A stretch of 64,000 nt of DNA from Spirochaeta cellobiosiphila DSM 17781 (GTDB lineage: Bacteria; Spirochaetota; Spirochaetia; DSM-17781): assembly GCF_000426705.1 (NCBI RefSeq), contig NZ_KE384554.1, positions 230,825 to 294,824 on the forward strand, given 5' to 3'. Below, piece by piece: positions 1-64,000 of the stretch. The translations under genes were made by a program, and so were the position numbers. Each line of letters opens with the position of its first letter. Positions within the stretch are counted from its first letter, which is position 1. Below the pieces are notes generated by a model. The model did no database searches, was not told the origin of the DNA, and saw only the letters and a program-made list of their open reading frames with translations.

Positions 1-116
1 TCCTCAGTGAGCTTTAGAGAATTCCTCAGTGAGCTTTAGAGAATTCCTCAGTGAGCTTTAGAGAATTCCTCAGTGAGCTTTAGAGAATTCCTCAGCGAGC
101 TTTAGAGAATTCCTCC
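1..116. repeat. 22-bp tandem repeat array, cut by window edge
   Basis: Five direct copies of a 22-base unit (TCCTCAGTGAGCTTTAGAGA plus AT) occupy 1-110 with no spacer, followed by a 5-base remnant TCCTC. Copies 1-4 are identical and copy 5 has one T-to-C change at base 96. Twenty-two is not a multiple of three, so the array is not a coding repeat. It begins two bases beyond the stop codon of the acetyltransferase gene and probably continues to the left of the window. The unit contains GAATTC and the near-palindrome CTCAGTGAG. It looks like a minisatellite-type array; its function is unknown. Confidence 0.93.
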
Positions 117-668
117 CTAGCCCTCTGCCAGCTTTGAATAAACTTCAAGATCATTATACATGTCATTATATTTAGCTGATTCTCTCTGTATTCCTTCATA
201 GTAATAGTTCAGTCGCTTTGGTATTGAATTAGATTTTGAATTTGCGGGATCACATAAAATATACAATCTATGAAACCCCATGGAAAACAAAGTTTTTTCA
301 AGAATAGTTAAAGACTCTATAATATAACCTCTACCTTCAAATTCAGAAAAAATAAGATAACCTATTTCGCAACAGTCATTTACCGTGTCAAAATTAAAAG
401 CTCCGATATTCCCAATATATTGATTTGTTTCCTTTAAATATATGGCATATTGACAAGCGGTAAAGGAAGCCCAGCTATCTAGACAATATTTGATGAACAT
501 CTCTTCATCTTCGACTTTTTCAATTTTTTTTGGCCATGGTAGAAATTTACTTAACCTTTCGCGGTCCCTAACAACTAATTCATACATTAACTTTGCATTA
601 TTAATATCATGTTTCTTAAGAAGAACACGTGTTCCTTCCAAACATTCAGGGATTTCTGAAATCTCCAC
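117..668 (-). CDS. GNAT-family N-acetyltransferase (RimJ/RimL-like)
   Basis: The 183-residue product fits the RimJ/RimL-type GNAT fold, which transfers acetyl from acetyl-CoA to an amino group of a protein or small molecule. Seen: an N-terminal LEGTRVLLKKHD strand, a central IGNIGAFNFD and EIGYLIFSEFEGRGYIIES segment (the last part resembles the acetyl-CoA binding loop and helix), then a C-terminal CDPANSKSNSIPKRLNY stretch, where this subfamily usually has N-x-x-S-x-x-v-x-e-k-l-G-F. The start is GTG at 666-668, preceded by AGAGGGT about 6 bases upstream; no ATG fits better. It is a single gene ending beside the 22-bp repeat array. The substrate cannot be told from sequence. Confidence 0.85.
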   Translation of the reverse strand: MEISEIPECLEGTRVLLKKHDINNAKLMYELVVRDRERLSKFLPWPKKIEKVEDEEMFIKYCLDSWASFTACQYAIYLKETNQYIGNIGAFNFDTVNDCCEIGYLIFSEFEGRGYIIESLTILEKTLFSMGFHRLYILCDPANSKSNSIPKRLNYYYEGIQRESAKYNDMYNDLEVYSKLAEG

Positions 669-762
669 AACTCACCCTCTATGTATTTTTATACTATTGT
701 ATTTCTTTTACAGTAATACAACAATACTCATAATGAAGGAGTTTTTATCCCTAAATAAGAAT

Positions 763-795
763 AAGCCTACAAGTATTTAGGTTACTTGTAGGCTT
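763..795 (-). terminator. Hairpin terminator downstream of ohr
   Basis: A perfect 13-bp inverted repeat (763-775 with 783-795) encloses a 7-base loop, 14 bases after the ohr stop codon. Read leftward it is followed by a moderately T-rich stretch (ATTCTTATTT). This is probably a rho-independent terminator for the ohrR-ohr transcript. It may also serve as an end point for transcripts coming from the left. Confidence 0.7.
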
Positions 796-808
796 CTCCA
801 TTGGTATT

Positions 809-1243
809 TTAATCCTCTGCAATACTAATATTAACTTGAATATTATCTCGAGTTGCAATGGAATAAGGACATACCTGATGAGCCATTTCTACTAGAGATT
901 GTGCTTGATCTGTTTCAATACCAGATAAACTAACTTCTAAATCTACCTGTATGGCAAAACCTGCACCTGCTGGCCCAATTCCAACAGTTCCTTTTACATT
1001 GGCATCAGCTGGAACATTTACTTTATTCTTTGCTGCAACAAGTTTTAGAGCACTTAAGAAACAAGCAGAATATCCTGCGGCAAATAGTTGTTCAGGGTTC
1101 GTAGCTTCTCCCCCCGGTCCACCTAATTCCTTAGGTGTTGATAATGCTACATTTAAAATAGAATCAGTTGTAAAAACCTTACCATCACGACCTCCAGTAG
1201 CTATGGCTGATGTTGTGTATAACACTTTACTTGGTCTTATCAT
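809..1243 (-). CDS. ohr: Organic hydroperoxide resistance protein Ohr
   Basis: Thiol peroxidase of the Ohr/OsmC family that reduces organic (lipid) hydroperoxides in the cytoplasm. The 144 residues match the family length. The catalytic set is intact and in canonical positions: Arg19 (GGRDG), Glu51 (NPEQLF), Cys61 (GYSACFLSALK) and Cys125 (VCPYSIATR). The Cys-containing GYSACF motif and the VCPYS motif separate Ohr from OsmC. The start is ATG at 1241-1243 with AAGGAGT 6-7 bases upstream. It lies directly downstream of the MarR-type gene ohrR on the same strand with its own promoter in the 66-base gap, the classical arrangement for peroxide-induced expression. Confidence 0.97.
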   Translation of the reverse strand: MIRPSKVLYTTSAIATGGRDGKVFTTDSILNVALSTPKELGGPGGEATNPEQLFAAGYSACFLSALKLVAAKNKVNVPADANVKGTVGIGPAGAGFAIQVDLEVSLSGIETDQAQSLVEMAHQVCPYSIATRDNIQVNISIAED

Positions 1244-1273
1244 CTCTTACTCCTTTTACTTGTATCGCCCAGT

Positions 1274-1302
1274 ATTATATAGCGCGCTACATATATGATA
1301 AA
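1274..1302 (-). promoter_or_regulatory. ohr promoter with palindromic OhrR-type operator
   Basis: Reading the minus strand, a consensus -10 TATAAT (1279-1274) is preceded at 17 bases by a weak -35 (TTTATC, 1302-1297). The spacer contains the perfect 10-bp palindrome TAGCGCGCTA at 1280-1289, which extends to 18 bp (1276-1293) with one mismatched pair. A near copy lies in the ohrR promoter. A repressor bound here would block RNA polymerase. Assigning it to OhrR is inference from gene order and motif sharing. Confidence 0.72.
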
Positions 1303-1309
1303 ATTAAAA

Positions 1310-1747
1310 TTACACATAGTCTAATAAATGATCTCTCAAGTCATTTAATCGTTTTAATAGTTCTTTATATTCTTCTAGTGTACATCCAGCAGCTTCTGCT
1401 ACTTTGGGAGGTATTTTGAGAGCTTCATCATGAAGCTTTTCTCCTTTAATGGTTAGATATACTTCCATGTTACGTTCATCACTCAGAGATCTCTTCCGTA
1501 CAATAAAATCCATTGATTCAAGCCTTTTCAACAATGGTGTCAATGTCGCAGAGTCTAGAAATAATTGCTTACCTATGTAGTTAATGCCTACACCTTGTTT
1601 TTTCCAAAGTACTTGTAGAACCAGATATTGAGGATAAGTAATACCCATAGATTTTAATATATTTCTATATACTTTACTCATCGCCAGTTGTGTTGAATAA
1701 AGAGAAAAACATAAGTGTTTATCAATTGGTGGTAACTTATCCTTCAT
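1310..1747 (-). CDS. ohrR: OhrR, MarR-family peroxide-sensing repressor
   Basis: MarR-type winged-helix repressor of ohr. The N-terminal stretch LCFSLYSTQLAMSKVYR followed by TYPQYLVLQVLW matches the OhrR signature, in which the Cys of the LCF motif is the peroxide-reactive residue. The winged helix follows (INYIGKQLFLDSATLTPLLKRLE, then RKRSLSDERNMEVYLT with the wing DER). The frame is open back to a TTG at 1783, but the ATG at 1745-1747 gives the usual OhrR N-terminus, and the longer start would overlap the promoter. There is no clear Shine-Dalgarno site at this ATG, and a -10-like element ends 7 bases upstream, so the mRNA may be leaderless. Likely autorepressed. Confidence 0.93.
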   Translation of the reverse strand: MKDKLPPIDKHLCFSLYSTQLAMSKVYRNILKSMGITYPQYLVLQVLWKKQGVGINYIGKQLFLDSATLTPLLKRLESMDFIVRKRSLSDERNMEVYLTIKGEKLHDEALKIPPKVAEAAGCTLEEYKELLKRLNDLRDHLLDYV

Positions 1748-1754
1748 AATACAT

Positions 1755-1783
1755 AATATACATAGCGCACTATTAAATGGCAA
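1755..1783 (-). promoter_or_regulatory. ohrR promoter with second copy of the operator
   Basis: On the minus strand, -35 TTGCCA (1783-1778) and -10 TATATT (1760-1755) are separated by exactly 17 bases. The spacer carries TAGTGCGCTA (1772-1763), which differs by one base from the palindrome in the ohr promoter. The transcript would start at about 1748, immediately before the ATG. The arrangement implies negative autoregulation by OhrR. Confidence 0.65.
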
Positions 1784-1889
1784 GCTATATATCAGAAAAA
1801 GACTAATTAACTATCTTTTTTACTTATTATAGTAATAGATCGTGGTAAATATTAGACATGTAATCCATTTGTTCATGAGCACCTATCTC

Positions 1890-2942
1890 CTAAAGATGTA
1901 AAATGATATTAGAATAGTAGTCACTTAGCTCTTGAATTCTTATTCTTTCATCGGGTTTGTGAGCATTTTTAATAGAACCAGGTCCATAATTGACAGCCGG
2001 AATTCCTGCATTATTTAACTGAGCAATATCGGTCCATGCCTGCATGACTTCTTTTTTAATATGAGGTAATAGATACTCCTTACTATTGTCACCAGCATAA
2101 CAGGAAGGAGAGTTATCAATAACTTCGATATTCTCCTCGCTAATATAGCTCAATAAAATATCCATAGCTTCTTCTGAATTTAATTTTGGGCTGAACCTGT
2201 AGTTTATTAAAAGCTCAATTTGAGAGGGTATTACATTAAAGGCATTAGAAGTATTAAAAGTAGTAACATTAACAGTTTGATAAAAAGGATATCCAGAAAT
2301 ATTATCATCCTGATTTATTTCAGCATCCATCCTGGTTATAGCATCACATACTTGAAGTGCTTCAATCATTGCGCTTTTTCCAGTCCGTGGATTAGCGCTA
2401 TGAGCAGATACACCCGTTATCGTTTTTTTGACTGTTAGAGATCCTAAACATGCCACTGAATATAAGCCTTCAGTCGGTTCCAATACATAGGCAAAATCAA
2501 TATCTGAAATAAGGCTTTTATCTAGCAGAAGATTAATTCCATTAGGTAATGGACCTTCTTCACCCTCATAGAAAACAAAAGAGACATTGTGTTTAAGATC
2601 AAAGAATTTCGATTCAATATCATCAATCATTTTGAGCATTACTGCTAATCCAGCCTTCATATCACAAGCACCTCGGCCATAGATATATCCCGCTTCCTCA
2701 TAAGCTTCAGTTGTACTATCCTCGACTGGAACCGTGTCTATATGACCAATGAAAGCTATATGACTATCAGCATTGGCATTAATTTTGTAAACGATAGAAT
2801 TGTGAACTCTAACCATGTCACCGGAATAGGAAGAGAGTAACAGCTCAATGCTATCAGCGAAGACCTTCTCCTCCCCTGTTACACTCTGAAAGCTTATCAA
2901 TGACTTTAGGACATCAGGTAGTGTCTCTTTTAAATTAATCAT
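1890..2942 (-). CDS. dapE: M20 metallopeptidase, succinyl-diaminopimelate desuccinylase DapE
   Basis: Zinc amidohydrolase of the M20 family. In this operon it most likely removes succinate from N-succinyl-LL-diaminopimelate. Metal ligands and catalytic residues are visible: His67 and Asp69 in GHIDTVP, Asp94 in YGRGACDMKAG, the Glu cluster in FYEGEEG (about 126-129), Glu155 in LEP and a C-terminal His328 in NAHKPDE. The dimerisation domain sits around residues 170-285. Its ATG overlaps the end of the lysA-like gene by four bases (ATGA), which indicates translational coupling. M20 enzymes also include acetyl-ornithine deacetylases and acetyl-lysine deacetylases. The neighbouring dapD argues for DapE. 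Confidence 0.87.
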   Translation of the reverse strand: MINLKETLPDVLKSLISFQSVTGEEKVFADSIELLLSSYSGDMVRVHNSIVYKINANADSHIAFIGHIDTVPVEDSTTEAYEEAGYIYGRGACDMKAGLAVMLKMIDDIESKFFDLKHNVSFVFYEGEEGPLPNGINLLLDKSLISDIDFAYVLEPTEGLYSVACLGSLTVKKTITGVSAHSANPRTGKSAMIEALQVCDAITRMDAEINQDDNISGYPFYQTVNVTTFNTSNAFNVIPSQIELLINYRFSPKLNSEEAMDILLSYISEENIEVIDNSPSCYAGDNSKEYLLPHIKKEVMQAWTDIAQLNNAGIPAVNYGPGSIKNAHKPDERIRIQELSDYYSNIILHL

Positions 2943-4234
2943 TCAAGATCATCCGGAACAGGCATTAAATCAATAACATCTTTTATAGCAATCTTAGGGC
3001 GAACAGTTAGGTATTTATCTTTATAGACTAATACTTCTGGTGCGACATCATGACTAAGAAAAAGGGGCATACTTTCGGTATAACCGTAGGCACCAGAACA
3101 GAACACACCGATAAAATCTCCCTGTTGACTTTCTACAGGTAAGGGGATGTCTTTACCAAGAAAATCTACGGAAGTACAGAGACTACCACCAACATCAAAG
3201 GGGATAAGATTTTTTTGCCTACGAGAGATATTGAATGTAGGATGAGCAGTTCCTATAAGGGCTGGTCTCAACAGGTGCTGAGCACCTCCATCTACAAGCA
3301 CATATTCCCTACCACGGGAGTTCTTTCTATCAATAATTTTTGAGATATACACACCACTCTGCCCCACTAAATATCGTCCAGGCTCTGCAATAAGTCTTGT
3401 ATTATTTTCTTTAATAAAAGGATAATTCTCAATTAATTCTAGTATCTTCTCATTAATACCTTCAATATTTAAACCTTCATCATCATCAGAATAGGGAATA
3501 CCAATACCGCCACCAAAATCAATGGATAAAACTTTAAAGTGCTTATCATTAATCTCTGAAGCTAATCGAAAACAATTAGTAAGGTTACTTAGAAATCCTT
3601 CACTATCTTGGATCCCGGTTCCCGCAAATATATGAATACCCTGAAGACGAATATGCTTTAATTCACTGACATTATTAATAGTGATATCTATAGCCTCTGA
3701 ATCAATACCAAACTTCTTTGATCCACCACCCATATTAACAGCAGCACCTGCTACTTCAAATTCTGGATTGATACGTAACTCTATATCCATGACCTTATTT
3801 TGCTCAGTGGCAATTTTGTTTATACGCTGAATCTCTCCAATGCTTTCTGCATTGATGGCATAAATTCCCATTCCTATCGCTTTACGAATATCTTCATCAG
3901 TCTTGGAAGGTCCAGCAAAAACGATATTCCTCGGATTAACACCCAGCTTTTCACATGCATATAACTCACCTTCAGAGGCGACCTCTATACCTGCACCCAA
4001 ATTAGTTAAGTGCCTAACTATAGACAAATTGGGATTTGCTTTCATAGCATAAAAAATGTCCACTTCATCAGGCATATTCTGTCTTAAATAGGTATACTTA
4101 TCGGTTATAGTATTTAAATCGTATATAAATAAAGGAGAACTTACTGTATCAATAATGTCATCTACTTTGACTCCAGATACAAAAAGTTGATCATCGATCA
4201 TTTTAAAATGTTGACTAATGTCTTCAATATTCAT
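2939..4234 (-). CDS. lysA: PLP-dependent decarboxylase, LysA-like (atypical motif)
   Basis: Fold-type III PLP decarboxylase that would convert meso-diaminopimelate to lysine. The PLP lysine is in FYAMKANPN (residue 65 from the chosen start). GGGIGIPY and EPGRYLVG provide phosphate-binding and active-site loops, and GVFCSGAYGYTES supplies the late Tyr. The CESGD signature of authentic diaminopimelate decarboxylases is replaced by CTSVD in GSLCTSVDFLGKD, a form closer to exosortase-associated and BtrK-type decarboxylases as I know them. Context (dapD, aminotransferase and dapE in one operon) still supports lysine biosynthesis. The ATG at 4232-4234 is preceded by TTGGAAATAATT; the in-frame TTG 12 bases upstream is the alternative. 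Confidence 0.82.
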   Translation of the reverse strand: MNIEDISQHFKMIDDQLFVSGVKVDDIIDTVSSPLFIYDLNTITDKYTYLRQNMPDEVDIFYAMKANPNLSIVRHLTNLGAGIEVASEGELYACEKLGVNPRNIVFAGPSKTDEDIRKAIGMGIYAINAESIGEIQRINKIATEQNKVMDIELRINPEFEVAGAAVNMGGGSKKFGIDSEAIDITINNVSELKHIRLQGIHIFAGTGIQDSEGFLSNLTNCFRLASEINDKHFKVLSIDFGGGIGIPYSDDDEGLNIEGINEKILELIENYPFIKENNTRLIAEPGRYLVGQSGVYISKIIDRKNSRGREYVLVDGGAQHLLRPALIGTAHPTFNISRRQKNLIPFDVGGSLCTSVDFLGKDIPLPVESQQGDFIGVFCSGAYGYTESMPLFLSHDVAPEVLVYKDKYLTVRPKIAIKDVIDLMPVPDDLE

Positions 4235-4236
4235 AA

Positions 4237-5373
4237 TTATTTCCAATTAGCAAAAAATTTTTGTATTTGTTTACAAGCTTCAATTAGCTTCGCCATATCT
4301 GTAGCATATGATATGCGTAGATGACTATCACCCCGCTTACCAAAGGCAATGCCAGGTATTGTTAAAACATTGACTTGATCTAACATTTTATGTGCGACAT
4401 CAGTAGAAGACCCATAATAAGAAATATCAGGAAAGATATAAAAGGCCCCTTGAGGTTTTTCAACATTAACATGGGGAATCTCTTTAAGTGATTTATATAT
4501 ATATTCACTTTTTTCTTCTAGATTAACACAAATTCTCTGGACAAAATCATCTGTAGAACCATTCAAAGAAGCAATAGCTGCGTGTTGGGATATTGAAGAA
4601 GCACAGGTGGCCACATATTGATTAGTTATTATCATATTAGTTGCTATAGATGTAGGACTAATAGTCCAACCAATCCTAAGTCCTGTGGCGGCTGCCCTTT
4701 TTGAGATACCATCCACAACAATAACTTTATCTGTATATGCTAATGGAGTATCAGGTCTTGAATGGGAGAAATACAAATCGCTATATATTTCATCAGATAT
4801 TATATAAATATCATTTTTATCTACAATATTAGCCAACGCTTTGATATCACTACTTGGTAAAATGGATCCCGTAGGATTATTAGGGCTATTAATAACAATA
4901 AACTTAACGGCTTCTGTTAATTTTGAATTGAGATCTTCAAAATCAATAGAGAAGTCTTCATTTAGTCTATAAGTTACAGTCTTGGCTCCTTGTAATTGGG
5001 TAATTGTTTGGTACACAGAAAAGGCTATATCAGGGATTAGGACAACATCTTGTGGTTCTAAATAAGTAAAAAAGATGTTCCAAAGAGCACCTTCAGCACC
5101 ATTAGTGATAACAACCTGATCAATGCTGACACTTTTATTTGCTTTTTTTGAATGGTGGTAAGCAACCAATTCTCTTAACTCCAAAAGACCTTGATTAGAG
5201 GTATAACGAGTTTGATTATCTTGAAAGGCTGCTATTCCCTTGTTCATTACTGAAGCAGGAAGATTTTCGGGAAGTTGTCCTATACCCAGATTTATAGTGT
5301 CTGATTTAGCCAAACTATTCATTTGACGAATGAGAGATAGTTCAACTCCTGAGAAAGTACTCTTTGTATTCAC
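4237..5373 (-). CDS. Class I aminotransferase, probable succinyl-DAP aminotransferase
   Basis: Fold-type I PLP aminotransferase of about 378 residues. Seen: an N-terminal NLGIGQLPENLP segment, NGAEGALW, the NSPNNPTGS motif, SDEIYSDLYF (Asp/Tyr contacts to PLP), the PLP-binding Lys in GISKRAAATGLRIGW, and the C-terminal Arg in LRISYA that binds the carboxylate. In the succinylase lysine pathway this position would be N-succinyl-L,L-DAP:2-oxoglutarate aminotransferase (DapC/ArgD role), and position between dapD and the lysA-like gene supports that. The family is promiscuous, so an aspartate- or alanine-type aminotransferase cannot be excluded. It is separated from dapD by 4 bases and from lysA by 2. 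Confidence 0.83.
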   Translation of the reverse strand: MNTKSTFSGVELSLIRQMNSLAKSDTINLGIGQLPENLPASVMNKGIAAFQDNQTRYTSNQGLLELRELVAYHHSKKANKSVSIDQVVITNGAEGALWNIFFTYLEPQDVVLIPDIAFSVYQTITQLQGAKTVTYRLNEDFSIDFEDLNSKLTEAVKFIVINSPNNPTGSILPSSDIKALANIVDKNDIYIISDEIYSDLYFSHSRPDTPLAYTDKVIVVDGISKRAAATGLRIGWTISPTSIATNMIITNQYVATCASSISQHAAIASLNGSTDDFVQRICVNLEEKSEYIYKSLKEIPHVNVEKPQGAFYIFPDISYYGSSTDVAHKMLDQVNVLTIPGIAFGKRGDSHLRISYATDMAKLIEACKQIQKFFANWK

Positions 5374-5377
5374 TTAA

Positions 5378-6595
5378 TTATCCTCTTAATGCCTCTTCAA
5401 GGGCATAAGCTCTCTGACTAGTTGAGGATATATACTTGGCTATCATAGGAGTAAGTTTGAAAGTTCCACCACTAGAGAGAGACATAGAAGGAATAACCAG
5501 AGCTCCAGAAGGAACTTCAGGACCATAGGAGGAATCCTTAGGGATTATCACTCTGCCTGTGCTATAAGTCTTAATAGTATCAGTAAGACTATGGGTTATT
5601 AATTCAACAGTTCCTTCAGAAGTATAAGCAACATTATTGAGGGGATCTAATATGGGGGTTGCTTTAGATATATGAACACCGGGAGCTAAGGTAACAAGAT
5701 CACCTAGACGTGCTCCTTGGGTTACACCAGAACCTTCTCCCATAAGAACATTATCACCCAAAATTACGGGTGTAGCCTCTATAGGATCTAGGACTCCACC
5801 GATGATAGCCCCTGCACTAATATGACTGTCCCTTCCAATCTGACAACAACTACCAGCCAAATTTTCTACCATTGTACCTGCACCAACATGGGCACCGACA
5901 TTGGCATAAGCTGGTGGCATAAAGACACAACCTGCTCCAGCGAATGCACCCCTTCGCAATCCTGCAGCAGGAGGTACAACTCGAAAACCTTCTTTACCTG
6001 TGAGTTTTCTCACAGGAAAGGTTTCTTTATCAGTAAAACAAATATCGTTACTGCCACTGTAAACGGTTATTTGTCCCAATGGGAAACCTAACATAATCCC
6101 ATTTTTGACCCAGTGATTAGCATCCCAACTTCCATTTACAATTTGAGCTGTTCGTAAAACACCTGTTTCCAAGAGATCCATCACTTCATTAAAAGTTTCA
6201 AGGGCTGCTTTCTTTTCATCCATTAGGCGTCCGGATTTTTTTAGTTCTGTAAACTTCTCAACCCTGGATACAAGGTTTTCTGGGACTTTATAATGAACAA
6301 CAGCTTTCACATATTCTTCATCTTTAATTTGTAGTAAAGTATCAATTGAAGGGTGTTTTCCAGGATTTGATTTAGCATCTTCTACATGCTCACAAAAATA
6401 TTCTAACCCTTGATTCGATAATGATTTACCAATATTACCATTATCAAAATCAACTAAATTTGCAAATACAGTCAAACTTCCAGTGCTATCTTGTTGATTT
6501 TTAATGGTTTGTATAACTTTTCCCTGTTTAAGGATGTCTATTTGTGCTATTTTATCAGCAGATTTAAGATCTTTAAGTTTCTCTTCAAATTTCAT
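5378..6595 (-). CDS. dapD: Tetrahydrodipicolinate N-succinyltransferase DapD
   Basis: Left-handed beta-helix acyltransferase that transfers succinyl from succinyl-CoA to tetrahydrodipicolinate, the committing step of the succinylase branch. The C-terminal half shows hexapeptide repeats (AYANVGAHVGAGTMVENLAGSC; ISAGAIIGGVLD; VLMGEGSGVTQGARLGDLVTLAPGV). GSWDANHWVKNGIMLGF precedes the helix. At about 405 residues it is longer than the common 270-340 residue forms because of a larger N-terminal domain. The frame is open to 6706, but the ATG at 6593-6595 starts a typical MKFEEKLKDL sequence, and the promoter lies inside the longer version. No Shine-Dalgarno site is visible. Confidence 0.88.
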   Translation of the reverse strand: MKFEEKLKDLKSADKIAQIDILKQGKVIQTIKNQQDSTGSLTVFANLVDFDNGNIGKSLSNQGLEYFCEHVEDAKSNPGKHPSIDTLLQIKDEEYVKAVVHYKVPENLVSRVEKFTELKKSGRLMDEKKAALETFNEVMDLLETGVLRTAQIVNGSWDANHWVKNGIMLGFPLGQITVYSGSNDICFTDKETFPVRKLTGKEGFRVVPPAAGLRRGAFAGAGCVFMPPAYANVGAHVGAGTMVENLAGSCCQIGRDSHISAGAIIGGVLDPIEATPVILGDNVLMGEGSGVTQGARLGDLVTLAPGVHISKATPILDPLNNVAYTSEGTVELITHSLTDTIKTYSTGRVIIPKDSSYGPEVPSGALVIPSMSLSSGGTFKLTPMIAKYISSTSQRAYALEEALRG

Positions 6596-6601
6596 GGCTC
6601 T

Positions 6602-6630
6602 ATGATAGGTAAACAAGCGTTTAGAGTCAA
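6602..6630 (-). promoter_or_regulatory. Promoter of the dapD operon, probably leaderless
   Basis: On the minus strand, -35 TTGACT (6630-6625) and -10 TATCAT (6607-6602) are separated by 17 bases; each differs from consensus by one base. Only six bases lie between the -10 element and the dapD ATG (6595), so transcription should begin at or next to the start codon. It is divergent from the Crp/Fnr gene that begins at 6654. Confidence 0.65.
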
Positions 6631-6653
6631 TAATTTGCAACAGAAGAAGGAAA

Positions 6654-7256
6654 ATGAATTCCCTTATGATTGATAACTTTATAATAACTCTCGAGAAATT
6701 AAACACTATTCACACTTTAACAAAATCACAGGAATCTCATATCTGTTCTTTATTTCACAATAAGAAACTTTTCAAAGGAGAATATTTAGTATTTGCTGGT
6801 GAGGAATCGGACCTCATTGGATATATGATTAAGGGCAACCTAAGATATTATTACTTAGATGAAACGGGAAAAGAATACACGAAATATTTTTGTCAGAAAG
6901 GTCATTTTGTTTCTTCCTACGTATCTGTCATAAAAGGAGAACCCTCCTCTTATTCGATTCAAGCTTTAACGGATATAGAAATTGTAATCTTTTCCTATCG
7001 AAAATGGACAGAACTTATGTTAAAGGACAAAACATGGGCTTATATTGCTCTTAAGATTTTAGAGGAATCCCAAATTATAGGAGAAGCAAGAGAACGTTCT
7101 CTCGTTCTTAATAGTGCAACAGAACGTTATGAACAACTTATTGACAGCTTTCCCAATATTGAAAAAATTGTCCACCAATATGATATCGCCAATTATCTGG
7201 GAATTACCTCTGTGGCTCTTAGTCGAATAAGAAAAAAAATTAAAAACATAACCTAG
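6654..7256 (+). CDS. Crp/Fnr-family transcriptional regulator
   Basis: The 200-residue protein has an N-terminal cyclic-nucleotide-binding-type beta-barrel (about 25-120: KKLFKGEYLVFAGEESDLIGYMIKGNLRYYYLDETGKEY) and a C-terminal helix-turn-helix (DIANYLGITSVALSRIRKKI, about 176-195). The phosphate-binding Gly-Glu...Arg-x-Ala motif of true cAMP binders is not evident, so the ligand is unknown. The single Cys residues do not form an Fnr-type iron-sulfur motif. It is transcribed divergently from dapD with a 58-base gap, so it may regulate the lysine operon or the decayed oxidoreductase gene just downstream. ATG at 6654 has GAAGAAGGAAA close upstream; ATG at 6666 is a possible alternative. Confidence 0.85.
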   Translation: MNSLMIDNFIITLEKLNTIHTLTKSQESHICSLFHNKKLFKGEYLVFAGEESDLIGYMIKGNLRYYYLDETGKEYTKYFCQKGHFVSSYVSVIKGEPSSYSIQALTDIEIVIFSYRKWTELMLKDKTWAYIALKILEESQIIGEARERSLVLNSATERYEQLIDSFPNIEKIVHQYDIANYLGITSVALSRIRKKIKNIT

Positions 7257-7309
7257 GTTAAGGAATCCCTTTTTTAACATAGTTAATATCTCCTCATATG
7301 GAGATTACT

Positions 7310-7827
7310 ATGAAAGCTATTATTGTGCCCTATAAAGGGCAACTCCATATCACAGAGTCACAAGAATTAGCCCCAAGAAAAAAGGTTATGTAAGAGTAAA
7401 AGTTCATTACGCAGGAATTGGTTTTTGCCGACCTAATGTCTATGAAAGGCAATTATCTCTCAGCCCCACCAAAGCCCTTCTCGCCAGAATATGAGTTTTC
7501 AGGGGAAATCTGGGAATCTGGAATGGAGATGTTTAAGGAATTAAATCCATAGGGGGTTCATGCGGTATTTGAGTCACGCGTTTCTGAGTCTTTTAGGAAA
7601 AGTTGGTCCTTATTGAACAAAAAAGGTTTTCCATTTGTGGAACTCCTGCAATCATCAAAAAAGATCAGTTTTGGTATCAACACAAAAGGAAACAGTTGAT
7701 TCAATTATACCTATCCCATGATAGATCTCCCCTTTTGTATAAGGAGTATAAATGGAACAATATAGAACAAGCTTTTTCCGAACTTGAAAATAGAAAATCT
7801 ACAGGTAAAATGGTAATTAAATTTTAG
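7310..7827 (+). pseudogene. Decayed MDR-family quinone oxidoreductase/alcohol dehydrogenase
   Basis: A good start (GGAG, 6 bases, ATG at 7310) opens MKAIIVPYKGQLHITESQEL, and the frame continues through a GYVRVKVHYAGIGF segment. A frameshift near 7430 then moves the homology to another frame: FADLMSMKGNYLSAPPKPFS and PEYEFSGE, the conserved N-terminal part of NADPH:quinone oxidoreductases. Stop codons follow. The last 75 codons (7603-7827) end in IEQAFSELENRKSTGKMVIK, the usual C-terminus of the family. An intact gene needs about 320 codons and only about 170 are left, so the nucleotide-binding middle is deleted. It sits just downstream of the Crp/Fnr gene and overlaps the end of map by 4 bases. 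Confidence 0.85.
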
Positions 7828-8582
7828 ATACCATTAGCCTTCGTCAATATGATTGGTTTACCTTCGGTAACCATAATGGTGTGTTCATGTTGAGCCATGA
7901 GCCCACCATTATCACCTACCATTGTCCATCCATCGTTTGTTTCTACAGCATAATGGGATTTAGTGGAGATGAAAGTCTCAATAGCTACTATAGAATTGTT
8001 AAGAAAAATCCCCTTTTCTTTATAACTAGGATAATTAAGTATACAATCAGGATCTTCATGTAAACTTAAACCTACACCATGACCACCTAAATTCCGGATT
8101 ACATAATAGGAATTACGATTGGCAAGAGTTTCAATCGTAAAACCAACAGAAGACAGAGGCTCACCACTTTTTATATTTTCAATTGCTTTGTTTAGTATAA
8201 TTCGAGATGTTTCTATCAACTTTAGTTTTTTTGTATCGTGAGAGGCAAGAAGAAAGGATTCTCCATTATCGGACCAGTATCCATTTAACTCGACAGATAC
8301 ATCAATATTGATGATATCTCCTTCATTTAGATATTTTTTCTTACTGGGAATACCATGACAGAACTCATTATTAATACTAATACATACATAGCCTGGAAAA
8401 TCATACGCAAGTTTTGGAGCAGATTTTGCTCCATAAGAATACAGAAGATCCTTAGCTAGCAAATCCAATTCATATGTTGTTTTCCCAGGCTGTGAATAAG
8501 CTTTTAGCTCTTTTAAAACTTTAGCGGCTACTTCACTAGATTGAGAGATTCCCTGAAATTGTTCTTCATTAGTTATAATCAT
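7824..8582 (-). CDS. map: Type I methionine aminopeptidase
   Basis: Removes the initiator methionine from nascent proteins. The dinuclear metal site is complete: Asp94 and Asp105 (NIDVSVELNGYWSDNGESF), His168 (LGGHGVGLSLHEDP), Glu202 (IETFIST) and Glu233 (QHEHTIMV). His76 (NEFCHGIP) is the substrate-contacting residue. The 252-residue length is typical of short type I enzymes without an N-terminal zinc finger. The canonical EPF is ETF here. ATG at 8580-8582 has GAGAGGT about 9 bases upstream. It stands alone rather than in the usual ribosomal-protein operon, so a second copy may exist elsewhere. Confidence 0.95.
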   Translation of the reverse strand: MIITNEEQFQGISQSSEVAAKVLKELKAYSQPGKTTYELDLLAKDLLYSYGAKSAPKLAYDFPGYVCISINNEFCHGIPSKKKYLNEGDIINIDVSVELNGYWSDNGESFLLASHDTKKLKLIETSRIILNKAIENIKSGEPLSSVGFTIETLANRNSYYVIRNLGGHGVGLSLHEDPDCILNYPSYKEKGIFLNNSIVAIETFISTKSHYAVETNDGWTMVGDNGGLMAQHEHTIMVTEGKPIILTKANGI

Positions 8583-8680
8583 TCTAGCTGACCTCTCTTA
8601 CTTTTACTTAATGCTCTATAGTAATATCTATGTAGCAAGTGTTATATTATAGTAAGAAAACTATTGGAGCTAGCCCCGGT

Positions 8681-9124
8681 ATGAACGAAAATGAATTCCA
8701 AAACTATGTAAGTTTATGTTTTGAAGAATTACAGAAGAAGCAAGAAGTATTAGTTAACCAAAATAATTTGTTAGCCTATACAGAGTATGAGTATGATCAG
8801 AATCAACAGATAATCCAGTTTTTTAATGAAGGAAGAGTAGAATTGGAGTTTTCTATTGTGTTTATAGGTACTTATGGTAAATATCAAAACTCTTGGTATT
8901 GGGCCTGGGCTAATGAAAGTATGAATGAAAAAGTTCGAAAAGTATCAGAGGTATTTAAAAGTTTAGACAGTACTACCAATACCACAGTCTTTGGGCGTCC
9001 CCATTTAGAAGCAGACGAACAAATGGCATGGGAATTATCTGCTTTGTCAGTAAAGCACATTGGAGCAAAAGGAATCTATCGTGTTCCAGGGACTGAAAGT
9101 GATCTTTTCCTAGCCTTGATGTAG
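8681..9124 (+). CDS. Small DUF6882-like protein
   Basis: A 147-residue cytoplasmic protein with no signal peptide or membrane segment. The pattern VELEFSIVFIGTYGKYQNSWYWAWANES followed by ELSALSVKHIGAKGIYRVP resembles the DUF6882 family as I recall it, with the conserved SWxWAWAN core. Function is unknown. The frame is open from a GTG at 8639, but the ATG at 8681 has GGAG 11 bases upstream and is preferred. It is divergent from map and convergent with the envelope operon that ends at 9127, two bases away. Confidence 0.68.
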   Translation: MNENEFQNYVSLCFEELQKKQEVLVNQNNLLAYTEYEYDQNQQIIQFFNEGRVELEFSIVFIGTYGKYQNSWYWAWANESMNEKVRKVSEVFKSLDSTTNTTVFGRPHLEADEQMAWELSALSVKHIGAKGIYRVPGTESDLFLALM

Positions 9125-9126
9125 TA

Positions 9127-10107
9127 CTAATAGATAACTTTTACTCCTACTGATACAGACCAGGATCCTATCTCATTACCAACAAATTGACATTGATTAT
9201 ATTCAAGTAAATAAACATTTTGAAATATATTCCAAGATCCTCCTAATATAGATTTTATATCGGATTTTTTATAAATATATACATTACGCCAATATATATT
9301 TAGACCACCATTTGAGTAAAGAATATCTCCATAAAATCGAGAAAGATCAAAATTCTCTGGAAAAAGAATACACTCACTACGTAATGAAAGAGCATGGATT
9401 TCCCACAAAGACCATTGAGATTGAAGACCTATAGATATAGCAGAATTATTATTAGAAGTGTATGTCCAGTGACTTGCTCCGTAGACTTCCAAGTTTTTTA
9501 TGGCTGATTGGAAATTAAATGTCACATTAGAATCATTACCATCATACATATAAGCAGTTTCAAAAGTAATAAAAGAAAAACCCATCTGCAACCGCCCACC
9601 AGCTCTCGTTTTATCAATAGAATCTGTAGTTTCCTCAGGAGCTATTATAAGGGCTTCAATAAAGGAGAAAGAACCTAAAGGTAAATAGTAGGAATTGAGC
9701 CATCTTGTTTGTTTTTTTAATTCTTCCTGTGTCAAATCTGCTTCATCATTTCCAAATATGACATCTCCTGCGTTATAATATTGACCTATACCCCAAGTCG
9801 TTCTCGTCTTTCCAAGTGTCAATCTTCCTGTGGGTAATTTGATTTTAGAATAAGCCTTTTTCAATTCTAGTTGTTGAGCGTCATTTTGGAGTTCTCCATG
9901 GATCAAAACTTCACTCTTCATATAAGGATTTGTACTTGATTTAAAAGATAAGTCTGCTATTGCTAAGCTAATATAAAAAGGATTATTTTGTTCTTCTCCC
10001 CGTAAAACATTATAATAAGAAAGGTCGATAAAGGGATTTACATCTGCGTAAATAAAAGTATTAAACACTAATAAAGAAGTACATAGCAAAACATTTTTTG
10101 CTACCAT
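9127..10107 (-). CDS. Predicted outer-membrane beta-barrel protein of the ABC/LolA-like operon
   Basis: The 326 residues begin with a signal peptide (MVAKNVLLCTSLLVFNTFIYA, cleavage near residue 21). The rest is rich in alternating aromatic/polar strands, such as GRLTLGKTRTTWGIGQYYNAG, AGGRLQMGFSFITFETAYMY and WSVSVGVKVIY, and ends in a Tyr. This is the pattern of an outer-membrane barrel with a C-terminal aromatic residue. I do not recognise a named family. It is the last gene of the operon; its ATG overlaps the stop of the LolA-like gene by 7 bases, so the two are probably translated together and may work together in the outer membrane. Confidence 0.75.
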   Translation of the reverse strand: MVAKNVLLCTSLLVFNTFIYADVNPFIDLSYYNVLRGEEQNNPFYISLAIADLSFKSSTNPYMKSEVLIHGELQNDAQQLELKKAYSKIKLPTGRLTLGKTRTTWGIGQYYNAGDVIFGNDEADLTQEELKKQTRWLNSYYLPLGSFSFIEALIIAPEETTDSIDKTRAGGRLQMGFSFITFETAYMYDGNDSNVTFNFQSAIKNLEVYGASHWTYTSNNNSAISIGLQSQWSLWEIHALSLRSECILFPENFDLSRFYGDILYSNGGLNIYWRNVYIYKKSDIKSILGGSWNIFQNVYLLEYNQCQFVGNEIGSWSVSVGVKVIY

Positions 10108-10832
10108 GATAAATGTTCCAAAGTGAAAATTTCATTATCCAATTCACTATTTATGTCTATCGTATCTACTGACATTATGGTTTTAGTGTTTCTTTTTAGT
10201 TGATCAACTAATTCACTTTTAATAGGGATGAAATGACCACCCTTCTGGATAACCTCAAGAATATTCATTTTTTTTATCAACCGACCAGACTTTGAGAAAT
10301 ATTCACCTTTCAAAGTAACGTAACGATTAATATCGATCCACACTACCTGTTTAAAATAAGCAACGGACTTATTTTTAGCGATTAATTCTATTTTGTGGCA
10401 CATATAAGAATCTACTACTTCTTGACCTAATAACCTGGCATCATAGGAATATAAGGTTCCTCTATCAGCCGTGAGGTCTTCGTAAGAAATATCTGATCCA
10501 AGTAGACTTTGTTTTAAAGCTGAACCTCTTAAGGTTATTATTTCTTCTGAATCAGGAAAATATAAATATAAAGCATCTTCTGTACGCAATATTTTCTGTC
10601 CGTATTCGGCCTTACTCGTAAATTCAATCAAGCTGTCATAATCACCTCTGGTATAGGCAATAAACTCACTATGTCTTGTTCCATATTGGTCAGTAATAGT
10701 TAAATTGCCAACCATTTTACTATTAGTAAAAGTTCTATTATCATCCATTTTAGTAATTATAGATTCAACACTTTCTTGCCCAATAGCAGAAGTGGCTATT
10801 AATAAATATAGTATTGACAAATATTTTATCAT
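10101..10832 (-). CDS. LolA-like outer-membrane lipoprotein-sorting protein
   Basis: A periplasmic protein of 243 residues with signal peptide MIKYLSILYLLIATSAIGQ. The mature part fits the COG2834 LolA-like fold, a half-barrel that carries lipid or lipoprotein acyl chains: IITKMDDNRTFTNSKMVGNL, then DSLIEFTSKAEYGQKILRTEDALYLYFPDSEEI, then LLGSDISYEDL, the last being a conserved landmark of this family. It differs from classical LolA. In other genomes such proteins are coded beside RND or MacB-like exporters. AAGGAG lies 6 bases before the ATG. It sits between the second permease and the barrel protein, which suggests a shuttle between an inner-membrane ABC machine and the outer membrane. Confidence 0.85.
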   Translation of the reverse strand: MIKYLSILYLLIATSAIGQESVESIITKMDDNRTFTNSKMVGNLTITDQYGTRHSEFIAYTRGDYDSLIEFTSKAEYGQKILRTEDALYLYFPDSEEIITLRGSALKQSLLGSDISYEDLTADRGTLYSYDARLLGQEVVDSYMCHKIELIAKNKSVAYFKQVVWIDINRYVTLKGEYFSKSGRLIKKMNILEVIQKGGHFIPIKSELVDQLKRNTKTIMSVDTIDINSELDNEIFTLEHLSW

Positions 10833-10843
10833 GACATACTCCT

Positions 10844-12079
10844 TTAATAGGAATTTAGAGCGTCTACCGGCTTGATTTTTAACACTCGCAAAGCCGGTAT
10901 AGAAGTGCTTATAGACGCTATAAAAAGGGAATAGAAAAAAACAAATATTGTTGAATAAATGCTTACTCGAGGATAAATAATAGACGAAATATCAAAGTCA
11001 ACACCTTCCATTGCCTCAGATAAATTAATACCAAAATGACCTGTAAAATAAGTGACAGCGCAACCTAATACAGTGCCCGCCATAGCACCGAACAGACTAA
11101 TGATAAAGGATTCAATATAAACCATGAACAATAGTTGTCTCGAGGTCATTCCAATGGCGCTTAATGTTCCCAGTTCTTTTGTTCTTTCTAAAATCACCAT
11201 CATTGTTGTATTAATAATTACGGAGGATCCCAGGATAAAAAGTAATAAAGCTATTATATAGTATATTTTTTGGGCTAATAAGATAAATGAATAACTCTCA
11301 GACGCTTCTTTCCACAACCTGATATTCAAAGAGACAGAACTTTGAGAATTGGATAATTCTTTAATGTATTGTTGTATCTCAAGAGTCTCCAAGTTTTCAG
11401 GCAGCTGCAATAATATCTGATTTACTGAGTTGTTCATTTTTAAGAACTGTTGGGTACTTGCCATTGGCGTTAAAACTAGAGAATTATTTAGTCCAGGAAT
11501 GGGAAATACGGCTATACCAACAATCTTGAAAGTGTAATAATTAATACCACGAAACATTGTTATGCTATTTAAAGTAATTTTATCACCAATATGTAAATGA
11601 GTTTTACGAGCCAGACCTGCACCTATGATAATATCTTTTGAATCTTCTTGAGGGATGGTACTACCTGCGATCAACAAAGAATTTAGCTGTTGAAAATCTT
11701 TTTCTAAAGCAAAATTAACACCATACCCCATAATGCTATAATTAATATTATCCTTATAAATAGCTCCTGAATAAGGAATACGTGGACTATAAGATTGAAT
11801 ATCAATATTAGCTTTTAAACTATCTATAATATCTTGATAATTTTCTATTCGAAGATGTAGAGGATGCTGATTAATTCGTTCATGATATTCTTCTTGTTCG
11901 ATGCTGTAAGAACCAGTTAGAAATCTCCTATTATTATTTTTCATTTCGTCCATCATTCCATTGATCATGGAAAAAGCGAAAACAATAACCGTTGTAGATA
12001 TAAGTACAGATAGGGAAGATAAGGATGATCTCATCGGATTGCGGGTTATATTACGAATGGCTATTAAACCTAAAGACAT
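10844..12079 (-). CDS. FtsX/MacB-type ABC transporter permease (2)
   Basis: The 411-residue permease has the MacB/LolC-E layout: an N-terminal membrane helix (about 18-40, SLSVLISTTVIVFAFSMING), a large periplasmic domain (about 45-260) and three C-terminal helices (about 268-292, 315-345, 370-395). The motif ERTKELGTLSAIGMTSRQL between helices 2 and 3 is the FtsX-domain signature that couples to the ATPase. Such permeases transmit mechanical force to periplasmic partners instead of forming a classical channel. It lies 9 bases downstream of the other permease with AGGAG 8 bases before its ATG. The LolC/LolE role is inferred from gene order. Confidence 0.9.
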   Translation of the reverse strand: MSLGLIAIRNITRNPMRSSLSSLSVLISTTVIVFAFSMINGMMDEMKNNNRRFLTGSYSIEQEEYHERINQHPLHLRIENYQDIIDSLKANIDIQSYSPRIPYSGAIYKDNINYSIMGYGVNFALEKDFQQLNSLLIAGSTIPQEDSKDIIIGAGLARKTHLHIGDKITLNSITMFRGINYYTFKIVGIAVFPIPGLNNSLVLTPMASTQQFLKMNNSVNQILLQLPENLETLEIQQYIKELSNSQSSVSLNIRLWKEASESYSFILLAQKIYYIIALLLFILGSSVIINTTMMVILERTKELGTLSAIGMTSRQLLFMVYIESFIISLFGAMAGTVLGCAVTYFTGHFGINLSEAMEGVDFDISSIIYPRVSIYSTIFVFFYSLFIASISTSIPALRVLKIKPVDALNSY

Positions 12080-12088
12080 ATAAAGCTC

Positions 12089-13339
12089 CTAATCTTTGAC
12101 AGATAAAGCAATATTACTATGAATGGATTTTAGTGCTGGAAGAATGGCAAAACATATGGACATGAATATCCCACTCAAACCAGATATGATTATAGTCGTA
12201 ATATTCCAAATCCCCTTAAAGATGACCGAGCGATACCCCATATCAGCTTGGCGAAACATATTTGTAAAATCTAATCCAACTGTCGTTAACTGTATATTTA
12301 AGGGAATAAAAAGGATAAACCCCATGATAAACCCCATTAACCCGATAAAAGCGGACTCATAAATAAATAATGCAATAAGAGAACCATGAGAAAAACCAAT
12401 AGCCTGTAACATTCCTATTTCTTTCTTTCGTTCATAGACAGCCATTAACATAGTATTACTGATTCCCAAAGCTGCAATAATAAATACAAGAAAAAGGTAT
12501 ATCTTACTACCTCCCTTCTTTGCTTGACTCAGAGATATAAAATCACGACCTAGTTCTTTCCAAGTTAAGATTGTATAACCAAATTGGGAGATTAATTTAT
12601 TAATATCTTCTCCAGGATCTAATCTATCTATTGTTATGCTGGTCAAGGAACTTTCCATGTCCAGATAGTAATTAGCATCTTCTAGATTAATAAGAATAGT
12701 AGATCGGTTTATATTGGGATTTGGACTTTTAAAAATACCACTCACGATAACATCTATCGTCTGAGGGATTCCATCTCTAGTATGAGTATAGAGTACAATT
12801 GGATATCCTATATCGGCACCAATATCGTCTGCTAGCCAAGAACCTATAACCGCTTCCGATGATTTTCCTGTTAAATAATTACCCTTTACGATGGATTCTT
12901 TAAAACCATAAATTTGATTATCCCGTTCATAATCTATTCCCTCAATAATTACGTATTGATTACCATCATTAGGAAAAGGATCTTTATAATAAATAACTTC
13001 GGCTCCCGATTTAATTCTTGGAGCATAGGAAATGCGCTCCTTCTTGAGTAAATGAATGATAGTTTCAGACTTATCTACGGCATAACCAAGTGGTAATTCT
13101 TCTTTATGCTCCCAATATTCAGGATCTAAAATCTGTGCTAAACCAGTTTCATATTCAATTAAATTTCGTTCTGAGTCTCTATCTGCTCCAATAAACATGG
13201 AATCCACATAGAGAAATAGAGATATTCCAAACGCTATAGCACTGACAGTGATAGCCGTTCTTCTTACATATCTTTTAAGATTTTTTAAAGAAAGATTGAG
13301 TAGAAATAACTGATGTCTAATAAATATCAGAACTTCCAT
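12089..13339 (-). CDS. FtsX/MacB-type ABC transporter permease (1)
   Basis: The 416 residues have the same architecture as the following permease: an N-terminal helix (about 30-48), a periplasmic domain with GADIGYPIVLYTHTRDGIPQ and VSGIFKSPNPNINRS segments, and three C-terminal helices. The FtsX signature YERKKEIGMLQAIGFSHGS lies near residue 305. GGAGG 6 bases before the ATG supports the start at 13339, which overlaps the 3' end of the ATPase gene by 23 bases. The two permeases are clearly different in sequence, so they would form a heterodimer with the single ATPase (LolCE-like). Confidence 0.9.
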   Translation of the reverse strand: MEVLIFIRHQLFLLNLSLKNLKRYVRRTAITVSAIAFGISLFLYVDSMFIGADRDSERNLIEYETGLAQILDPEYWEHKEELPLGYAVDKSETIIHLLKKERISYAPRIKSGAEVIYYKDPFPNDGNQYVIIEGIDYERDNQIYGFKESIVKGNYLTGKSSEAVIGSWLADDIGADIGYPIVLYTHTRDGIPQTIDVIVSGIFKSPNPNINRSTILINLEDANYYLDMESSLTSITIDRLDPGEDINKLISQFGYTILTWKELGRDFISLSQAKKGGSKIYLFLVFIIAALGISNTMLMAVYERKKEIGMLQAIGFSHGSLIALFIYESAFIGLMGFIMGFILFIPLNIQLTTVGLDFTNMFRQADMGYRSVIFKGIWNITTIIISGLSGIFMSICFAILPALKSIHSNIALSVKD

Positions 13340-14012
13340 TTTCCGCCTCCGGAACTATTAATCCATCATGTAAGTTAATAACCTTGTCAGCTCTTTCCAT
13401 GACCATAAGATCATGGGTACTGAATATAAATGTAGTTTTATATTTTAGATTAATATTTCTCATCAGATCCAAGATTTCTGAACCTGTATTTGAATCCAAA
13501 TTAGCTGTAGGTTCATCAGCCAAAATGAGAGAAGGTTCTTTCACTAAAGCCCTAGCAATAGCGACTCGCTGTTGTTGCCCTCCTGATAATTGAGAAGGTC
13601 TTCTATTCTCTAATCCTTCTAACCCTACTTCCTTTAAAATGGTCATAGTCTTTTCTAGGATTTCTTTTTTTTGAACGTTTTTAAGAGAAAGAGCTATGGA
13701 AACATTTTCATAGGCGGTTAATACAGGGATCAAATTAAAGGATTGAAATATAAAACCTAGATTATCACGACGAAAAGCAGTCATTTCTTTCAATGAAAAC
13801 TTAACAATAGAATTACCATTTATAGTTATCAATCCATCTGTAACTGTATCAATACAGCCAACACAATTTAATAATGTAGTTTTGCCTGATCCTGAAGGCC
13901 CTGCTATAGAGATAAATGATCCTCTGGGGATATCCAGGGATATTCCCTTCAAAGCATGTACAGAAATATCTCCTGATTGGTAATTTTTAATAACATCTCT
14001 TATATGAATCAT
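13317..14012 (-). CDS. ABC transporter ATP-binding protein (LolD/MacB type)
   Basis: A 231-residue ATPase of the MacB/LolD/FtsE subfamily. Walker A GPSGSGKT is at 38-45, Q-loop Gln at 90 (FIFQSFNLIP), signature LSGGQ at 142-146, Walker B LILADE at 162-167, D-loop NLDS and H-loop His in STHD near 199. The first gene of a five-gene operon, it powers the two downstream FtsX-type permeases. The promoter and a terminator of the preceding gene occupy the 101-base gap upstream. Likely tasks are lipoprotein release or another envelope-directed extrusion; the substrate is unknown. Confidence 0.95.
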   Translation of the reverse strand: MIHIRDVIKNYQSGDISVHALKGISLDIPRGSFISIAGPSGSGKTTLLNCVGCIDTVTDGLITINGNSIVKFSLKEMTAFRRDNLGFIFQSFNLIPVLTAYENVSIALSLKNVQKKEILEKTMTILKEVGLEGLENRRPSQLSGGQQQRVAIARALVKEPSLILADEPTANLDSNTGSEILDLMRNINLKYKTTFIFSTHDLMVMERADKVINLHDGLIVPEAENGSSDIY

Positions 14013-14047
14013 AACGAGACTCTCACTGTTGTACTAGGATAATTTCA

Positions 14048-14076
14048 ATTATGAAACAGGTTATACTGAAATACAA
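14048..14076 (-). promoter_or_regulatory. Promoter of the ABC/LolA-like/barrel operon
   Basis: On the minus strand, -35 TTGTAT (14076-14071) and -10 CATAAT (14053-14048) are separated by 17 bases, 35 bases before the ATG of the ATPase gene and just after the upstream terminator. It is the best sigma-70-like match in the gap. Confidence 0.5.
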
Positions 14077-14103
14077 CTTCCATTTTTAACTATAAAAAAA
14101 TAA

Positions 14104-14130
14104 AGGGTTCATCCTAAGAAGATGAACCCT
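14104..14130 (-). terminator. Rho-independent terminator overlapping the 3' end of the fmdB-like gene
   Basis: A 10-bp perfect stem (14104-14113 with 14121-14130) with a 7-base loop is followed leftward by TTATTTTTTATAG. One arm and the loop lie inside the last codons and stop of the zinc-ribbon gene (14114). It should end the ileS-to-fmdB transcript before the ABC operon promoter. Confidence 0.85.
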
Positions 14131-14323
14131 CTTTTTTTGATCCGGCTTTTTTACTGTCGGTCACATAAAATCCACTACCCTTAAAAATAAGTCCCGATCC
14201 CCCTCCAATTAATCGTTTAACTGGATTATTACAGGTAGGACAAAGGGTAAGAGGATCATCAGACATACTTTGAAAGTATTCAAAATTTCCACACTCTGGA
14301 CATTCATAATCATAGGTGGGCAT
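14114..14323 (-). CDS. FmdB-family zinc-ribbon protein
   Basis: A 69-residue protein with the FmdB/CxxC_CxxC_SSSS signature: MPTYDYECPECG at the start and CPTC later provide four Cys ligands (8, 11, 28, 31). These are followed by VKRLIGGGSGLIFKGSGFY and a Lys/Ser-rich tail typical of the family. The role is unproven (putative regulatory or assembly protein). Start ATG at 14321-14323 has AGGGAGGA about 6 bases upstream. It is the last gene of the ileS-lipoprotein-hisHF run, 62 bases after hisF. Confidence 0.92.
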   Translation of the reverse strand: MPTYDYECPECGNFEYFQSMSDDPLTLCPTCNNPVKRLIGGGSGLIFKGSGFYVTDSKKAGSKKEGSSS

Positions 14324-14385
14324 TGAATAATCCTCCCTTATTAATGTGAAGTAATATATTGTTTTTTTACTGAAATGACAATATT

Positions 14386-15159
14386 CTAATAACCATCTAT
14401 CCGTACTGAGACATCATGTTCATTAAGATAGTTCTTAATTGTAGGAATGCTATATTCATTATAGTGAACCATACTAGCAACTAAGGCCGCATCAGCTTTG
14501 CCTTCTGTTAAAATTTCTCGTAAATGCTCAGGCTTACCGGCCCCACCAGAAGCAACAACAGGTATACCGACATTCTCACTTATCATTCGTGTTAAATTAA
14601 CTTCATATCCTGATTTTGTGCCATCAGCATCAATAGAGTTTAGAACTATTTCTCCAGCACCAAGAGATTCCGCATGTTTAGCCCAAGCTAAAGCATCCCA
14701 TTTGGTTTGTGTCCGTCCTCCATTAATGACAACTCTGTATCCACTAGGCATACTAGTGTCTCTTAAGGCATCCATACCAAGAACTATACATTGTGCTCCA
14801 AATAAGTTGGCACCCTGCTCAATAATAGTAGGATTTTTTACAGCTTGAGAATTCAAACTAACTTTCTCAGCTCCTGCACCAATAACTTTTTTGATATCTT
14901 CAAGACTTCCTAAACCACCCCCAACACAGAAAGGAATAAATATTTCTTTAGCCACCTTAGACACTACATCAAGCATTATTCCTCTTTTTTCATTAGAAGC
15001 AGTTATATCATAGAAAACTAGTTCATCAATGCCTTCTTTATAATATTTAGCAGCCATCTCTACGGGATCACCAATATCAATATTTCCTTGGAATTTAATT
15101 CCCTTTGTTGTTTTCCCATTTCGTACATCTAAACAAACGACAATTCTTTTTTTAAACAT
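14386..15159 (-). CDS. hisF: Imidazole glycerol phosphate synthase cyclase subunit HisF
   Basis: The (beta/alpha)8 barrel uses ammonia from HisH to convert PRFAR into imidazole glycerol phosphate and AICAR in histidine and purine metabolism. Catalytic Asp11 is in [14 protein letters not shown] and the second Asp in LGMDAL (near 130). Phosphate-binding loops appear as [11 protein letters not shown] and [13 protein letters not shown], and [12 protein letters not shown] is intact. Its ATG shares one base with the hisH stop (TAATG), so the subunits are translationally coupled. No other his gene is in the window, so the rest of the pathway must be elsewhere. The 257-residue length is normal. Confidence 0.97.
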
Positions 15160-15770
15160 TAGGATACCCGTTCTATAAAATTTTTTAGTAAACGAAGTCC
15201 AAGAGGTCCAGATTTTTCTGGGTGAAACTGTGTTGCTACCAAATTGTCCTTAATTAAACCACAGACAAAGGGCTCACTATAAATACTTTCTGCCAGTATA
15301 TTTTGGGGATTAGTAGGTTTTGTGTAATAGGAATGTACAAAGAAAAAAGAACTATTTTGAGGAATTCCATAAAATAATTCATGATCTTTATCCCATTTAA
15401 CAGAGTTCCAACCAATTTGAGGAACTTTAAAGCCTTCTTTTTTTTGAAATTTTATAGCTTTACCAGGTATCAAACCAAGACATTTTGTTTGTCTCTCATC
15501 GGAAGAATCAAGAAGGATCTGGGAACCAATACAGATACCGAGAATGGGCTTTCCAATCTTGTGAGAGTTAGTAATAAACTCATCCATACCTCTTGATCTT
15601 AAATTCTCCATAGCACTCTTTGCTTCCCCAACACCCGGGAAAATAATCTTATCCACTTGAGATAATTCTTCTGGTTTGTCACTAATTAAGAAATCAACAC
15701 CTAAATGCTGGAGGGCTGTCTCTACACTTTTTAAATTTCCTGCATCATAATCAATTACTCCGATGCGCAT
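15159..15770 (-). CDS. hisH: Imidazole glycerol phosphate synthase glutaminase subunit HisH
   Basis: Class I glutamine amidotransferase that releases ammonia for HisF. The nucleophile is the Cys in GICIGSQ (near residue 84; canonical GICLGMQ). The His-Glu pair is in QFHPEKSG near the C-terminus. The N-terminal [11 protein letters not shown] and the oxyanion-type PGVG motif are present. At 203 residues it matches the family. AAGGAGGGGG lies a few bases upstream of the ATG at 15768-15770. It is 11 bases downstream of the lipoprotein gene, so expression is likely tied to ileS. Confidence 0.97.
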
Positions 15771-15781
15771 TATCCCCCTCC

Positions 15782-16621
15782 TTATTGTTTGAATAAACTA
15801 TCTGTTATTGTAATGAAATCAATATCAACACCAGCAATGATAAGAAAGTTATCCTTTACACTGTATTTAATACCTTCTTCACTTACTTTAGCAAAATTAA
15901 AGAGTTCTAGTATACTAGGCAAGGCAATACGCGCCAGTGTTTTTGCACCACTAGCCTGTTTTTCTGTCTTAAACTCTATCCATATGGACTGAGTAGTAGG
16001 CATGGCTAGACCATTACCAAAGGCACCAAAAGACACACTATTATTAAAAAGTGGCATCATACCTAAAGAGCCAATAATAGAATCTACATTATACTGTAAA
16101 ATCCACTTAGCATTTTCAACACCCAATCCCACTGGAGTATGTGCTTCCACTAGTAGTCCTGTTTGTGCAAACTTATAACTAACATCGTTAGAAACAATAA
16201 GATTTCTATTATTTATACGTTTTAGATAAAGCTTGGAATTCTCATTGTACCAAAGATTATTATCAGTTTTTGACCACTGACTATCCCAAAATAATAACCA
16301 GGATAAGGCCCAGCCAGGATAATTACCTAATAATTGCATCTCCCATCGACCTTGTTGATAATACATCCTAACATTATTAGTTCTCTTAATTACTTTATTT
16401 ATGTCAGACCCAGCGAAAAGTTCAGTAATTGTATCTCTGTCCCCATCAATATCTATGAATACATTAGATTCATAGTTAGAAGGACTTAATAGAAAGGAGT
16501 TAGTTTCTGTATGGTTTACTTTCAGTTCTGAATTGTTACCCACAGAAGTACAGCTATTTAAAAGTAAAATAGTTATAGCGACCAGAATGATTTCTGATCG
16601 CTTTATGTTTTTTCTTAACAC
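15782..16621 (-). CDS. Predicted lipoprotein of unknown function
   Basis: A 279-residue product with a type II signal peptide: positively charged MLRKNIKRSE, hydrophobic IILVAITILLL, then the lipobox LNSC with Cys24 as the lipidated residue. The mature part has no motif I recognise; it is mainly beta/alpha soluble sequence with several Trp (YPGWALSWLLFWDSQW). The start is GTG at 16619-16621 with AAGGA about 8 bases upstream. It begins 3 bases after the ileS stop and is followed by hisH, so it is embedded in a housekeeping operon. It could be an envelope protein with a role in the periplasm. Confidence 0.8.
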   Translation of the reverse strand: MLRKNIKRSEIILVAITILLLNSCTSVGNNSELKVNHTETNSFLLSPSNYESNVFIDIDGDRDTITELFAGSDINKVIKRTNNVRMYYQQGRWEMQLLGNYPGWALSWLLFWDSQWSKTDNNLWYNENSKLYLKRINNRNLIVSNDVSYKFAQTGLLVEAHTPVGLGVENAKWILQYNVDSIIGSLGMMPLFNNSVSFGAFGNGLAMPTTQSIWIEFKTEKQASGAKTLARIALPSILELFNFAKVSEEGIKYSVKDNFLIIAGVDIDFITITDSLFKQ

Positions 16622-16624
16622 ATA

Positions 16625-19600
16625 TTATTCCTTTACTAAATCAATAAAGGCTTCATCATCTCCGACTTGTACAGAAACTGCAGTAGCTGACTTATTCCAA
16701 CTCCAATCAGCTCCCAATATTTCACCAAGGAAATAACCTTCAAACTCATTAACAGCATCCTGTAATAGTTCAGGCCCCACAAAAGAAACATTGATTCGAT
16801 CAGTAACCTGTAAATCCCGTTCTTTTCGGAGATTTTGAAATCCTCTTACTAAGTCACGGACCAGACCTTCTTTTAACAACTCATCGGTAATATCAGGATC
16901 AAGTGCAACTGTGAGAGAACCTTCGTTCAACACCTTTAGGTTTTCCTTTTCTGTTCTAATTACAATCACACTGTCTTTGGTTAGGTCGACACTTCTATTG
17001 GTTAGATCAATACTTAAAGTAGCCCCTTCTAGAAGACTTTGAATTTCCTCTCCCTTAAGGGTTTCTATTTTTGCAGCTGCCTCTTTCATGTCTTTACCAA
17101 GCTGTTTACCAAGAACTTTAAAGTTTGCTTTCGCAGAATACTCTACAAGTTCATCTTCATTTTCTCGGTAAATAACTTCTTTAACATTTAATTCTTCAGA
17201 GATAATATCTTCCATTTCTCTAAGAATAGACCTTTCCTTCATATCCTTTGTAACTAGATGTAATGCTTTCAAAGGCTGTCTAATTTTTAAGTTATGTAGG
17301 CTCCTAATAGCACGTCCCATAGATACAGTTTGTCTTGTCACGGACATTTTCTTTTCAAGGTTCACATCTCTATAGCTTGTATTGACTGTTGGAAAGTCTT
17401 GTAAGTGTATACTAAGAGGCATATCTGAAGTTCGAAGATTTTGATAAATGGCTTCTGTGATAAAAGGAACAATGGGACAGGCGACAGTGATTACTTTCAT
17501 TAACACATAATATAGAGTTTCATATGCCTGAAATTTATCTTTGTCATTCTCAGATTTCCAAAATCTACGTCTACTTCTTCTAATATACCAGTTATTAAGA
17601 CTATCAATAAAATCAACTATTGGAGATAACGCCTTTTGAATTTCCAATTTAGCCATATTTTCTTCAAATACTTCCAATAGTTTTTCAGACTCACTAAGAA
17701 TCCAACAATCTAATGGATTATCAGGTAACTCTGTTAGTCCTTTGGGCACGAATCCATCAATATTAGCATAAGTCACAAAAAAGCTATAAGCATTCCATAA
17801 AGGCAATATAGTACTTTTTAGACTATCTTTGACACCATCATCAGAATATTTAAGATCATCAGCTCTTACTACTGCAGAATCCATTAAATACAAACGAAGA
17901 GCATCTGCTCCAAATTTATTTATAACCTGAACAGGGTCTGTAAAGTTCCTTTCTGATTTGGACATCTTTTTTCCATCTTCCGCTAAGACCAATCCACTAA
18001 CAATAACATTTTGGAAAGCGGGTGAATCAAAAAGAGCAGCAGCTAATATGGTTAAGGTGTAAAACCAGCCTCTTGTTTGGTCTAAACCTTCATTAATGAA
18101 ATTAGCAGGGAAATTCTTTTCAAATCTTTCTTTATTTTCAAAAGGATAATGTACTTGAGCGTAAGGCATAGACCCTGATTCAAACCAGCAATCTAATACA
18201 TCAGGAACTCTCCTGAACGTTCCCCCAGAAGAACCTTCCCAAGTAATTTCATCAACAAAATGCTTGTGAAGATCTTTTGGTCGTTGTCCTGAGTACTTTT
18301 CTAGTTCATCTAGACTTCCGATACATATCATTTCCCCAGTTTCATCGTTTTTCCAAACAGGAATGGGATTGCCCCAATAACGACTTCTACCAATGGACCA
18401 TTCTCTGGCATTCTCAAGCCATTTACCAAAACGACCTTTCTGTATGTGATCTGGCATCCATCTTATCTGGTCATTGGCTTTAAGCATTTTATCTTTAATT
18501 TTTTCAACATCGACAAACCAGGAAGATATAGCTCTATATATTAAGGGACCTTTAGTTCTATAACAATGAGGATAATTGTGAAGGTAGTTTTCTCGTTTTA
18601 TGAGTTTGCCTTCTTCTCTTAATCGTTTGATGATAGCATTGTCTGCATCTTTAACGAATATGCCCTTATATTCAGGAACTTCATCTGTAAATTTACATTC
18701 CGCATCAATAGGACATACGACAGGAACACCAGACCCTTTCATGATTCTGTTATCATCCTCTCCAAATCCTGGAGCTGTGTGTACTATACCTGTACCATCT
18801 TCGATAGTTACATATTCATCGACATATGTTCGAAAGGCGCCCTGTTCCTTGAGATCTGCAAAATAAGGCATAAGAGGTTCATAACTCATTCCTTTGAGAT
18901 CTATACCTTTATATTTATCAACAATTTCATAATCTGCAGGATCTTTATAATAAGCATTTAAACGAGCTTCTGCTAAAATATAGTAATCTTTTCCATCCTT
19001 TACTTTTACGTAATCAATATCCGGGCCAAAGCAAAGTCCAAGATTTGAAGGCAGAGTCCATGGAGTCGTGGTCCAAGCTAGGAAATAAGTATTATCCTGC
19101 CCATCGACTTTAAATCTAATTGTAACAGCGGGATCTGTTACTTCCTTATATCCACCTAAATTTACCTCAAAATTAGATAATACTGTGGATAATTTAGGAC
19201 TATAGGCATGAATAGAATGTCCTTCGTAAACTAGTCCTTTGTCCCATAATTGCTTAACTACCCACCAAATGGATTCCATATACTCAGGATCCATCGTTTT
19301 GTAATCATTTTCAAAATCAACCCAACGTCCCATTCTTCCAACTATCTTTTCCCATTCGGAAGTATATCTTAGAACAATTGAACGACAATTTTCATTGAAT
19401 TTTGCGATTCCATATTCTTCAATTTGAGATTTGCCACTAATACCTAACTGTTTCTCCATCTCGAACTCGACAGGTAATCCATGACAATCCCAACCAAAAC
19501 GACGCTCAACTCTTTTGCCTTTCATCGTATAGTAACGTGGAAATATGTCTTTTATGGTACCAGGAACGAAGTGACCAAAGTGTGGCAATCCAGTTGCAAA

Positions 19601-19744
19601 TGGAGGTCCGTCAAAAAAGACATACTCCTCTGAACCTTCTCTTTGATCCAAAGATTTTTTGAAAATTTTGTTTTCTTCCCAAAATTTTAGAATGCTTTCT
19701 TCAAGCTGGGGAAAGCTGACTTTGGGATCTGCTGGTTTAAACAA
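16625..19744 (-). CDS. ileS: Isoleucyl-tRNA synthetase
   Basis: Charges tRNA-Ile. The HIGH motif is HFGH (about residue 55-58) after FDGPPFATGLP, and KMSKSERNF lies near residue 595. The editing (CP1) domain and a long C-terminal domain follow. The approximately 1040-residue length, the GLPHFGHFVPGTIKD context and the absence of a C-terminal zinc ribbon indicate the eukaryote-like type 2 IleRS. That class is often insensitive to mupirocin. AGGAGG directly abuts the ATG at 19750 (no spacer), whereas TTG at 19742-19744 has a 6-base spacer and gives the natural N-terminus MFKPADPKVSFP; TTG is chosen. Confidence 0.97.
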   Translation of the reverse strand: MFKPADPKVSFPQLEESILKFWEENKIFKKSLDQREGSEEYVFFDGPPFATGLPHFGHFVPGTIKDIFPRYYTMKGKRVERRFGWDCHGLPVEFEMEKQLGISGKSQIEEYGIAKFNENCRSIVLRYTSEWEKIVGRMGRWVDFENDYKTMDPEYMESIWWVVKQLWDKGLVYEGHSIHAYSPKLSTVLSNFEVNLGGYKEVTDPAVTIRFKVDGQDNTYFLAWTTTPWTLPSNLGLCFGPDIDYVKVKDGKDYYILAEARLNAYYKDPADYEIVDKYKGIDLKGMSYEPLMPYFADLKEQGAFRTYVDEYVTIEDGTGIVHTAPGFGEDDNRIMKGSGVPVVCPIDAECKFTDEVPEYKGIFVKDADNAIIKRLREEGKLIKRENYLHNYPHCYRTKGPLIYRAISSWFVDVEKIKDKMLKANDQIRWMPDHIQKGRFGKWLENAREWSIGRSRYWGNPIPVWKNDETGEMICIGSLDELEKYSGQRPKDLHKHFVDEITWEGSSGGTFRRVPDVLDCWFESGSMPYAQVHYPFENKERFEKNFPANFINEGLDQTRGWFYTLTILAAALFDSPAFQNVIVSGLVLAEDGKKMSKSERNFTDPVQVINKFGADALRLYLMDSAVVRADDLKYSDDGVKDSLKSTILPLWNAYSFFVTYANIDGFVPKGLTELPDNPLDCWILSESEKLLEVFEENMAKLEIQKALSPIVDFIDSLNNWYIRRSRRRFWKSENDKDKFQAYETLYYVLMKVITVACPIVPFITEAIYQNLRTSDMPLSIHLQDFPTVNTSYRDVNLEKKMSVTRQTVSMGRAIRSLHNLKIRQPLKALHLVTKDMKERSILREMEDIISEELNVKEVIYRENEDELVEYSAKANFKVLGKQLGKDMKEAAAKIETLKGEEIQSLLEGATLSIDLTNRSVDLTKDSVIVIRTEKENLKVLNEGSLTVALDPDITDELLKEGLVRDLVRGFQNLRKERDLQVTDRINVSFVGPELLQDAVNEFEGYFLGEILGADWSWNKSATAVSVQVGDDEAFIDLVKE

Positions 19745-19778
19745 ACTCATCCTCCTGGCGAATTTTAACTTAACCGTA

Positions 19779-19807
19779 ATATTAGAAATAATGAATTATG
19801 CTGTCAA
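19779..19807 (-). promoter_or_regulatory. ileS promoter
   Basis: On the minus strand, a perfect -35 TTGACA (19807-19802), a 17-base spacer and -10 TAATAT (19784-19779) lie 28 bases before the ribosome-binding site of ileS, in the 142-base gap shared with the divergent glgX gene. No T-box-like leader is visible in the short 5' region. Confidence 0.65.
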
Positions 19808-19892
19808 GTTAGGTTATTCTTAGAAAACTCTGGTTTTTTCCCCTACAAGCTTCTACTATTTAAACTGTCACACTTAATGATAAGAGGAACTA

Positions 19893-22010
19893 ATGATTAA
19901 GGTACGGAAATATAAAGATCTTCGATTAGAACCTGGGAATCCCTATTTATTGGGTGCAACCTCTGATCATAGGGGTTGTAACTTTGCAATTTTCACAAAA
20001 AATGGTACAGCTGTCACATTGCATCTATTTAGTAATATAAAAGATCATCTACCTAGCTATTCAATTCCCTTAGATTCTGAAGTAAATAAGACTGGTGATG
20101 TTTGGCACATATATATACGTGGGATAAAGACAGGTCAACTGTATGGCTATACAGTGAATGGACCATTTAGTCCTGAACCTGAAGGGCATCGTTTTGATAA
20201 AACAAAATTTCTATTGGATCCATATGCAAAAGCTGTTACAGGAGAGTACTTATGGAATCCAGAAGAACAAAAGGATGTACAAAATAGTATAAGTTATTCT
20301 CACTCAGGTAAGGGCGTAGTAATTGATCCTCTTGAGTTCAATTGGGAAGATGATAAACCTTTACATATTCCCTTAAAAGATGCAGTTATTTATGAAATGC
20401 ATATCAGAGCTTTTACTCAAGACCCTTCTAGCGGTGTAAAACACAAAGGAACATATCTTGGTATTATTGAGAAAATCTCATACCTAAAGCAATTGGGAAT
20501 TAATACAGTAGAGTTTTTACCTGTACATGAATTTAATCACAAGGAGAATATTAGAAAAAACCCAGAAACGGGAGAGCAATTGTATAATTTCTGGGGATAC
20601 AGTACTTTGAGTTTCTTTGCCCCTGACTCATGGTTTGCAACCGTTGATGATGGTCTAACAGCTGTTAAAGAGTTTAAAACTATGATTAAGGCTCTTCATA
20701 AAGCAGGCATACAAGTCTTGTTAGACGTTGTATACAACCATACAGGAGAAGGTAATGAATTAGGACCAACCCATAGTTTTAGAGGTTTTGACAACTCTAT
20801 TTATTATATGCTAGAAGAGGGAAAGTACTATAAAAATTATTCCGGATGTGGCAATACGTTAAATTGTAATCATCCAGTAGTAAAACAACTCATCCTAGAT
20901 AGTTTAAGATACTGGGTCGTCGATATGCATGTAGACGGATTCCGATTTGATCTTGCGGCTATTCTAGGTCGTGATTCAGAAGGAAACTGGGTACCTAATT
21001 ATTCGATTCTTAATGATATAAGCCATGATCCCATATTAAGTAACACAATACTCATAGCAGAAGGATGGGATGCTGCGGGATTATATAAAGTTGGAGGCTT
21101 TCCTCCTGGATGGGCTGAATGGAATGCCCAATTTAGAGATGACATAAGATGTTTTATCAAAGGTGACGAGTGTAAGGTACCTGTTATTGCAACACGAATG
21201 ACCGGCTCATCAGATTTGTTTCACTTTCCCAATAGGAATCCCTATCATAGCATTAACTTTATTACAGCACACGATGGCTTCACTCTACACGATTTAGTGA
21301 GTTATAATAATAAGCATAATCAACAAAATGGTGAGGACAACCGTGATGGCATGGATGATAATTCCAGTTGGAATCATGGAGAAGAAGGCCCCACATCAAA
21401 TCAGCAAATAGAAAAACTTCGATTAAAACAATCTAAAAACTTATTAACTCTACTTTTTATTAGTCAAGGAACCCCCATGCTACTGGCTGGTGATGAAATG
21501 TGGTTCTCAAAACAAGGCAATAATAATACCTATTGTCATGATAATACCTTTAATTGGCTTAACTGGAAACTTAAAAGCAAATACTCAAATTTATGGAATT
21601 TTACTAAACACCTTATTCAATTCCGAATGGACCATCCAGTGCTTAGAAGAGCTCATTTCTTTGATGGAACTGATAAAGCAGGCAATAATTTACTGGACAT
21701 TTCCTGGCATGGAGTCAATCTTAATGAACCAGACTGGAGAGATGATTCCCATACGCTTGCTTTCATGCTTGATGGAAATAAAACTGAAACAGGTGCCGTC
21801 GAAGATGATAATAATTTCTATGTAGCCATAAATGGCCACTGGAAAGAACATAATTTCCAAATTCCACCAAATCAATCCAATAAAAAATGGTATACAACAG
21901 TAAATACGGGCATAAAAAAAAGTCACTTCCGATCAGGTCATGAAAAACCTGTATCGAAAGGGACTATAAAACTTCACAGTAGAAGTATCGTTATTCTCAT
22001 CGAGAAATAA
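19893..22010 (+). CDS. glgX: Glycogen debranching enzyme (GH13 isoamylase type)
   Basis: Hydrolyses alpha-1,6 branches of glycogen or limit dextrin in the cytoplasm. The N-terminal CBM48-like domain (about 15-150, with NFAIFTKNGTAVTLHLF) precedes a GH13 barrel. The four conserved GH13 regions are visible: DVVYNHT, GFRFDLA (nucleophile Asp, about 352), AEGWD (acid/base Glu, about 390) and TAHDG (about 460). The 705-residue length fits GlgX/isoamylase. It starts at ATG 19893 with AAGAGGAAC upstream. It is divergent from ileS, and its TAA directly abuts the stop of the convergent activase gene with no bases between. No other glycogen gene is nearby. Confidence 0.95.
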   Translation: MIKVRKYKDLRLEPGNPYLLGATSDHRGCNFAIFTKNGTAVTLHLFSNIKDHLPSYSIPLDSEVNKTGDVWHIYIRGIKTGQLYGYTVNGPFSPEPEGHRFDKTKFLLDPYAKAVTGEYLWNPEEQKDVQNSISYSHSGKGVVIDPLEFNWEDDKPLHIPLKDAVIYEMHIRAFTQDPSSGVKHKGTYLGIIEKISYLKQLGINTVEFLPVHEFNHKENIRKNPETGEQLYNFWGYSTLSFFAPDSWFATVDDGLTAVKEFKTMIKALHKAGIQVLLDVVYNHTGEGNELGPTHSFRGFDNSIYYMLEEGKYYKNYSGCGNTLNCNHPVVKQLILDSLRYWVVDMHVDGFRFDLAAILGRDSEGNWVPNYSILNDISHDPILSNTILIAEGWDAAGLYKVGGFPPGWAEWNAQFRDDIRCFIKGDECKVPVIATRMTGSSDLFHFPNRNPYHSINFITAHDGFTLHDLVSYNNKHNQQNGEDNRDGMDDNSSWNHGEEGPTSNQQIEKLRLKQSKNLLTLLFISQGTPMLLAGDEMWFSKQGNNNTYCHDNTFNWLNWKLKSKYSNLWNFTKHLIQFRMDHPVLRRAHFFDGTDKAGNNLLDISWHGVNLNEPDWRDDSHTLAFMLDGNKTETGAVEDDNNFYVAINGHWKEHNFQIPPNQSNKKWYTTVNTGIKKSHFRSGHEKPVSKGTIKLHSRSIVILIEK

Positions 22011-25000
22011 CTATTTGTCGGCATTTGCCTTATTTTTTTCCAGTTCCTTGGCATTAATTATTAACATTTGAAGCCGGTTTTCTATATTGGCAAAGCTTGT
22101 ATCTGGATCATAATCCAAACTTAACATTTGGATATGTGGTAACTGTTTTTTAAGAGGTTTTGTAAAACCTCTACCTGTTATATGATTAGGTAAACAGCCA
22201 AAAGGCTGAATAATGATAAAGGAATTTACCCCTTCCTTTTCCATCTCAATGATTTCTCCGGGTATTTTCCAACCTTCACCACCTAAGTAGGTTACATCAA
22301 TCATATCCTTAATATTTTCTGCAATCTGATGAATTGTTGAATGCCCCTCATGGAATTTAAATTTAACCATGAGTTTCTCTATCTTAGAGTTTACATAATC
22401 AAAAATCTTACCAGTAACATCGCTAACCATAAAGTCAACAACAGGATTGGGAGACACCTTTCTCTTACCCATTTCCCGTGTAATATAATGAGATTTTCTA
22501 AAGAAATCATGCATATTAGGTACAACAACTTCCATACCGTGATTTTCCAAATATTCTTCTATATGACCATTAGCTCCTGGGTGATAATTCATGAGGATTT
22601 CCCCAATTATTCCAACACGTGGTCGTCTGGCTTCTTCAATCAAGGCAATCGAATTAAAGGCTTCAATAGCTTGTTGGAATAGCTCCATTGCCCGTTTCTT
22701 ATTCTTCCTAACCACTTGGGATACTTGCTTCATATAAATATCAAAGATTCGATTAGTTTCACCAGAATGTTTTTCATAAGGTCTGATTCGTCTTCTCATT
22801 TTTTCCAGACCATCAATCATTGTTAAACCCCATAGAATATGGATTTGGTGTATTATTGATAGTTTAAATCCAGGATGCATATGCTTTTTATCAGTTCCTG
22901 TAGTGACTACAGGTATTTCTGGATACCCTGCTTCATCAAGTGCTTTTCTTGCTAATAATGGATATTGTCCTGCTCTACAGTCTTCACAGTTTTTTGCAAC
23001 ACCCATAGCAGCGCACTTAGGATCTATATCACCAGAATCAAGACCAGCTAAGAATTCTCCTATATTAATCTGTGCAGGATAACAAATATCATTATGGACG
23101 TATTTTTTACCCAACTCTATAGCCTTATTTCCAGCGACAGGAAGGCTTTCAAGCATGAATCCACTTCCTTTTAGAATTTCTGAAAGACAATAGGAAAACG
23201 CCGGACTTAAGTTTGGAATATAGATAACTTTATCTTTTTTATCCTGTTTTCGAAACTTAATGGGAAACGCATCTTTTAGTTCTTCGATTTTCTCTGCAGC
23301 TTTAGGAAGAATATCTTTAGATCTTCGAACTTTGACTGTCTCAACAAATGATTTAATTCTTATGTTAAGAGGACCTACAGCCTCTCCTTCATCTAATTTT
23401 AGTACTAGCATTTCTTTTTTTGCACTTGTTCGTAAGATTCTAGTCATTTCATCTGATATTACAGCATCGTGACCACAACCGAAACTTACGATTTGTACTA
23501 ATTCGAGAGAGTTATCCCTTGCCACTTGTAGGGCTGCTTCTACCATTCGGGTATGGAAGTTAATAGTTGTCTCCATACGTACACCATTGAGATTGACGTC
23601 ATGAGGATTGGGTAAACTGTCCAGTGTAAATACGGCTATCCCCTGTCTTGTAAAGTGCTTTGATAGATTATGATTAATAAGAGGATCAACATGGTAAGGA
23701 CGAGAAGCAATTAAAACTCCAAAATCACCTTTCTTCTTCATCTGTGCTAATGCTTTCTCACCAGCTAATTGCATTTCCTTACGATAAATATCCATAACAT
23801 TATCAGCTTGTTTTATCGCCTTTTTGACAACACTGGAATCAATATCAAAATGTTCTTCAAAATACTCTGATATCTGCAACACTTTAATTCTATGATTAAA
23901 CCAATGAAATAAAGGTCTATGAATAGGAATATTGAATCTTTCTAAGGTTTCATTACTTTTTTCTGTAACCATTGCATAACCTTGAATAACGGCACAGTAG
24001 AAATTAGAATCTGCCTGCTTATTTTCCTTTTCACCACGGCTCATTTGAGGAAAGAATATTGCATCTACACCTTTTTCACATAAACTTTCTATATGTCCAT
24101 GGGATAACTTAGCGGGAAAACAAATGGTATCAGATGGAACAAACGGAAGTGCTTTATCAAATAATTCATAACTAGAATTATCTGATAGGACAACTTCAAA
24201 ACCTAGAGAAGAAAACAAAGCATTCCAAAAGGGCATACTATTCCAAAAATCCAAGGTTCTCGGTAATCCAATTCTTATCCCCTTTGAACTAATATAATTT
24301 TCAAAAGGATATTTTTTAAACAAAAGTTTTTCTTGAAGTGCAAGCATATCAGGAACACTTTTTTCTTTTTCATCTAAAGACTTAACTTCTTTTTGAATGC
24401 TTTTATCTTTAATATCACCAATTACTTCACCTTTTTCACATCGATTACCAGTGACATAGGAAGTTCCATCTGAGAACTCGACAATTGTTCGCATACAATT
24501 ATTTGTGCAGAACCGACAAACAACTCCAGGCATCTTTTTATATGTGAAATCTTTTAATCCATCAAAACCAATAAAATGTGTTTGCCATTGAGTACCCATT
24601 GTTGAAGCCATATTCTTCATGTTACTGACGTGCTCTTTAGTTAATAATGCAATTCCAATGGCACCCATCTCACCAGGATAAGGAGCTCTAACAACATTTC
24701 TTCCTGTATACTGTTCTAAAGAACGCAAAACTGCATCATTTTTGAAAGTCCCACCTTGCACCATTACTGTACTACCTAGCTGCTCCCAATTAGATACACG
24801 AACAACTTTTGTAAAAACATTTTCAATGATTGATCTACAGATCCCTGCTAATATATCTGAAGATGTTTTCCCATTTTTTTGTTCTGTGATAATGCTTGAG
24901 TTCATAAAAACTGTACACCTAGATCCAAGACGGCTAGGGTTTTTAGCTTCAAAAGCCAAGTCCGCTATATCACTTACTTTTACACCGAGGGAACGGGCAT

Positions 25001-26417
25001 AGGTTTCAACAAAAGAACCACAGCCAGCACTACACGCTTCATTGAGAACAATACCAGAGACAATTCCCTTTTGAAGGCTAATGGCTTTCATATCCTGGCC
25101 ACCAATATCCAAAATAAAACTAACATTGGGTGCGTATTTTTGGGCGGCTCTTGCATGGGCTACGGTTTCAACACTATGATAATCTGCTTTTAAGGCTTTT
25201 GCGAATAAGTTTTCACCATATCCAGTTGTACCTACACCAAGAATATCCAGTGTAGCTCCTTTAGAATCATAGTATTTTTTTAATTCTTTTAGTCCATCGA
25301 TTACAACAGATATAGGCTCACCCTTATTTGATGAATAAAAAGAATGTAAAACTTCCTCTTTATCATTAATAAGAACAAATTTACTTGTTGTAGAACCAGC
25401 ATCAATTCCAAGATAAGCCTGAACAGCTTCTCCCTTTTTAGGTTCATAGGAAGGTATTTCCGGTAATTTGTGCTTATCCTTAAAAGTTTTTAGTTCTTCT
25501 TTAGAATTGAAAAAAAGTTCATCAACACTTTGGAATACTAAATGCTTTTTATCTACAAGATCTTCTAAATTCTTTAAAGCTTCATCTTTTTTATATTCAT
25601 TAGCATCATCTACATACATAGATGTTAGACTCAAAGCGGCACCATAGGCTACTAAAATCTCAGGATTCGGTGGTATAATAACATCATTACTACTTAAGCC
25701 CAATCTCTCTTTAAATACTTCAATCAATCTCGGATTAAAGGTTAAAGGTCCCCCCTCAAAAATAACCTTTGGTTTAATGGTCATTCCTTGAGCTAATCCA
25801 CCAATGGTTTGTTTAGCTAAAGCATGAAAAGAAGATAAAGCAATATCTTCCTTGCTGACACCTTGATTAAGTAAAGGTTGTATATCTGTTTTAGCAAATA
25901 CACCACAACGGCCAGATATATCATATAAGGTTTTCCCTTTTGAGGCGTATTTGTTAAACTCTTCTGTTCTTATATTTAATAATTCAGCTACCTGATCTAT
26001 AAAAGCACCCGTACCACCAGCACAGGAACCATTCATTCTCATATCACTGGCTATCAGCTGCCTACGTTCTTCTTCATATTCAAAGAAAATAACCTTAGCA
26101 TCTTGCCCACCTAATTCGATGGCAACACGTGTCTCAGGAAACTGTTCTTTAACAGCCAATGTATTTGCTACAACTTCCTGAATGTAAAAGGCATTAATAG
26201 CCTTAGCAAATGTTTGACCTGCACTTCCACATATAGCAATTTTAAATTCATCATCAGGAAAACTCGAATGGGCTTCAATCAACAATCTTTGAACCGTTTT
26301 ACCCTGTTCTGCGTTATGCCTTTCATAGCGGGAATGGAGAATCTCCAAGGATTCCTTATCAACAACTGTTATTTTTACTGTTGTTGAACCTACATCAATA
26401 CCTACTAATTTTTCCAT
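22011..26417 (-). CDS. Giant acyl-CoA dehydratase activase-related protein (two BcrAD/BadFG ATPases plus DUF2229 and HgdB-like parts)
   Basis: A 1468-residue fusion. Two ASKHA ATPase domains of the 2-hydroxyacyl-CoA dehydratase activase type start with GIDVGSTTVKITVVD (residue 6) and GIDAGSTTSKFVLIND (about 333). Each contains the Cys motifs that hold the bridging 4Fe-4S cluster (SCAGGTGAFID and GRCGVFAKTD; ACSAGCGSFVE and SRCTVF). A Cys cluster CRFCTNNC near 636, a DUF2229 segment (GLPRTLDFWNSMPFW) and a long C-terminal part resembling the dehydratase subunit follow. Members activate radical dehydratases by ATP-driven electron transfer; the partner of this fused form is unknown. AAGGAAAG precedes the ATG. 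Common in anaerobes. Confidence 0.92.
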   Translation of the reverse strand: MEKLVGIDVGSTTVKITVVDKESLEILHSRYERHNAEQGKTVQRLLIEAHSSFPDDEFKIAICGSAGQTFAKAINAFYIQEVVANTLAVKEQFPETRVAIELGGQDAKVIFFEYEEERRQLIASDMRMNGSCAGGTGAFIDQVAELLNIRTEEFNKYASKGKTLYDISGRCGVFAKTDIQPLLNQGVSKEDIALSSFHALAKQTIGGLAQGMTIKPKVIFEGGPLTFNPRLIEVFKERLGLSSNDVIIPPNPEILVAYGAALSLTSMYVDDANEYKKDEALKNLEDLVDKKHLVFQSVDELFFNSKEELKTFKDKHKLPEIPSYEPKKGEAVQAYLGIDAGSTTSKFVLINDKEEVLHSFYSSNKGEPISVVIDGLKELKKYYDSKGATLDILGVGTTGYGENLFAKALKADYHSVETVAHARAAQKYAPNVSFILDIGGQDMKAISLQKGIVSGIVLNEACSAGCGSFVETYARSLGVKVSDIADLAFEAKNPSRLGSRCTVFMNSSIITEQKNGKTSSDILAGICRSIIENVFTKVVRVSNWEQLGSTVMVQGGTFKNDAVLRSLEQYTGRNVVRAPYPGEMGAIGIALLTKEHVSNMKNMASTMGTQWQTHFIGFDGLKDFTYKKMPGVVCRFCTNNCMRTIVEFSDGTSYVTGNRCEKGEVIGDIKDKSIQKEVKSLDEKEKSVPDMLALQEKLLFKKYPFENYISSKGIRIGLPRTLDFWNSMPFWNALFSSLGFEVVLSDNSSYELFDKALPFVPSDTICFPAKLSHGHIESLCEKGVDAIFFPQMSRGEKENKQADSNFYCAVIQGYAMVTEKSNETLERFNIPIHRPLFHWFNHRIKVLQISEYFEEHFDIDSSVVKKAIKQADNVMDIYRKEMQLAGEKALAQMKKKGDFGVLIASRPYHVDPLINHNLSKHFTRQGIAVFTLDSLPNPHDVNLNGVRMETTINFHTRMVEAALQVARDNSLELVQIVSFGCGHDAVISDEMTRILRTSAKKEMLVLKLDEGEAVGPLNIRIKSFVETVKVRRSKDILPKAAEKIEELKDAFPIKFRKQDKKDKVIYIPNLSPAFSYCLSEILKGSGFMLESLPVAGNKAIELGKKYVHNDICYPAQINIGEFLAGLDSGDIDPKCAAMGVAKNCEDCRAGQYPLLARKALDEAGYPEIPVVTTGTDKKHMHPGFKLSIIHQIHILWGLTMIDGLEKMRRRIRPYEKHSGETNRIFDIYMKQVSQVVRKNKKRAMELFQQAIEAFNSIALIEEARRPRVGIIGEILMNYHPGANGHIEEYLENHGMEVVVPNMHDFFRKSHYITREMGKRKVSPNPVVDFMVSDVTGKIFDYVNSKIEKLMVKFKFHEGHSTIHQIAENIKDMIDVTYLGGEGWKIPGEIIEMEKEGVNSFIIIQPFGCLPNHITGRGFTKPLKKQLPHIQMLSLDYDPDTSFANIENRLQMLIINAKELEKNKANADK

Positions 26418-26476
26418 AATCTTTCCTTTTTACTAATGATTGTAATCAAGGTGGTGAAAATCTTCTAGTTCGAATT

Positions 26477-27073
26477 CTAATTAAAACCAAGATTCAAATG
26501 ACTACCAAAGGCTTTTATTGTTTGTTTTTCCTGTCCTTGGTTGTTCCATGAGCTCTTTTTTTCAAGCACAAATATCACAATTCGATTTTCAAATGGATTT
26601 TTTGCCGTTCCCAAGATAACAACATTGTCAATCCGTAAACCCAATTGATGGGTAACATCTTTTGTCTTTCCATTCTTGTTTAAGTGTAATATATATTCAC
26701 TGATCCAACTTCCCACACCGAAATTTTTTTCAAATGTTTCTATATCAGTTATAATATTCCAATTTTTAATACTCTGTAATGGCTGTTCATCCATATTTAA
26801 CCAAATTTTATGATCACGTAACTCTCTATTCCATTTTGAAATGTTTTTTTCATTACTCATATCTCTATAGATTACTTTGTCATCAACTAAGTCAAAAATA
26901 ACCTTAATAGGCTCTTGTTTATCAGTATTGTTTAAAGAATAAGCAACTAATCCGTCTTGTGACCATCCTAAAATATTAACCGTCGTATCAGACCAAGCAT
27001 TTGTTGTAATTAATATAATTATTGGCAGTAAAAAATATTTTATCAAAGTAATAATAAAATACAACTCACTCAT
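26477..27073 (-). CDS. Secreted protein of unknown function
   Basis: A 198-residue product with a probable signal peptide (hydrophobic FLLPIIILITTNAWS, cleavage near 28). The mature portion contains VNILGWSQDGLVAYSLNN and a C-terminal IVIFVLEKKSSW segment. No recognised domain. It could be a periplasmic protein. The start at ATG 27071-27073 has GAAGAA nearby and is somewhat uncertain. It is separated from the activase by 59 bases on the same strand (upstream of it) and is divergent from the CoA-disulfide reductase gene. Confidence 0.7.
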   Translation of the reverse strand: MSELYFIITLIKYFLLPIIILITTNAWSDTTVNILGWSQDGLVAYSLNNTDKQEPIKVIFDLVDDKVIYRDMSNEKNISKWNRELRDHKIWLNMDEQPLQSIKNWNIITDIETFEKNFGVGSWISEYILHLNKNGKTKDVTHQLGLRIDNVVILGTAKNPFENRIVIFVLEKKSSWNNQGQEKQTIKAFGSHLNLGFN

Positions 27074-27124
27074 TATTTCTTCAAGAGCCCCAGATATGAA
27101 TCTTTTTTTATATATATTTTTTTA

Positions 27125-27159
27125 TTGACCTAGATGCAAACAAATGATAATAATTATTA
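27125..27159 (+). promoter_or_regulatory. Promoter with PerR/Fur-like palindrome before the CoA-disulfide reductase gene
   Basis: TTGACC (27125-27130), a 17-base spacer and TAATAA (27148-27153) form a likely promoter. TGATAATAATTATTA at 27145-27159 overlaps the -10 and matches the PerR-box pattern TTATAATNATTATAA at 12 of 14 defined positions; its core TAATAATTATTA (27148-27159) is a perfect palindrome. The DNA here is very AT-rich, so the match may be fortuitous. Confidence 0.4.
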
Positions 27160-27197
27160 ATTCTTATATATTATTTTAAACATATACGAGGTTATAT

Positions 27198-29672
27198 ATG
27201 AAGTATGTAATTGTTGGAGGTGTTGCTGGTGGAGCTACCACTGCAGCACGGTTAAGACGAAATGATGAAAATGCAGAAATCATTCTTCTAGAAAAAGGTG
27301 AATACATCTCTTATGCCAATTGTGGCCTTCCCTATTACTTAGGACAAGTAATAACAGATAGAGAACGTTTATTTGTTCAAGATCCTCAATCTTTCAATGC
27401 GATGTTAAATGTTACAGTTAAAATTAATTCCGAAGTGATCAAAGTTGTTCCTGCTGAAAAAAAAGTAATTGTTAGAAACCTACTTACCCAGGAAGAATAC
27501 AATGAAAGTTACGATAAATTGGTTCTGAGTCCTGGAGCTAATCCTGTAATACCACCCATTCCAGGAATTCGGGATGACAAAATATTTACAGTACGAAATG
27601 TTGTAGATACAGATGCAGTTACTGAATATATCAAAGTGAATTCTCCTAAGCATGCTGTCATTGTTGGTGCCGGTTTTATTGGATTAGAAATGGCTGAGAA
27701 CCTACATTCCAGAGGTATGAAAGTAACTATTGTTGAAATGTCAGAACAGGTTATGACAATGCTAGACTACGAAATGGCAGCTTTAGTCCATCAACATCTA
27801 AAAACAATGGGTATTGAGTTCTATTTAAAAGATGGAGTTTCTAGCTTCAACAGCAAAGGAGATCTAATAGATGTTAATTTAGCCAGTGGTCGCTCCATCT
27901 CTGCAGATTTAGTTATTCTAAGTATTGGTGTTAAACCTGACGCAAAATTAGCTATTGAATCAGGAATAGAGATTGGGAACAGAGGTGGAATTGTAGTTAA
28001 CAAATATTTACAAACAAACAATAAAGATATATATGCTGTGGGAGATGCCATAGAATATCCTAATCCAATAACTGGTTTACCTACATTAGCTAATCTAGCA
28101 GGACCAGCTAACAAACAAGGAAGAATATGTGCTGATAATATAGTTTATGGGGAGCACAAAGAATACATAGGCTCTATAGGGACGGCTGTAGCTAAAATCT
28201 TTGAATTAACAGTAGCGTCAACAGGATGTTCAGAAAAACAATTACAGAGAGACCGCATAGAATATCAATGTTGTCATACTCATTCATCTAGTCATGCGGG
28301 ATATTATCCAGGTGCGATGCCATTAAGTGTAAAACTATTATTTTCACCAGTAGATCACAGAGTATTAGGAGCTCAAATAGTCGGCTACAAAGGTGTTGAT
28401 AAAAGAATAGATATGATTGCTACAACCATACTTCACAAAGGAACAATCGAAAGCCTGGAAGAGATAGAGCACGCATATGCCCCTCCCTATAGTTCAGCAA
28501 AAGATCCCGTGAATATAGCAGGTTTCGTAGCTGAGAACCTATTAAATAATAGAACTCATCATATCTCATGGAAGGAATTACTAAAAGAAAACTCAGAACA
28601 AATCTTCTTAGTTGATGTTAGGCTACCAGACGAATTTCATTTAGGTAGTATAAATGGTGCTATCAATATTCCATTACAGCAAGTTAGAGATCGAATTAGC
28701 GAATTCCCTGTGGATAAAAAAATTATACTCTTTTGTGGTGTAGGATTAAGAGCCTATATGGCAGAGAGAATTTTAATTGGTCATAACTTTACTAATGTCT
28801 ATAATCTAGATGGTGGTATGAAAACCTATGAACATGCAGTAAGTAAGCAAAGTAATGAAGATATTTACGCCAATGATTATATTGATAAAGATGATCACAT
28901 ATATCAAAAAGAATCACCCAAGATTCCTTCCATTGATACTGCTACCATCGAAATAGATGCCTGTGGACTGCAATGCCCCGGTCCTATTATGAAATTAAAG
29001 GAGAATCTTGACAAATTAACAGCAGAGCAAACATTAAAAGAAAAAGCTAATGATCCAGGATTCGAAAAGGATGTCGTTAGTTGGTGCAAAATGACAGGAA
29101 ATGAACTAGTCAATCTAGATAAAGAAAATGGTATCATAACAGCTGTTATAAAGAAAAAAGAACAACAAACCAAAGAGCCTGCCCATTTTGTAAAAACCGG
29201 AGGAACAAATACAACCCTGATAGTATTCAGTGATGACTTTGATAAGGCACTAGCATCTTTTGTCATCGCTAATGGAGCAGCTGCGTCTGGTAAGGAAGTC
29301 ACAATGTTCTTTACCTTTTGGGGACTAAATGTGATAAAAAAATATAAAAAAGTTAAAACGAAGAAGACCCTTATAAGCAAAATGTTTGGGATTATGCTAC
29401 CTAAAAACTCTAAGAAATTAAGTTTATCTAGTATGAATATGGGCGGAATGGGAACAAATCTAATGCGTGGGATTATGAAAAGACAAAAAATAGATTCACT
29501 TGAGCAGATGATTCAAAATGCTATGACTAACAAGATAAAGTTCGTAGCCTGCCAAATGAGTATGGATGTAATGGGTGTGGACAAAGCGGAACTACTTGAT
29601 GGCGTTGAAGTTGGAGGAGTGGCAACAATGCTGGAAAAAGCAGATACCAGTGCAGGAACTTTCTTCATATAG
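27198..29672 (+). CDS. CoA-disulfide/persulfide reductase fused to rhodanese, TusA and DsrE domains
   Basis: The 824-residue protein starts with a CoA-disulfide reductase module (1-450): FAD motif VIVGGVAGGATTAARLR, redox Cys42 in ISYANCGLPYYLG, a second nucleotide motif VIVGAGFIGLEMAE and YAVGDAIE. It continues with a rhodanese domain (about 455-545, active Cys in FCGVGLRAY), a TusA/SirA domain (about 580-655, IDACGLQCPGPIMKL) and a DsrE/DsrF-like domain (about 665-824, TLIVFSDDFDKALASFVIANGAA). Related proteins reduce CoA-disulfide, CoA-persulfide or polysulfide with NAD(P)H, and the sulfur-carrier domains would relay persulfide sulfur in the same chain. GAGG precedes the ATG. A stand-alone gene. 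Confidence 0.95.
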   Translation: MKYVIVGGVAGGATTAARLRRNDENAEIILLEKGEYISYANCGLPYYLGQVITDRERLFVQDPQSFNAMLNVTVKINSEVIKVVPAEKKVIVRNLLTQEEYNESYDKLVLSPGANPVIPPIPGIRDDKIFTVRNVVDTDAVTEYIKVNSPKHAVIVGAGFIGLEMAENLHSRGMKVTIVEMSEQVMTMLDYEMAALVHQHLKTMGIEFYLKDGVSSFNSKGDLIDVNLASGRSISADLVILSIGVKPDAKLAIESGIEIGNRGGIVVNKYLQTNNKDIYAVGDAIEYPNPITGLPTLANLAGPANKQGRICADNIVYGEHKEYIGSIGTAVAKIFELTVASTGCSEKQLQRDRIEYQCCHTHSSSHAGYYPGAMPLSVKLLFSPVDHRVLGAQIVGYKGVDKRIDMIATTILHKGTIESLEEIEHAYAPPYSSAKDPVNIAGFVAENLLNNRTHHISWKELLKENSEQIFLVDVRLPDEFHLGSINGAINIPLQQVRDRISEFPVDKKIILFCGVGLRAYMAERILIGHNFTNVYNLDGGMKTYEHAVSKQSNEDIYANDYIDKDDHIYQKESPKIPSIDTATIEIDACGLQCPGPIMKLKENLDKLTAEQTLKEKANDPGFEKDVVSWCKMTGNELVNLDKENGIITAVIKKKEQQTKEPAHFVKTGGTNTTLIVFSDDFDKALASFVIANGAAASGKEVTMFFTFWGLNVIKKYKKVKTKKTLISKMFGIMLPKNSKKLSLSSMNMGGMGTNLMRGIMKRQKIDSLEQMIQNAMTNKIKFVACQMSMDVMGVDKAELLDGVEVGGVATMLEKADTSAGTFFI

Positions 29673-29684
29673 TAACATAGCTTT

Positions 29685-30677
29685 TTACTTCTCACCCCGT
29701 ATTAGGAATCTAACTGGTGCGGGGTAACCTTCAATCGTTTTCTTTGGATCATCAGGATCTAGAAAATCATCTAGGGATTGGGTATCAATCCATTCTGTTT
29801 TTCTCTGTTCATCTAAAGTTGTGGGAGATACATCTAATGTGACTACATTACGGAACCCTACTCGTTTCATCATACTTTCCATGCCCTTCCATGTCGGTAA
29901 AAACCAATAACCAGGAGCCTTCATATATCGTCCTTCAGGAAAAAGAAAATGCGGTTCAGCTCCAGGAATACCAATAGTCTCAAGAAAACAAACACCCCCC
30001 TTTTTCATTCCTTTTAATAAAGCTTGTAAACTGTCCACTGGATTCCTACGGTGATATATAATGCCCATAAAAAAGACAACATCAAAAAAAGATTCAAAGA
30101 GGGGAAAATCTTCTATTCCCAATAATTCAAAAACCAATCGAGGATCATTATAGAATTTTTTATTGAATTCATTAAAAAAGAAATATTTGTCCATGGGGTC
30201 AAATCCTACGACTAAAGCTGGATTTTGATGAAGCATACGATACATATAATACATGTTATTACAACCGATATCTGCAATGATCTTATCTTCCAAATGGGGG
30301 AGACCACACTCTATTAATCTTTGCCACTTCAAATCAGAGCGCCACTCTGCATCAATTCTATGACCAAAGTATTCAAATGGACCTTTTCGCCAAGGTATAA
30401 GATCTTTTAAGGACTGCAAAACAAGAGAAGACTGATTATCATCAATATCATTCTTATCACCAAAGCGGATGATCGAAGAAGAAAAATCTACTGACGAAGG
30501 GACAAAATCAGGCATATTAATAAAAGTCTTAAACCACTTTTCAGTATGAGGTCTTGTTAGCTTAACAGAAGCTTCCTGTCTAGCTTTTCTAATCTGGTCT
30601 AAACAACGAAAACCATACTCCTCTGGATATTGTGTATCTAAATAACTATTTACAAAGTGATCAAATATTTCTTTCAT
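29685..30677 (-). CDS. cmoB: tRNA U34 carboxymethyltransferase CmoB
   Basis: Transfers the carboxymethyl group from carboxy-SAM to 5-hydroxyuridine 34 of tRNA, giving cmo5U, which widens wobble decoding. Signature LIPWRKGPFEYFGHRIDAEWRSDLKW is characteristic, followed by the SAM-binding motif IIADIGCNNMYYMYRML and FDVVFFMGIIYHRRNPVDSL. The 330-residue length fits. The start at ATG 30675-30677 lies 4 bases after the cmoA stop. The cmoA-cmoB pair is best known from proteobacteria, so its presence here is a useful taxonomic clue. Confidence 0.96.
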   Translation of the reverse strand: MKEIFDHFVNSYLDTQYPEEYGFRCLDQIRKARQEASVKLTRPHTEKWFKTFINMPDFVPSSVDFSSSIIRFGDKNDIDDNQSSLVLQSLKDLIPWRKGPFEYFGHRIDAEWRSDLKWQRLIECGLPHLEDKIIADIGCNNMYYMYRMLHQNPALVVGFDPMDKYFFFNEFNKKFYNDPRLVFELLGIEDFPLFESFFDVVFFMGIIYHRRNPVDSLQALLKGMKKGGVCFLETIGIPGAEPHFLFPEGRYMKAPGYWFLPTWKGMESMMKRVGFRNVVTLDVSPTTLDEQRKTEWIDTQSLDDFLDPDDPKKTIEGYPAPVRFLIRGEK

Positions 30678-30681
30678 ATCC

Positions 30682-31425
30682 CTACTTCTTCATACATATA
30701 AAGGAGGTAAAATTATTCCAACTAAAAAAGATGTCAACAGAATTAAACCCACAAGAATAAAACAATTCCTGTTCCTCCTTAACTGTATACGGAATCAGAA
30801 CATTCTCTAAGGCCTCTCTTTTCTGGCTAATTTCCATATCAGAATAACCATTTGATCTTTTAAAAGCATAATAATAATCAACAAATATTCTGCTTATGTC
30901 TGTTGAAGATTGAAGCATCTTATCACTTACTAACAATATCCCATTATGAGTTAATCCATTATATACATGCTTCAGGATTTCTTCTCTAAGTAAAGGATCG
31001 ATGAATTGCAAAGTGTAATTTAAAACAATAACGGAAGCATTTTCAATCTTTGCAGTGAGAATATCTTCATTACGAATATCCACAGAAGCTTCTTCAACTT
31101 CGGCTTTATTGAATTTCTCTTTAGCTTCTTCACACATTGCAGCAGATTGATCGAGACCAATCAATTTGAATTTATCATGCCCAGCATCTTTCAAACTATG
31201 ATAGAGGCTTAACAAAGTAGTCCCTGTGGAACAACCAAGATCATAGATCGCCGTATCTTGTCTATAAAATATTCGTCCATATGTAGCTATCATGCTTTGC
31301 ACTTCTGAATAGAAAGGAATGCTTCTTAGAGCCATATCATCAAAAACATGAGCAACTTTAGAATTAAATTCAAAGGGGGGTACATTTTTTAAAGGTGTAT
31401 CATATATACAATCAGATTTATCCAT
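30682..31425 (-). CDS. cmoA: Carboxy-SAM synthase CmoA
   Basis: Makes carboxy-S-adenosylmethionine from SAM and prephenate, the cofactor of CmoB. Seen: N-terminal DTPLKNVPPFEFNSKVAHVFDDM, a family hallmark, then the SAM-binding IYDLGCSTGTTLLSL, LIGLDQSAAMCEEA and VIVLNYTLQFIDP. The 247-residue length is normal. GAGG 7 bases before the ATG supports the start. It forms an operon with cmoB downstream and a secreted DUF6935-like protein upstream (32-base gap). Confidence 0.96.
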   Translation of the reverse strand: MDKSDCIYDTPLKNVPPFEFNSKVAHVFDDMALRSIPFYSEVQSMIATYGRIFYRQDTAIYDLGCSTGTTLLSLYHSLKDAGHDKFKLIGLDQSAAMCEEAKEKFNKAEVEEASVDIRNEDILTAKIENASVIVLNYTLQFIDPLLREEILKHVYNGLTHNGILLVSDKMLQSSTDISRIFVDYYYAFKRSNGYSDMEISQKREALENVLIPYTVKEEQELFYSCGFNSVDIFFSWNNFTSFICMKK

Positions 31426-31457
31426 TCGAAAACCTCAGGGGCGCAGTCTAATCTAAT

Positions 31458-32072
31458 CTATAGGTCATCGTCAACAAGTTCAGTAGGAGCAAGGACACCA
31501 AGGAATAAACTATGGCTTTTTACTTTCCACAGACCTCTATTATTTTTTTTAAGAACAATAGGACGGGGGGTTTCAGAACCAGTAGAATGGACAAACAACT
31601 TCACCTCTGTGTCACTAATATAGCTGTATGCGTTTGTACTATACATAATTTTATAAGGTTTTTTAGGAAGAACATACCGGCTTTCCGGACTAGTCCCCAT
31701 AAGATAGCTAAAAGCAATATAAGGACGCGGTTCAAGATAGTTTTTAGCACGTAACATAAAAGTTTGACTAGGACTGTACCCCTTATATCCAGAAGGGTCA
31801 GTTACCAGGTTGAACCTATCCAGACTGATAGTAAAAGCTTCCTGTCCTAAGTTTTGATTTTGAGTATACATTACCATCGATACAATAAACATCGAGGCCC
31901 CACCTTCTGGTGATAGAGATAATCTATCTCTTAAAGCCAGAAAGCTATCTAGATTGGTCGGTATGCCCGGTATTTCTACTATAATAGGAGTTTCATCTGA
32001 AAATCCCTTTATAGTACAAAATAACACGAACAACAGTGTCAGACCTTCTTTTAATCCTAATTTATATCTCAA
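31458..32072 (-). CDS. Secreted DUF6935-like protein
   Basis: The 204-residue product has a signal peptide (LTLLFVLFCTIKGFS, cleavage near 25). The mature part shows LSLSPEGGASMFIVSMVMYTQNQNLGQEAFTISLD, GYKGYSPSQ and RPYIAFSYLMGTSPESRY, which I recall as the DUF6935 pattern; function unknown. The start is TTG at 32070-32072, with AGAGGA about 9 bases upstream and no better alternative before the signal peptide. It is the first gene of the cmoA-cmoB transcript, with its own promoter in the gap after the AEC transporter gene. Confidence 0.72.
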   Translation of the reverse strand: MRYKLGLKEGLTLLFVLFCTIKGFSDETPIIVEIPGIPTNLDSFLALRDRLSLSPEGGASMFIVSMVMYTQNQNLGQEAFTISLDRFNLVTDPSGYKGYSPSQTFMLRAKNYLEPRPYIAFSYLMGTSPESRYVLPKKPYKIMYSTNAYSYISDTEVKLFVHSTGSETPRPIVLKKNNRGLWKVKSHSLFLGVLAPTELVDDDL

Positions 32073-32105
32073 AAAAATAAATCCTCTTATCTGTATGCCC
32101 TCTAG

Positions 32106-32134
32106 ATCATATTACATCAAAGATATTGTTGCAA
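32106..32134 (-). promoter_or_regulatory. Promoter of the DUF6935-cmoA-cmoB operon
   Basis: On the minus strand, -35 TTGCAA (32134-32129), a 17-base spacer and -10 TATGAT (32111-32106) precede the TTG start codon by about 33 bases. It lies in the 68-base gap behind the AEC transporter gene. Confidence 0.6.
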
Positions 32135-32140
32135 TTTCTT

Positions 32141-33061
32141 TTATTTTAACAGTAAATAGCTCCAAATTGGAATTGTGATCAATGAAAAAAGAGTGCTCAC
32201 AAATACAAACTGACTAGCAAGAGAACCTTTTCCCCCATATTTTTCACTGAGAATGGGAGCATTAGCTGCTGCTGGCATAGCAGATACTATAATAGGGATA
32301 TATAAGGAAACACCACTAAACCAAGGCCTCAAAATCAACCATAAAGTAAAGGGGATCAAAAGTAACCTAATTACAGTTGCTACAAATAATCTCCATTCCT
32401 TGGCTATATCTCGCACAGGTAGAACTGCCAATAAGGAGCCAATTGTAATCATCGAGAGAGGTGTAGTAATACTCCCTATTAAATCAATAGGTTTAAGGAT
32501 AAACTCTGGCAAAGTGAAACCTGTGATAAAAAAGATAAAACCTATAAATGTCGCTACTAAGGGGGGACTTATTAGGATTTTCCAACTAAATAATTGTCCT
32601 TCACTCTTTCCTTTAGTTAACAATAAAACACCCAATGAGAAGGCAAGGAAATTAAAAGGAATATTGAAAATTGCAGCATAGAAGACACCCTTTTCTCCTA
32701 AGACAGCTTCAATGACAGGATATCCCATAAATCCAACATTTGAAAACAAAAAACAAAACCTGTATACCCCTTTATCCTCTTCTGGTGCTTTCAAAACAAA
32801 AGTAAAAACTAATGCAGCAATCCCAAAAAAGACATAAGCAATAACAGATAAAACAAACATCTCAATACTTTGATTGAGCATATCCTTGCTATTTGATTGA
32901 AGCATGGAAACAAATATCATTGCAGGGAGAGTATAATGGAGTAATAATTGAATCATTCCCCGCGTGATATCTCCATCAAATACATTTTTTTTCCTAAGAT
33001 AATATCCCAGGACTATGAGTACAAACAAAGTAAAAACAGATTCAAAAGTTGAGTAAAACAT
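32141..33061 (-). CDS. AEC-family transporter (auxin efflux carrier-like)
   Basis: A polytopic membrane protein of 306 residues with about ten helices in two five-helix halves. Conserved features include LGYYLRKKNVF after helix 1, LLLHYTLPAMIFVSM (helix 2 with the central Pro), FLFSNVGFMGYPVIEAVLG, and SITTPLSMITIGSLLA and VSAMPAAANAPILSEKYGG in the second half. Bacterial members move malate, malonate or other carboxylates; the substrate here is unknown. Its AGGAAGG ribosome-binding site lies inside the last codons of ygiQ, so the two genes are coupled. Confidence 0.92.
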   Translation of the reverse strand: MFYSTFESVFTLFVLIVLGYYLRKKNVFDGDITRGMIQLLLHYTLPAMIFVSMLQSNSKDMLNQSIEMFVLSVIAYVFFGIAALVFTFVLKAPEEDKGVYRFCFLFSNVGFMGYPVIEAVLGEKGVFYAAIFNIPFNFLAFSLGVLLLTKGKSEGQLFSWKILISPPLVATFIGFIFFITGFTLPEFILKPIDLIGSITTPLSMITIGSLLAVLPVRDIAKEWRLFVATVIRLLLIPFTLWLILRPWFSGVSLYIPIIVSAMPAAANAPILSEKYGGKGSLASQFVFVSTLFSLITIPIWSYLLLK

Positions 33062-33062
33062 A

Positions 33063-34838
33063 CTACCTTCCTGGTGAGATCAAATATTGGGAACCATTTC
33101 CAATAAGGTCCCTACGATTTAACATTTTTAAAGCTTGAATTACTAACTTTTTATTCTCTTTTTTATGGAATTGCAACAAGGCCCGTTGAAGTTTTCGTTC
33201 TTTATCACCTTTAGGTATATGGATAGACTTACCTGATATAGGATCTATTCCAGTAAAATACATACATGTAGATATTGTACCAGGTGTAGGATAAAAATCC
33301 TGGACCTGATCGGGGACAAAACCTTCAGACTTTAAAAACAGAGCTAATTCCAATGCATCTTCCAGAGTAGATCCAGGATGACTGGATATAAAATATGGAA
33401 TAAGGTACTGCTTTTTCTTAGTATTTATCTTAGTAAATTGTTGTTTAAAATCATTATATACATTAATACTGGGTTTTCCCATCAAATCCAATACAGCTTT
33501 ACTACAATGTTCTGGTGCTACCTTTAATTGTCCACTAATATGGTGATTTGAAAAATCTCTAATGGAATCCATCTCGTCTTTCAAATAATCATAACGTATT
33601 CCAGACCTGACATATACCTTTTTAACTTCATTCCTATTTCGTAATTTTGTTAGTGTCTGAATAAAAGGTTTATTGTCCTTTTTTATATGTTTACACATAG
33701 TAGGATACAAACAATTCTTCCCATAACAAGTACCCTTTGTTAATTGCTTATCACAAGAGGGACCTGTAAAGTTCGCAGTGGGTCCTCCTACATCATTAAT
33801 AACACCTTTAAAATCCTTATGCGCGACAAACTCATCAACTTCACTCTGAAGACTACTATCACTACGAGTTTGAACAATCTTACCCTGATGAAAAACTATA
33901 GCACAAAAACTACAAGAACCATAACATCCTCTATTCCTAGTCAAACTAAATTTAACCTCATTTAAGGCGGGTATTTTTTGATTTCCATAACAAGGATGGG
34001 GCAACCTGAAGTATTTCAAATTATAGATTTTATCAAGTTCCTTTGTTTTTAGAGGAATAGACGGTGGATTTTGAACTACATATTGAGATCCCGCTTGTTC
34101 AATCAAAGTCTTACCCCATATAGGGTCTTGATTGTAATACTGGATTTTTGTGCTTTCTGCATACTTTCTTTTGTCCGAAGTTACCTCTTCAAAAGATGGT
34201 AATAGAACACTGCTATCAATATTAGGTAACTGCGTTTGACGATATACCGTTCCTGGAATATCTATTAGATCATTTATATCCTGTCCATCACGTAATCTAT
34301 TTGCTATATGAAGTAATGTATATTCGGCCATACCATAGACTAAAAGACTGGCTTTTGAATCAAGAAGTATAGATTTACGAACTTTGTCAGACCAATAATC
34401 ATAATGACTGAATCGTCTAAGAGAGGATTCTATTCCTCCTATTATGGTAGGAATATTTTTATAGGCTTGTTTGGCCATTGTTGTGTATCTAATGATGGCA
34501 CGATCTGGACGTTTTCCAATTTGACCATCGGGTGTATAACTATCACTACGACGCAACCTTTTGTTTGCAGTATAGTGATTAACCATAGAGTCCATATTGC
34601 CAGAATTAATCAAGAATCCATACTTTGGTCGGCCTAAAAGTCTAAAATTCTCAATATCGTTAATGTCTGGTTGAGCCAAAATACCAACCTTAAATTCATG
34701 AGCTTCTAACCACCTAGATAATAAAGCTGTAGCAAAAGACGGATGATCAACATAAGCGTCACCAGAGATAAAGATAAAGTCGCATTCTGTCCAACCTAAT
34801 TTGGACATTTCTGTAATATTAGTGGGGAACCAATTCAT
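33063..34838 (-). CDS. YgiQ-family radical SAM protein
   Basis: Radical SAM protein of unknown reaction. The radical SAM cluster motif CxxxCxxC is in NRGCYGSCSFCAIVFHQG (near the centre), preceded by LPHPCY and followed by FKGVINDVGGPTANFTG and a long C-terminal part (RSGIRYDYL, SGQLKVAPEHCSKAVLDLMGKP). The N-terminal half (DAYVDHPSFATALLSRWLE, GFLINSGNMDSMVNHYTANK) is the UPF0313 domain. The frame is open to 34886, but ATG at 34836-34838 gives the family N-terminus FPTNITEMSKLGW. There is no Shine-Dalgarno site, and a -10-like TATTGT sits 7 bases before it. Confidence 0.94.
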   Translation of the reverse strand: MNWFPTNITEMSKLGWTECDFIFISGDAYVDHPSFATALLSRWLEAHEFKVGILAQPDINDIENFRLLGRPKYGFLINSGNMDSMVNHYTANKRLRRSDSYTPDGQIGKRPDRAIIRYTTMAKQAYKNIPTIIGGIESSLRRFSHYDYWSDKVRKSILLDSKASLLVYGMAEYTLLHIANRLRDGQDINDLIDIPGTVYRQTQLPNIDSSVLLPSFEEVTSDKRKYAESTKIQYYNQDPIWGKTLIEQAGSQYVVQNPPSIPLKTKELDKIYNLKYFRLPHPCYGNQKIPALNEVKFSLTRNRGCYGSCSFCAIVFHQGKIVQTRSDSSLQSEVDEFVAHKDFKGVINDVGGPTANFTGPSCDKQLTKGTCYGKNCLYPTMCKHIKKDNKPFIQTLTKLRNRNEVKKVYVRSGIRYDYLKDEMDSIRDFSNHHISGQLKVAPEHCSKAVLDLMGKPSINVYNDFKQQFTKINTKKKQYLIPYFISSHPGSTLEDALELALFLKSEGFVPDQVQDFYPTPGTISTCMYFTGIDPISGKSIHIPKGDKERKLQRALLQFHKKENKKLVIQALKMLNRRDLIGNGSQYLISPGR

Positions 34839-34865
34839 ATACCGCACAATACCAATTATTTGATT

Positions 34866-34894
34866 TTCAAAAAAGACCCAATTCATGCTATAAC
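34866..34894 (+). promoter_or_regulatory. Promoter of the DUF6062 gene, probably leaderless
   Basis: TTCAAA (34866-34871), a 17-base spacer and TATAAC (34889-34894) precede the ATG at 34901 by only six bases. There is no Shine-Dalgarno sequence, so the transcript probably starts at or beside the start codon. The same geometry is seen at dapD and ohrR. Confidence 0.55.
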
Positions 34895-34900
34895 ACTAAT

Positions 34901-35665
34901 ATGAAGTATGAATTAGAAACGATTCCCGTATGGGATGCTGTCAGACAAAATGATGAATGTCCTTTCTGTATTTTAAATAAAAAAGCTGAAGAAGACTATG
35001 TAAAGTTTTATTTAGGGGACTCTGTTATGGTTCCCGAAATACGCCTGGAAGTTAACAAACATGGCTTTTGTTACGATCATTACAACATTATGTTAGATGG
35101 AGGCAATAGACATGGTTTGGGTCTCATGCTACATACCCACTACTCAGAATATAACGATAAACTTTCTAAGAATGAAAAAAAGCTCGAGCAAGTGCTTAAA
35201 ACTTATAACAAGAAGAATCTAGTTCCTGAGATCGGAAAAAACAAGGTCTTATTAGGACAAATAAATAGCTTTTTAGAGTCCATTCAAACTTCTAAGGATG
35301 AATGCCTTATTTGCGATAAAATGGAAGGAAGATTAAAACGTTACTATTACACCTTTATAATATTGTGGCAGAAAAATGATCAAGGATTTAGACAAACGAT
35401 ACAATCACAAAAAGGATTTTGTGATCGTCACTTCATAGATCTGATTAGCTTAGCCAGTAATATACTCAAAACAAAAGATATGATTCTCTTTCTTAGAGAC
35501 ATAATGACTATCCAAAAAACTAATCGAGATAGGATAGAGTCTGAGATATTGTGGTATACCCAGAAATTTGATCCCCAATATATTGACAAACCATGGGGTA
35601 CAGCAAAAGATGCAGTTTACAGAACAATTCAACGTCTAGTTGGACTATTCAGAAGAGAAGAATAG
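34901..35665 (+). CDS. DUF6062 family Cys-rich protein
   Basis: A 254-residue cytoplasmic protein that fits the DUF6062 family as I remember it (MKYELETIPVWDAV start, LGDSVMVPEIRLEVNKHGFC). Two similar Cys/His half-sites are evident: CPFC (about 22-25) with FCYDHY (about 57-62), and CLIC (about 139-142) with FCDRHF (about 175-180). They look like two metal-binding sites from an internal duplication. Function is unknown. It is divergent from ygiQ. Its stop codon lies inside the terminator shared with valS. Confidence 0.82.
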   Translation: MKYELETIPVWDAVRQNDECPFCILNKKAEEDYVKFYLGDSVMVPEIRLEVNKHGFCYDHYNIMLDGGNRHGLGLMLHTHYSEYNDKLSKNEKKLEQVLKTYNKKNLVPEIGKNKVLLGQINSFLESIQTSKDECLICDKMEGRLKRYYYTFIILWQKNDQGFRQTIQSQKGFCDRHFIDLISLASNILKTKDMILFLRDIMTIQKTNRDRIESEILWYTQKFDPQYIDKPWGTAKDAVYRTIQRLVGLFRREE

Positions 35666-35687
35666 CAGGCGCAAAACACCTGCTATT
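35661..35687. terminator. Bidirectional terminator between the DUF6062 gene and valS
   Basis: A 9-bp perfect inverted repeat (35661-35669 AATAGCAGG with 35679-35687) with a 9-base loop is followed by TAATAATTTATT. It starts inside the last codons of the DUF6062 gene and ends 8 bases before the valS stop, so it can serve both convergent transcripts. Confidence 0.65.
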
Positions 35688-35694
35688 TAATAAT

Positions 35695-38337
35695 TTATTG
35701 TAATTCCAACAAGTATTTTCTTTGTTTATCAAGAGTTGAAGAAAACTCTTCAAGCTTGTCTTTTTCTTTTGCTACGACATCATCAGGAGCGTTATTTAGG
35801 AATTTCTCATTCTTAAGCTTCCCCTCGGTTGATTTAAAGAGTTTCTCTGTCTTAGCAATGTTCTTCTTTAATTTTGCTATCTCTGCAGGCATATCTATTA
35901 TGTCTTTGATATAAATATATGCTTCAAATCCTTTACCTATTGCAGCTATTGCATCAGTCTTATCATTATCAGAGGCATCAAAACTTATAGAACTAGCTTT
36001 AACAAACTCCTTAATTAATAGAGAATTCTTTTCAAAAACATCCATAATTTTAACATCATCAGATTTTACTTTCACAGGAATTGTCTTTTCAGGAGAGATG
36101 GTAAACTCAGAACGGATGGTCCTAATAGACTTAATCAAATCTTGAACAATGGAGAAATTTTCATTGATTGTTGGATTACACCTAGCTTCATCAAACTCTG
36201 GATAAGAAGCTTCTGCTATAAAACCTTCAGTATCAGGTAAATATTGATATAACTCTTCAGTTATAAAGGATAAAAAGGGATGCATAAGTTTTAAACTATC
36301 TTTTAATACAGATATTAATAAAGTAACAGACCTATCTTTTTCCTGCTCATCTTGAGAATACAAACTGAGCTTAGAACCTTCAATGTACCAATCACAGAAG
36401 TCATTCCAGAAAAAATCATAAATGATATGGGTCGCATCATTGAATCTATAATGACTGATGGCTTTATCTACTGCTCTGGACGCTTCATTTAGCTGATGAT
36501 AAATCCACTTATCCAAATCCGATAATTCAATATCTGCAAGATTAACCAGTTGTCGACCCTCCAGATTCATTAGAATATAGCGACTTGCATTCCAGATTTT
36601 ATTAGCAAATTTTGAACCTAGTTTAAAGCTCTCCGTATCTATTAGGATATCCTGCCCCTGAGCACACATATAGGCAAGGGTGAACTTCATTGCATCTGCA
36701 CCATATTCGCCAACGACATCTAATGGATCAATACCATTCCCTAAAGATTTGGACATCTTACGCCCCTGCTTATCTCGGACCAAACTAGTAATATAAATGT
36801 CTTTAAAAGGAGCCTTTCCCATAAACTCTTTTCCTGCCATAACCATTCTGGCTACCCAGAAGAAGATAATATCGTAACCAGTAACTAGAGCACTTGTAGG
36901 ATAAAAGGAATCAAGATCTTGTGTTTTTTCGGGCCATCCTAGAGTGGAGAAAGGCCATAACCAAGAACTAAACCATGTATCAAGAACATCCTCATCCTGA
37001 ATAAGATTATGGCTTCCACACTTATCACAACTCTCAGGATCATGGCGTAAAACCATTTGGTTATTACATTCTTTACAATACCATACTGGTATTCGATGTC
37101 CCCACCATAGTTGTCTAGAAATACACCAATCTCTTATTCCAGACAACCAGCTTTTATATGTATTCTCCCACTTTTTAGGATAAAAAGTAATCTCATTTGT
37201 TTCCCAAGCTTCCATAGCTTTTTCTGCCAGCGGCTTCATCTTCACATACCATTGTTCAGAAAGGTAAGGTTCAATAACAGTATTACATCTGTAACAGTGT
37301 CCAACTTGATGATTATGATCCTTACTATCTATATAAAGACCAGCCTCTTCCATTAGCTTGAGGGTTTCTTTTCGAGCTGTTTGTATATCTAACCCTCTTA
37401 AAGCCTCTGGCACATTATCATTTAGTTTTCCATCTGGAGTTAAAATATTAATTTCGTCAAGATTATGTCTTTTTCCAATTTCATAATCATTAGGATCATG
37501 AGCTGGAGTAATTTTTACGGCACCAGAACCAAAAGCCTTATCTACATAAGGATCCCCTATGATCTTTATCCTTCGGTTAACTAAGGGAAGAATTAATTCC
37601 TTACCAATATATTTATGATATCGCTCATCATCAGGGTTAACAGCTACAGCCGTGTCTCCATACATAGTTTCCGGTCGTGTAGTCTCAATTTCAATAGACC
37701 CATTTCCTTCTGCAAAAGGATATTTGAATCTATATAACCTTCCCGATTTTTCACTGTATTCAACTTCATCATCTGCTATGGCTGTACCACAAGAAGAACA
37801 CCAATTAACAAGATAATTCCCTTTATAGATCAATCCTTTCTCATACAAACTTACAAAGACTTCTCTAACAGCATCTGAGAGACCTTCATCCATTGTGAAA
37901 CGCTCATGAGACCAATCACAGGACGCCCCAATCTTTTGAAGCTGCTTTGATATAATAGAATGGTGTTTTTCCTTAACTTTCCATGTTTCTTTTACAAATT
38001 CTTCACGGCCCAAATCATGTCGAGATAAGCCTTTTGCACGTAATTGACGTTCCACAACATTTTGTGTGGCTATACCAGCATGATCAGTCCCCGGGACCCA
38101 AAGCGTTGGTCGACCTTTCATTCGATAATATCTAATCAATATATCTTGTAAACTATTGTTTAATCCATGTCCCATGTGAAGGACGCCGGTAACATTAGGA
38201 GGAGGAATAACGATGGTAAAAGGGTCAACACCTTCTTTTGCTTTTGGTTTAAAAACACCGTTATTCATCCAATCCTGATATATCCTATCTTCAAATTCTG
38301 AAGGATTAAATGCTTTTGCCAAGTCTGAGGATTTCAT
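35695..38337 (-). CDS. valS: Valyl-tRNA synthetase
   Basis: Charges tRNA-Val. The HIGH-type motif is HMGH in NVTGVLHMGHGLNNSL (near residue 55), and KMSKS in RKMSKSLGNGIDPLD lies near 526. The CP1 editing domain, the catalytic FFWVARM segment and the C-terminal coiled-coil arm (about 805-880, IAKLKKNIAKTEKLFKSTEGKLKNE) are all present. At 880 residues it is a standard bacterial ValRS. AGGAG lies 7 bases before the ATG. Monocistronic by appearance, with a terminator downstream. Confidence 0.98.
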   Translation of the reverse strand: MKSSDLAKAFNPSEFEDRIYQDWMNNGVFKPKAKEGVDPFTIVIPPPNVTGVLHMGHGLNNSLQDILIRYYRMKGRPTLWVPGTDHAGIATQNVVERQLRAKGLSRHDLGREEFVKETWKVKEKHHSIISKQLQKIGASCDWSHERFTMDEGLSDAVREVFVSLYEKGLIYKGNYLVNWCSSCGTAIADDEVEYSEKSGRLYRFKYPFAEGNGSIEIETTRPETMYGDTAVAVNPDDERYHKYIGKELILPLVNRRIKIIGDPYVDKAFGSGAVKITPAHDPNDYEIGKRHNLDEINILTPDGKLNDNVPEALRGLDIQTARKETLKLMEEAGLYIDSKDHNHQVGHCYRCNTVIEPYLSEQWYVKMKPLAEKAMEAWETNEITFYPKKWENTYKSWLSGIRDWCISRQLWWGHRIPVWYCKECNNQMVLRHDPESCDKCGSHNLIQDEDVLDTWFSSWLWPFSTLGWPEKTQDLDSFYPTSALVTGYDIIFFWVARMVMAGKEFMGKAPFKDIYITSLVRDKQGRKMSKSLGNGIDPLDVVGEYGADAMKFTLAYMCAQGQDILIDTESFKLGSKFANKIWNASRYILMNLEGRQLVNLADIELSDLDKWIYHQLNEASRAVDKAISHYRFNDATHIIYDFFWNDFCDWYIEGSKLSLYSQDEQEKDRSVTLLISVLKDSLKLMHPFLSFITEELYQYLPDTEGFIAEASYPEFDEARCNPTINENFSIVQDLIKSIRTIRSEFTISPEKTIPVKVKSDDVKIMDVFEKNSLLIKEFVKASSISFDASDNDKTDAIAAIGKGFEAYIYIKDIIDMPAEIAKLKKNIAKTEKLFKSTEGKLKNEKFLNNAPDDVVAKEKDKLEEFSSTLDKQRKYLLELQ

Positions 38338-38400
38338 ATCCGGCTCCTAGTAAGAAAAATATTATGAATACTAACAAATTTGATAGGGACCTTCAAGCTA

Positions 38401-39627
38401 CTATTGAATAGGAATATAAATCGTAAAAGACACAAAAGATTCAGGGGCATCTTTTGTATAATCAATACCATTTTTTGCTTCAATCCACGAATTCTGCCTC
38501 TTTAGTAATTGTCTAGCAACATATAATCCCATACCATCACTCCAAATTTCTTCAGCCAGTGTTTTAGGTTCTTTTGGAATTGTATAAAACAAATCAAAAA
38601 CCATTTCTGAATACTCATAAGGTATACCTACAATTGTCCCATGAGTTAGAGGTAAATTCCTAACAGATATTTCCACAAAAGCTTTATTTTGGTGCCAATT
38701 AACATCCCATAAAAAGGTGATTTCGCTATTATCAGGAGAATACTTGATTGCATTAATGATTAATTCATGAAACACTCGTTTAAAGTAAGATAAATCTAAT
38801 TGGAGAGAACCTTCTGAAAAAGTAGAACATCTATTTAGTTTAATGTCTCTTCCATATTTTTTGAACATATCATCCAGATTATCAATGTATTGCTTCATCT
38901 CATGAAATGACTCTAAAACAGATATTTTATCTTCACTTAACTTGATGGAATTGATCTGAGAAATAAAACTGATCTGATCATAGACCCTTTGATATTTTTC
39001 ATTACCCTGGATAATCATATCTACTAAAGATTTTTGTATTTGATAATGGTCATCGTCTATTTTCGTTATACCATTTTTAAGCATCTCTAATAAAAAGAAG
39101 GCACCCGATTGATGGATAGTTCTAGTAAACAATTCCATGAATTGTTCTGTTTGTTTTATATCCTTGTTAGCATATAGCCCCTTCCAATTAACTATGGATT
39201 GGGTCTCTAAATGCCGAATCTCTTTTTCCTTTTCCACTCTATCTACAATTCGTTTTATCTTGAATTCCTCAATTGTCTTTTCAATACGAAATAAGAGAGT
39301 ATCCTTACGGATAGGTTTCATTACAAAATCCTGAGCTCCTAAACGCATCATATCAATGGCAGTTTCCAGGTCAGAATTAGATGTTAAAAACACAAAAGGA
39401 ATTGCATATTTATTCTCTCTTAATTTCTTTAGAAATACTTGTCCATTCATATTAGGCATAAAATAATCTGATAAGATAAGATCTACATCATCCCTTTCTT
39501 CAACCAGATCTAAAATAATCCGGGCATCCTCATAGATTTCCACATGATATCCGGCACCCACTAGAATATCTTCTATAAGCTTCAGGGTAATGACATCATC
39601 ATCAACAACTACAACTTTTTTCTTCAT
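38401..39627 (-). CDS. Response regulator with C-terminal histidine-kinase-like ATPase domain
   Basis: The 408 residues consist of a receiver domain (1-120; Asp9-11, phospho-acceptor Asp54 in ILSDYFMP, Thr82-type switch in FVFLTSN, Lys in FVMKPIRKD), a helical linker (120-260) and a GHKL ATPase domain (about 280-405; N-box HELIINAIKYSPD, G-box DGMGLYVARQLL). A clear HisKA phospho-accepting His is not obvious in the linker. It may be a receiver-regulated ATPase or a kinase with a divergent dimerisation domain. Its ATG overlaps the stop of the giant hybrid kinase by 4 bases, and GGAG precedes it. Probably the direct phosphorylation partner of that kinase. Confidence 0.88.
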   Translation of the reverse strand: MKKKVVVVDDDVITLKLIEDILVGAGYHVEIYEDARIILDLVEERDDVDLILSDYFMPNMNGQVFLKKLRENKYAIPFVFLTSNSDLETAIDMMRLGAQDFVMKPIRKDTLLFRIEKTIEEFKIKRIVDRVEKEKEIRHLETQSIVNWKGLYANKDIKQTEQFMELFTRTIHQSGAFFLLEMLKNGITKIDDDHYQIQKSLVDMIIQGNEKYQRVYDQISFISQINSIKLSEDKISVLESFHEMKQYIDNLDDMFKKYGRDIKLNRCSTFSEGSLQLDLSYFKRVFHELIINAIKYSPDNSEITFLWDVNWHQNKAFVEISVRNLPLTHGTIVGIPYEYSEMVFDLFYTIPKEPKTLAEEIWSDGMGLYVARQLLKRQNSWIEAKNGIDYTKDAPESFVSFTIYIPIQ

Positions 39628-42600
39628 AAAATCTCCAATAACATTTTTTCTATTATTTGATATTCAGACTGAAGTAGCCCAAACAATTTATCATATTCAA
39701 GATCTTCTTTATTTTTGGCAGCCAGCTCAATTTCACTGGCTATGGAACCAATATCGTCTAAACGCAAATTTAATGCCAAACCTTTAAGCTTATGGGCTAT
39801 CATATGAACTTGGTCCAAATCTTCATGTTCGATAGCAGAACCTAAATCATCAATGAATTCTTTCTTACGTGAGATAAACTCTTGAAAGAGTAGATCAAGT
39901 GTTTCAATTGAGATCCCTAGGACTTTAGCTGTTTCCTGTCGATTGAGTTTGTCTCCCTGATTCTCAACTGATAAATACTTCTGAACTATCATTACTAAAG
40001 ATTCCATTTCAATAGGTTTGGATAGATAATCATCCATACCTATATTCATAAACCTTTCTTTATCTCCTTTGATAGCATGAGCTGTTAGAGCAATAATGGG
40101 ACAATGCTGCTGTTTTGCTTTTCTTTCATATTCTATAATTAGTTGAGTAGCCTCCTCACCATCCATTTCAGGCATTGAGATATCCATAAAAATCATATCA
40201 AAATCATTATTCTGTCTGGACTCAATGGCATGCAATCCATTAGGAGCTAAACTTACAGTTAAACCTAATTCTTCTAGCATTATTTTCATAAGATTTTGAT
40301 TGATCTCATTATCTTCTACTACTAATACATGACCTTTTAATTGAGAATTATCTTCTGTATTGGTACTTTGTGGAGTTACAGTATGAGTTCCATTAATAGC
40401 AGTATGGATACAATCAACTATATTGGTTAAGAAGTGTGGATAATTGAGTACAAGGGAGTCAGATTTTTTTGTATTTACATGATGATCATTGATAACAAAA
40501 AGAGGAACATTATTACTGTTTAATTGTTTTATTTTATCAGTATTTACTGGGATATTTTCTATTACAAGCAAATCATAACTGCTGATATCAAGAGGTATTT
40601 CTTTCATAGTTTCTAACTCTTTTGAAAACACTGTTAAATAATGCTTAATAAAAGTAGGAAGTTTTGAGCTTTCACTATCTATATAGGCGACCCTTTGAGC
40701 TTTAATGCCAATACTTGATTGATAAGATAGGGCCGCTTCTGGTTTATCGAATTTGATATCAAAATAAAATAAACTTCCTTCATTCTGCTCACTCTTAAGT
40801 TTTAACTTACCACCCATAATTTCTGTTAAGCTTGCACAGATAGCCAGACCTAACCCGGTACCTCCAAACTTTCTACTAATGCTACTATCTGCTTGATGGA
40901 AACTATCAAATATACTCTTCTGTTGTTCCTTAGGGATTCCTATTCCATTATCCTTAACAGAAAATTCTAAAACAGCATAATCTTCTCCCATATCTCCTAA
41001 ACGTATAGAAATTTGAATGGAACCCCCATTTTTAGTGAATTTAACGGCATTACTCAACAAATTGGTAATAATTTGCTTGAGTCTTAAGGGGTCTCCCAAT
41101 AAGAGAATAGGTAAGCCAGGATCAACAAAAAAATGAATAACAATATTCTTTTCCAATGCTCCAGCTATAAAAAGCTCGACAATGTGTTCAAATTCTGTAA
41201 TAGGATTAAAAGGTATAGACTCTATCTCAAGTTTCTGGCTTTCTATTTTTGAAAAATCTAAAATATCATTAATAATGGCAAGCAGATTTTTAGCACTGGA
41301 CTTAATCGTATCCACAAATTCCTTTTGCTGAATCGCCAAACTGGTGTTACTCAGAAGACCTATAAATCCTATAATTCCATTAAGAGGAGTCCTTATTTCA
41401 TGGCTCATATTAGCCAGAAAACTTGACTTAGCCTGTTCTGCTGCCTTTGCTTCTTTCAATGCCTTGTGTAAATCGGTTATATCATGGCTAACTGCGACAA
41501 GCTCAACGACCTCAGCTGTCTCATCATAGATAGGGATAACACTTGATTCCAGGACATAAAGTTCCCCATCTCTATTGATATTTTCAATAACACCATGCCA
41601 GTTCTTTCTACTGCTAGTGATTCCTTGAGTGGGATGAAATATTTCTTTAGCAGTATCATCACCAATAAAATCAGCTATAGGCCTGCCAATAGCTTCCCAT
41701 ATGGTATAACCTGTGATTTCATAGAACTGACCATTAGCAATGGTTATAATACCTTCTGGAGTGCATCCTATAACCATCGCTGATTCATCCAAAGCAGTCT
41801 TATACCCTATTAGGTAATTATTAGATTTAACAAGAGCCTTTTCCTTTTCCTTACGTTCAGAAATATCTCTAATCAGAAAGGTATGATACTGTTTCTTGCC
41901 GATATTCCAGGAACTATAAGACAAATCACAATCAAAACGTAATCCATTTTTTCTATAGGCAAAAGACTCATATATTTGTTCTACAAATAAGCCGTTTTCC
42001 CCTTTTTTTTGAGTATAATCTAACCACTCAGGTAGAATGATTTCAACATTTGTATTTATAATCTGATCGGATTTGTATCCAAATATATTCTCTGCGCCAG
42101 AGTTCCAAAAGAATATTTTACCACTCTGGTTTGCAAACAAAATTGCATCAGTAGCAGATTCAGATATAGCTTTAAATTTCTTTTCAAGCTCTTCATACTT
42201 TTCTTTTTTTCGATGCAACGGATACTGTAAATAAATGATAATGATTGTGATAATAATGAAGATAATTAATAAAATAAAAACTATCTTTCTCCACCAGAAA
42301 GGCTTTATATTTATGTAAACCTCTTTTGATTCATCTAACCAATTATCATTTTGATCTTTTAGTTTTAATTGAAAAGTATAATTCCCCGTACGTAAATTCT
42401 TATATTCCACATAGTCATTAATGTCTGAGTAATGCCATTGATCTTCAAACCCTTTTAGACGGAAAGCTAATTGAAAATGCTGAAGTGATTGGTCTTTTAG
42501 ATAACCGTACCTTATCATTATTGATTCATCACTATACAGTTCAAAGCCCTGTGTTAAAGTATTAAAGTATTCCTCTGTTATATTCCTTTTCATTAAAGAT

Positions 42601-44393
42601 ACTTTATCTATATAGATAGAAGGTTTATGAAATTCCTGATGCCTGTCTTCGTTAAGGCGATCTATTAATAATCCCTTTCTAGTATTTATTAAATGATGAT
42701 CATCACCCATATCAGCAAAAGAAATCCCTTTTGTTATCTCCATATCATGCATATAGCTTTGCACTGATATCGTATCTAAGGAATTATCCATTTTGTAAAC
42801 ATTTATGCTATCGAGAGAAGAAGAAAGAAGCTGGTCACCCCTCCACAACAATTGATAATTGTTGTTACGTATATTTTTATCAACCTTTTTAAACTTATCC
42901 GTTTTGAAGTTGTACACTGCAATTCCAGCAGCTTTAAAAGACATCCAAATACGGTCTTCTTTATCTAGGTAATAACTATCAATCGGTGAACTAGGAAAAA
43001 GATCAAAAGAAATATTTCTGAACTCATTCAACCTACCCTTTTTCAAGATATAATTGCTATCGTTCTCAGTAAAAATACAAATACCATTTTGGGGAAATGG
43101 AATAATATTCAAAATCTTATTATCAATATAAAATTTACGACTACGATTATAAGCAACTTCAAAAATAGTATTGTCACTAGTCAAAACATAAAGATCATCC
43201 GAGTACACAGATTCCTTAATGAATGCCTTATCTACTTCAAGCATAGTCCTAATGGTGTTAGTATCCAAACTGTAGTATATAATTGAATGTGGATACTGTA
43301 AAATCATAGCCCTGTCATATATCAACGTTTTTAGAGGTACACCTAAATCGGGATACATGATTTGCTTTTTATTATCTTGCAAATTAAGCAAAACGAGATT
43401 GGAGAGACTATCGATATAATAAATGTCATTGTTCTTGGAATCAAAATGTAGGACAGCTTTATAGTCATCGGAATTAAGAATATATTTGTTGACATTACTC
43501 ATCCCATTGATAGCTAAGTAACTAAAATTATTATCCGAATAACTCCATATCGTCTGAAATTCATCAATAAAAAGCCCTTCTACGTCATAGATATTTCCAT
43601 TAAAAACTTTTTCCAGTTTGTCGTCCCTATACATAAGGACATTTCCATCCAAGGTTGTACAAATTAGTCTATCTTGATCGAAGCCTTTTATTTGTGTGAC
43701 GATATAATCACTATCGATAGTTAAATTCTTGTTATCTGTAAGATGGACTAGTCCATTATTGACAGTCGCAACATATAAGGAACTTGGAGACTCAATGTAG
43801 ACGTCATAAAAGTCATTATACTCCTTCCAGTCTTCAGGGAACAACTCTATAGGGGTTACCCTATTTAACCAGAATAACTTCCCATTTTTACTAATATATA
43901 TCTGGCCATTTGATAAGAATATGGTTTTATTGGAATTATCACTATAGATGTTAATAATTGGTCCATCAGCATATCTGTATAAATCAGTCGGTGTACTTAA
44001 ATACAATAAATCAGAACTCTTATCATAATAGAGATGTTTAATATTTTTACCAAATAGATTGATATCCCTTTCTAAATAAAACTGTCCCGATAATTGATTA
44101 AATTCATAGAGAGTCCCTTCATTATTTAAGATGAGTATATTATCATCATTTGTAATTACTATTTCTGTTAAATACCCATCATAACGATACTTAAATACTT
44201 CAAAATGATTAGTTGTCCATCGTAACAACCCCTTAGATGTCAATAGCCAGACCATACCATCTTCAGTACGTTTAATATCCAGAATGCTCTGATTACTAAA
44301 GACATTTGGAGTTCTTGATATTTCAATATTTTGAGAGAAAGCAACAATTGTATTGAATATTAATAGTGCTACAACAATTATTCTTTTATTCAT
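39624..44393 (-). CDS. Hybrid histidine kinase: periplasmic beta-propeller, PAS, HisKA, ATPase, two receivers, HPt
   Basis: About 1589 residues in one chain: signal sequence (MNKRIIVVALLIFNTIVAFS); a periplasmic two-component propeller with repeats such as RTEDGMVWLLTSKGLLRW and DKEDRIWMSFKAAGIAVYN; a Y_Y_Y domain (FRLKGFEDQWHYSDINDYVEY); a membrane helix (VFILLIIFIIITIIIIYL); two PAS domains; HisKA with MSHEIRTPLNGI; an ATPase (DNGIGIP, GTGLGLAI); a receiver-like segment that lacks an acceptor Asp (SSYDLLVIENIP); a canonical receiver (FDMIFMDISMPEMDG); and an HPt domain with MIAHKLKGLA. The ATG at 44391-44393 is chosen because it begins the signal sequence, 7 bases after the upstream stop. 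The propeller type usually senses sugars or envelope ligands. Confidence 0.93.
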   Translation of the reverse strand: MNKRIIVVALLIFNTIVAFSQNIEISRTPNVFSNQSILDIKRTEDGMVWLLTSKGLLRWTTNHFEVFKYRYDGYLTEIVITNDDNILILNNEGTLYEFNQLSGQFYLERDINLFGKNIKHLYYDKSSDLLYLSTPTDLYRYADGPIINIYSDNSNKTIFLSNGQIYISKNGKLFWLNRVTPIELFPEDWKEYNDFYDVYIESPSSLYVATVNNGLVHLTDNKNLTIDSDYIVTQIKGFDQDRLICTTLDGNVLMYRDDKLEKVFNGNIYDVEGLFIDEFQTIWSYSDNNFSYLAINGMSNVNKYILNSDDYKAVLHFDSKNNDIYYIDSLSNLVLLNLQDNKKQIMYPDLGVPLKTLIYDRAMILQYPHSIIYYSLDTNTIRTMLEVDKAFIKESVYSDDLYVLTSDNTIFEVAYNRSRKFYIDNKILNIIPFPQNGICIFTENDSNYILKKGRLNEFRNISFDLFPSSPIDSYYLDKEDRIWMSFKAAGIAVYNFKTDKFKKVDKNIRNNNYQLLWRGDQLLSSSLDSINVYKMDNSLDTISVQSYMHDMEITKGISFADMGDDHHLINTRKGLLIDRLNEDRHQEFHKPSIYIDKVSLMKRNITEEYFNTLTQGFELYSDESIMIRYGYLKDQSLQHFQLAFRLKGFEDQWHYSDINDYVEYKNLRTGNYTFQLKLKDQNDNWLDESKEVYINIKPFWWRKIVFILLIIFIIITIIIIYLQYPLHRKKEKYEELEKKFKAISESATDAILFANQSGKIFFWNSGAENIFGYKSDQIINTNVEIILPEWLDYTQKKGENGLFVEQIYESFAYRKNGLRFDCDLSYSSWNIGKKQYHTFLIRDISERKEKEKALVKSNNYLIGYKTALDESAMVIGCTPEGIITIANGQFYEITGYTIWEAIGRPIADFIGDDTAKEIFHPTQGITSSRKNWHGVIENINRDGELYVLESSVIPIYDETAEVVELVAVSHDITDLHKALKEAKAAEQAKSSFLANMSHEIRTPLNGIIGFIGLLSNTSLAIQQKEFVDTIKSSAKNLLAIINDILDFSKIESQKLEIESIPFNPITEFEHIVELFIAGALEKNIVIHFFVDPGLPILLLGDPLRLKQIITNLLSNAVKFTKNGGSIQISIRLGDMGEDYAVLEFSVKDNGIGIPKEQQKSIFDSFHQADSSISRKFGGTGLGLAICASLTEIMGGKLKLKSEQNEGSLFYFDIKFDKPEAALSYQSSIGIKAQRVAYIDSESSKLPTFIKHYLTVFSKELETMKEIPLDISSYDLLVIENIPVNTDKIKQLNSNNVPLFVINDHHVNTKKSDSLVLNYPHFLTNIVDCIHTAINGTHTVTPQSTNTEDNSQLKGHVLVVEDNEINQNLMKIMLEELGLTVSLAPNGLHAIESRQNNDFDMIFMDISMPEMDGEEATQLIIEYERKAKQQHCPIIALTAHAIKGDKERFMNIGMDDYLSKPIEMESLVMIVQKYLSVENQGDKLNRQETAKVLGISIETLDLLFQEFISRKKEFIDDLGSAIEHEDLDQVHMIAHKLKGLALNLRLDDIGSIASEIELAAKNKEDLEYDKLFGLLQSEYQIIEKMLLEIL

Positions 44394-44400
44394 TACTTTG

Positions 44401-45624
44401 TTAGAATGAAGCTTTACGTGATCGAGTAATCTTTTCCATTTTTCTAAAATATTTTGCTTGTTTTTCAATTTCTTCAATATCACTTATAAATATTTTGTTA
44501 TCCACTTCTCTAAGATTTTTATTTTTCATCAAATCAATCATTACAGCCCTACCTTCGGCCATAGGAACCCCTATCATATTTATAAGATCTTCCTTACCAA
44601 ACTCAAAGGTATAACTACTTCCACTTTTAATAGGTACTCTAGCTTTTTCGAGCTGTATTAACAGAGCATCATATAGTCTTCCTAAAGGCTTTTCCATTAT
44701 AGCATTAGCTAACTGTTTATATATAAACCATATACGCTCTGCTAATAAAGTAGTTAAGCGAGAAATAATTTGTGGCTGCGTCGTTACCATTCTTTCAAAG
44801 TTAGCTTGGTTCACAGCTAATAAGACAGCATCTTCATAGGCTTCAGCTGATGCTGATCTAGCTTTTTTTTCAATCAAAGCCATTTCACCAAAAATATCAC
44901 CAGTCTTTAATATGGCTAACATGACTTCCTGATTATCTACAATCTTGGAAATCTTCACACTACCCTTTTGGATTATATATAGCTCATTTCCCGGTTGCCC
45001 TTCAGAAAAAATCATTGCTTCTTTTGGATATTCCCTAGTAAAAACCTCGCTATCATCTTCAAGATAAACACTTTTAGCATAAGGCTTTATCCTCCTAACC
45101 CTATCTAAAGCTGTTTTAACATTCTTACCATCTGGACAGAATTTCAAATATTGATGATAGGCAAAGTAGGCCTGATTATATTTATTGTTTTTGGCATAAT
45201 ATTCTCCCACAATAAATAGATGATTTAGATCGATTTCAGCTGTGCTCTTAAAAGTTAAGCGGGTTAATGCTTCATCAAGGAAACGCATACGTTTAGAAAA
45301 ACTCTGAATAATTTTCATAGCAACTGGAGTATTACGTTCTATCAGTAATCCATATTGTTCTTGATGAACGGCAATCAATGTAACATCTGTCAAAGCTTGA
45401 GCCGTCTCAATATGACTATGGGAGGACATGGTTGATACAACACCAAAAAAGTCACCAGGCTCCAGGATGTTTCCCCCTTCCTCTTCAACGACTTCAACTT
45501 CTTTACTTACCCTAACAGTACCAGAACGGATGATGTAAAAGTATTCAGCCCTATGCTTCCCTTCTACTATGATATACGAGTTTTTTTTGAAAGATTGAAG
45601 TGCCAGTTGTAATGGGTTATGCAT
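44401..45624 (-). CDS. Regulator with two cyclic-nucleotide-binding domains and a C-terminal winged helix
   Basis: The 407 residues hold a first cNMP-binding-type domain (about 10-115; GDFFGVVSTMSSHSHIETAQA, without the Glu and Arg that hold the cyclic nucleotide), a helical TPR-like linker (about 130-200, YYAKNNKYNQAYFAYHQYLKFCP) and a second domain (about 205-320). The second has an intact phosphate-binding cassette FGEMALIEKKARSASAEA. A C-terminal helix-turn-helix-like region (about 340-395) follows. So domain 2 probably binds cAMP or cGMP and domain 1 does not. It lies 7 bases upstream of the hybrid kinase gene, in the same transcript. Confidence 0.88.
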   Translation of the reverse strand: MHNPLQLALQSFKKNSYIIVEGKHRAEYFYIIRSGTVRVSKEVEVVEEEGGNILEPGDFFGVVSTMSSHSHIETAQALTDVTLIAVHQEQYGLLIERNTPVAMKIIQSFSKRMRFLDEALTRLTFKSTAEIDLNHLFIVGEYYAKNNKYNQAYFAYHQYLKFCPDGKNVKTALDRVRRIKPYAKSVYLEDDSEVFTREYPKEAMIFSEGQPGNELYIIQKGSVKISKIVDNQEVMLAILKTGDIFGEMALIEKKARSASAEAYEDAVLLAVNQANFERMVTTQPQIISRLTTLLAERIWFIYKQLANAIMEKPLGRLYDALLIQLEKARVPIKSGSSYTFEFGKEDLINMIGVPMAEGRAVMIDLMKNKNLREVDNKIFISDIEEIEKQAKYFRKMEKITRSRKASF

Positions 45625-45680
45625 ACCTTACCTGTTTTTAACGGATTCATATAGAAGTATAGGGGGGCTAAAATCCTTTG

Positions 45681-47198
45681 TCAACGTGGAACCTTAACGC
45701 TAAAGTCACCTATTAATTTGATCTCAGTATCTTCCAAGGATTCGATGGAATTATTATACCCCTCAAAGTAATCCCCATATTGATTTAACAAATGCACATT
45801 CCAGTCATTGTTGTTAATCTGTGTACCTTCAATGATTTCATCATAACAGCCAAAAGGTAAATAAACTTTATTACTGGGAGCAAATCCTGAATAATTAGAA
45901 TCAACAGCTTGCTGACTGGGATCTACTATAATCCACCCAGCTCCAACCAGGAATATTTCAACCCAAGAATGGTTCTTAGTATTACCTTCCATGTCCATAA
46001 TCATCCCTGAAATAACTCTAGCAGGAATATGAGCATTACGCATTAATGCAGCGTATATTTGATTATATCCCATTGGATTACTACGACGAGTGCTAATCTG
46101 TTGATCTACAGGAAGTTCGTCTGTGGTATAGGCTTGTCTTTTTAACAGGTAGTTATAACTATTAACCGCTATGTTATAAGGATTAGTATACCTTCCTTGC
46201 GTATATTCCCTTATAGAAGTTATAGAAGCATTACCAGCAGGTACAATCTCTGTGTTTTTGAGGTAAGGAGCAAAATAGTCATCATTTTTATCTATAAGGA
46301 TGTTAGGAAGAGAGCTTAAATCGTGCCAGGAGACCCTTTGAAGCTCGATCATCATGTTGTAACTAAATTCTTCTCTATTAGATTGAGAAGTCTTTGACTG
46401 CACATAATGTCCCCTTAGTTCATAACTTTTATTAGCACCAATGATTTCCCAATTCCCAATTCCCACAAAATCATCCTGGGCATTAATTCTAACAATACCC
46501 TTAGGATGGGACAATACAAAATGTTTATTATATATTATCGTTTTGAAGTTTTCCTTTTGAACATACTGATTAATTTTTGTTTCAAAATTTATAATGTTAG
46601 AAGATTTATTATTTTGTACCAGGCTTATGCCATTAGCCGCAAAATCACCTAACCAGGTAAAAACGATAGAATTATCTGTCCAGGAATGTATCCACTCAAT
46701 AGGAATGACATAATTATTATCTACACCGCTTAGAAAGATTTTACCAGAACGAAAACGGGTTAAGTCATCCCCTTCCAATGTGACAAAACTACCTAGTTGA
46801 GCGGAAGAAGGTCCTATCTTGGTTAATAAAGGAATATTTTCATTTATAGAGACTAAACTTGGAAATTCACCATTATTAGCTACTATAACACCTCGACTTG
46901 CACCATTATCAGTATTAACAATCAATACTCCAGTGCTAAAATTGTCGGGAGCTACAAATCTAATAAGATTTTTATCCCATTCTGTTATTTGCTCTTTTAA
47001 TATTCTATCTCCATCAATAGTTAAGTATCCTTTTCTGCCAAAAGAATTACCTCTCACTTGAACATCCATTCCCGGCTGAATACTTTTTGGTTCAACCGAC
47101 AAGATATGAGGCTTTTGTCTAGTGATATAGAGATTAATAAGAAATATACCAATAACAATGGCTATAAAAATTAGTGATATTTTAGGGATCTTTTTCAT
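45681..47198 (-). CDS. Membrane-anchored TIG/transglutaminase-like protein lacking the catalytic Cys
   Basis: A 505-residue protein with an N-terminal anchor (SLIFIAIVIGIFLINLYI), two IPT/TIG Ig-like domains (about 30-105, PHILSVEPKSIQPGMDVQVRG; about 125-205, LLTKIGPSSAQLGSFVTLEG) and a transglutaminase-core region near 380-455. In the core NPMGYNQIYAALMRNAHIPAR aligns with the active-site helix, but no Cys is at the nucleophile place. The His (KNHSWVEIFL) and Asp (GWIIVDPSQQ) of the triad remain. The only Cys in the protein is in FGCYDEI. ATG at 47196-47198 has GGAAG about 5 bases upstream. It is the last gene of the sigma/anti-sigma operon. Confidence 0.85.
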   Translation of the reverse strand: MKKIPKISLIFIAIVIGIFLINLYITRQKPHILSVEPKSIQPGMDVQVRGNSFGRKGYLTIDGDRILKEQITEWDKNLIRFVAPDNFSTGVLIVNTDNGASRGVIVANNGEFPSLVSINENIPLLTKIGPSSAQLGSFVTLEGDDLTRFRSGKIFLSGVDNNYVIPIEWIHSWTDNSIVFTWLGDFAANGISLVQNNKSSNIINFETKINQYVQKENFKTIIYNKHFVLSHPKGIVRINAQDDFVGIGNWEIIGANKSYELRGHYVQSKTSQSNREEFSYNMMIELQRVSWHDLSSLPNILIDKNDDYFAPYLKNTEIVPAGNASITSIREYTQGRYTNPYNIAVNSYNYLLKRQAYTTDELPVDQQISTRRSNPMGYNQIYAALMRNAHIPARVISGMIMDMEGNTKNHSWVEIFLVGAGWIIVDPSQQAVDSNYSGFAPSNKVYLPFGCYDEIIEGTQINNNDWNVHLLNQYGDYFEGYNNSIESLEDTEIKLIGDFSVKVPR

Positions 47199-47646
47199 CA
47201 AGCTTCCGTAGAATAATTTCAAGTTCAATTATATAGTCGCCAGTCGCTGAAATTCCTAGCGGATAGTAAAAAAGTGCTTCATTAGGATGTATTTTTAGAC
47301 TCTTAAATACAGTTTTGTACTGAGCTGTATTATCCTCTTTATACCACATCTGACCCTGAGCTATTAATAAATAAGAACCATCCTCCTGAAGATAGGGGGT
47401 TAAGGATGTTTTTAGCTTTAAGGTTTTTCCTTCCAAAGTAAATAGGACGGCTCTGCCTGGTAAAGTTATTTTGGATATTTCCCCACTCCAAAGCCCCTGT
47501 TCAGGGATGTTCATTTCAGCTTCCACCTTCAGAACAACAGCTTTAGATTTTAGTTCATCCCATAAATCTTTATCCACATCTTGACCAAAGGCATTCATAA
47601 CTGTCAAAAGTAATAGGCAAGTGTTGATTAAGAAATGTCTACTCAC
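47182..47646 (-). CDS. Secreted protein of unknown function in the sigma-factor operon
   Basis: A 154-residue product with a signal peptide (MSRHFLINTCLLLLTVMNAFGQ). The mature part has beta-rich sequence (LWSGEISKITLPGRAVLFTLEGKTLKLKT, YLLIAQGQMWYKED) and no domain I know. It could be a small periplasmic partner of the neighbouring TIG/transglutaminase-like protein. The start is GTG at 47644-47646, overlapping the anti-sigma stop as GTGA; the 3' end overlaps the following gene by 17 bases. Confidence 0.78.
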   Translation of the reverse strand: MSRHFLINTCLLLLTVMNAFGQDVDKDLWDELKSKAVVLKVEAEMNIPEQGLWSGEISKITLPGRAVLFTLEGKTLKLKTSLTPYLQEDGSYLLIAQGQMWYKEDNTAQYKTVFKSLKIHPNEALFYYPLGISATGDYIIELEIILRKLDEKDP

Positions 47647-48182
47647 TTTCCAGAATTCCCCTTAAAAGAGGCGGATCGTAAGAACTCAGGATTACCGTAA
47701 GTTTTTATAGGCATATCTGTAGGGATTTCCATAGTGTTCTTGGAGTTAAGGCCTTGTTCGGCTTCCATCAACTCTAAAGCAAGATCTACATCCTGAACAT
47801 TAGCATTCATGGAAAGATTATTCAAAAGATCCCCTGAATTCTGGGCTGAAGAATTCATTCCATTCCAAAAATTAATCCCTCCTAGAGCAAACAAAGCTGC
47901 TGCGGCAACCGTTACCAAGGGAGCTGGAATATTGATGGATTTATGCCAGAACATTCCCCTTTTTGGTGAGGATCTAACAATATCGTTGAATCTATCCATA
48001 TCAGGTTCCTTCATTGTAAGAGCTTCATTATCCTCACTCATTAGAACCTTTAGATTCTTCAGGCTTAAGTATTCCTGTTTACACTCTGGACACGAGTCAA
48101 TATGTTCCTTTATTTGATGATCCCAAGGAGTAGGAACTTCATTATCCAGATAGGCTGATAGTAAAGTTTTATCAGGGCACAT
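47643..48182 (-). CDS. Zinc-finger anti-sigma factor, membrane anchored
   Basis: The 179 residues start with a ZAS-type domain: CPDKTLLSAYLDNEVPTPWDHQIKEHIDSCPECKQEY, with the H-x3-H-x3-C-x2-C-like metal ligands around 26-38. A single transmembrane helix follows (about 90-110, APLVTVAAAALFALGGI) with a periplasmic tail. This is the layout of anti-sigma factors that hold an ECF sigma factor at the inner membrane. The ATG at 48180-48182 has AAGGAG 8 bases upstream, inside the last codons of the sigma gene, with which it overlaps by 11 bases. Confidence 0.92.
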   Translation of the reverse strand: MCPDKTLLSAYLDNEVPTPWDHQIKEHIDSCPECKQEYLSLKNLKVLMSEDNEALTMKEPDMDRFNDIVRSSPKRGMFWHKSINIPAPLVTVAAAALFALGGINFWNGMNSSAQNSGDLLNNLSMNANVQDVDLALELMEAEQGLNSKNTMEIPTDMPIKTYGNPEFLRSASFKGNSGK

Positions 48183-48690
48183 AGACTTCTCCTTGATCAA
48201 TAAGATCAGCTAATTGTTTTCTTGCTCTAAACATACGCACCTTCACATTTCCCTCTGATATATGCAATGAATCAGCTATTTCCTGATAGGAAAAACCAGC
48301 GTACTCACGCAAAATCAAAATAGTTCGAAGCTTATGAGGCAACTTAAGCAGGGCTTCCTTAACGATCTCTTTTGTTTCATCTTTAAGCGTATTTTCTTCT
48401 CCCTCGTTTTTTGAGTCCTTTTTAGGTTCTTTAAAATAACGCTCATAGGCCCTTCTTTCTCGCCCCTTACGTTTCTCTTTATTGAGTGACAAGTTTTTGA
48501 CTACCCGGATAAGCCAGTAAAGAGCTTCTTTTCCCTGTGGTAATGACTCCATCCTTTCGTAGTACTTTATAAAAGCTTCTTGAACAACCTCCTCCCCAAC
48601 ATCCTGATCACCACATATCTTAATGGCAACTTTATTAAGAAGAGAATAATTGTCTCGATATATCTTTTCAAATACGGATACATCACTCAT
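48172..48690 (-). CDS. ECF-type RNA polymerase sigma factor
   Basis: About 172 residues: sigma region 2 (VFEKIYRDNYSLLNKVAIKICGDQDVGEEVVQEAFIKYYERM), a charged linker and region 4 (LPHKLRTILILREYAGFSYQEIADSLHISEGNVKVRMFRARKQL) with a clear helix-turn-helix. It would direct RNA polymerase to envelope-related promoters when released from the anti-sigma factor encoded next. The frame is open to TTG at 48702; ATG at 48690 gives a sensible N-terminus, but AGGG 13 bases away is distant, so the exact start is uncertain. It is 28 bases after cysS. Confidence 0.93.
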   Translation of the reverse strand: MSDVSVFEKIYRDNYSLLNKVAIKICGDQDVGEEVVQEAFIKYYERMESLPQGKEALYWLIRVVKNLSLNKEKRKGRERRAYERYFKEPKKDSKNEGEENTLKDETKEIVKEALLKLPHKLRTILILREYAGFSYQEIADSLHISEGNVKVRMFRARKQLADLIDQGEVYVP

Positions 48691-48718
48691 ACTAAACAAC
48701 AAACCCTAACACAGCAGG

Positions 48719-50128
48719 TTACACTTTTTTCCATTGTGCACCTTGTGGAGTATCTATTATTTGGATTCCTTGTTTTAACAATTCATCCCTTAATTGATCA
48801 GACTTAAGAAAGTCTTTATTTTTTCGAGCGTCTTCCCGTTCTCTTATCAATTGTAACAGTTTATCATCGAGAGGCTCTTCAACAACCTCAACGTTTTCTA
48901 GTGCTTCTAATCCAAGTCCCAATATTCCGTCCATATCGTAGAGAACAGCTAACTTTTGTTCTGGTAACATATTTTTTGCCTTAACTGTTTTCCATACAAC
49001 ACTTAGCGCTCTAGGCATGTTCATATCCTGATCCAAAGCAGCATTAAACTCTTCAATGATAAGCTTTCCAGTCTCATCCAGGATAATAGATCCTGTTACT
49101 TTGGATTTGAATTCCAAAACCTTCTTCTCTAAGTTTTTACGGGCTTTTTTTGCACTATCCAAACTTTCATAAGTGAATATCAGCTGAGAACGATAATGTG
49201 CACCTAATAGAAAATACCGGTAATCCATTGCTTCATAACCCATATCTTTGAGCTTTTGCAAAGTTAAGAAATCACCTTTGGACTTAGACATTTTACCTGT
49301 TTGATCTAATAAAAATTCCCCATGAAGCCAGTAATTTACCCAAGATTTCCCAGTAGCCCCTTCTGTCTGAGCAATCTCATTGGTGTGATGAACAGGTATG
49401 TGATCAACACCACCACAGTGAATATCAAATTGTTCTCCTAAATACTTAGTACTCATGGCAGAACATTCCAAATGCCATCCAGGATATCCTTTTCCCCAGG
49501 GAGACTCCCATTGCATAGCCTGATCTTCAAACTTGGACTTAGTGAACCAGAGAACAAAATCTCTGGGATTTTTTTTAGCAGTATCAATATCTACACGAGC
49601 ACCAGACATTAATTCCTGACGATCTAATAATGCCATCTCACCATAACTAGTAAATCCTTCGGTATCGTAATACACGTTACCTTCACTTACATAGGTCAGA
49701 CCCTTCTCTTCCAATTGTGATATTAAGTTCTGCATATCCTTAATGTGATCAGTGGCTTTACAGACCACTTGAGGAGTTTTTATATGTAAAGAATCAATAT
49801 CGCTAAAAAAAGCATTGGTAAAATGTTCTGCAATTTGCCAAACATTCCACCCCTTCTCTCTAGCACTCTTTATCATTTTATCTTCACCGTCATCACCATC
49901 ATCAGATAGATGGCCAACATCGGTTACGTTCATTACATGTTTTACAGTATATCCATTTCTTTCCAAGACTCTTCTAAGAATATCTTCAAAGAAATAAGTT
50001 CGCAAATTACCAATATGAGCAAAATTATATACCGTTGGCCCACAACAGTACAAACCGACCTCATCCTTATTAATAGGTTTAAAGTCTTCCATGGTTCTAT
50101 GTAGTGTATTATAGAATTGTAAGGCCAA
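48719..50128 (-). CDS. cysS: Cysteinyl-tRNA synthetase
   Basis: Charges tRNA-Cys. The zinc/cysteine-binding Cys and HIGH-type motif are in LYCCGPTVYNFAHIGNLRTYFFEDIL; further zinc ligands are in HLECSAMS and HCGGVDHIPVHHTNE. KMSKSKGDF lies near residue 279. The 469-residue length is normal. The start is TTG at 50126-50128 with AGGGAGG 6 bases upstream; no in-frame ATG is close. The sigma/anti-sigma/envelope genes follow on the same strand. Confidence 0.97.
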   Translation of the reverse strand: MALQFYNTLHRTMEDFKPINKDEVGLYCCGPTVYNFAHIGNLRTYFFEDILRRVLERNGYTVKHVMNVTDVGHLSDDGDDGEDKMIKSAREKGWNVWQIAEHFTNAFFSDIDSLHIKTPQVVCKATDHIKDMQNLISQLEEKGLTYVSEGNVYYDTEGFTSYGEMALLDRQELMSGARVDIDTAKKNPRDFVLWFTKSKFEDQAMQWESPWGKGYPGWHLECSAMSTKYLGEQFDIHCGGVDHIPVHHTNEIAQTEGATGKSWVNYWLHGEFLLDQTGKMSKSKGDFLTLQKLKDMGYEAMDYRYFLLGAHYRSQLIFTYESLDSAKKARKNLEKKVLEFKSKVTGSIILDETGKLIIEEFNAALDQDMNMPRALSVVWKTVKAKNMLPEQKLAVLYDMDGILGLGLEALENVEVVEEPLDDKLLQLIREREDARKNKDFLKSDQLRDELLKQGIQIIDTPQGAQWKKV

Positions 50129-50195
50129 AGCAATCCTCCCTGCCTGGTAGATTTTTTTTTCAACTAACGATAGATTGTATCAGGTGACTAAGTTA

Positions 50196-51089
50196 TTGAA
50201 TATGGGAAAAAAAATCAATCATAACTTGATTGTACCTCAAGTGTCTCTTAAAGAATATACAACATTCAGAATCGGTGGCAAAGCTGATTATTTTGCCCAA
50301 CCAACTGATTATGAAGAAATACAAAGCCTGTTAAAATGGGCTAATGATTACAAAATACCCATTACTATTCTAGGTGCAGGGGCTAATGTGGTTATATCTG
50401 ATGATGGCATTGAAGGGCTTGTTATCAACACAAACAAACTCAATCATGTTGAAATCCTATCAGATATAGTCATTACCGAATCAGGAAATGAAATATCTAC
50501 TCTAATAGATCAATTAGAATCAGCTCAGCTCTCTGGTTTAGAGAGTTTTTATGGTATGCCTTCCAGCTTGGGAGGAGCCCTGAGAATGAATGCCCGGTGC
50601 TATGGGCATGAAATATCTGATCATCTCCTATGGGTTGACTATTTGGATGAGAAAAGTCGCTTAGTCAGATATAACTACAATCCAACTGATTGGGAATACA
50701 AAGTTAGTCCCTTTCAATCAGGCGACCTTTTTATATTTCGAGCGGCTTTTAAACTAGAACATAAGGAAAAGGCTCTCATAAGAGAAGAGATGGATTTAAG
50801 ATATAATGATCGGGCTTCAAAAGGGCATTATAGAGCTCCCTGTGCTGGTTCGGCATTTAAGAATAATCATGACTTTGGTGCTCCTACAGGTAAAATCATT
50901 GATGACCTAGGTCTTAGAGGTTTGAAGGTAGGAAAAGCAAAAATATCCGATTGGCATGCAAACATTATAATTAATGAAGGAAGTGCAAGTTCTGAAGATA
51001 TAAAATCATTGGTTAACATTATAATAGAACAGGTTAGAGAGGCTACTGGATTTAACTTAGAACCAGAAATTATCTTTATAGGTAGGTAA
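50196..51089 (+). CDS. murB: UDP-N-acetylenolpyruvoylglucosamine reductase MurB
   Basis: The FAD enzyme reduces UDP-GlcNAc-enolpyruvate to UDP-MurNAc in peptidoglycan synthesis. Seen: TTFRIGGKADYF (FAD domain start), ILGAGANVVISDDG, GIEGLVI, LESFYGMPSSLGGALRMNARCYG, and GSAFKN carrying the catalytic Ser, then GLRGLKVGKAKISDWHANIIIN. A Glu in the C-terminal EPEI completes the active site. Type I/II assignment not attempted. TTG at 50196 has AGGTGA 8 bases upstream; the nearby ATG at 50202 and TTG at 50175 are alternatives. Coupled to mgtE, whose ribosome-binding site is in the last murB codons. Confidence 0.95.
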   Translation: MNMGKKINHNLIVPQVSLKEYTTFRIGGKADYFAQPTDYEEIQSLLKWANDYKIPITILGAGANVVISDDGIEGLVINTNKLNHVEILSDIVITESGNEISTLIDQLESAQLSGLESFYGMPSSLGGALRMNARCYGHEISDHLLWVDYLDEKSRLVRYNYNPTDWEYKVSPFQSGDLFIFRAAFKLEHKEKALIREEMDLRYNDRASKGHYRAPCAGSAFKNNHDFGAPTGKIIDDLGLRGLKVGKAKISDWHANIIINEGSASSEDIKSLVNIIIEQVREATGFNLEPEIIFIGR

Positions 51090-51092
51090 ATA

Positions 51093-52433
51093 GTGTCTAC
51101 TGAAATGGAAAACATTAAGAATTATAAAGATTTCTATTCCAATATAGATGAACACTTGTCCACTATGTCAATAGAAGACATACTATTTCATTGGGATGAA
51201 CTAGAGGATGAAGAACGCCTTAGACTTTTCCTTAAATTAGCCAAAGACAGACGTGCAGAATTGGTAAGAGAACTATCAAAAAATCATCAAGAATTGCTGA
51301 TTAAAAACTTATCAGCCCAAAACACGAAAACTCTACTAAAAGAAATGGAACCTGATGACCTTGTAGACTTTATACAGAACATTAGTCCAGAAGTACGAAG
51401 TTCTGTATGGGAAAGCTTGTCTGATGAATCGAGAAAGGAGACCGAATTCCTTCTCAAATATGATGAAGATGATGCAGCTGGACTCATGACGCCCCGCTAT
51501 GTAGCAGTACAAGCCAGTATCACTGTATCTCAGGCTCTGGCTTTTGTTCGAAGAAACTTGGAAGAAGTGGAAACTATTTATTATATATATGTGGTAGATC
51601 AATTAAAACGTCTTATGGGTGTTGTATCCTTAAGGGAACTCTTGTCAGCTAAAGACAATAAAATCATTGGTGATATCATGGAAAGGGATATTATCTTCGT
51701 TCAAGATGAGACAGACCAGGAAGAGGTAGCTCGAACCTTGGAGAACCATGACTTAATAGCCATTCCTGTATTAGATAAATATCATCGCCTATTAGGAATC
51801 GTTACCTTCGATGATGTTATTGATGTAATAAGGGAAGAACAAACAGAAGATATTTATAAAATGGGAGCTATGGATGGGAATATTGATCCCTATCTAGATA
51901 CATCTTTATTTGGTTTAGTAAAAAAACGTCTTCCCTGGTTAAGCATACTCCTCATTGCTGGTTTGTTCACAGCAAATGTGATGGACCTCTATAATTACCT
52001 CAGTGCAACATTAGGTTTTCTCTTCTTATTTGTACCGAGTATCACTCAAACAGGAGGAAATTGTGGCACCCAATCAGCGACCCTCATGATTCGAGGATTA
52101 GCGACAGGGGAAGTACACTTTAAGGATTTTGGTAAAATCGTTATAAAGGAACTCTTTGTTGGTATCACTATTGGGATAATCATGGCTACCATCATGTTAG
52201 TGAGAAACTATTTCTTTTTTCATGATCTTCAGATACTACAATTATTCACAATTAGTTTTAGTCTTATTTTTGTGGTCATCACATCAACACTCATTGGTGC
52301 AATGGTTCCCTTGATATTACATAAGTTGAAGTTTGATCCTACAGTTGCCGCAGGTCCTTTGATGGCAACAGTTATTGATGTTCTTGGTTTAACGATTTAT
52401 TTTGAATTAAATAAAATCATTTTACTTCACTAA
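51093..52433 (+). CDS. mgtE: Magnesium transporter MgtE
   Basis: The 446-residue Mg2+ channel has an N-terminal cytoplasmic superhelical domain (about 20-125, LVRELSKNHQELLIKNL, LVDFIQNISPEVRSSVW), two CBS domains (about 130-260; DEDDAAGLMTPRYV, IMERDIIFVQDETDQEEVA) and five C-terminal helices. The pore motif GGNCGTQSATLMIRGLA is present. The CBS and N-terminal domains would close the channel at high intracellular Mg2+. The start is GTG at 51093, with TAGGTAGGT overlapping the murB stop. Convergent with the barrel-protein gene (4-base overlap). Confidence 0.96.
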   Translation: MSTEMENIKNYKDFYSNIDEHLSTMSIEDILFHWDELEDEERLRLFLKLAKDRRAELVRELSKNHQELLIKNLSAQNTKTLLKEMEPDDLVDFIQNISPEVRSSVWESLSDESRKETEFLLKYDEDDAAGLMTPRYVAVQASITVSQALAFVRRNLEEVETIYYIYVVDQLKRLMGVVSLRELLSAKDNKIIGDIMERDIIFVQDETDQEEVARTLENHDLIAIPVLDKYHRLLGIVTFDDVIDVIREEQTEDIYKMGAMDGNIDPYLDTSLFGLVKKRLPWLSILLIAGLFTANVMDLYNYLSATLGFLFLFVPSITQTGGNCGTQSATLMIRGLATGEVHFKDFGKIVIKELFVGITIGIIMATIMLVRNYFFFHDLQILQLFTISFSLIFVVITSTLIGAMVPLILHKLKFDPTVAAGPLMATVIDVLGLTIYFELNKIILLH

Positions 52434-53608
52434 AACTTCCAGGAAGCACCCAAAGAGAACCTGTTGGTTGAATTAATTACATCATATTGAAAAGAGGTAG
52501 AAGCTTTTATATGAGAACTATCCCAAGCCAGAATAGATTTGTATATTTGATAGTCCTCTCCTCCTTTATACTCTAACTGACAACTACCTTTTTTATAAGT
52601 GAGCTTTAGATTCAACAGGTAATAAGATGAGGAAATATTTTGGCATTTCCGCAGTCCAATATGGAACAATCGATTATCGAATGTTGCTCCTGAATAATAG
52701 GTAAAATTATAGATATCTTCCTTTTGGATGTAATATTTAAAACGCTTAATATCATGAGTGGTATTAAGATACAAACTAAGAGTTTTCCAGCTTAGCCTTA
52801 TACCATATTGTTGTCGTTGATTATCATAGTAGGATGTACTACCAGAATAGTTACGATAGAGATAAGAGTGCTTAATCTCAATATTCTGAGAATTGAGACT
52901 ATGATTCAAAGAGAATCCTGTCTGACAATATTCAGCACTTTTGATAACAAAGTCATTCCAGATATCATAATTAGCAATAATACGATAGGTTCGATGGGGC
53001 TTAATCTTAATACTAAATCCATACTTATCCAGATGACCTTTATCAGAATATGAATTTCTAATTTGAATGGGGACTATAGAACCCAGGTCCATGATACAAC
53101 CATAACGAAAAATATCCTGAGAATCAGACCTATCGGGATTATACCAATCATCATCAACACTTAACTCCCTATAATAGGAGTAACCAAAGAAGTGCAGCTT
53201 AACAAGGCTACCACAGCTTAACATGCCCGCTCGTAAAGCTTCATTACTTTTTACATTATATATATTTAAATATTGAAGATACTGACCTTCATAAGCTAAT
53301 CCCTGGCGATTAGTACTCGCATTAGCTCCAGGTGTTGATAGATATGATACAGAAGTAAAATCATAAGAACTTTCAGAAGAAAAATCTCTGGATAACCATC
53401 CCCCTGGATTAAGATCACCAATATGTAGTCTATAGATGTTTAAATAATACTTCTTCCGTTCCTGAAGTTTCGAATAGTAATAATTAGCCTGTACATGGGA
53501 TAAACGTAGTCCTAATTTATATTCCATATCCGAATTTGTTTGGACTGAAAGGGAATTATCAGCCCAACCGGCACCACATAAACAAAGGAGGAATAGTAAA
53601 ATAATCAT
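52430..53608 (-). CDS. Predicted outer-membrane beta-barrel protein
   Basis: The product begins with a hydrophobic signal-like stretch (MIILLFLLCLCGAGWADN). The rest is a run of amphipathic strands rich in Tyr and Ser (QYGIRLSWKTLSLYLNTTH, SYYLLNLKLTYKKGSCQLEYKGG, NRFSLGASWKF), ending in Phe, as in outer-membrane barrels. At about 392 residues it would make a medium barrel. The family is not recognised. The frame is open to a TTG at 53644, and neither start has a clear ribosome-binding site; the signal peptide lacks the usual positive n-region, so the start is provisional. Its 3' end overlaps mgtE by 4 bases. Confidence 0.72.
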   Translation of the reverse strand: MIILLFLLCLCGAGWADNSLSVQTNSDMEYKLGLRLSHVQANYYYSKLQERKKYYLNIYRLHIGDLNPGGWLSRDFSSESSYDFTSVSYLSTPGANASTNRQGLAYEGQYLQYLNIYNVKSNEALRAGMLSCGSLVKLHFFGYSYYRELSVDDDWYNPDRSDSQDIFRYGCIMDLGSIVPIQIRNSYSDKGHLDKYGFSIKIKPHRTYRIIANYDIWNDFVIKSAEYCQTGFSLNHSLNSQNIEIKHSYLYRNYSGSTSYYDNQRQQYGIRLSWKTLSLYLNTTHDIKRFKYYIQKEDIYNFTYYSGATFDNRLFHIGLRKCQNISSSYYLLNLKLTYKKGSCQLEYKGGEDYQIYKSILAWDSSHIKASTSFQYDVINSTNRFSLGASWKF

Positions 53609-53660
53609 AGTTAATAAACACAAATAAAATTGAGACTCATTCAAAATACTTAGTAATTAC

Positions 53661-53690
53661 TTGAAAGAACGTGGTAGAATGTGTGATTAT
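53661..53690 (+). promoter_or_regulatory. Candidate ackA promoter
   Basis: TTGAAA (53661-53666) with an 18-base spacer and GATTAT (53685-53690) lies 36 bases before the ackA start codon. The -35 is good and the -10 weak; a nearby TATTATTA stretch could also serve. Confidence 0.4.
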
Positions 53691-53726
53691 TATTAGAGAT
53701 AGGTATAAGTTGGAGGTTTATTTTTA

Positions 53727-55067
53727 ATGGTTATTTTAACCCTGAACTGTGGAAGTTCTTCAGTAAAATATCAAGTATATGACTGGGCAACTCAAGAAGT
53801 ACTAGCCAAAGGGGCAGTAGAGAGAGTTGGTACAGATGAGGCTTTTATTGGTCACAAAGCACAAGGAAAAGAGGAAGTTGAGATTCAAAAGGCTTGCAAA
53901 GACCACAAAGATGCAATCGATTTGGTTCTAAGCTGTATCCTCGATAAAGACATGGGAGTATTAAGCGATATTTCTGAGATCAAAGCCGTCGGCCATCGTG
54001 TTCTTCATGGTGGTGAAAAGATCAAACAATCAGTTCTTATTGATGATGAAGTTCTTAAAACTTTTAAGGAAATCGAAGGTTTAGGACCTTTACATATCCC
54101 TGCCAATGTTATGGGTATTGAAGCAGCTCAAAAGGTACTACCTGATGTACCTCATGCAGCTATTATGGACACAGCCTGGCACCAAACTATGCCGGAAACT
54201 TCCTTTTTATACGCAGTTCCCTATGAATGGTACCAAAAATATAGTGTTAGACGATATGGTTTCCATGGAACATCTTTTCTTTATACAGCAAAAAGAGCAG
54301 CTGTGTTATTAGGTAAAAAACCTGAAGACACGAACCTCATCATTGCTCATATAGGAAATGGTGCCAGTATCAATGCTGTTAAGAATGGTAAATCATTTGA
54401 TACATCCATGGGATTAACTCCTCTTGAAGGTCTTATCATGGGAACACGAAGTGGTGATCTGGATCCTGCTATTATTAACTACATCAAGGACAATGCTGGT
54501 TATTCGTCTGAAGAAATCGAGACAATCTTAAACAAAAAATCAGGTGTATTAGGTATTTCAACTAAATATACTGATAGACGTGATATTCGTGATGGTGCCG
54601 CTGCTGGGGATAAACAATGTCAGTTAGCTGTCTCAATGGAATGTTACAGAATCCGAAAATACATTGGCTCCTATCTGGCAGCTCTTGACGGTAACGTAGA
54701 TGCCATAGTATTTACTGCCGGTGTGGGGGAAATGGCTCCTCACATTCGTGGTCCTGTCCTGGAAGGATTAGAAGCTTTAGGAATTGAAGTTGACTTAGAA
54801 AAGAACAAGACATGTACTTCACGTAACGCTGAATTCTGTATTTCTAAAGACAGCTCTCGAATCAAAATCTTTGTTATTCCTACTGATGAAGAACTAGTAA
54901 TGACTGAAGACGCTTATGCATTAATGAACGGAACTTATGATGTTCATACTAATTTCACTTACTCTTTCCAATCTAAGGATTATGATAACAAAGAACGATC
55001 TCACAGCTTACCAAAGGATATTGAAAAGAATCCCAAGCTAAAAGATATTATCGTATCGCCTAAGTAA
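53727..55067 (+). CDS. ackA: Acetate kinase
   Basis: Converts acetyl phosphate and ADP to acetate and ATP, the ATP-yielding end of acetate fermentation. ASKHA motifs are complete: [69 protein letters not shown] and [10 protein letters not shown]. The length of 446 exceeds the usual 400 residues by a polar tail (about 400-446, with [19 protein letters not shown]). GGAGG lies 10 bases before the ATG. Monocistronic; ends at a bidirectional hairpin. Confidence 0.97.
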
Positions 55068-55076
55068 TCATATTAT

Positions 55077-55112
55077 AAAGGGTGTTGTGAAGCTAAAACC
55101 ACAACATCCTTT
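55077..55112. terminator. Bidirectional terminator between ackA and the receiver-kinase gene
   Basis: A 13-bp inverted repeat (55077-55089 with 55100-55112, one G-T pair) with a 10-base loop sits 9 bases after the ackA stop codon and 6 bases before the end of the convergent receiver-kinase gene. Its arms are AAAGGGTGTTGTG and CACAACATCCTTT, giving a short T-run on either strand. Confidence 0.8.
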
Positions 55113-55118
55113 CCTAAC

Positions 55119-56315
55119 TTATGAACTCTTATTAAAGGTAGAATTGTCTTCCAGGAAGGATACAATGAATGTTGATCCTTTATTTAGTTCGCTAGTAGCG
55201 CTAATCGTACCACCGATTGCTTGAATAAAATCCTTACATAGTTCTAAGCCTAGCCCCGCCCCTTTTTCTCCATTTGTACCTTTACTAGAACTTATATGGG
55301 AATTGTTATCGAATAGAATATCAAGCTTTTCAGGACTTATTCCAATGCCGGTATCTTTAACTTGCAATTCAACATTGTTATTCCTTTTTGTTAGCTTTAT
55401 AGTAATTTGTCCACCTTTGGGGGTAAACTTTATACTGTTACTTAGTAGGTTTCTAAGGATTACTTTTAACATTTCTAAATCAACTTTTGCGATTGCTTCT
55501 TCTGAACTTTCAAATTTAATTTGAATGTCTTTTAGCTGACTATTCTTTTCATAAAGAGATATGGTCTCTTGAACAACCTGAACAATATCTACACTTACGG
55601 GGTTGGAATAAAAATTATTATCCTGTTTGTCTGCCCAATCCAATAGATTATATAATAAATCCCTTTGATTAACAGAATTCTTATATAGTTCTCTAGCAAT
55701 AAGAGGAATATCTTCTGGTACAGTCATACTGGCATATAAGCTTTCAATTCCAAGACTTTGAGAATGATACAAGTTCCGTAAATCATGAGCAATTATCTTT
55801 AATAATCGATTCTTTGTATTATTAGATATAAGCAATTGTTCTTCTGTTTTCTTATGTTGCTTGATTTCCAAATTAAGCTTTTGATTCAGTTTTTGTATTT
55901 TTTTGAGTTCTTCAAATCTGGCATAGGCTATACTAATAGATCTAGCTAAATCATTGATCTTTGTTGGTTTTACCAAATAAGCACCGATACCTAATTTTTC
56001 TGCTTCCAGTAAGATCTGTGGAGTATCATAAGCAGTAAGCCATATTATGGGTATAGGCTGATTCTCCATAACATTTTTTGAGATGGTAATTCCTGCAATT
56101 TTGTCCTCTTTACTAGTTATTCCATCAGGCATTACAATATCAAGAATAAGAAGTTCAGGATTGGCGATTTCTAAAATATCAAAAGCCTCCTTTCGACTAT
56201 AGGCTCCCCCAATAACGGTATGTCCTATTTGTTCAACTTGTTCTTTTAGTACTCGATGGATTATTGGATCGTCCTCAACAATCAAGACTTTTAATTTCTT
56301 ACTAAATTTATTCAT
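55119..56315 (-). CDS. Receiver domain-histidine kinase protein
   Basis: About 398 residues: an N-terminal receiver (Asp14-15 in LIVEDDPIIH, acceptor Asp in LLILDIVMPDG near 55, Lys in YLVKPTK), a coiled linker (about 125-160), a HisKA-like helix with IAHDLRNLYHSQ and an ATPase domain (NLLSNSIKFTPKGG, DTGIGISPEKLDILF, GAGLGLELCKDF). The receiver-first layout suggests a kinase controlled by phosphorylation from an upstream histidine kinase. The ATG at 56313-56315 has TGGGGA 6 bases upstream; the in-frame ATG at 56330 would put that site inside the gene. It lies 8 bases or so downstream of the CheB-CheR-kinase gene. Confidence 0.9.
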   Translation of the reverse strand: MNKFSKKLKVLIVEDDPIIHRVLKEQVEQIGHTVIGGAYSRKEAFDILEIANPELLILDIVMPDGITSKEDKIAGITISKNVMENQPIPIIWLTAYDTPQILLEAEKLGIGAYLVKPTKINDLARSISIAYARFEELKKIQKLNQKLNLEIKQHKKTEEQLLISNNTKNRLLKIIAHDLRNLYHSQSLGIESLYASMTVPEDIPLIARELYKNSVNQRDLLYNLLDWADKQDNNFYSNPVSVDIVQVVQETISLYEKNSQLKDIQIKFESSEEAIAKVDLEMLKVILRNLLSNSIKFTPKGGQITIKLTKRNNNVELQVKDTGIGISPEKLDILFDNNSHISSSKGTNGEKGAGLGLELCKDFIQAIGGTISATSELNKGSTFIVSFLEDNSTFNKSS

Positions 56316-56338
56316 ATTGAGTCCCCACATGACTTAGA

Positions 56339-59300
56339 TTAATATAGAACCAAAGTAAACTGAAAAATGGCACCATCATCATTATATAACTTGTAATTAT
56401 TCTCAGGAAAACTCCTAAAAGAATCCTGAATTAACTTTAGACCAAGTCCTTTTCGTGTAAGACTAAGAACATCCTCAGGCCAGCCTACGCCATTATCTTT
56501 ATACTTAAAAACTATTTTCTTACCTCTATCTGAAACCTTACCCGTAATAAGCACACTAATATCTCCTTCTTCTTTATTAGGAAAGGCATATTTAGTACTA
56601 TTCATTACTAGCTCACTCAAAATCAAACTAATGGAAGTAGCTTGTTGAGGAGTAAAACAAAAGCTTCTTAACTCCTGTGGTTTAAATAGAACTGTACTAT
56701 TAATTTTATCAGGTCGCACTGCGATCTCCACACATGAAGACATAATTCTGTCAATCAAATGCCCTATCTCTAAAGGTTGCCATCGTGAATTTGACAATAG
56801 GGAGTGCAATTCCAGCATACTGTTTATACGCATACTCATATCTTTCAAAATAGAATATTCATTATTTTGGGGTGTATATTCATTGAGTTTCAGTTGAAAT
56901 GTTCCAAGTATTCTAATGAGGTTATTCTTTACTCGATGATTAACTTCATCTAACAAATCAAGATTTACAAGACTTTCTTCACAAGCTGCATTTTTTTGGA
57001 TTTCTAACTCTTTTAAGGTTTCAGCTAAATGTTCTTCCGCGTTTTTACGCTCAGAAATATCAAGGGTAATTCCTTGTGCCCCACTAATATTACCTTTATT
57101 GTCATATGTAGCCTCCCCTCGAACTAACATCCAAGCTTTCGAGTCATTACTACGTATAATTTGCAATTCCAATTCAAAAGAAAGTGCTTCCTCTTCCGTT
57201 TTTTTCATTGCACAGGTATACAGGTCCCAACTTTCAGAAGAAAACAAAGAACGTTGGAAATTATAATCAGGAGCTGGTTGGGACGGATCTAAAAGAAACA
57301 TATCGTATATGTCCTTAGTCCAACTGACTTTATTAGTGGAAAAATTAGTGTCCCAATATCCAACCTTTGCTATTCTTTGAGCTTCTGCAAGCATTTTCGC
57401 CTGTCGCTCAATCTCAAGTTCAGCATTTTTAATATCTGTTATATTAACATGTGCACCAATGATTCTTGTGGGATTCCCCTTCTCATCCCATTCCATTGCA
57501 CGGCCTGTGGTCAAGACCCAGATTATGGCCCCGGTTTTATGAATAAAACGTATACGGTAAGAAAAAGGACCTCTCCCCTTATTCATAATATAAGTATCCA
57601 GGGATTCTTTTACTTTTACTCTGTCATCTTTGTGAATAAGACCTAACCAGGTATCCGGAGCGTTTTTTAGTTCTTCATCTTTATAACCAAACATTTTTTT
57701 AAGTGCTGGACTTAGATACTCGGAATTTTCCTGTATTTTCCAATCCCAGTATCCTGCCATTGTTTGTTCAAGAATAGTTTCATATAATATTTTTTGCATA
57801 GATAATTTATTCTTTGCTTGTAATACTTTTGTAATATTAGTTAGAGTAACAATCACTCCATTGGTGATTTCTCTCTCTTCATCATAATATGGCATTATCT
57901 TTTTTAAGTAAGATTGTCCATCTTTTGTTGTTATTTCTGATTCAAAAATCTCACCCTTTTCAAGTGTTCTTCTAAGTCTATTCTTAAATTCTGTATTATC
58001 ATCGTCTAATTGATAAGCAATATGATCAATAGGTCTTCCCATATCATAGTCCATAAGATGAAATGAAATTTCACTTGCCTTATTGAATTTTTTGACAAGT
58101 AAATTCTCATCCAAATAAATGACTCCAATATCCAGATTGGATAATAACCCTTCCTGTTCACTGTATAACATTTGCAACTTATAATTCTTTTCATCGTATT
58201 CTTCATTTACTGTATGGAGTTCTTCATTAACAGAATGCAATTCTTCATTAGTAGTTTGTAATTCTTCATTGGAAGAAAGTAACTCTTCATTGGTACTTTG
58301 TAGTTCTTCATTACTATTTTGTAGCTCTTCCACAGTTGTAGATAGATTTTCTTTGGTTAGCCTGAGTTCTGATTCTAACAGTTCTATCTGACTATCCTGA
58401 TTTATTGTTACAATTTTAGTTTTATTATCTACTATAGAAGTTCTTACATTGCTTTCTGGAGAAGATATTTTTTTAAATTCCAGGAAAAAAGAAGTAGGTA
58501 AATCTTTTTTAACAATGGGACGTATTGTAATATTAATGATATTTAGCTTATTATCGGATTCATAGGACAGATCTCCTAAAACGATAACCTTTTTGTCCTT
58601 CTTACACTTATCAAGTGATACCTTTAAAGATATTCGAAATTCTTCTTTTACATAGTTAAAAACTTCTGAGTTATGAGTTCTACCTTTCTGAATTTGAAGA
58701 AAATCATCAATATCACCAAAAAAATGCAGAGGATTATAATCATAATCCAAGAGAATACCGGCAGGCATATAGATATCCAATAGATTATCATAATCCAAAA
58801 GGAGTTCTTTTCTTATGAGAACATCCTTTTTTTCATTCACTGAAGGATGTATTCTTCTATGTGTACTTATAATGTTTGAGTCTGTCACTATCTTTTTTGA
58901 AGCTTCTTTTACTTTTTTAAATATCCTTAACGGTCTACTATAGGAATCATAATAGTCTGAATAATCACCTAAGTCCTCACTGGATCCTAATACAAGAATC
59001 CCTCCAAAGGCTAAACCATAATTAAAGCTATAACCTACAACAGTCTGAGCCCCGGATGTAAGATAGATTAAAAAATTACGACAGCTAATCAGATCCAGAT
59101 CCTTGAAGGGAGGATTTTTTAATAAATCATGATGAGTGAAAGTTATTAACTTCCTAAGATTTGATTTGACCTTATAATAGCCATCATTATATTCAAAATA
59201 TCTGGAAAGCCTATGGGAAGAAATATCATTAACCTTATCTTCATGATATAAACCATTCCTGGCTATGGCAATTGATTTTTCATTCAGATCTGTAGCAAAG

Positions 59301-60349
59301 ATTTTAACATCTAATTGAATACCTTTATCTTCAAGATACTCATGAATTAATAGGGCATAGGAATAGGCTTCTTCACCCGTTGAGCAGGCAGGTATCCATA
59401 TCCGTAACATTCCTTTCTCTTTTCCTCTATTAACAACATAAGGAATAATATTTGCCTCAATATAGGAAAATACCTTTGTATCTCTAAAAAAGGAGGTCAT
59501 TCCCAAAAGCAGAGAGAAAAATAATTTAACCTTAAGTTCGTCATTTTCCTTCAATAAGGAAATATAAGAGTGTATATCCTTCAAGTTCAAATTCTCTATG
59601 TTCTGCTTAATCCTTCTATTAATTGAGTTCTTCTTATAGTTAGCAAAATCAACATTAAACTTCTTGTATAGTATGGAAAATATATTTTCTAGACTGTCAT
59701 AATTCTGGTAATCTAACTGTGTATCTCTTTCTTTTATGCTTTTCTTATACATCACAGGATCCTGGATGTATTCTTCAATAACTCCTGGAACGGTATCAGG
59801 ATTTAATATTAAATGACATATTCCGGTATTGATCAAATGTTCAGGCATACTACTAAAAGCGGCGGTATCAGGATCTTGTGCAATAACAAAACCATTATGC
59901 TTAGCAACAGCAACAGCTCCATGTGAACCATCAGAACCTGTACCTGAGAAAACAACTGCGATTGCGTGATCACCTTGAGATAAAGCCAAAGAATCAAAAA
60001 AAATATCGATAGGATAGCTTAAGGAGCCACTGCCCTTATCTATAAGCTTTAACAGACCTTTTTCCAGGCGCATAATTTTTTTAGGAGGAATGAGATATAT
60101 CTTGTTTGCTTCTATAGGGGTGGTTTCTTGGACAATATTAACTTCGATATTGGTATAACGTCTAAGGATTTCATCCATAAAAGTTTTAAAGTCAGGTGAC
60201 AAGTGCTGGATTATTACATAAGCAACACCACTTTTGAAGGAAATGTTTTGAACAAAAGCCTCAAGGGAAGCTACACCTCCGGCGGAGGCCCCAACCCCAG
60301 CTACAAAAAATGGTAAGTCCGGTTGTGACACCTGGCCATACTCGTTCAT
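56339..60349 (-). CDS. CheB-CheR-PAS-histidine kinase fusion
   Basis: A 1336-residue cytoplasmic multidomain protein: CheB methylesterase (1-190; GVGASAGGVASLEAF with the catalytic Ser, IIQHLSPD His, FSGTGSDGSHG Asp), CheR methyltransferase (about 225-480; MTSFFRDTKVF, IPACSTGEEAYSYAL), a long coiled coil of repeated NEELQSTNEELLSSNEEL heptads (about 660-735), three PAS domains (from about 740, 860 and 985), and an HWE/HisKA_2-type kinase core (LDEVNHRVKNNL, about 1140; ATPase to the end). No separate receiver is fused. Such proteins link receptor-like methylation chemistry to two-component output. AAGGATG precedes the ATG. Confidence 0.94.
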   Translation of the reverse strand: MNEYGQVSQPDLPFFVAGVGASAGGVASLEAFVQNISFKSGVAYVIIQHLSPDFKTFMDEILRRYTNIEVNIVQETTPIEANKIYLIPPKKIMRLEKGLLKLIDKGSGSLSYPIDIFFDSLALSQGDHAIAVVFSGTGSDGSHGAVAVAKHNGFVIAQDPDTAAFSSMPEHLINTGICHLILNPDTVPGVIEEYIQDPVMYKKSIKERDTQLDYQNYDSLENIFSILYKKFNVDFANYKKNSINRRIKQNIENLNLKDIHSYISLLKENDELKVKLFFSLLLGMTSFFRDTKVFSYIEANIIPYVVNRGKEKGMLRIWIPACSTGEEAYSYALLIHEYLEDKGIQLDVKIFATDLNEKSIAIARNGLYHEDKVNDISSHRLSRYFEYNDGYYKVKSNLRKLITFTHHDLLKNPPFKDLDLISCRNFLIYLTSGAQTVVGYSFNYGLAFGGILVLGSSEDLGDYSDYYDSYSRPLRIFKKVKEASKKIVTDSNIISTHRRIHPSVNEKKDVLIRKELLLDYDNLLDIYMPAGILLDYDYNPLHFFGDIDDFLQIQKGRTHNSEVFNYVKEEFRISLKVSLDKCKKDKKVIVLGDLSYESDNKLNIINITIRPIVKKDLPTSFFLEFKKISSPESNVRTSIVDNKTKIVTINQDSQIELLESELRLTKENLSTTVEELQNSNEELQSTNEELLSSNEELQTTNEELHSVNEELHTVNEEYDEKNYKLQMLYSEQEGLLSNLDIGVIYLDENLLVKKFNKASEISFHLMDYDMGRPIDHIAYQLDDDNTEFKNRLRRTLEKGEIFESEITTKDGQSYLKKIMPYYDEEREITNGVIVTLTNITKVLQAKNKLSMQKILYETILEQTMAGYWDWKIQENSEYLSPALKKMFGYKDEELKNAPDTWLGLIHKDDRVKVKESLDTYIMNKGRGPFSYRIRFIHKTGAIIWVLTTGRAMEWDEKGNPTRIIGAHVNITDIKNAELEIERQAKMLAEAQRIAKVGYWDTNFSTNKVSWTKDIYDMFLLDPSQPAPDYNFQRSLFSSESWDLYTCAMKKTEEEALSFELELQIIRSNDSKAWMLVRGEATYDNKGNISGAQGITLDISERKNAEEHLAETLKELEIQKNAACEESLVNLDLLDEVNHRVKNNLIRILGTFQLKLNEYTPQNNEYSILKDMSMRINSMLELHSLLSNSRWQPLEIGHLIDRIMSSCVEIAVRPDKINSTVLFKPQELRSFCFTPQQATSISLILSELVMNSTKYAFPNKEEGDISVLITGKVSDRGKKIVFKYKDNGVGWPEDVLSLTRKGLGLKLIQDSFRSFPENNYKLYNDDGAIFQFTLVLY

Positions 60350-60485
60350 ATTAATAACATCCTTATTATGCTCTCTTAGAATTGTAAAGGATTAATTTTT
60401 ATTTGCAAATTTTACTACTATTGAACTGTTAAAATGGGGTCACCTTTGTTGATCTTAAGAGAATTCCTATACCGATTTAGATCAC

Positions 60486-60701
60486 TCATTGATCATTCTT
60501 CCGATCTGTCTGTAATACTAAATCTGAGAGTCTTTTTTCTAAAACAGTTAAATCTTCTGTAAAGAAATAACTACTATCATAAGTGATATTTACCCAAATA
60601 ATGGGATATGACATATTTTCGACTTCGATAGCTTCTTCTATGGCTTCCCGTTCATTATGTATGGCGCAGAGGGAATAACCTATTATCCTCCTCATATGCA
60701 T
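60486..60701 (-). CDS. Small hypothetical protein
   Basis: A 71-residue reading frame (IGYSLCAIHNEREAIEEAIEVEN, YPIIWVNITYDSS, LTVLEKRLSDLVLQTD) with plausible alpha/beta content but no recognised family. ATG at 60701 or 60695 is possible; the only strong AGGAGG lies just after the second ATG, which makes the start and even the coding status uncertain. Located in a sparsely coding stretch upstream of the CheB-CheR gene. Confidence 0.4.
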   Translation of the reverse strand: MHMRRIIGYSLCAIHNEREAIEEAIEVENMSYPIIWVNITYDSSYFFTEDLTVLEKRLSDLVLQTDRKNDQ

Positions 60702-61051
60702 TATGAAGACAGATCTTAAGTTTTTAATAGATTATTAGACAGAAGTCGATCTTACATGGATATATATTCCTCACTTTTTAAACTAAAAAATCCAAGTCCC
60801 ACTACCCCTGTATCAGCTTAATAGAGTTAACAATACTAATTAAATTATTATACCCCTTTACCTTCTTTTATAGGAATATAAATTCACTAATAGATTCATC
60901 ATCACGAACCCCAATGAACTGATCTATATGGTATTACAGAGTAAAGCATTCCAAGGTTCAGATAAATTATTAATTCTTGAAGGATTTAACAAAAGCAAAA
61001 TGATCATTTGATGTTTCATTGTAAATTTCACAGGATATTAACTACAGACAT
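60702..61051. other. Gene-free stretch
   Basis: About 350 AT-rich bases with stops in all frames. No hairpin terminator, tRNA, repeat or convincing promoter seen. A 20-codon fragment on the minus strand (60883-60945) ending IGVRDDESISEFIFL could be a remnant of a decayed gene, but it is too short to assign. Confidence 0.5.
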
Positions 61052-61231
61052 TTAATCAACGGCCTTAACTTGAATAATCTTATCGACGGCAATAAAAAAG
61101 GTTTCACGCCCTTTCTTCAAGGTTAACCACTTATCATTCACCGAGAGTAAAACCCCTCTTGTAGGACCGAAGAAAAAATCAATACTAACAGAATAAACAG
61201 ATATTTTACGATTAATAAGATTGTCTAACAT
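61052..61231 (-). CDS. Small Sm-like protein
   Basis: A 59-residue protein, LDNLINRKISVYSVSIDF then FFGPTRGVLLSVNDKWLTLK and an ending ETFFIAVDKIIQVKAV. The pattern of a short helix followed by five strands, with GxLLSVNDKWLTLK and a terminal FIxVDKIIxV strand, resembles an Sm/LSm-type small barrel. The family is not identified and RNA binding is only a possibility. The frame is open to 61291, but ATG at 61229-61231 has AGGGGGA 5 bases upstream and is clearly the start. Confidence 0.72.
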   Translation of the reverse strand: MLDNLINRKISVYSVSIDFFFGPTRGVLLSVNDKWLTLKKGRETFFIAVDKIIQVKAVD

Positions 61232-61531
61232 TTGTTCCCCCTTATTTTCCATGGTAGCACGTGGTACTCTATTTATCAAAATATGATGCATGATGGGATA
61301 AGAAATATGACAACGTTTTCTTCAAGGCGAAACTCGAAAAAAATACTTCCCGATTTTTCCTTACTCCGGAACTTCTCTCTGTTAATTTCCATTTTAAGAA
61401 AAGATTGATCAATAATAGATACTGTGACAGACTTACTTAATAAGTAAATATGAAGAATCAATACCGTATTTACTTTGCTGAAGATGATAAAATGTTGGCT
61501 GATCCAATATAAACACTTCAGGAAGAAAATA
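61232..61531. other. Gene-poor stretch upstream of the Sm-like gene
   Basis: No convincing gene. A 91-codon minus-strand frame (61276-61551) has hydrophobic, low-complexity sequence, no ribosome-binding site and overlaps the metallopeptidase gene. The probable promoter of the Sm-like gene lies at the left end. Confidence 0.55.
61251..61279 (-). promoter_or_regulatory. Candidate promoter of the Sm-like gene
   Basis: On the minus strand, -35 TTGATA (61279-61274), a 17-base spacer and -10 TACCAT (61256-61251) precede the ATG by 19 bases, leaving room for the AGGGGGA ribosome-binding site. Confidence 0.4.
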
Positions 61532-62641
61532 TTAGTGATAGTATTCTTCACTTATCTTCTTAATATAGTTTAAATACTCTTCTGTTAAAGCAGGTTCACC
61601 ATTTTCTATGGTTACTTGATTATAGAGTTTATAGAACTCATATGGCCTGTAAAAATTTTCCAGCATTTCTTTTTTATACCCACCCTTAACAATTTGATTT
61701 GCCATATAAAAACCAATAGGGTGACCATTGTACTTAACAATTTCTTCTATCTTGTTCACGAACGTATCTTCAGGAATCCCCTTTTGAGAATATTCAAGAA
61801 TCAGTTCCTGTAACTTAATTAAATCATTTGCGGCGTTATTATACATGTCTTCCCAATATTGAGCCTCTTCCTGAGTGCGTCCCGTGCTGAGAAAATACTT
61901 TTTATAACCATTTTCTTTATCAATTAAGTCTGCAATTCCTTCATTTTGAATCATATCTGTGTAGTAGTTTAGTGCATTTTTGTGATTAAAATCATTGTTC
62001 TCATAATAGCCACGATAGTTATGAAAAAATTCATGTGCCAAATAATTGATTCTTTCCTCTTCTGTGTATTTATAAAATGAATTGAAATCCATATAAATAC
62101 CATTACCCCTCACTTGAGCATCATCTTCCTGACAAAGAAAATACAAAGGTTTAAATTCTAATGAGGAATCAATTGAAACTCCTAAAAAAGAACTCAATTT
62201 TGATTTTGCCTTAGTAATCATATTGTCAAAATCATAGTTCTCTCTAAAAGATTGTATTTGAGAAAGGTTATCCTTCATTTCCATAAAGTTAATTAAAGTA
62301 TGTTTTTTCAACCATTGATGATCATCATCACGCTTCATTTCATCTTCTGTGATATTTAAAATACGATCCTTTAACGCAAGATTTTTATTTTCCTCAAAAG
62401 AGAGTTGCAAAGATGTTCTTATTATACCGATTCTTACCTGGTCTGGTCTGTATGCATATTCTTTATAGCCGCCAGTACTATCAAATATGGCCCATTGTTG
62501 TGGGGATATTTCTTTTCCCTCCATCATTTCTGAAGCAATGATGAAAAACTCATCTACAGAAGAGAAATCGACCTTTTGCGCATTGAGGGAGCTTGAAAGA
62601 CCTAAGGCAAAAAGTAAAACTACGATTGTTCTAACTTTCAT
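61532..62641 (-). CDS. Secreted DUF5700-like putative zinc metallopeptidase
   Basis: A 369-residue protein with signal peptide MKVRTIVVLLFALGLSSSLNA. It carries the zincin motif HEFFH in YLAHEFFHNYRG and a downstream QNEGIADLIDKE that would supply the third ligand or Glu. The C-terminal HPIGFYMANQIV is typical of the DUF5700 family as I recall it. It probably acts in the periplasm or outside the cell; the substrate is unknown and peptidase activity is unproven. AAAGGA lies 7 bases before the ATG. Confidence 0.8.
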   Translation of the reverse strand: MKVRTIVVLLFALGLSSSLNAQKVDFSSVDEFFIIASEMMEGKEISPQQWAIFDSTGGYKEYAYRPDQVRIGIIRTSLQLSFEENKNLALKDRILNITEDEMKRDDDHQWLKKHTLINFMEMKDNLSQIQSFRENYDFDNMITKAKSKLSSFLGVSIDSSLEFKPLYFLCQEDDAQVRGNGIYMDFNSFYKYTEEERINYLAHEFFHNYRGYYENNDFNHKNALNYYTDMIQNEGIADLIDKENGYKKYFLSTGRTQEEAQYWEDMYNNAANDLIKLQELILEYSQKGIPEDTFVNKIEEIVKYNGHPIGFYMANQIVKGGYKKEMLENFYRPYEFYKLYNQVTIENGEPALTEEYLNYIKKISEEYYH

Positions 62642-62669
62642 ATTATATCCTTTATTTTTGTATTCAACT

Positions 62670-62684
62670 TTAAAATAATTATCA
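62670..62684. promoter_or_regulatory. PerR/Fur-like inverted repeat upstream of the metallopeptidase gene
   Basis: TTAAAATAATTATCA matches TTATAATNATTATAA at 12 of 14 defined positions, 29 bases before the start of the DUF5700-like gene. The flanks are AT-rich, so chance is a strong alternative. A similar box lies before the CoA-disulfide reductase gene. Confidence 0.25.
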
Positions 62685-62871
62685 TTTTTCTAATCCTCTT
62701 GCTTAGTGAAAAAAGGATTTATGTTATTATTGTATATCCATATCCCTCTTTATCACAAGCTCTTATACATAGCAGATAAATTATAGCCTTTTTTACATTA
62801 ATTATTAAAATCTAACCAAGATACTACTACAAATATTGTAATTTTGCTAAATTGAGGAGAGGAGACTTTTA

Positions 62872-63489
62872 ATGGAAAGCAAGAAAATTATGTGGAAATA
62901 TTTTAGGTTCCTATTTTCTTTAATGATCTTGGGTACTCAGCTAATTCTATGGATTGATTCATGGACAAACGGATCATTAGAGGCATTGAATTTTTTTGGA
63001 TACTGGACAAATCAAGGAAATATTCTAGGAGCAATTGCTTTACTAATATCAGCAAAATATACATTAAAGGATCGTCCCTTTCATATTGAAATTATCAGGT
63101 TTATAGCAACTGTGAATATTGTTATGGTAACTGTATTATATTGGTCTTTTGTTAATGGAGATGATGTTGGTGTACGCTTCCTATGGGCAAATTATATGGT
63201 TCATCTTATCACTGGTTTAATACTTTTAGCTGACTGGATTATAGAAGGACCAAAAATCTCAGTTCAAATGCCGAATGTTTATATAGCAGGGTTCTATCCT
63301 CTATTTTGGCTTATTGTAACGGGGATACGTTTTCTAATTGATGGATGGGTTCCCTATGCTGTTCTTGAACCAAAGAATGGTTTTATATCTATAGCTGTTA
63401 TTTGCCTTATTTTCTTCATATCATCATTTGTTTTTGGAACTATTTTGATATTGTTAAAGCGATTTAGAATATTGAAACCATCACTATAA
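62872..63489 (+). CDS. Pr6Pr-family integral membrane protein
   Basis: A 205-residue protein with about six helices. The pattern FFGYWTNQGNILGAIALLISA, then FIATVNIVMVTVLYWSF and NYMVHLITGLILLADWI matches Pr6Pr (FAR-17a/AIG1-like) membrane proteins. Eukaryotic FAR-17a/AIG1-like proteins include lipid hydrolases, but the bacterial role is unknown. GAGGAGAGGAG precedes the ATG by about 7 bases. A single gene, divergent from the metallopeptidase gene. Confidence 0.85.
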   Translation: MESKKIMWKYFRFLFSLMILGTQLILWIDSWTNGSLEALNFFGYWTNQGNILGAIALLISAKYTLKDRPFHIEIIRFIATVNIVMVTVLYWSFVNGDDVGVRFLWANYMVHLITGLILLADWIIEGPKISVQMPNVYIAGFYPLFWLIVTGIRFLIDGWVPYAVLEPKNGFISIAVICLIFFISSFVFGTILILLKRFRILKPSL

Positions 63490-63578
63490 TTACTATCTAT
63501 TGTAGAATTATTTCGATCCATCTTTGTAGCAAGCTCATGTTTTTAAGATTCTTCTTTTTGTAGGTCTTATGTTTTCTC

Positions 63579-64000
63579 CTACAAGGACTTCTTCTCAGTT
63601 TTGACTGGTAAGTCACCTATTAACAATGTTGGAGTTATTCCATCTTGTGAGAGAATGATTTTGGAATTATCTTTTAATGATGTTTCGGTAATCTCCAATT
63701 GTTTTAGTTCCTTGGCATTACCTACGAAGTATTTGTTTGCTGCATCGTTTACTAATTCAATAGCCTTTGCTTTTCCTTCGGCTATTTTTATCTCTGCTTC
63801 TTTCTTTCCATCTGCTATTTGTATAGCTGCTAACTTATCCTGCTCAGCAGCTTCGAAGCGTCCGGTAGCAATTAACTTCATGGCACGACGCTCTTGTTCT
63901 GCCGTCTTCTGTTTGTGCATGGCTTTTTTGATATCTTCAGGAGGATCAATTAACTTAATCTCGACTTTTGTAACTTTAAGTCCCCAGTTTTCTGTTAAAT
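63579..64000 (-). CDS. SPFH/band-7 family protein, 5' end outside the window
   Basis: The reading frame continues without a stop to the window edge: ENWGLKVTKVEIKLIDPPED leads into IKKAMHKQKTAEQERRAMKL. This WG-x-KV-x-VEI-x-x-x-x-PP pattern is the end of an SPFH (stomatin/prohibitin) domain. An Ala/Glu/Lys-rich coiled coil (AAEQDKLAAIQIADGKKEAEIKIAEGKA) and a short tail ending IGDLPVKTEKKSL follow. Such proteins form membrane-anchored rings or lipid microdomains, often with a partner NfeD or protease. The internal Met at 63920 is not the start; the N-terminal anchor and most of the SPFH domain lie beyond base 64000. Confidence 0.9.
   Translation of the reverse strand, partial: LTENWGLKVTKVEIKLIDPPEDIKKAMHKQKTAEQERRAMKLIATGRFEAAEQDKLAAIQIADGKKEAEIKIAEGKAKAIELVNDAANKYFVGNAKELKQLEITETSLKDNSKIILSQDGITPTLLIGDLPVKTEKKSL

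Follow-up and report, generated by a model that had tools for sequence, protein, structure and literature searches.

A putative autoregulated envelope-stress sigma operon of the Spirochaetia containing a transglutaminase-like protein without the catalytic Cys

Gene order and predicted promoter of the operon

The window is a stretch of 64,000 nucleotides from Spirochaeta cellobiosiphila DSM 17781 (contig NZ_KE384554.1, positions 230,825 to 294,824). The four overlapping genes described in the initial annotation were all found on its minus strand, between 45681 and 48690. With their neighbours and a predicted promoter, the features are:

48719..50128 (-), cysS, the conserved upstream neighbour, in the same place in nearly all loci
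48698..48723 (-), predicted autoregulatory ECF promoter, with -35 TGTAAC at 48718-48723, a 15-nt spacer and -10 TTGTT at 48698-48702
48172..48690 (-), ECF sigma factor, 172 aa from ATG; Pfam Sigma70_r4_2 (E 2.5e-18) and Sigma70_r2 (E 3.7e-9)
47643..48182 (-), zinc-finger anti-sigma factor, 179 aa; zf-HC2 (E 3.3e-6); one membrane span near residues 85-103 by hydropathy
47182..47646 (-), SMALL, an exported 154-aa protein with a signal-peptide-like N-terminus; AlphaFold pLDDT 91; no Pfam family
45681..47198 (-), membrane-anchored TIG-TIG-pseudotransglutaminase, 505 aa; Transglut_core (E 1.5e-14)
44401..45624 (-), double cyclic-nucleotide-binding-domain protein, the usual downstream neighbour; PF00027 (1e-40)

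The reading frames overlap by 11 nt between the sigma and anti-sigma genes, by 4 nt between the anti-sigma gene and SMALL, and by 17 nt between SMALL and the pseudotransglutaminase. Only regions 2 and 4 of the sigma factor are recognised by Pfam, and its identity across the class is 40–53%. The zf-HC2 match of the anti-sigma factor is above the Pfam cut-off and its gene adjoins and overlaps that of the sigma factor. The first reading of the pair as an ECF sigma factor with its zinc-finger anti-sigma factor is supported. The double TIG domains assigned to the last protein were recovered in part: Pfam calls no TIG domain in the S. cellobiosiphila sequence, but two Ig-like modules are indicated by the family profile, by the AlphaFold model and by relatives with two Pfam TIG stretches. 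The model (pLDDT 74.5) contains a transmembrane helix at residues 6-26, the Ig-like modules and a transglutaminase core, and a Foldseek search with it returned IPT/Ig proteins and 3isr (E 2.9e-8, TM about 0.45 by target length). The family profile also matches the CGTase-type TIG domain.

A degenerate-pattern search was built from the sigma alignment, and 113 loci had a sigma gene plus sufficient flanking DNA. Counts are of loci rather than species, some genomes having entered by two routes. The four-gene order recurs throughout the Spirochaetia, nearly always behind cysS, with the anti-sigma gene, SMALL and the pseudotransglutaminase all beside sigma in 74 of the 113 loci. Synteny is thus class-wide, and this recurrence places the operon far above chance. 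The double cyclic-nucleotide-binding-domain protein (45–70% identity) is also nearby in most loci. Among the remaining loci, SMALL alone is missing from 23, nearly all of them Treponema-type, SMALL and the pseudotransglutaminase are both missing from 12, the pseudotransglutaminase alone is missing from 3, and in 1 the anti-sigma factor falls under the threshold. Within the phylum, 256 of 393 genomes have a match to the pseudotransglutaminase profile at E 1e-10 or better.

The junction between cysS and sigma carries the element TGTAAC-N15/16-TTGTT[T/A]. TGTAAC is upstream of sigma in 90 of 104 loci, where 5–8 would be expected by chance, and the full element, including a slightly looser form (TGTAAC or GTAAC with a TTGTT-like -10), is present in 94 of the 104. 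A first scan upstream of sigma for GGAAC-type ECF promoters found nothing. In S. cellobiosiphila a second TTGTT (48695-48699, minus strand) is part of the same predicted promoter region. Where an ATG start is used, it is usually 3–6 nt behind the -10, so transcripts from this promoter, including the sigma mRNA, should be leaderless or nearly so.

The catalytic position of the transglutaminase-like protein

Three positions of the pseudotransglutaminase correspond to the catalytic triad:

46074..46076 (-), Pro375, which stands where the catalytic Cys would be, by alignment to the Cys-bearing paralogue of the same genome, 3isr, TgpA and relatives from outside the class
45969..45971 (-), His410, the catalytic His position, kept, by alignment
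45921..45923 (-), Asp426, the catalytic Asp position, kept, by alignment

Pro375 of the 505-aa protein is Pro385 in the 515-aa ORF. The Cys column was fixed by a Cys-bearing paralogue in the same genome, by out-of-class relatives and by the solved structures 3isr and TgpA (6g49). None of 125 aligned family members has a Cys at this place, where the residues are Ala (53), Ser (51), Pro (15), Val (2), His, Asp, Asn and Gly (1 each). The catalytic His is retained in 112 of 124 members and the Asp in 123 of 124. The loss of the nucleophile proposed from the single sequence therefore extends to the whole family. No close homologue in the family thus has a Cys there. More distant relatives outside the class and the operon do have one, all three of those examined keeping Cys-His-Asp, and this is the ancestral state expected if the loss was ancestral.

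A first tree of the transglutaminase core, which had very long branches, did not separate a single Cys loss from multiple losses. In a second core tree, from which nine long rows including the Borrelia-type row were left out, 34 members of the operon family are on one side of a branch with SH-aLRT 95.9 and three Cys-bearing relatives of other classes are on the other. As the operon family forms one clade against these relatives, the Cys was most likely lost once, before the Spirochaetia radiated, the Borrelia-type row being outside this tree.

Some so-called pseudoenzymes turn out to be active, and the retention of His and Asp in most members could mean that the domain has remained catalytic by using a different nucleophile, for example the Ser of 51 members. 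This is very improbable. The position varies among eight residues and Ser and Ala have been exchanged at least 15 times on the first tree, which argues that Ser is not a replacement nucleophile, and it was rejected as such. A Cys 8 residues further on in some members is no better a substitute, since the Cys-bearing relatives have it as well, next to the true Cys. The protein is probably an old membrane-anchored protein that binds rather than catalyses, and the family, which has no nucleophile, appears to have been retained across a whole bacterial class for a purpose other than catalysis.

SMALL, the anti-sigma tail and gene losses

The periplasmic part of the anti-sigma factor ends in a conserved motif:

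47664..47732 (-), tail motif at the periplasmic C-terminus of the anti-sigma factor, residues 151-173, MEIPTDMPIKTYGNPEFLRSASF; 14.0 bits in S. cellobiosiphila

Its family form is LP..F..GEPxLIRAADY. Eight loci served to train a profile, which was then scored on others: the median was 28 bits where SMALL is present (62 loci) and 0.8 bits where it is absent (35 loci). The N-terminal zinc-finger half of the anti-sigma factor is kept in both groups, at 63 bits with SMALL and 51 bits without. Random half-splits with held-out scoring gave the same association. The separation is strong although imperfect, as low scores occur in a few SMALL-bearing loci and scores of 9–11 bits in two loci that do not have it. 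The motif is kept in the three loci that have SMALL and no pseudotransglutaminase, and it is absent from the 23 that have the pseudotransglutaminase and no SMALL. SMALL was not found anywhere in the genome in any of 11 checked genomes that do not have it at the locus. On the sigma tree there are only three changes of SMALL state, corresponding to about three independent losses, and the association is therefore not significant once relatedness is corrected for. It is suggestive of a tail motif that tracks SMALL rather than the pseudotransglutaminase, and of the two proteins SMALL would on these grounds be the stronger candidate for a partner of the anti-sigma factor.

SMALL is confidently modelled by AlphaFold as an antiparallel beta sheet with a helix at the N-terminus. 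A Foldseek search of the PDB gave no match to RseB, or to any other entry, at E < 0.001. The best matches were to secretins (E 1.6e-3) and LolA-type proteins (0.03, TM about 0.3), and these likenesses were discarded as weak and partial.

Conservation of the flanking genes, cysS and murB, could suggest that the cluster is a frozen neighbourhood whose members are inherited together with no functional linkage. The overlapping frames, the placement of the promoter precisely before sigma and the loss of a family-specific tail motif along with SMALL make this highly implausible.

The initial annotation suggested that the pseudotransglutaminase may detect a peptidoglycan or protein ligand. In such a reading it would be the primary sensor and would signal to the anti-sigma tail. 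The four-gene order with its overlaps, the membrane anchor and periplasmic modules, and the class-wide retention of the fold and of His and Asp are all in keeping with such a role. It could also act on the anti-sigma factor in the 23 loci, nearly all Treponema-type, that have it without SMALL. The gene losses do not fit this role. In three related loci (L096, L097 and L119) the pseudotransglutaminase is cleanly gone, SMALL directly precedes the gene found after the pseudotransglutaminase in relatives, and sigma, anti-sigma, SMALL and the tail motif are all retained. The Sphaerochaeta-like family likewise retains sigma and anti-sigma and has no pseudotransglutaminase. In a T. pallidum-type genome (L194) only sigma and anti-sigma remain, SMALL, the pseudotransglutaminase and the tail motif having been lost; its sigma gene is taken, from gene order, to be in the position of TP0092. 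Borrelia-type chromosomes (L162-L164) show the reverse, with the pseudotransglutaminase alone between cysS and glyA, presumably the position of BB_0600 as judged from gene order; no sigma of this family, anti-sigma or SMALL was found in the Borrelia-type genomes tested. These opposite losses, which separate the parts of the operon naturally, suggest that the pseudotransglutaminase is probably not an essential sensor. As the tail motif does not track it either, a role as primary sensor is considered unlikely.

Predicted regulon, proposed circuit and known systems

The strict promoter pattern has 39 matches in 12 Treponemataceae genomes, 28 of them intergenic and 26 just before a gene, as compared to 27 matches for the reversed control pattern, of which 1 is intergenic and none is before a gene. 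Match totals differ only modestly, and the weight of the result is in the placement (26/39 versus 0/27, Fisher p 9e-9, with some matches common to related genomes and not independent). The genes behind the matches score as exported in 20 of 26 cases, against 34 of 106 in the background, at least one of the 20 (glgA, glycogen synthase, L312) being a likely false call. The sigma gene itself is among them. A SurA/PpiC-like chaperone gene is behind the promoter in six genomes (G136, G099, G143, G128, G023 and G044), and sites before this gene in other genomes are close to the consensus in G119 and weaker in G110 and G076. A DegP/HtrA-type protease gene follows the promoter in two genomes. Other predicted targets in the Treponemataceae are LolA-like, NlpE-like, M15 carboxypeptidase, pallilysin and CAP genes and several lipoprotein genes. 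Outside this family the strict pattern finds little except the sigma gene, and in the S. cellobiosiphila genome a wider pattern (N14-18) is no commoner than its control (18 versus 20), so that the strict pattern alone, through its placement, was informative. Related ABC-transporter genes of three genomes have sites as well: G078 (L354), G143 (L308) and S. cellobiosiphila, where the site (L205) departs from the strict form by one base.

With its predicted promoter before sigma and putative envelope-type targets in the Treponemataceae, the sigma factor looks like a sigmaE. The envelope-stress role first suggested for the operon gains support from the conservation of this predicted promoter and from these putative targets. 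Since the predicted targets are largely exported proteins, and since Borrelia-type genomes hold the pseudotransglutaminase without the sigma factor, it could be argued that SMALL and the pseudotransglutaminase are mere outputs of sigma, maintaining the envelope from an autoregulated operon with no feedback. This is quite an unlikely account, given how tightly the genes overlap in translation and given that the tail motif of the anti-sigma factor accompanies SMALL.

The preferred and probable reading is of a class-wide autoregulated envelope-stress sigma operon of the Spirochaetia, similar to sigmaE/RseA, in which the anti-sigma tail likely has SMALL as its partner and the pseudotransglutaminase is an accessory or an output. 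The zinc-finger anti-sigma factor would keep the sigma factor at the membrane until envelope damage released it. From TGTAAC-N15/16-TTGTT sites, free sigma would then transcribe its own operon and also, in the Treponemataceae at least, the SurA-like, DegP-type, LolA-like, NlpE-like and lipoprotein genes. SMALL, once exported, would most likely bind the C-terminal periplasmic tail of the anti-sigma factor and, like RseB, stabilise it or act as a sensor. The pseudotransglutaminase may recognise an envelope ligand and would have no obligatory part in the sigma switch. The order of the genes, the missing Cys, the conservation of the promoter element, the placement of its targets and the link between tail motif and SMALL come directly from the sequences, whereas the inhibition of sigma, the binding of SMALL to the tail, the signal and the part played by the pseudotransglutaminase are inferred. 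A fuller version of this circuit is possible and is offered more tentatively. In this, the beta-rich exported protein reads the anti-sigma tail, the dead transglutaminase is a second ligand-binding arm, and the reduced pathogens have kept opposite halves: sigma and anti-sigma in syphilis-type treponemes, and in Lyme-type borreliae the pseudotransglutaminase with an envelope function independent of sigma.

The Spirochaetia include the syphilis and Lyme bacteria, and in this class one conserved self-regulating operon appears to sense envelope trouble. Spirochaete envelope stress control is poorly known, and the proposed sigmaE-like circuit comes with a concrete predicted promoter that can be compared with published T. 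pallidum binding data. The putative TGTAAC-N15/16-TTGTT[T/A] promoter before sigma and envelope-type genes is new here. The system had been called undescribed. That appears to hold for the four-gene operon and for a dead transglutaminase within it, neither of which was found described in the literature searched, which covered few subscription papers. It does not hold for the T. pallidum sigma factor: TP0092 is, according to PMC4222731 and PMC7309211, the only ECF sigma factor of T. pallidum, RpoE-type and with a published, mapped regulon (J Bacteriol 195:896). The sole mention found for BB_0600 of Borrelia burgdorferi is of a CGTase-type domain (PMC2845121). This uncharacterised protein, the sole ECF sigma factor of T. 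pallidum and its apparent anti-sigma neighbour look like remnants of one ancestral operon.

TgpA (PDB 6g49) and 3isr share the core fold and the His/Asp motif with the operon family, but have the catalytic Cys that it does not. TIG-transglutaminases of other classes of the phylum (L169 and L170) have a nearly identical core motif around the site and one Pfam TIG domain; unlike the operon family they have an intact Cys-His-Asp, with no sigma operon beside them in the flanking DNA examined. BB_0600 resembles the S. cellobiosiphila protein in its TIG and inactive transglutaminase fold, with Ser at the Cys place, whereas its locus is without the other three genes of the operon. TP0092 belongs to the same sigma family, is in the same place after cysS and has a zinc-finger-like anti-sigma gene behind it; unlike in S. 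cellobiosiphila, SMALL, the pseudotransglutaminase and the tail motif are absent from this type of genome. The closest parallel in organisation is the sigmaE/RseA/RseB system of E. coli, which likewise has an ECF sigma factor, a membrane anti-sigma factor and an exported third protein in an operon, and has the autoregulation and the SurA, DegP and lipoprotein-type targets, both of which are predicted for the spirochaetes. It differs in that the spirochaete anti-sigma factor is of the zinc-finger (ZAS/zf-HC2) type with a short tail and SMALL has no match to RseB, while the spirochaete operon has the predicted TGTAAC/TTGTT promoter and adds the TIG-pseudotransglutaminase.

Genes behind the predicted sigma promoter element and a hybrid sensor kinase

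The predicted sigma promoter element (TGTAAC-N15/16-TTGTT[T/A]) is also present upstream of related ABC-transporter ATPase genes in loci of three families (L205, L308, and L354), with the site in L205, from the window's own genome, having TTGTTG at its end. Elsewhere in this genome (L218:1501-2078), the element is positioned ahead of an exported protein of 161–175 aa, the family of which is unknown. Its presence at a pallilysin-domain gene in a Treponema-type genome (L342) suggests that this protease family may be controlled by the sigma factor.

In this spirochaete, 39624–44483 of the window encodes a hybrid sensor kinase of 1619 aa in which sensor propeller, Y_Y_Y, PAS, receiver, and Hpt domains are combined.

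Anti-sigma relatives

In three loci (L042, L045, and L050), the anti-sigma factor is missing some of its zinc-binding residues; binding of zinc is therefore not a universal trait of the family. Directly behind the T. pallidum-type ECF sigma gene, L194:8107-8754, presumably TP0093, matches the anti-sigma profile (E 4e-14); the zf-HC2 score of its product is slightly below the cut-off.

Relatives of the pseudotransglutaminase

In Borrelia-type chromosomes (L162–L164), the pseudotransglutaminase gene is the only operon gene retained, flanked by cysS and glyA, and Ser occupies the Cys place of its product. A TIG-transglutaminase-type gene pair from another class of the phylum (L169:825-3387), located side by side with Cys-His-Asp intact, possibly represents living relatives of the ancestral enzyme.
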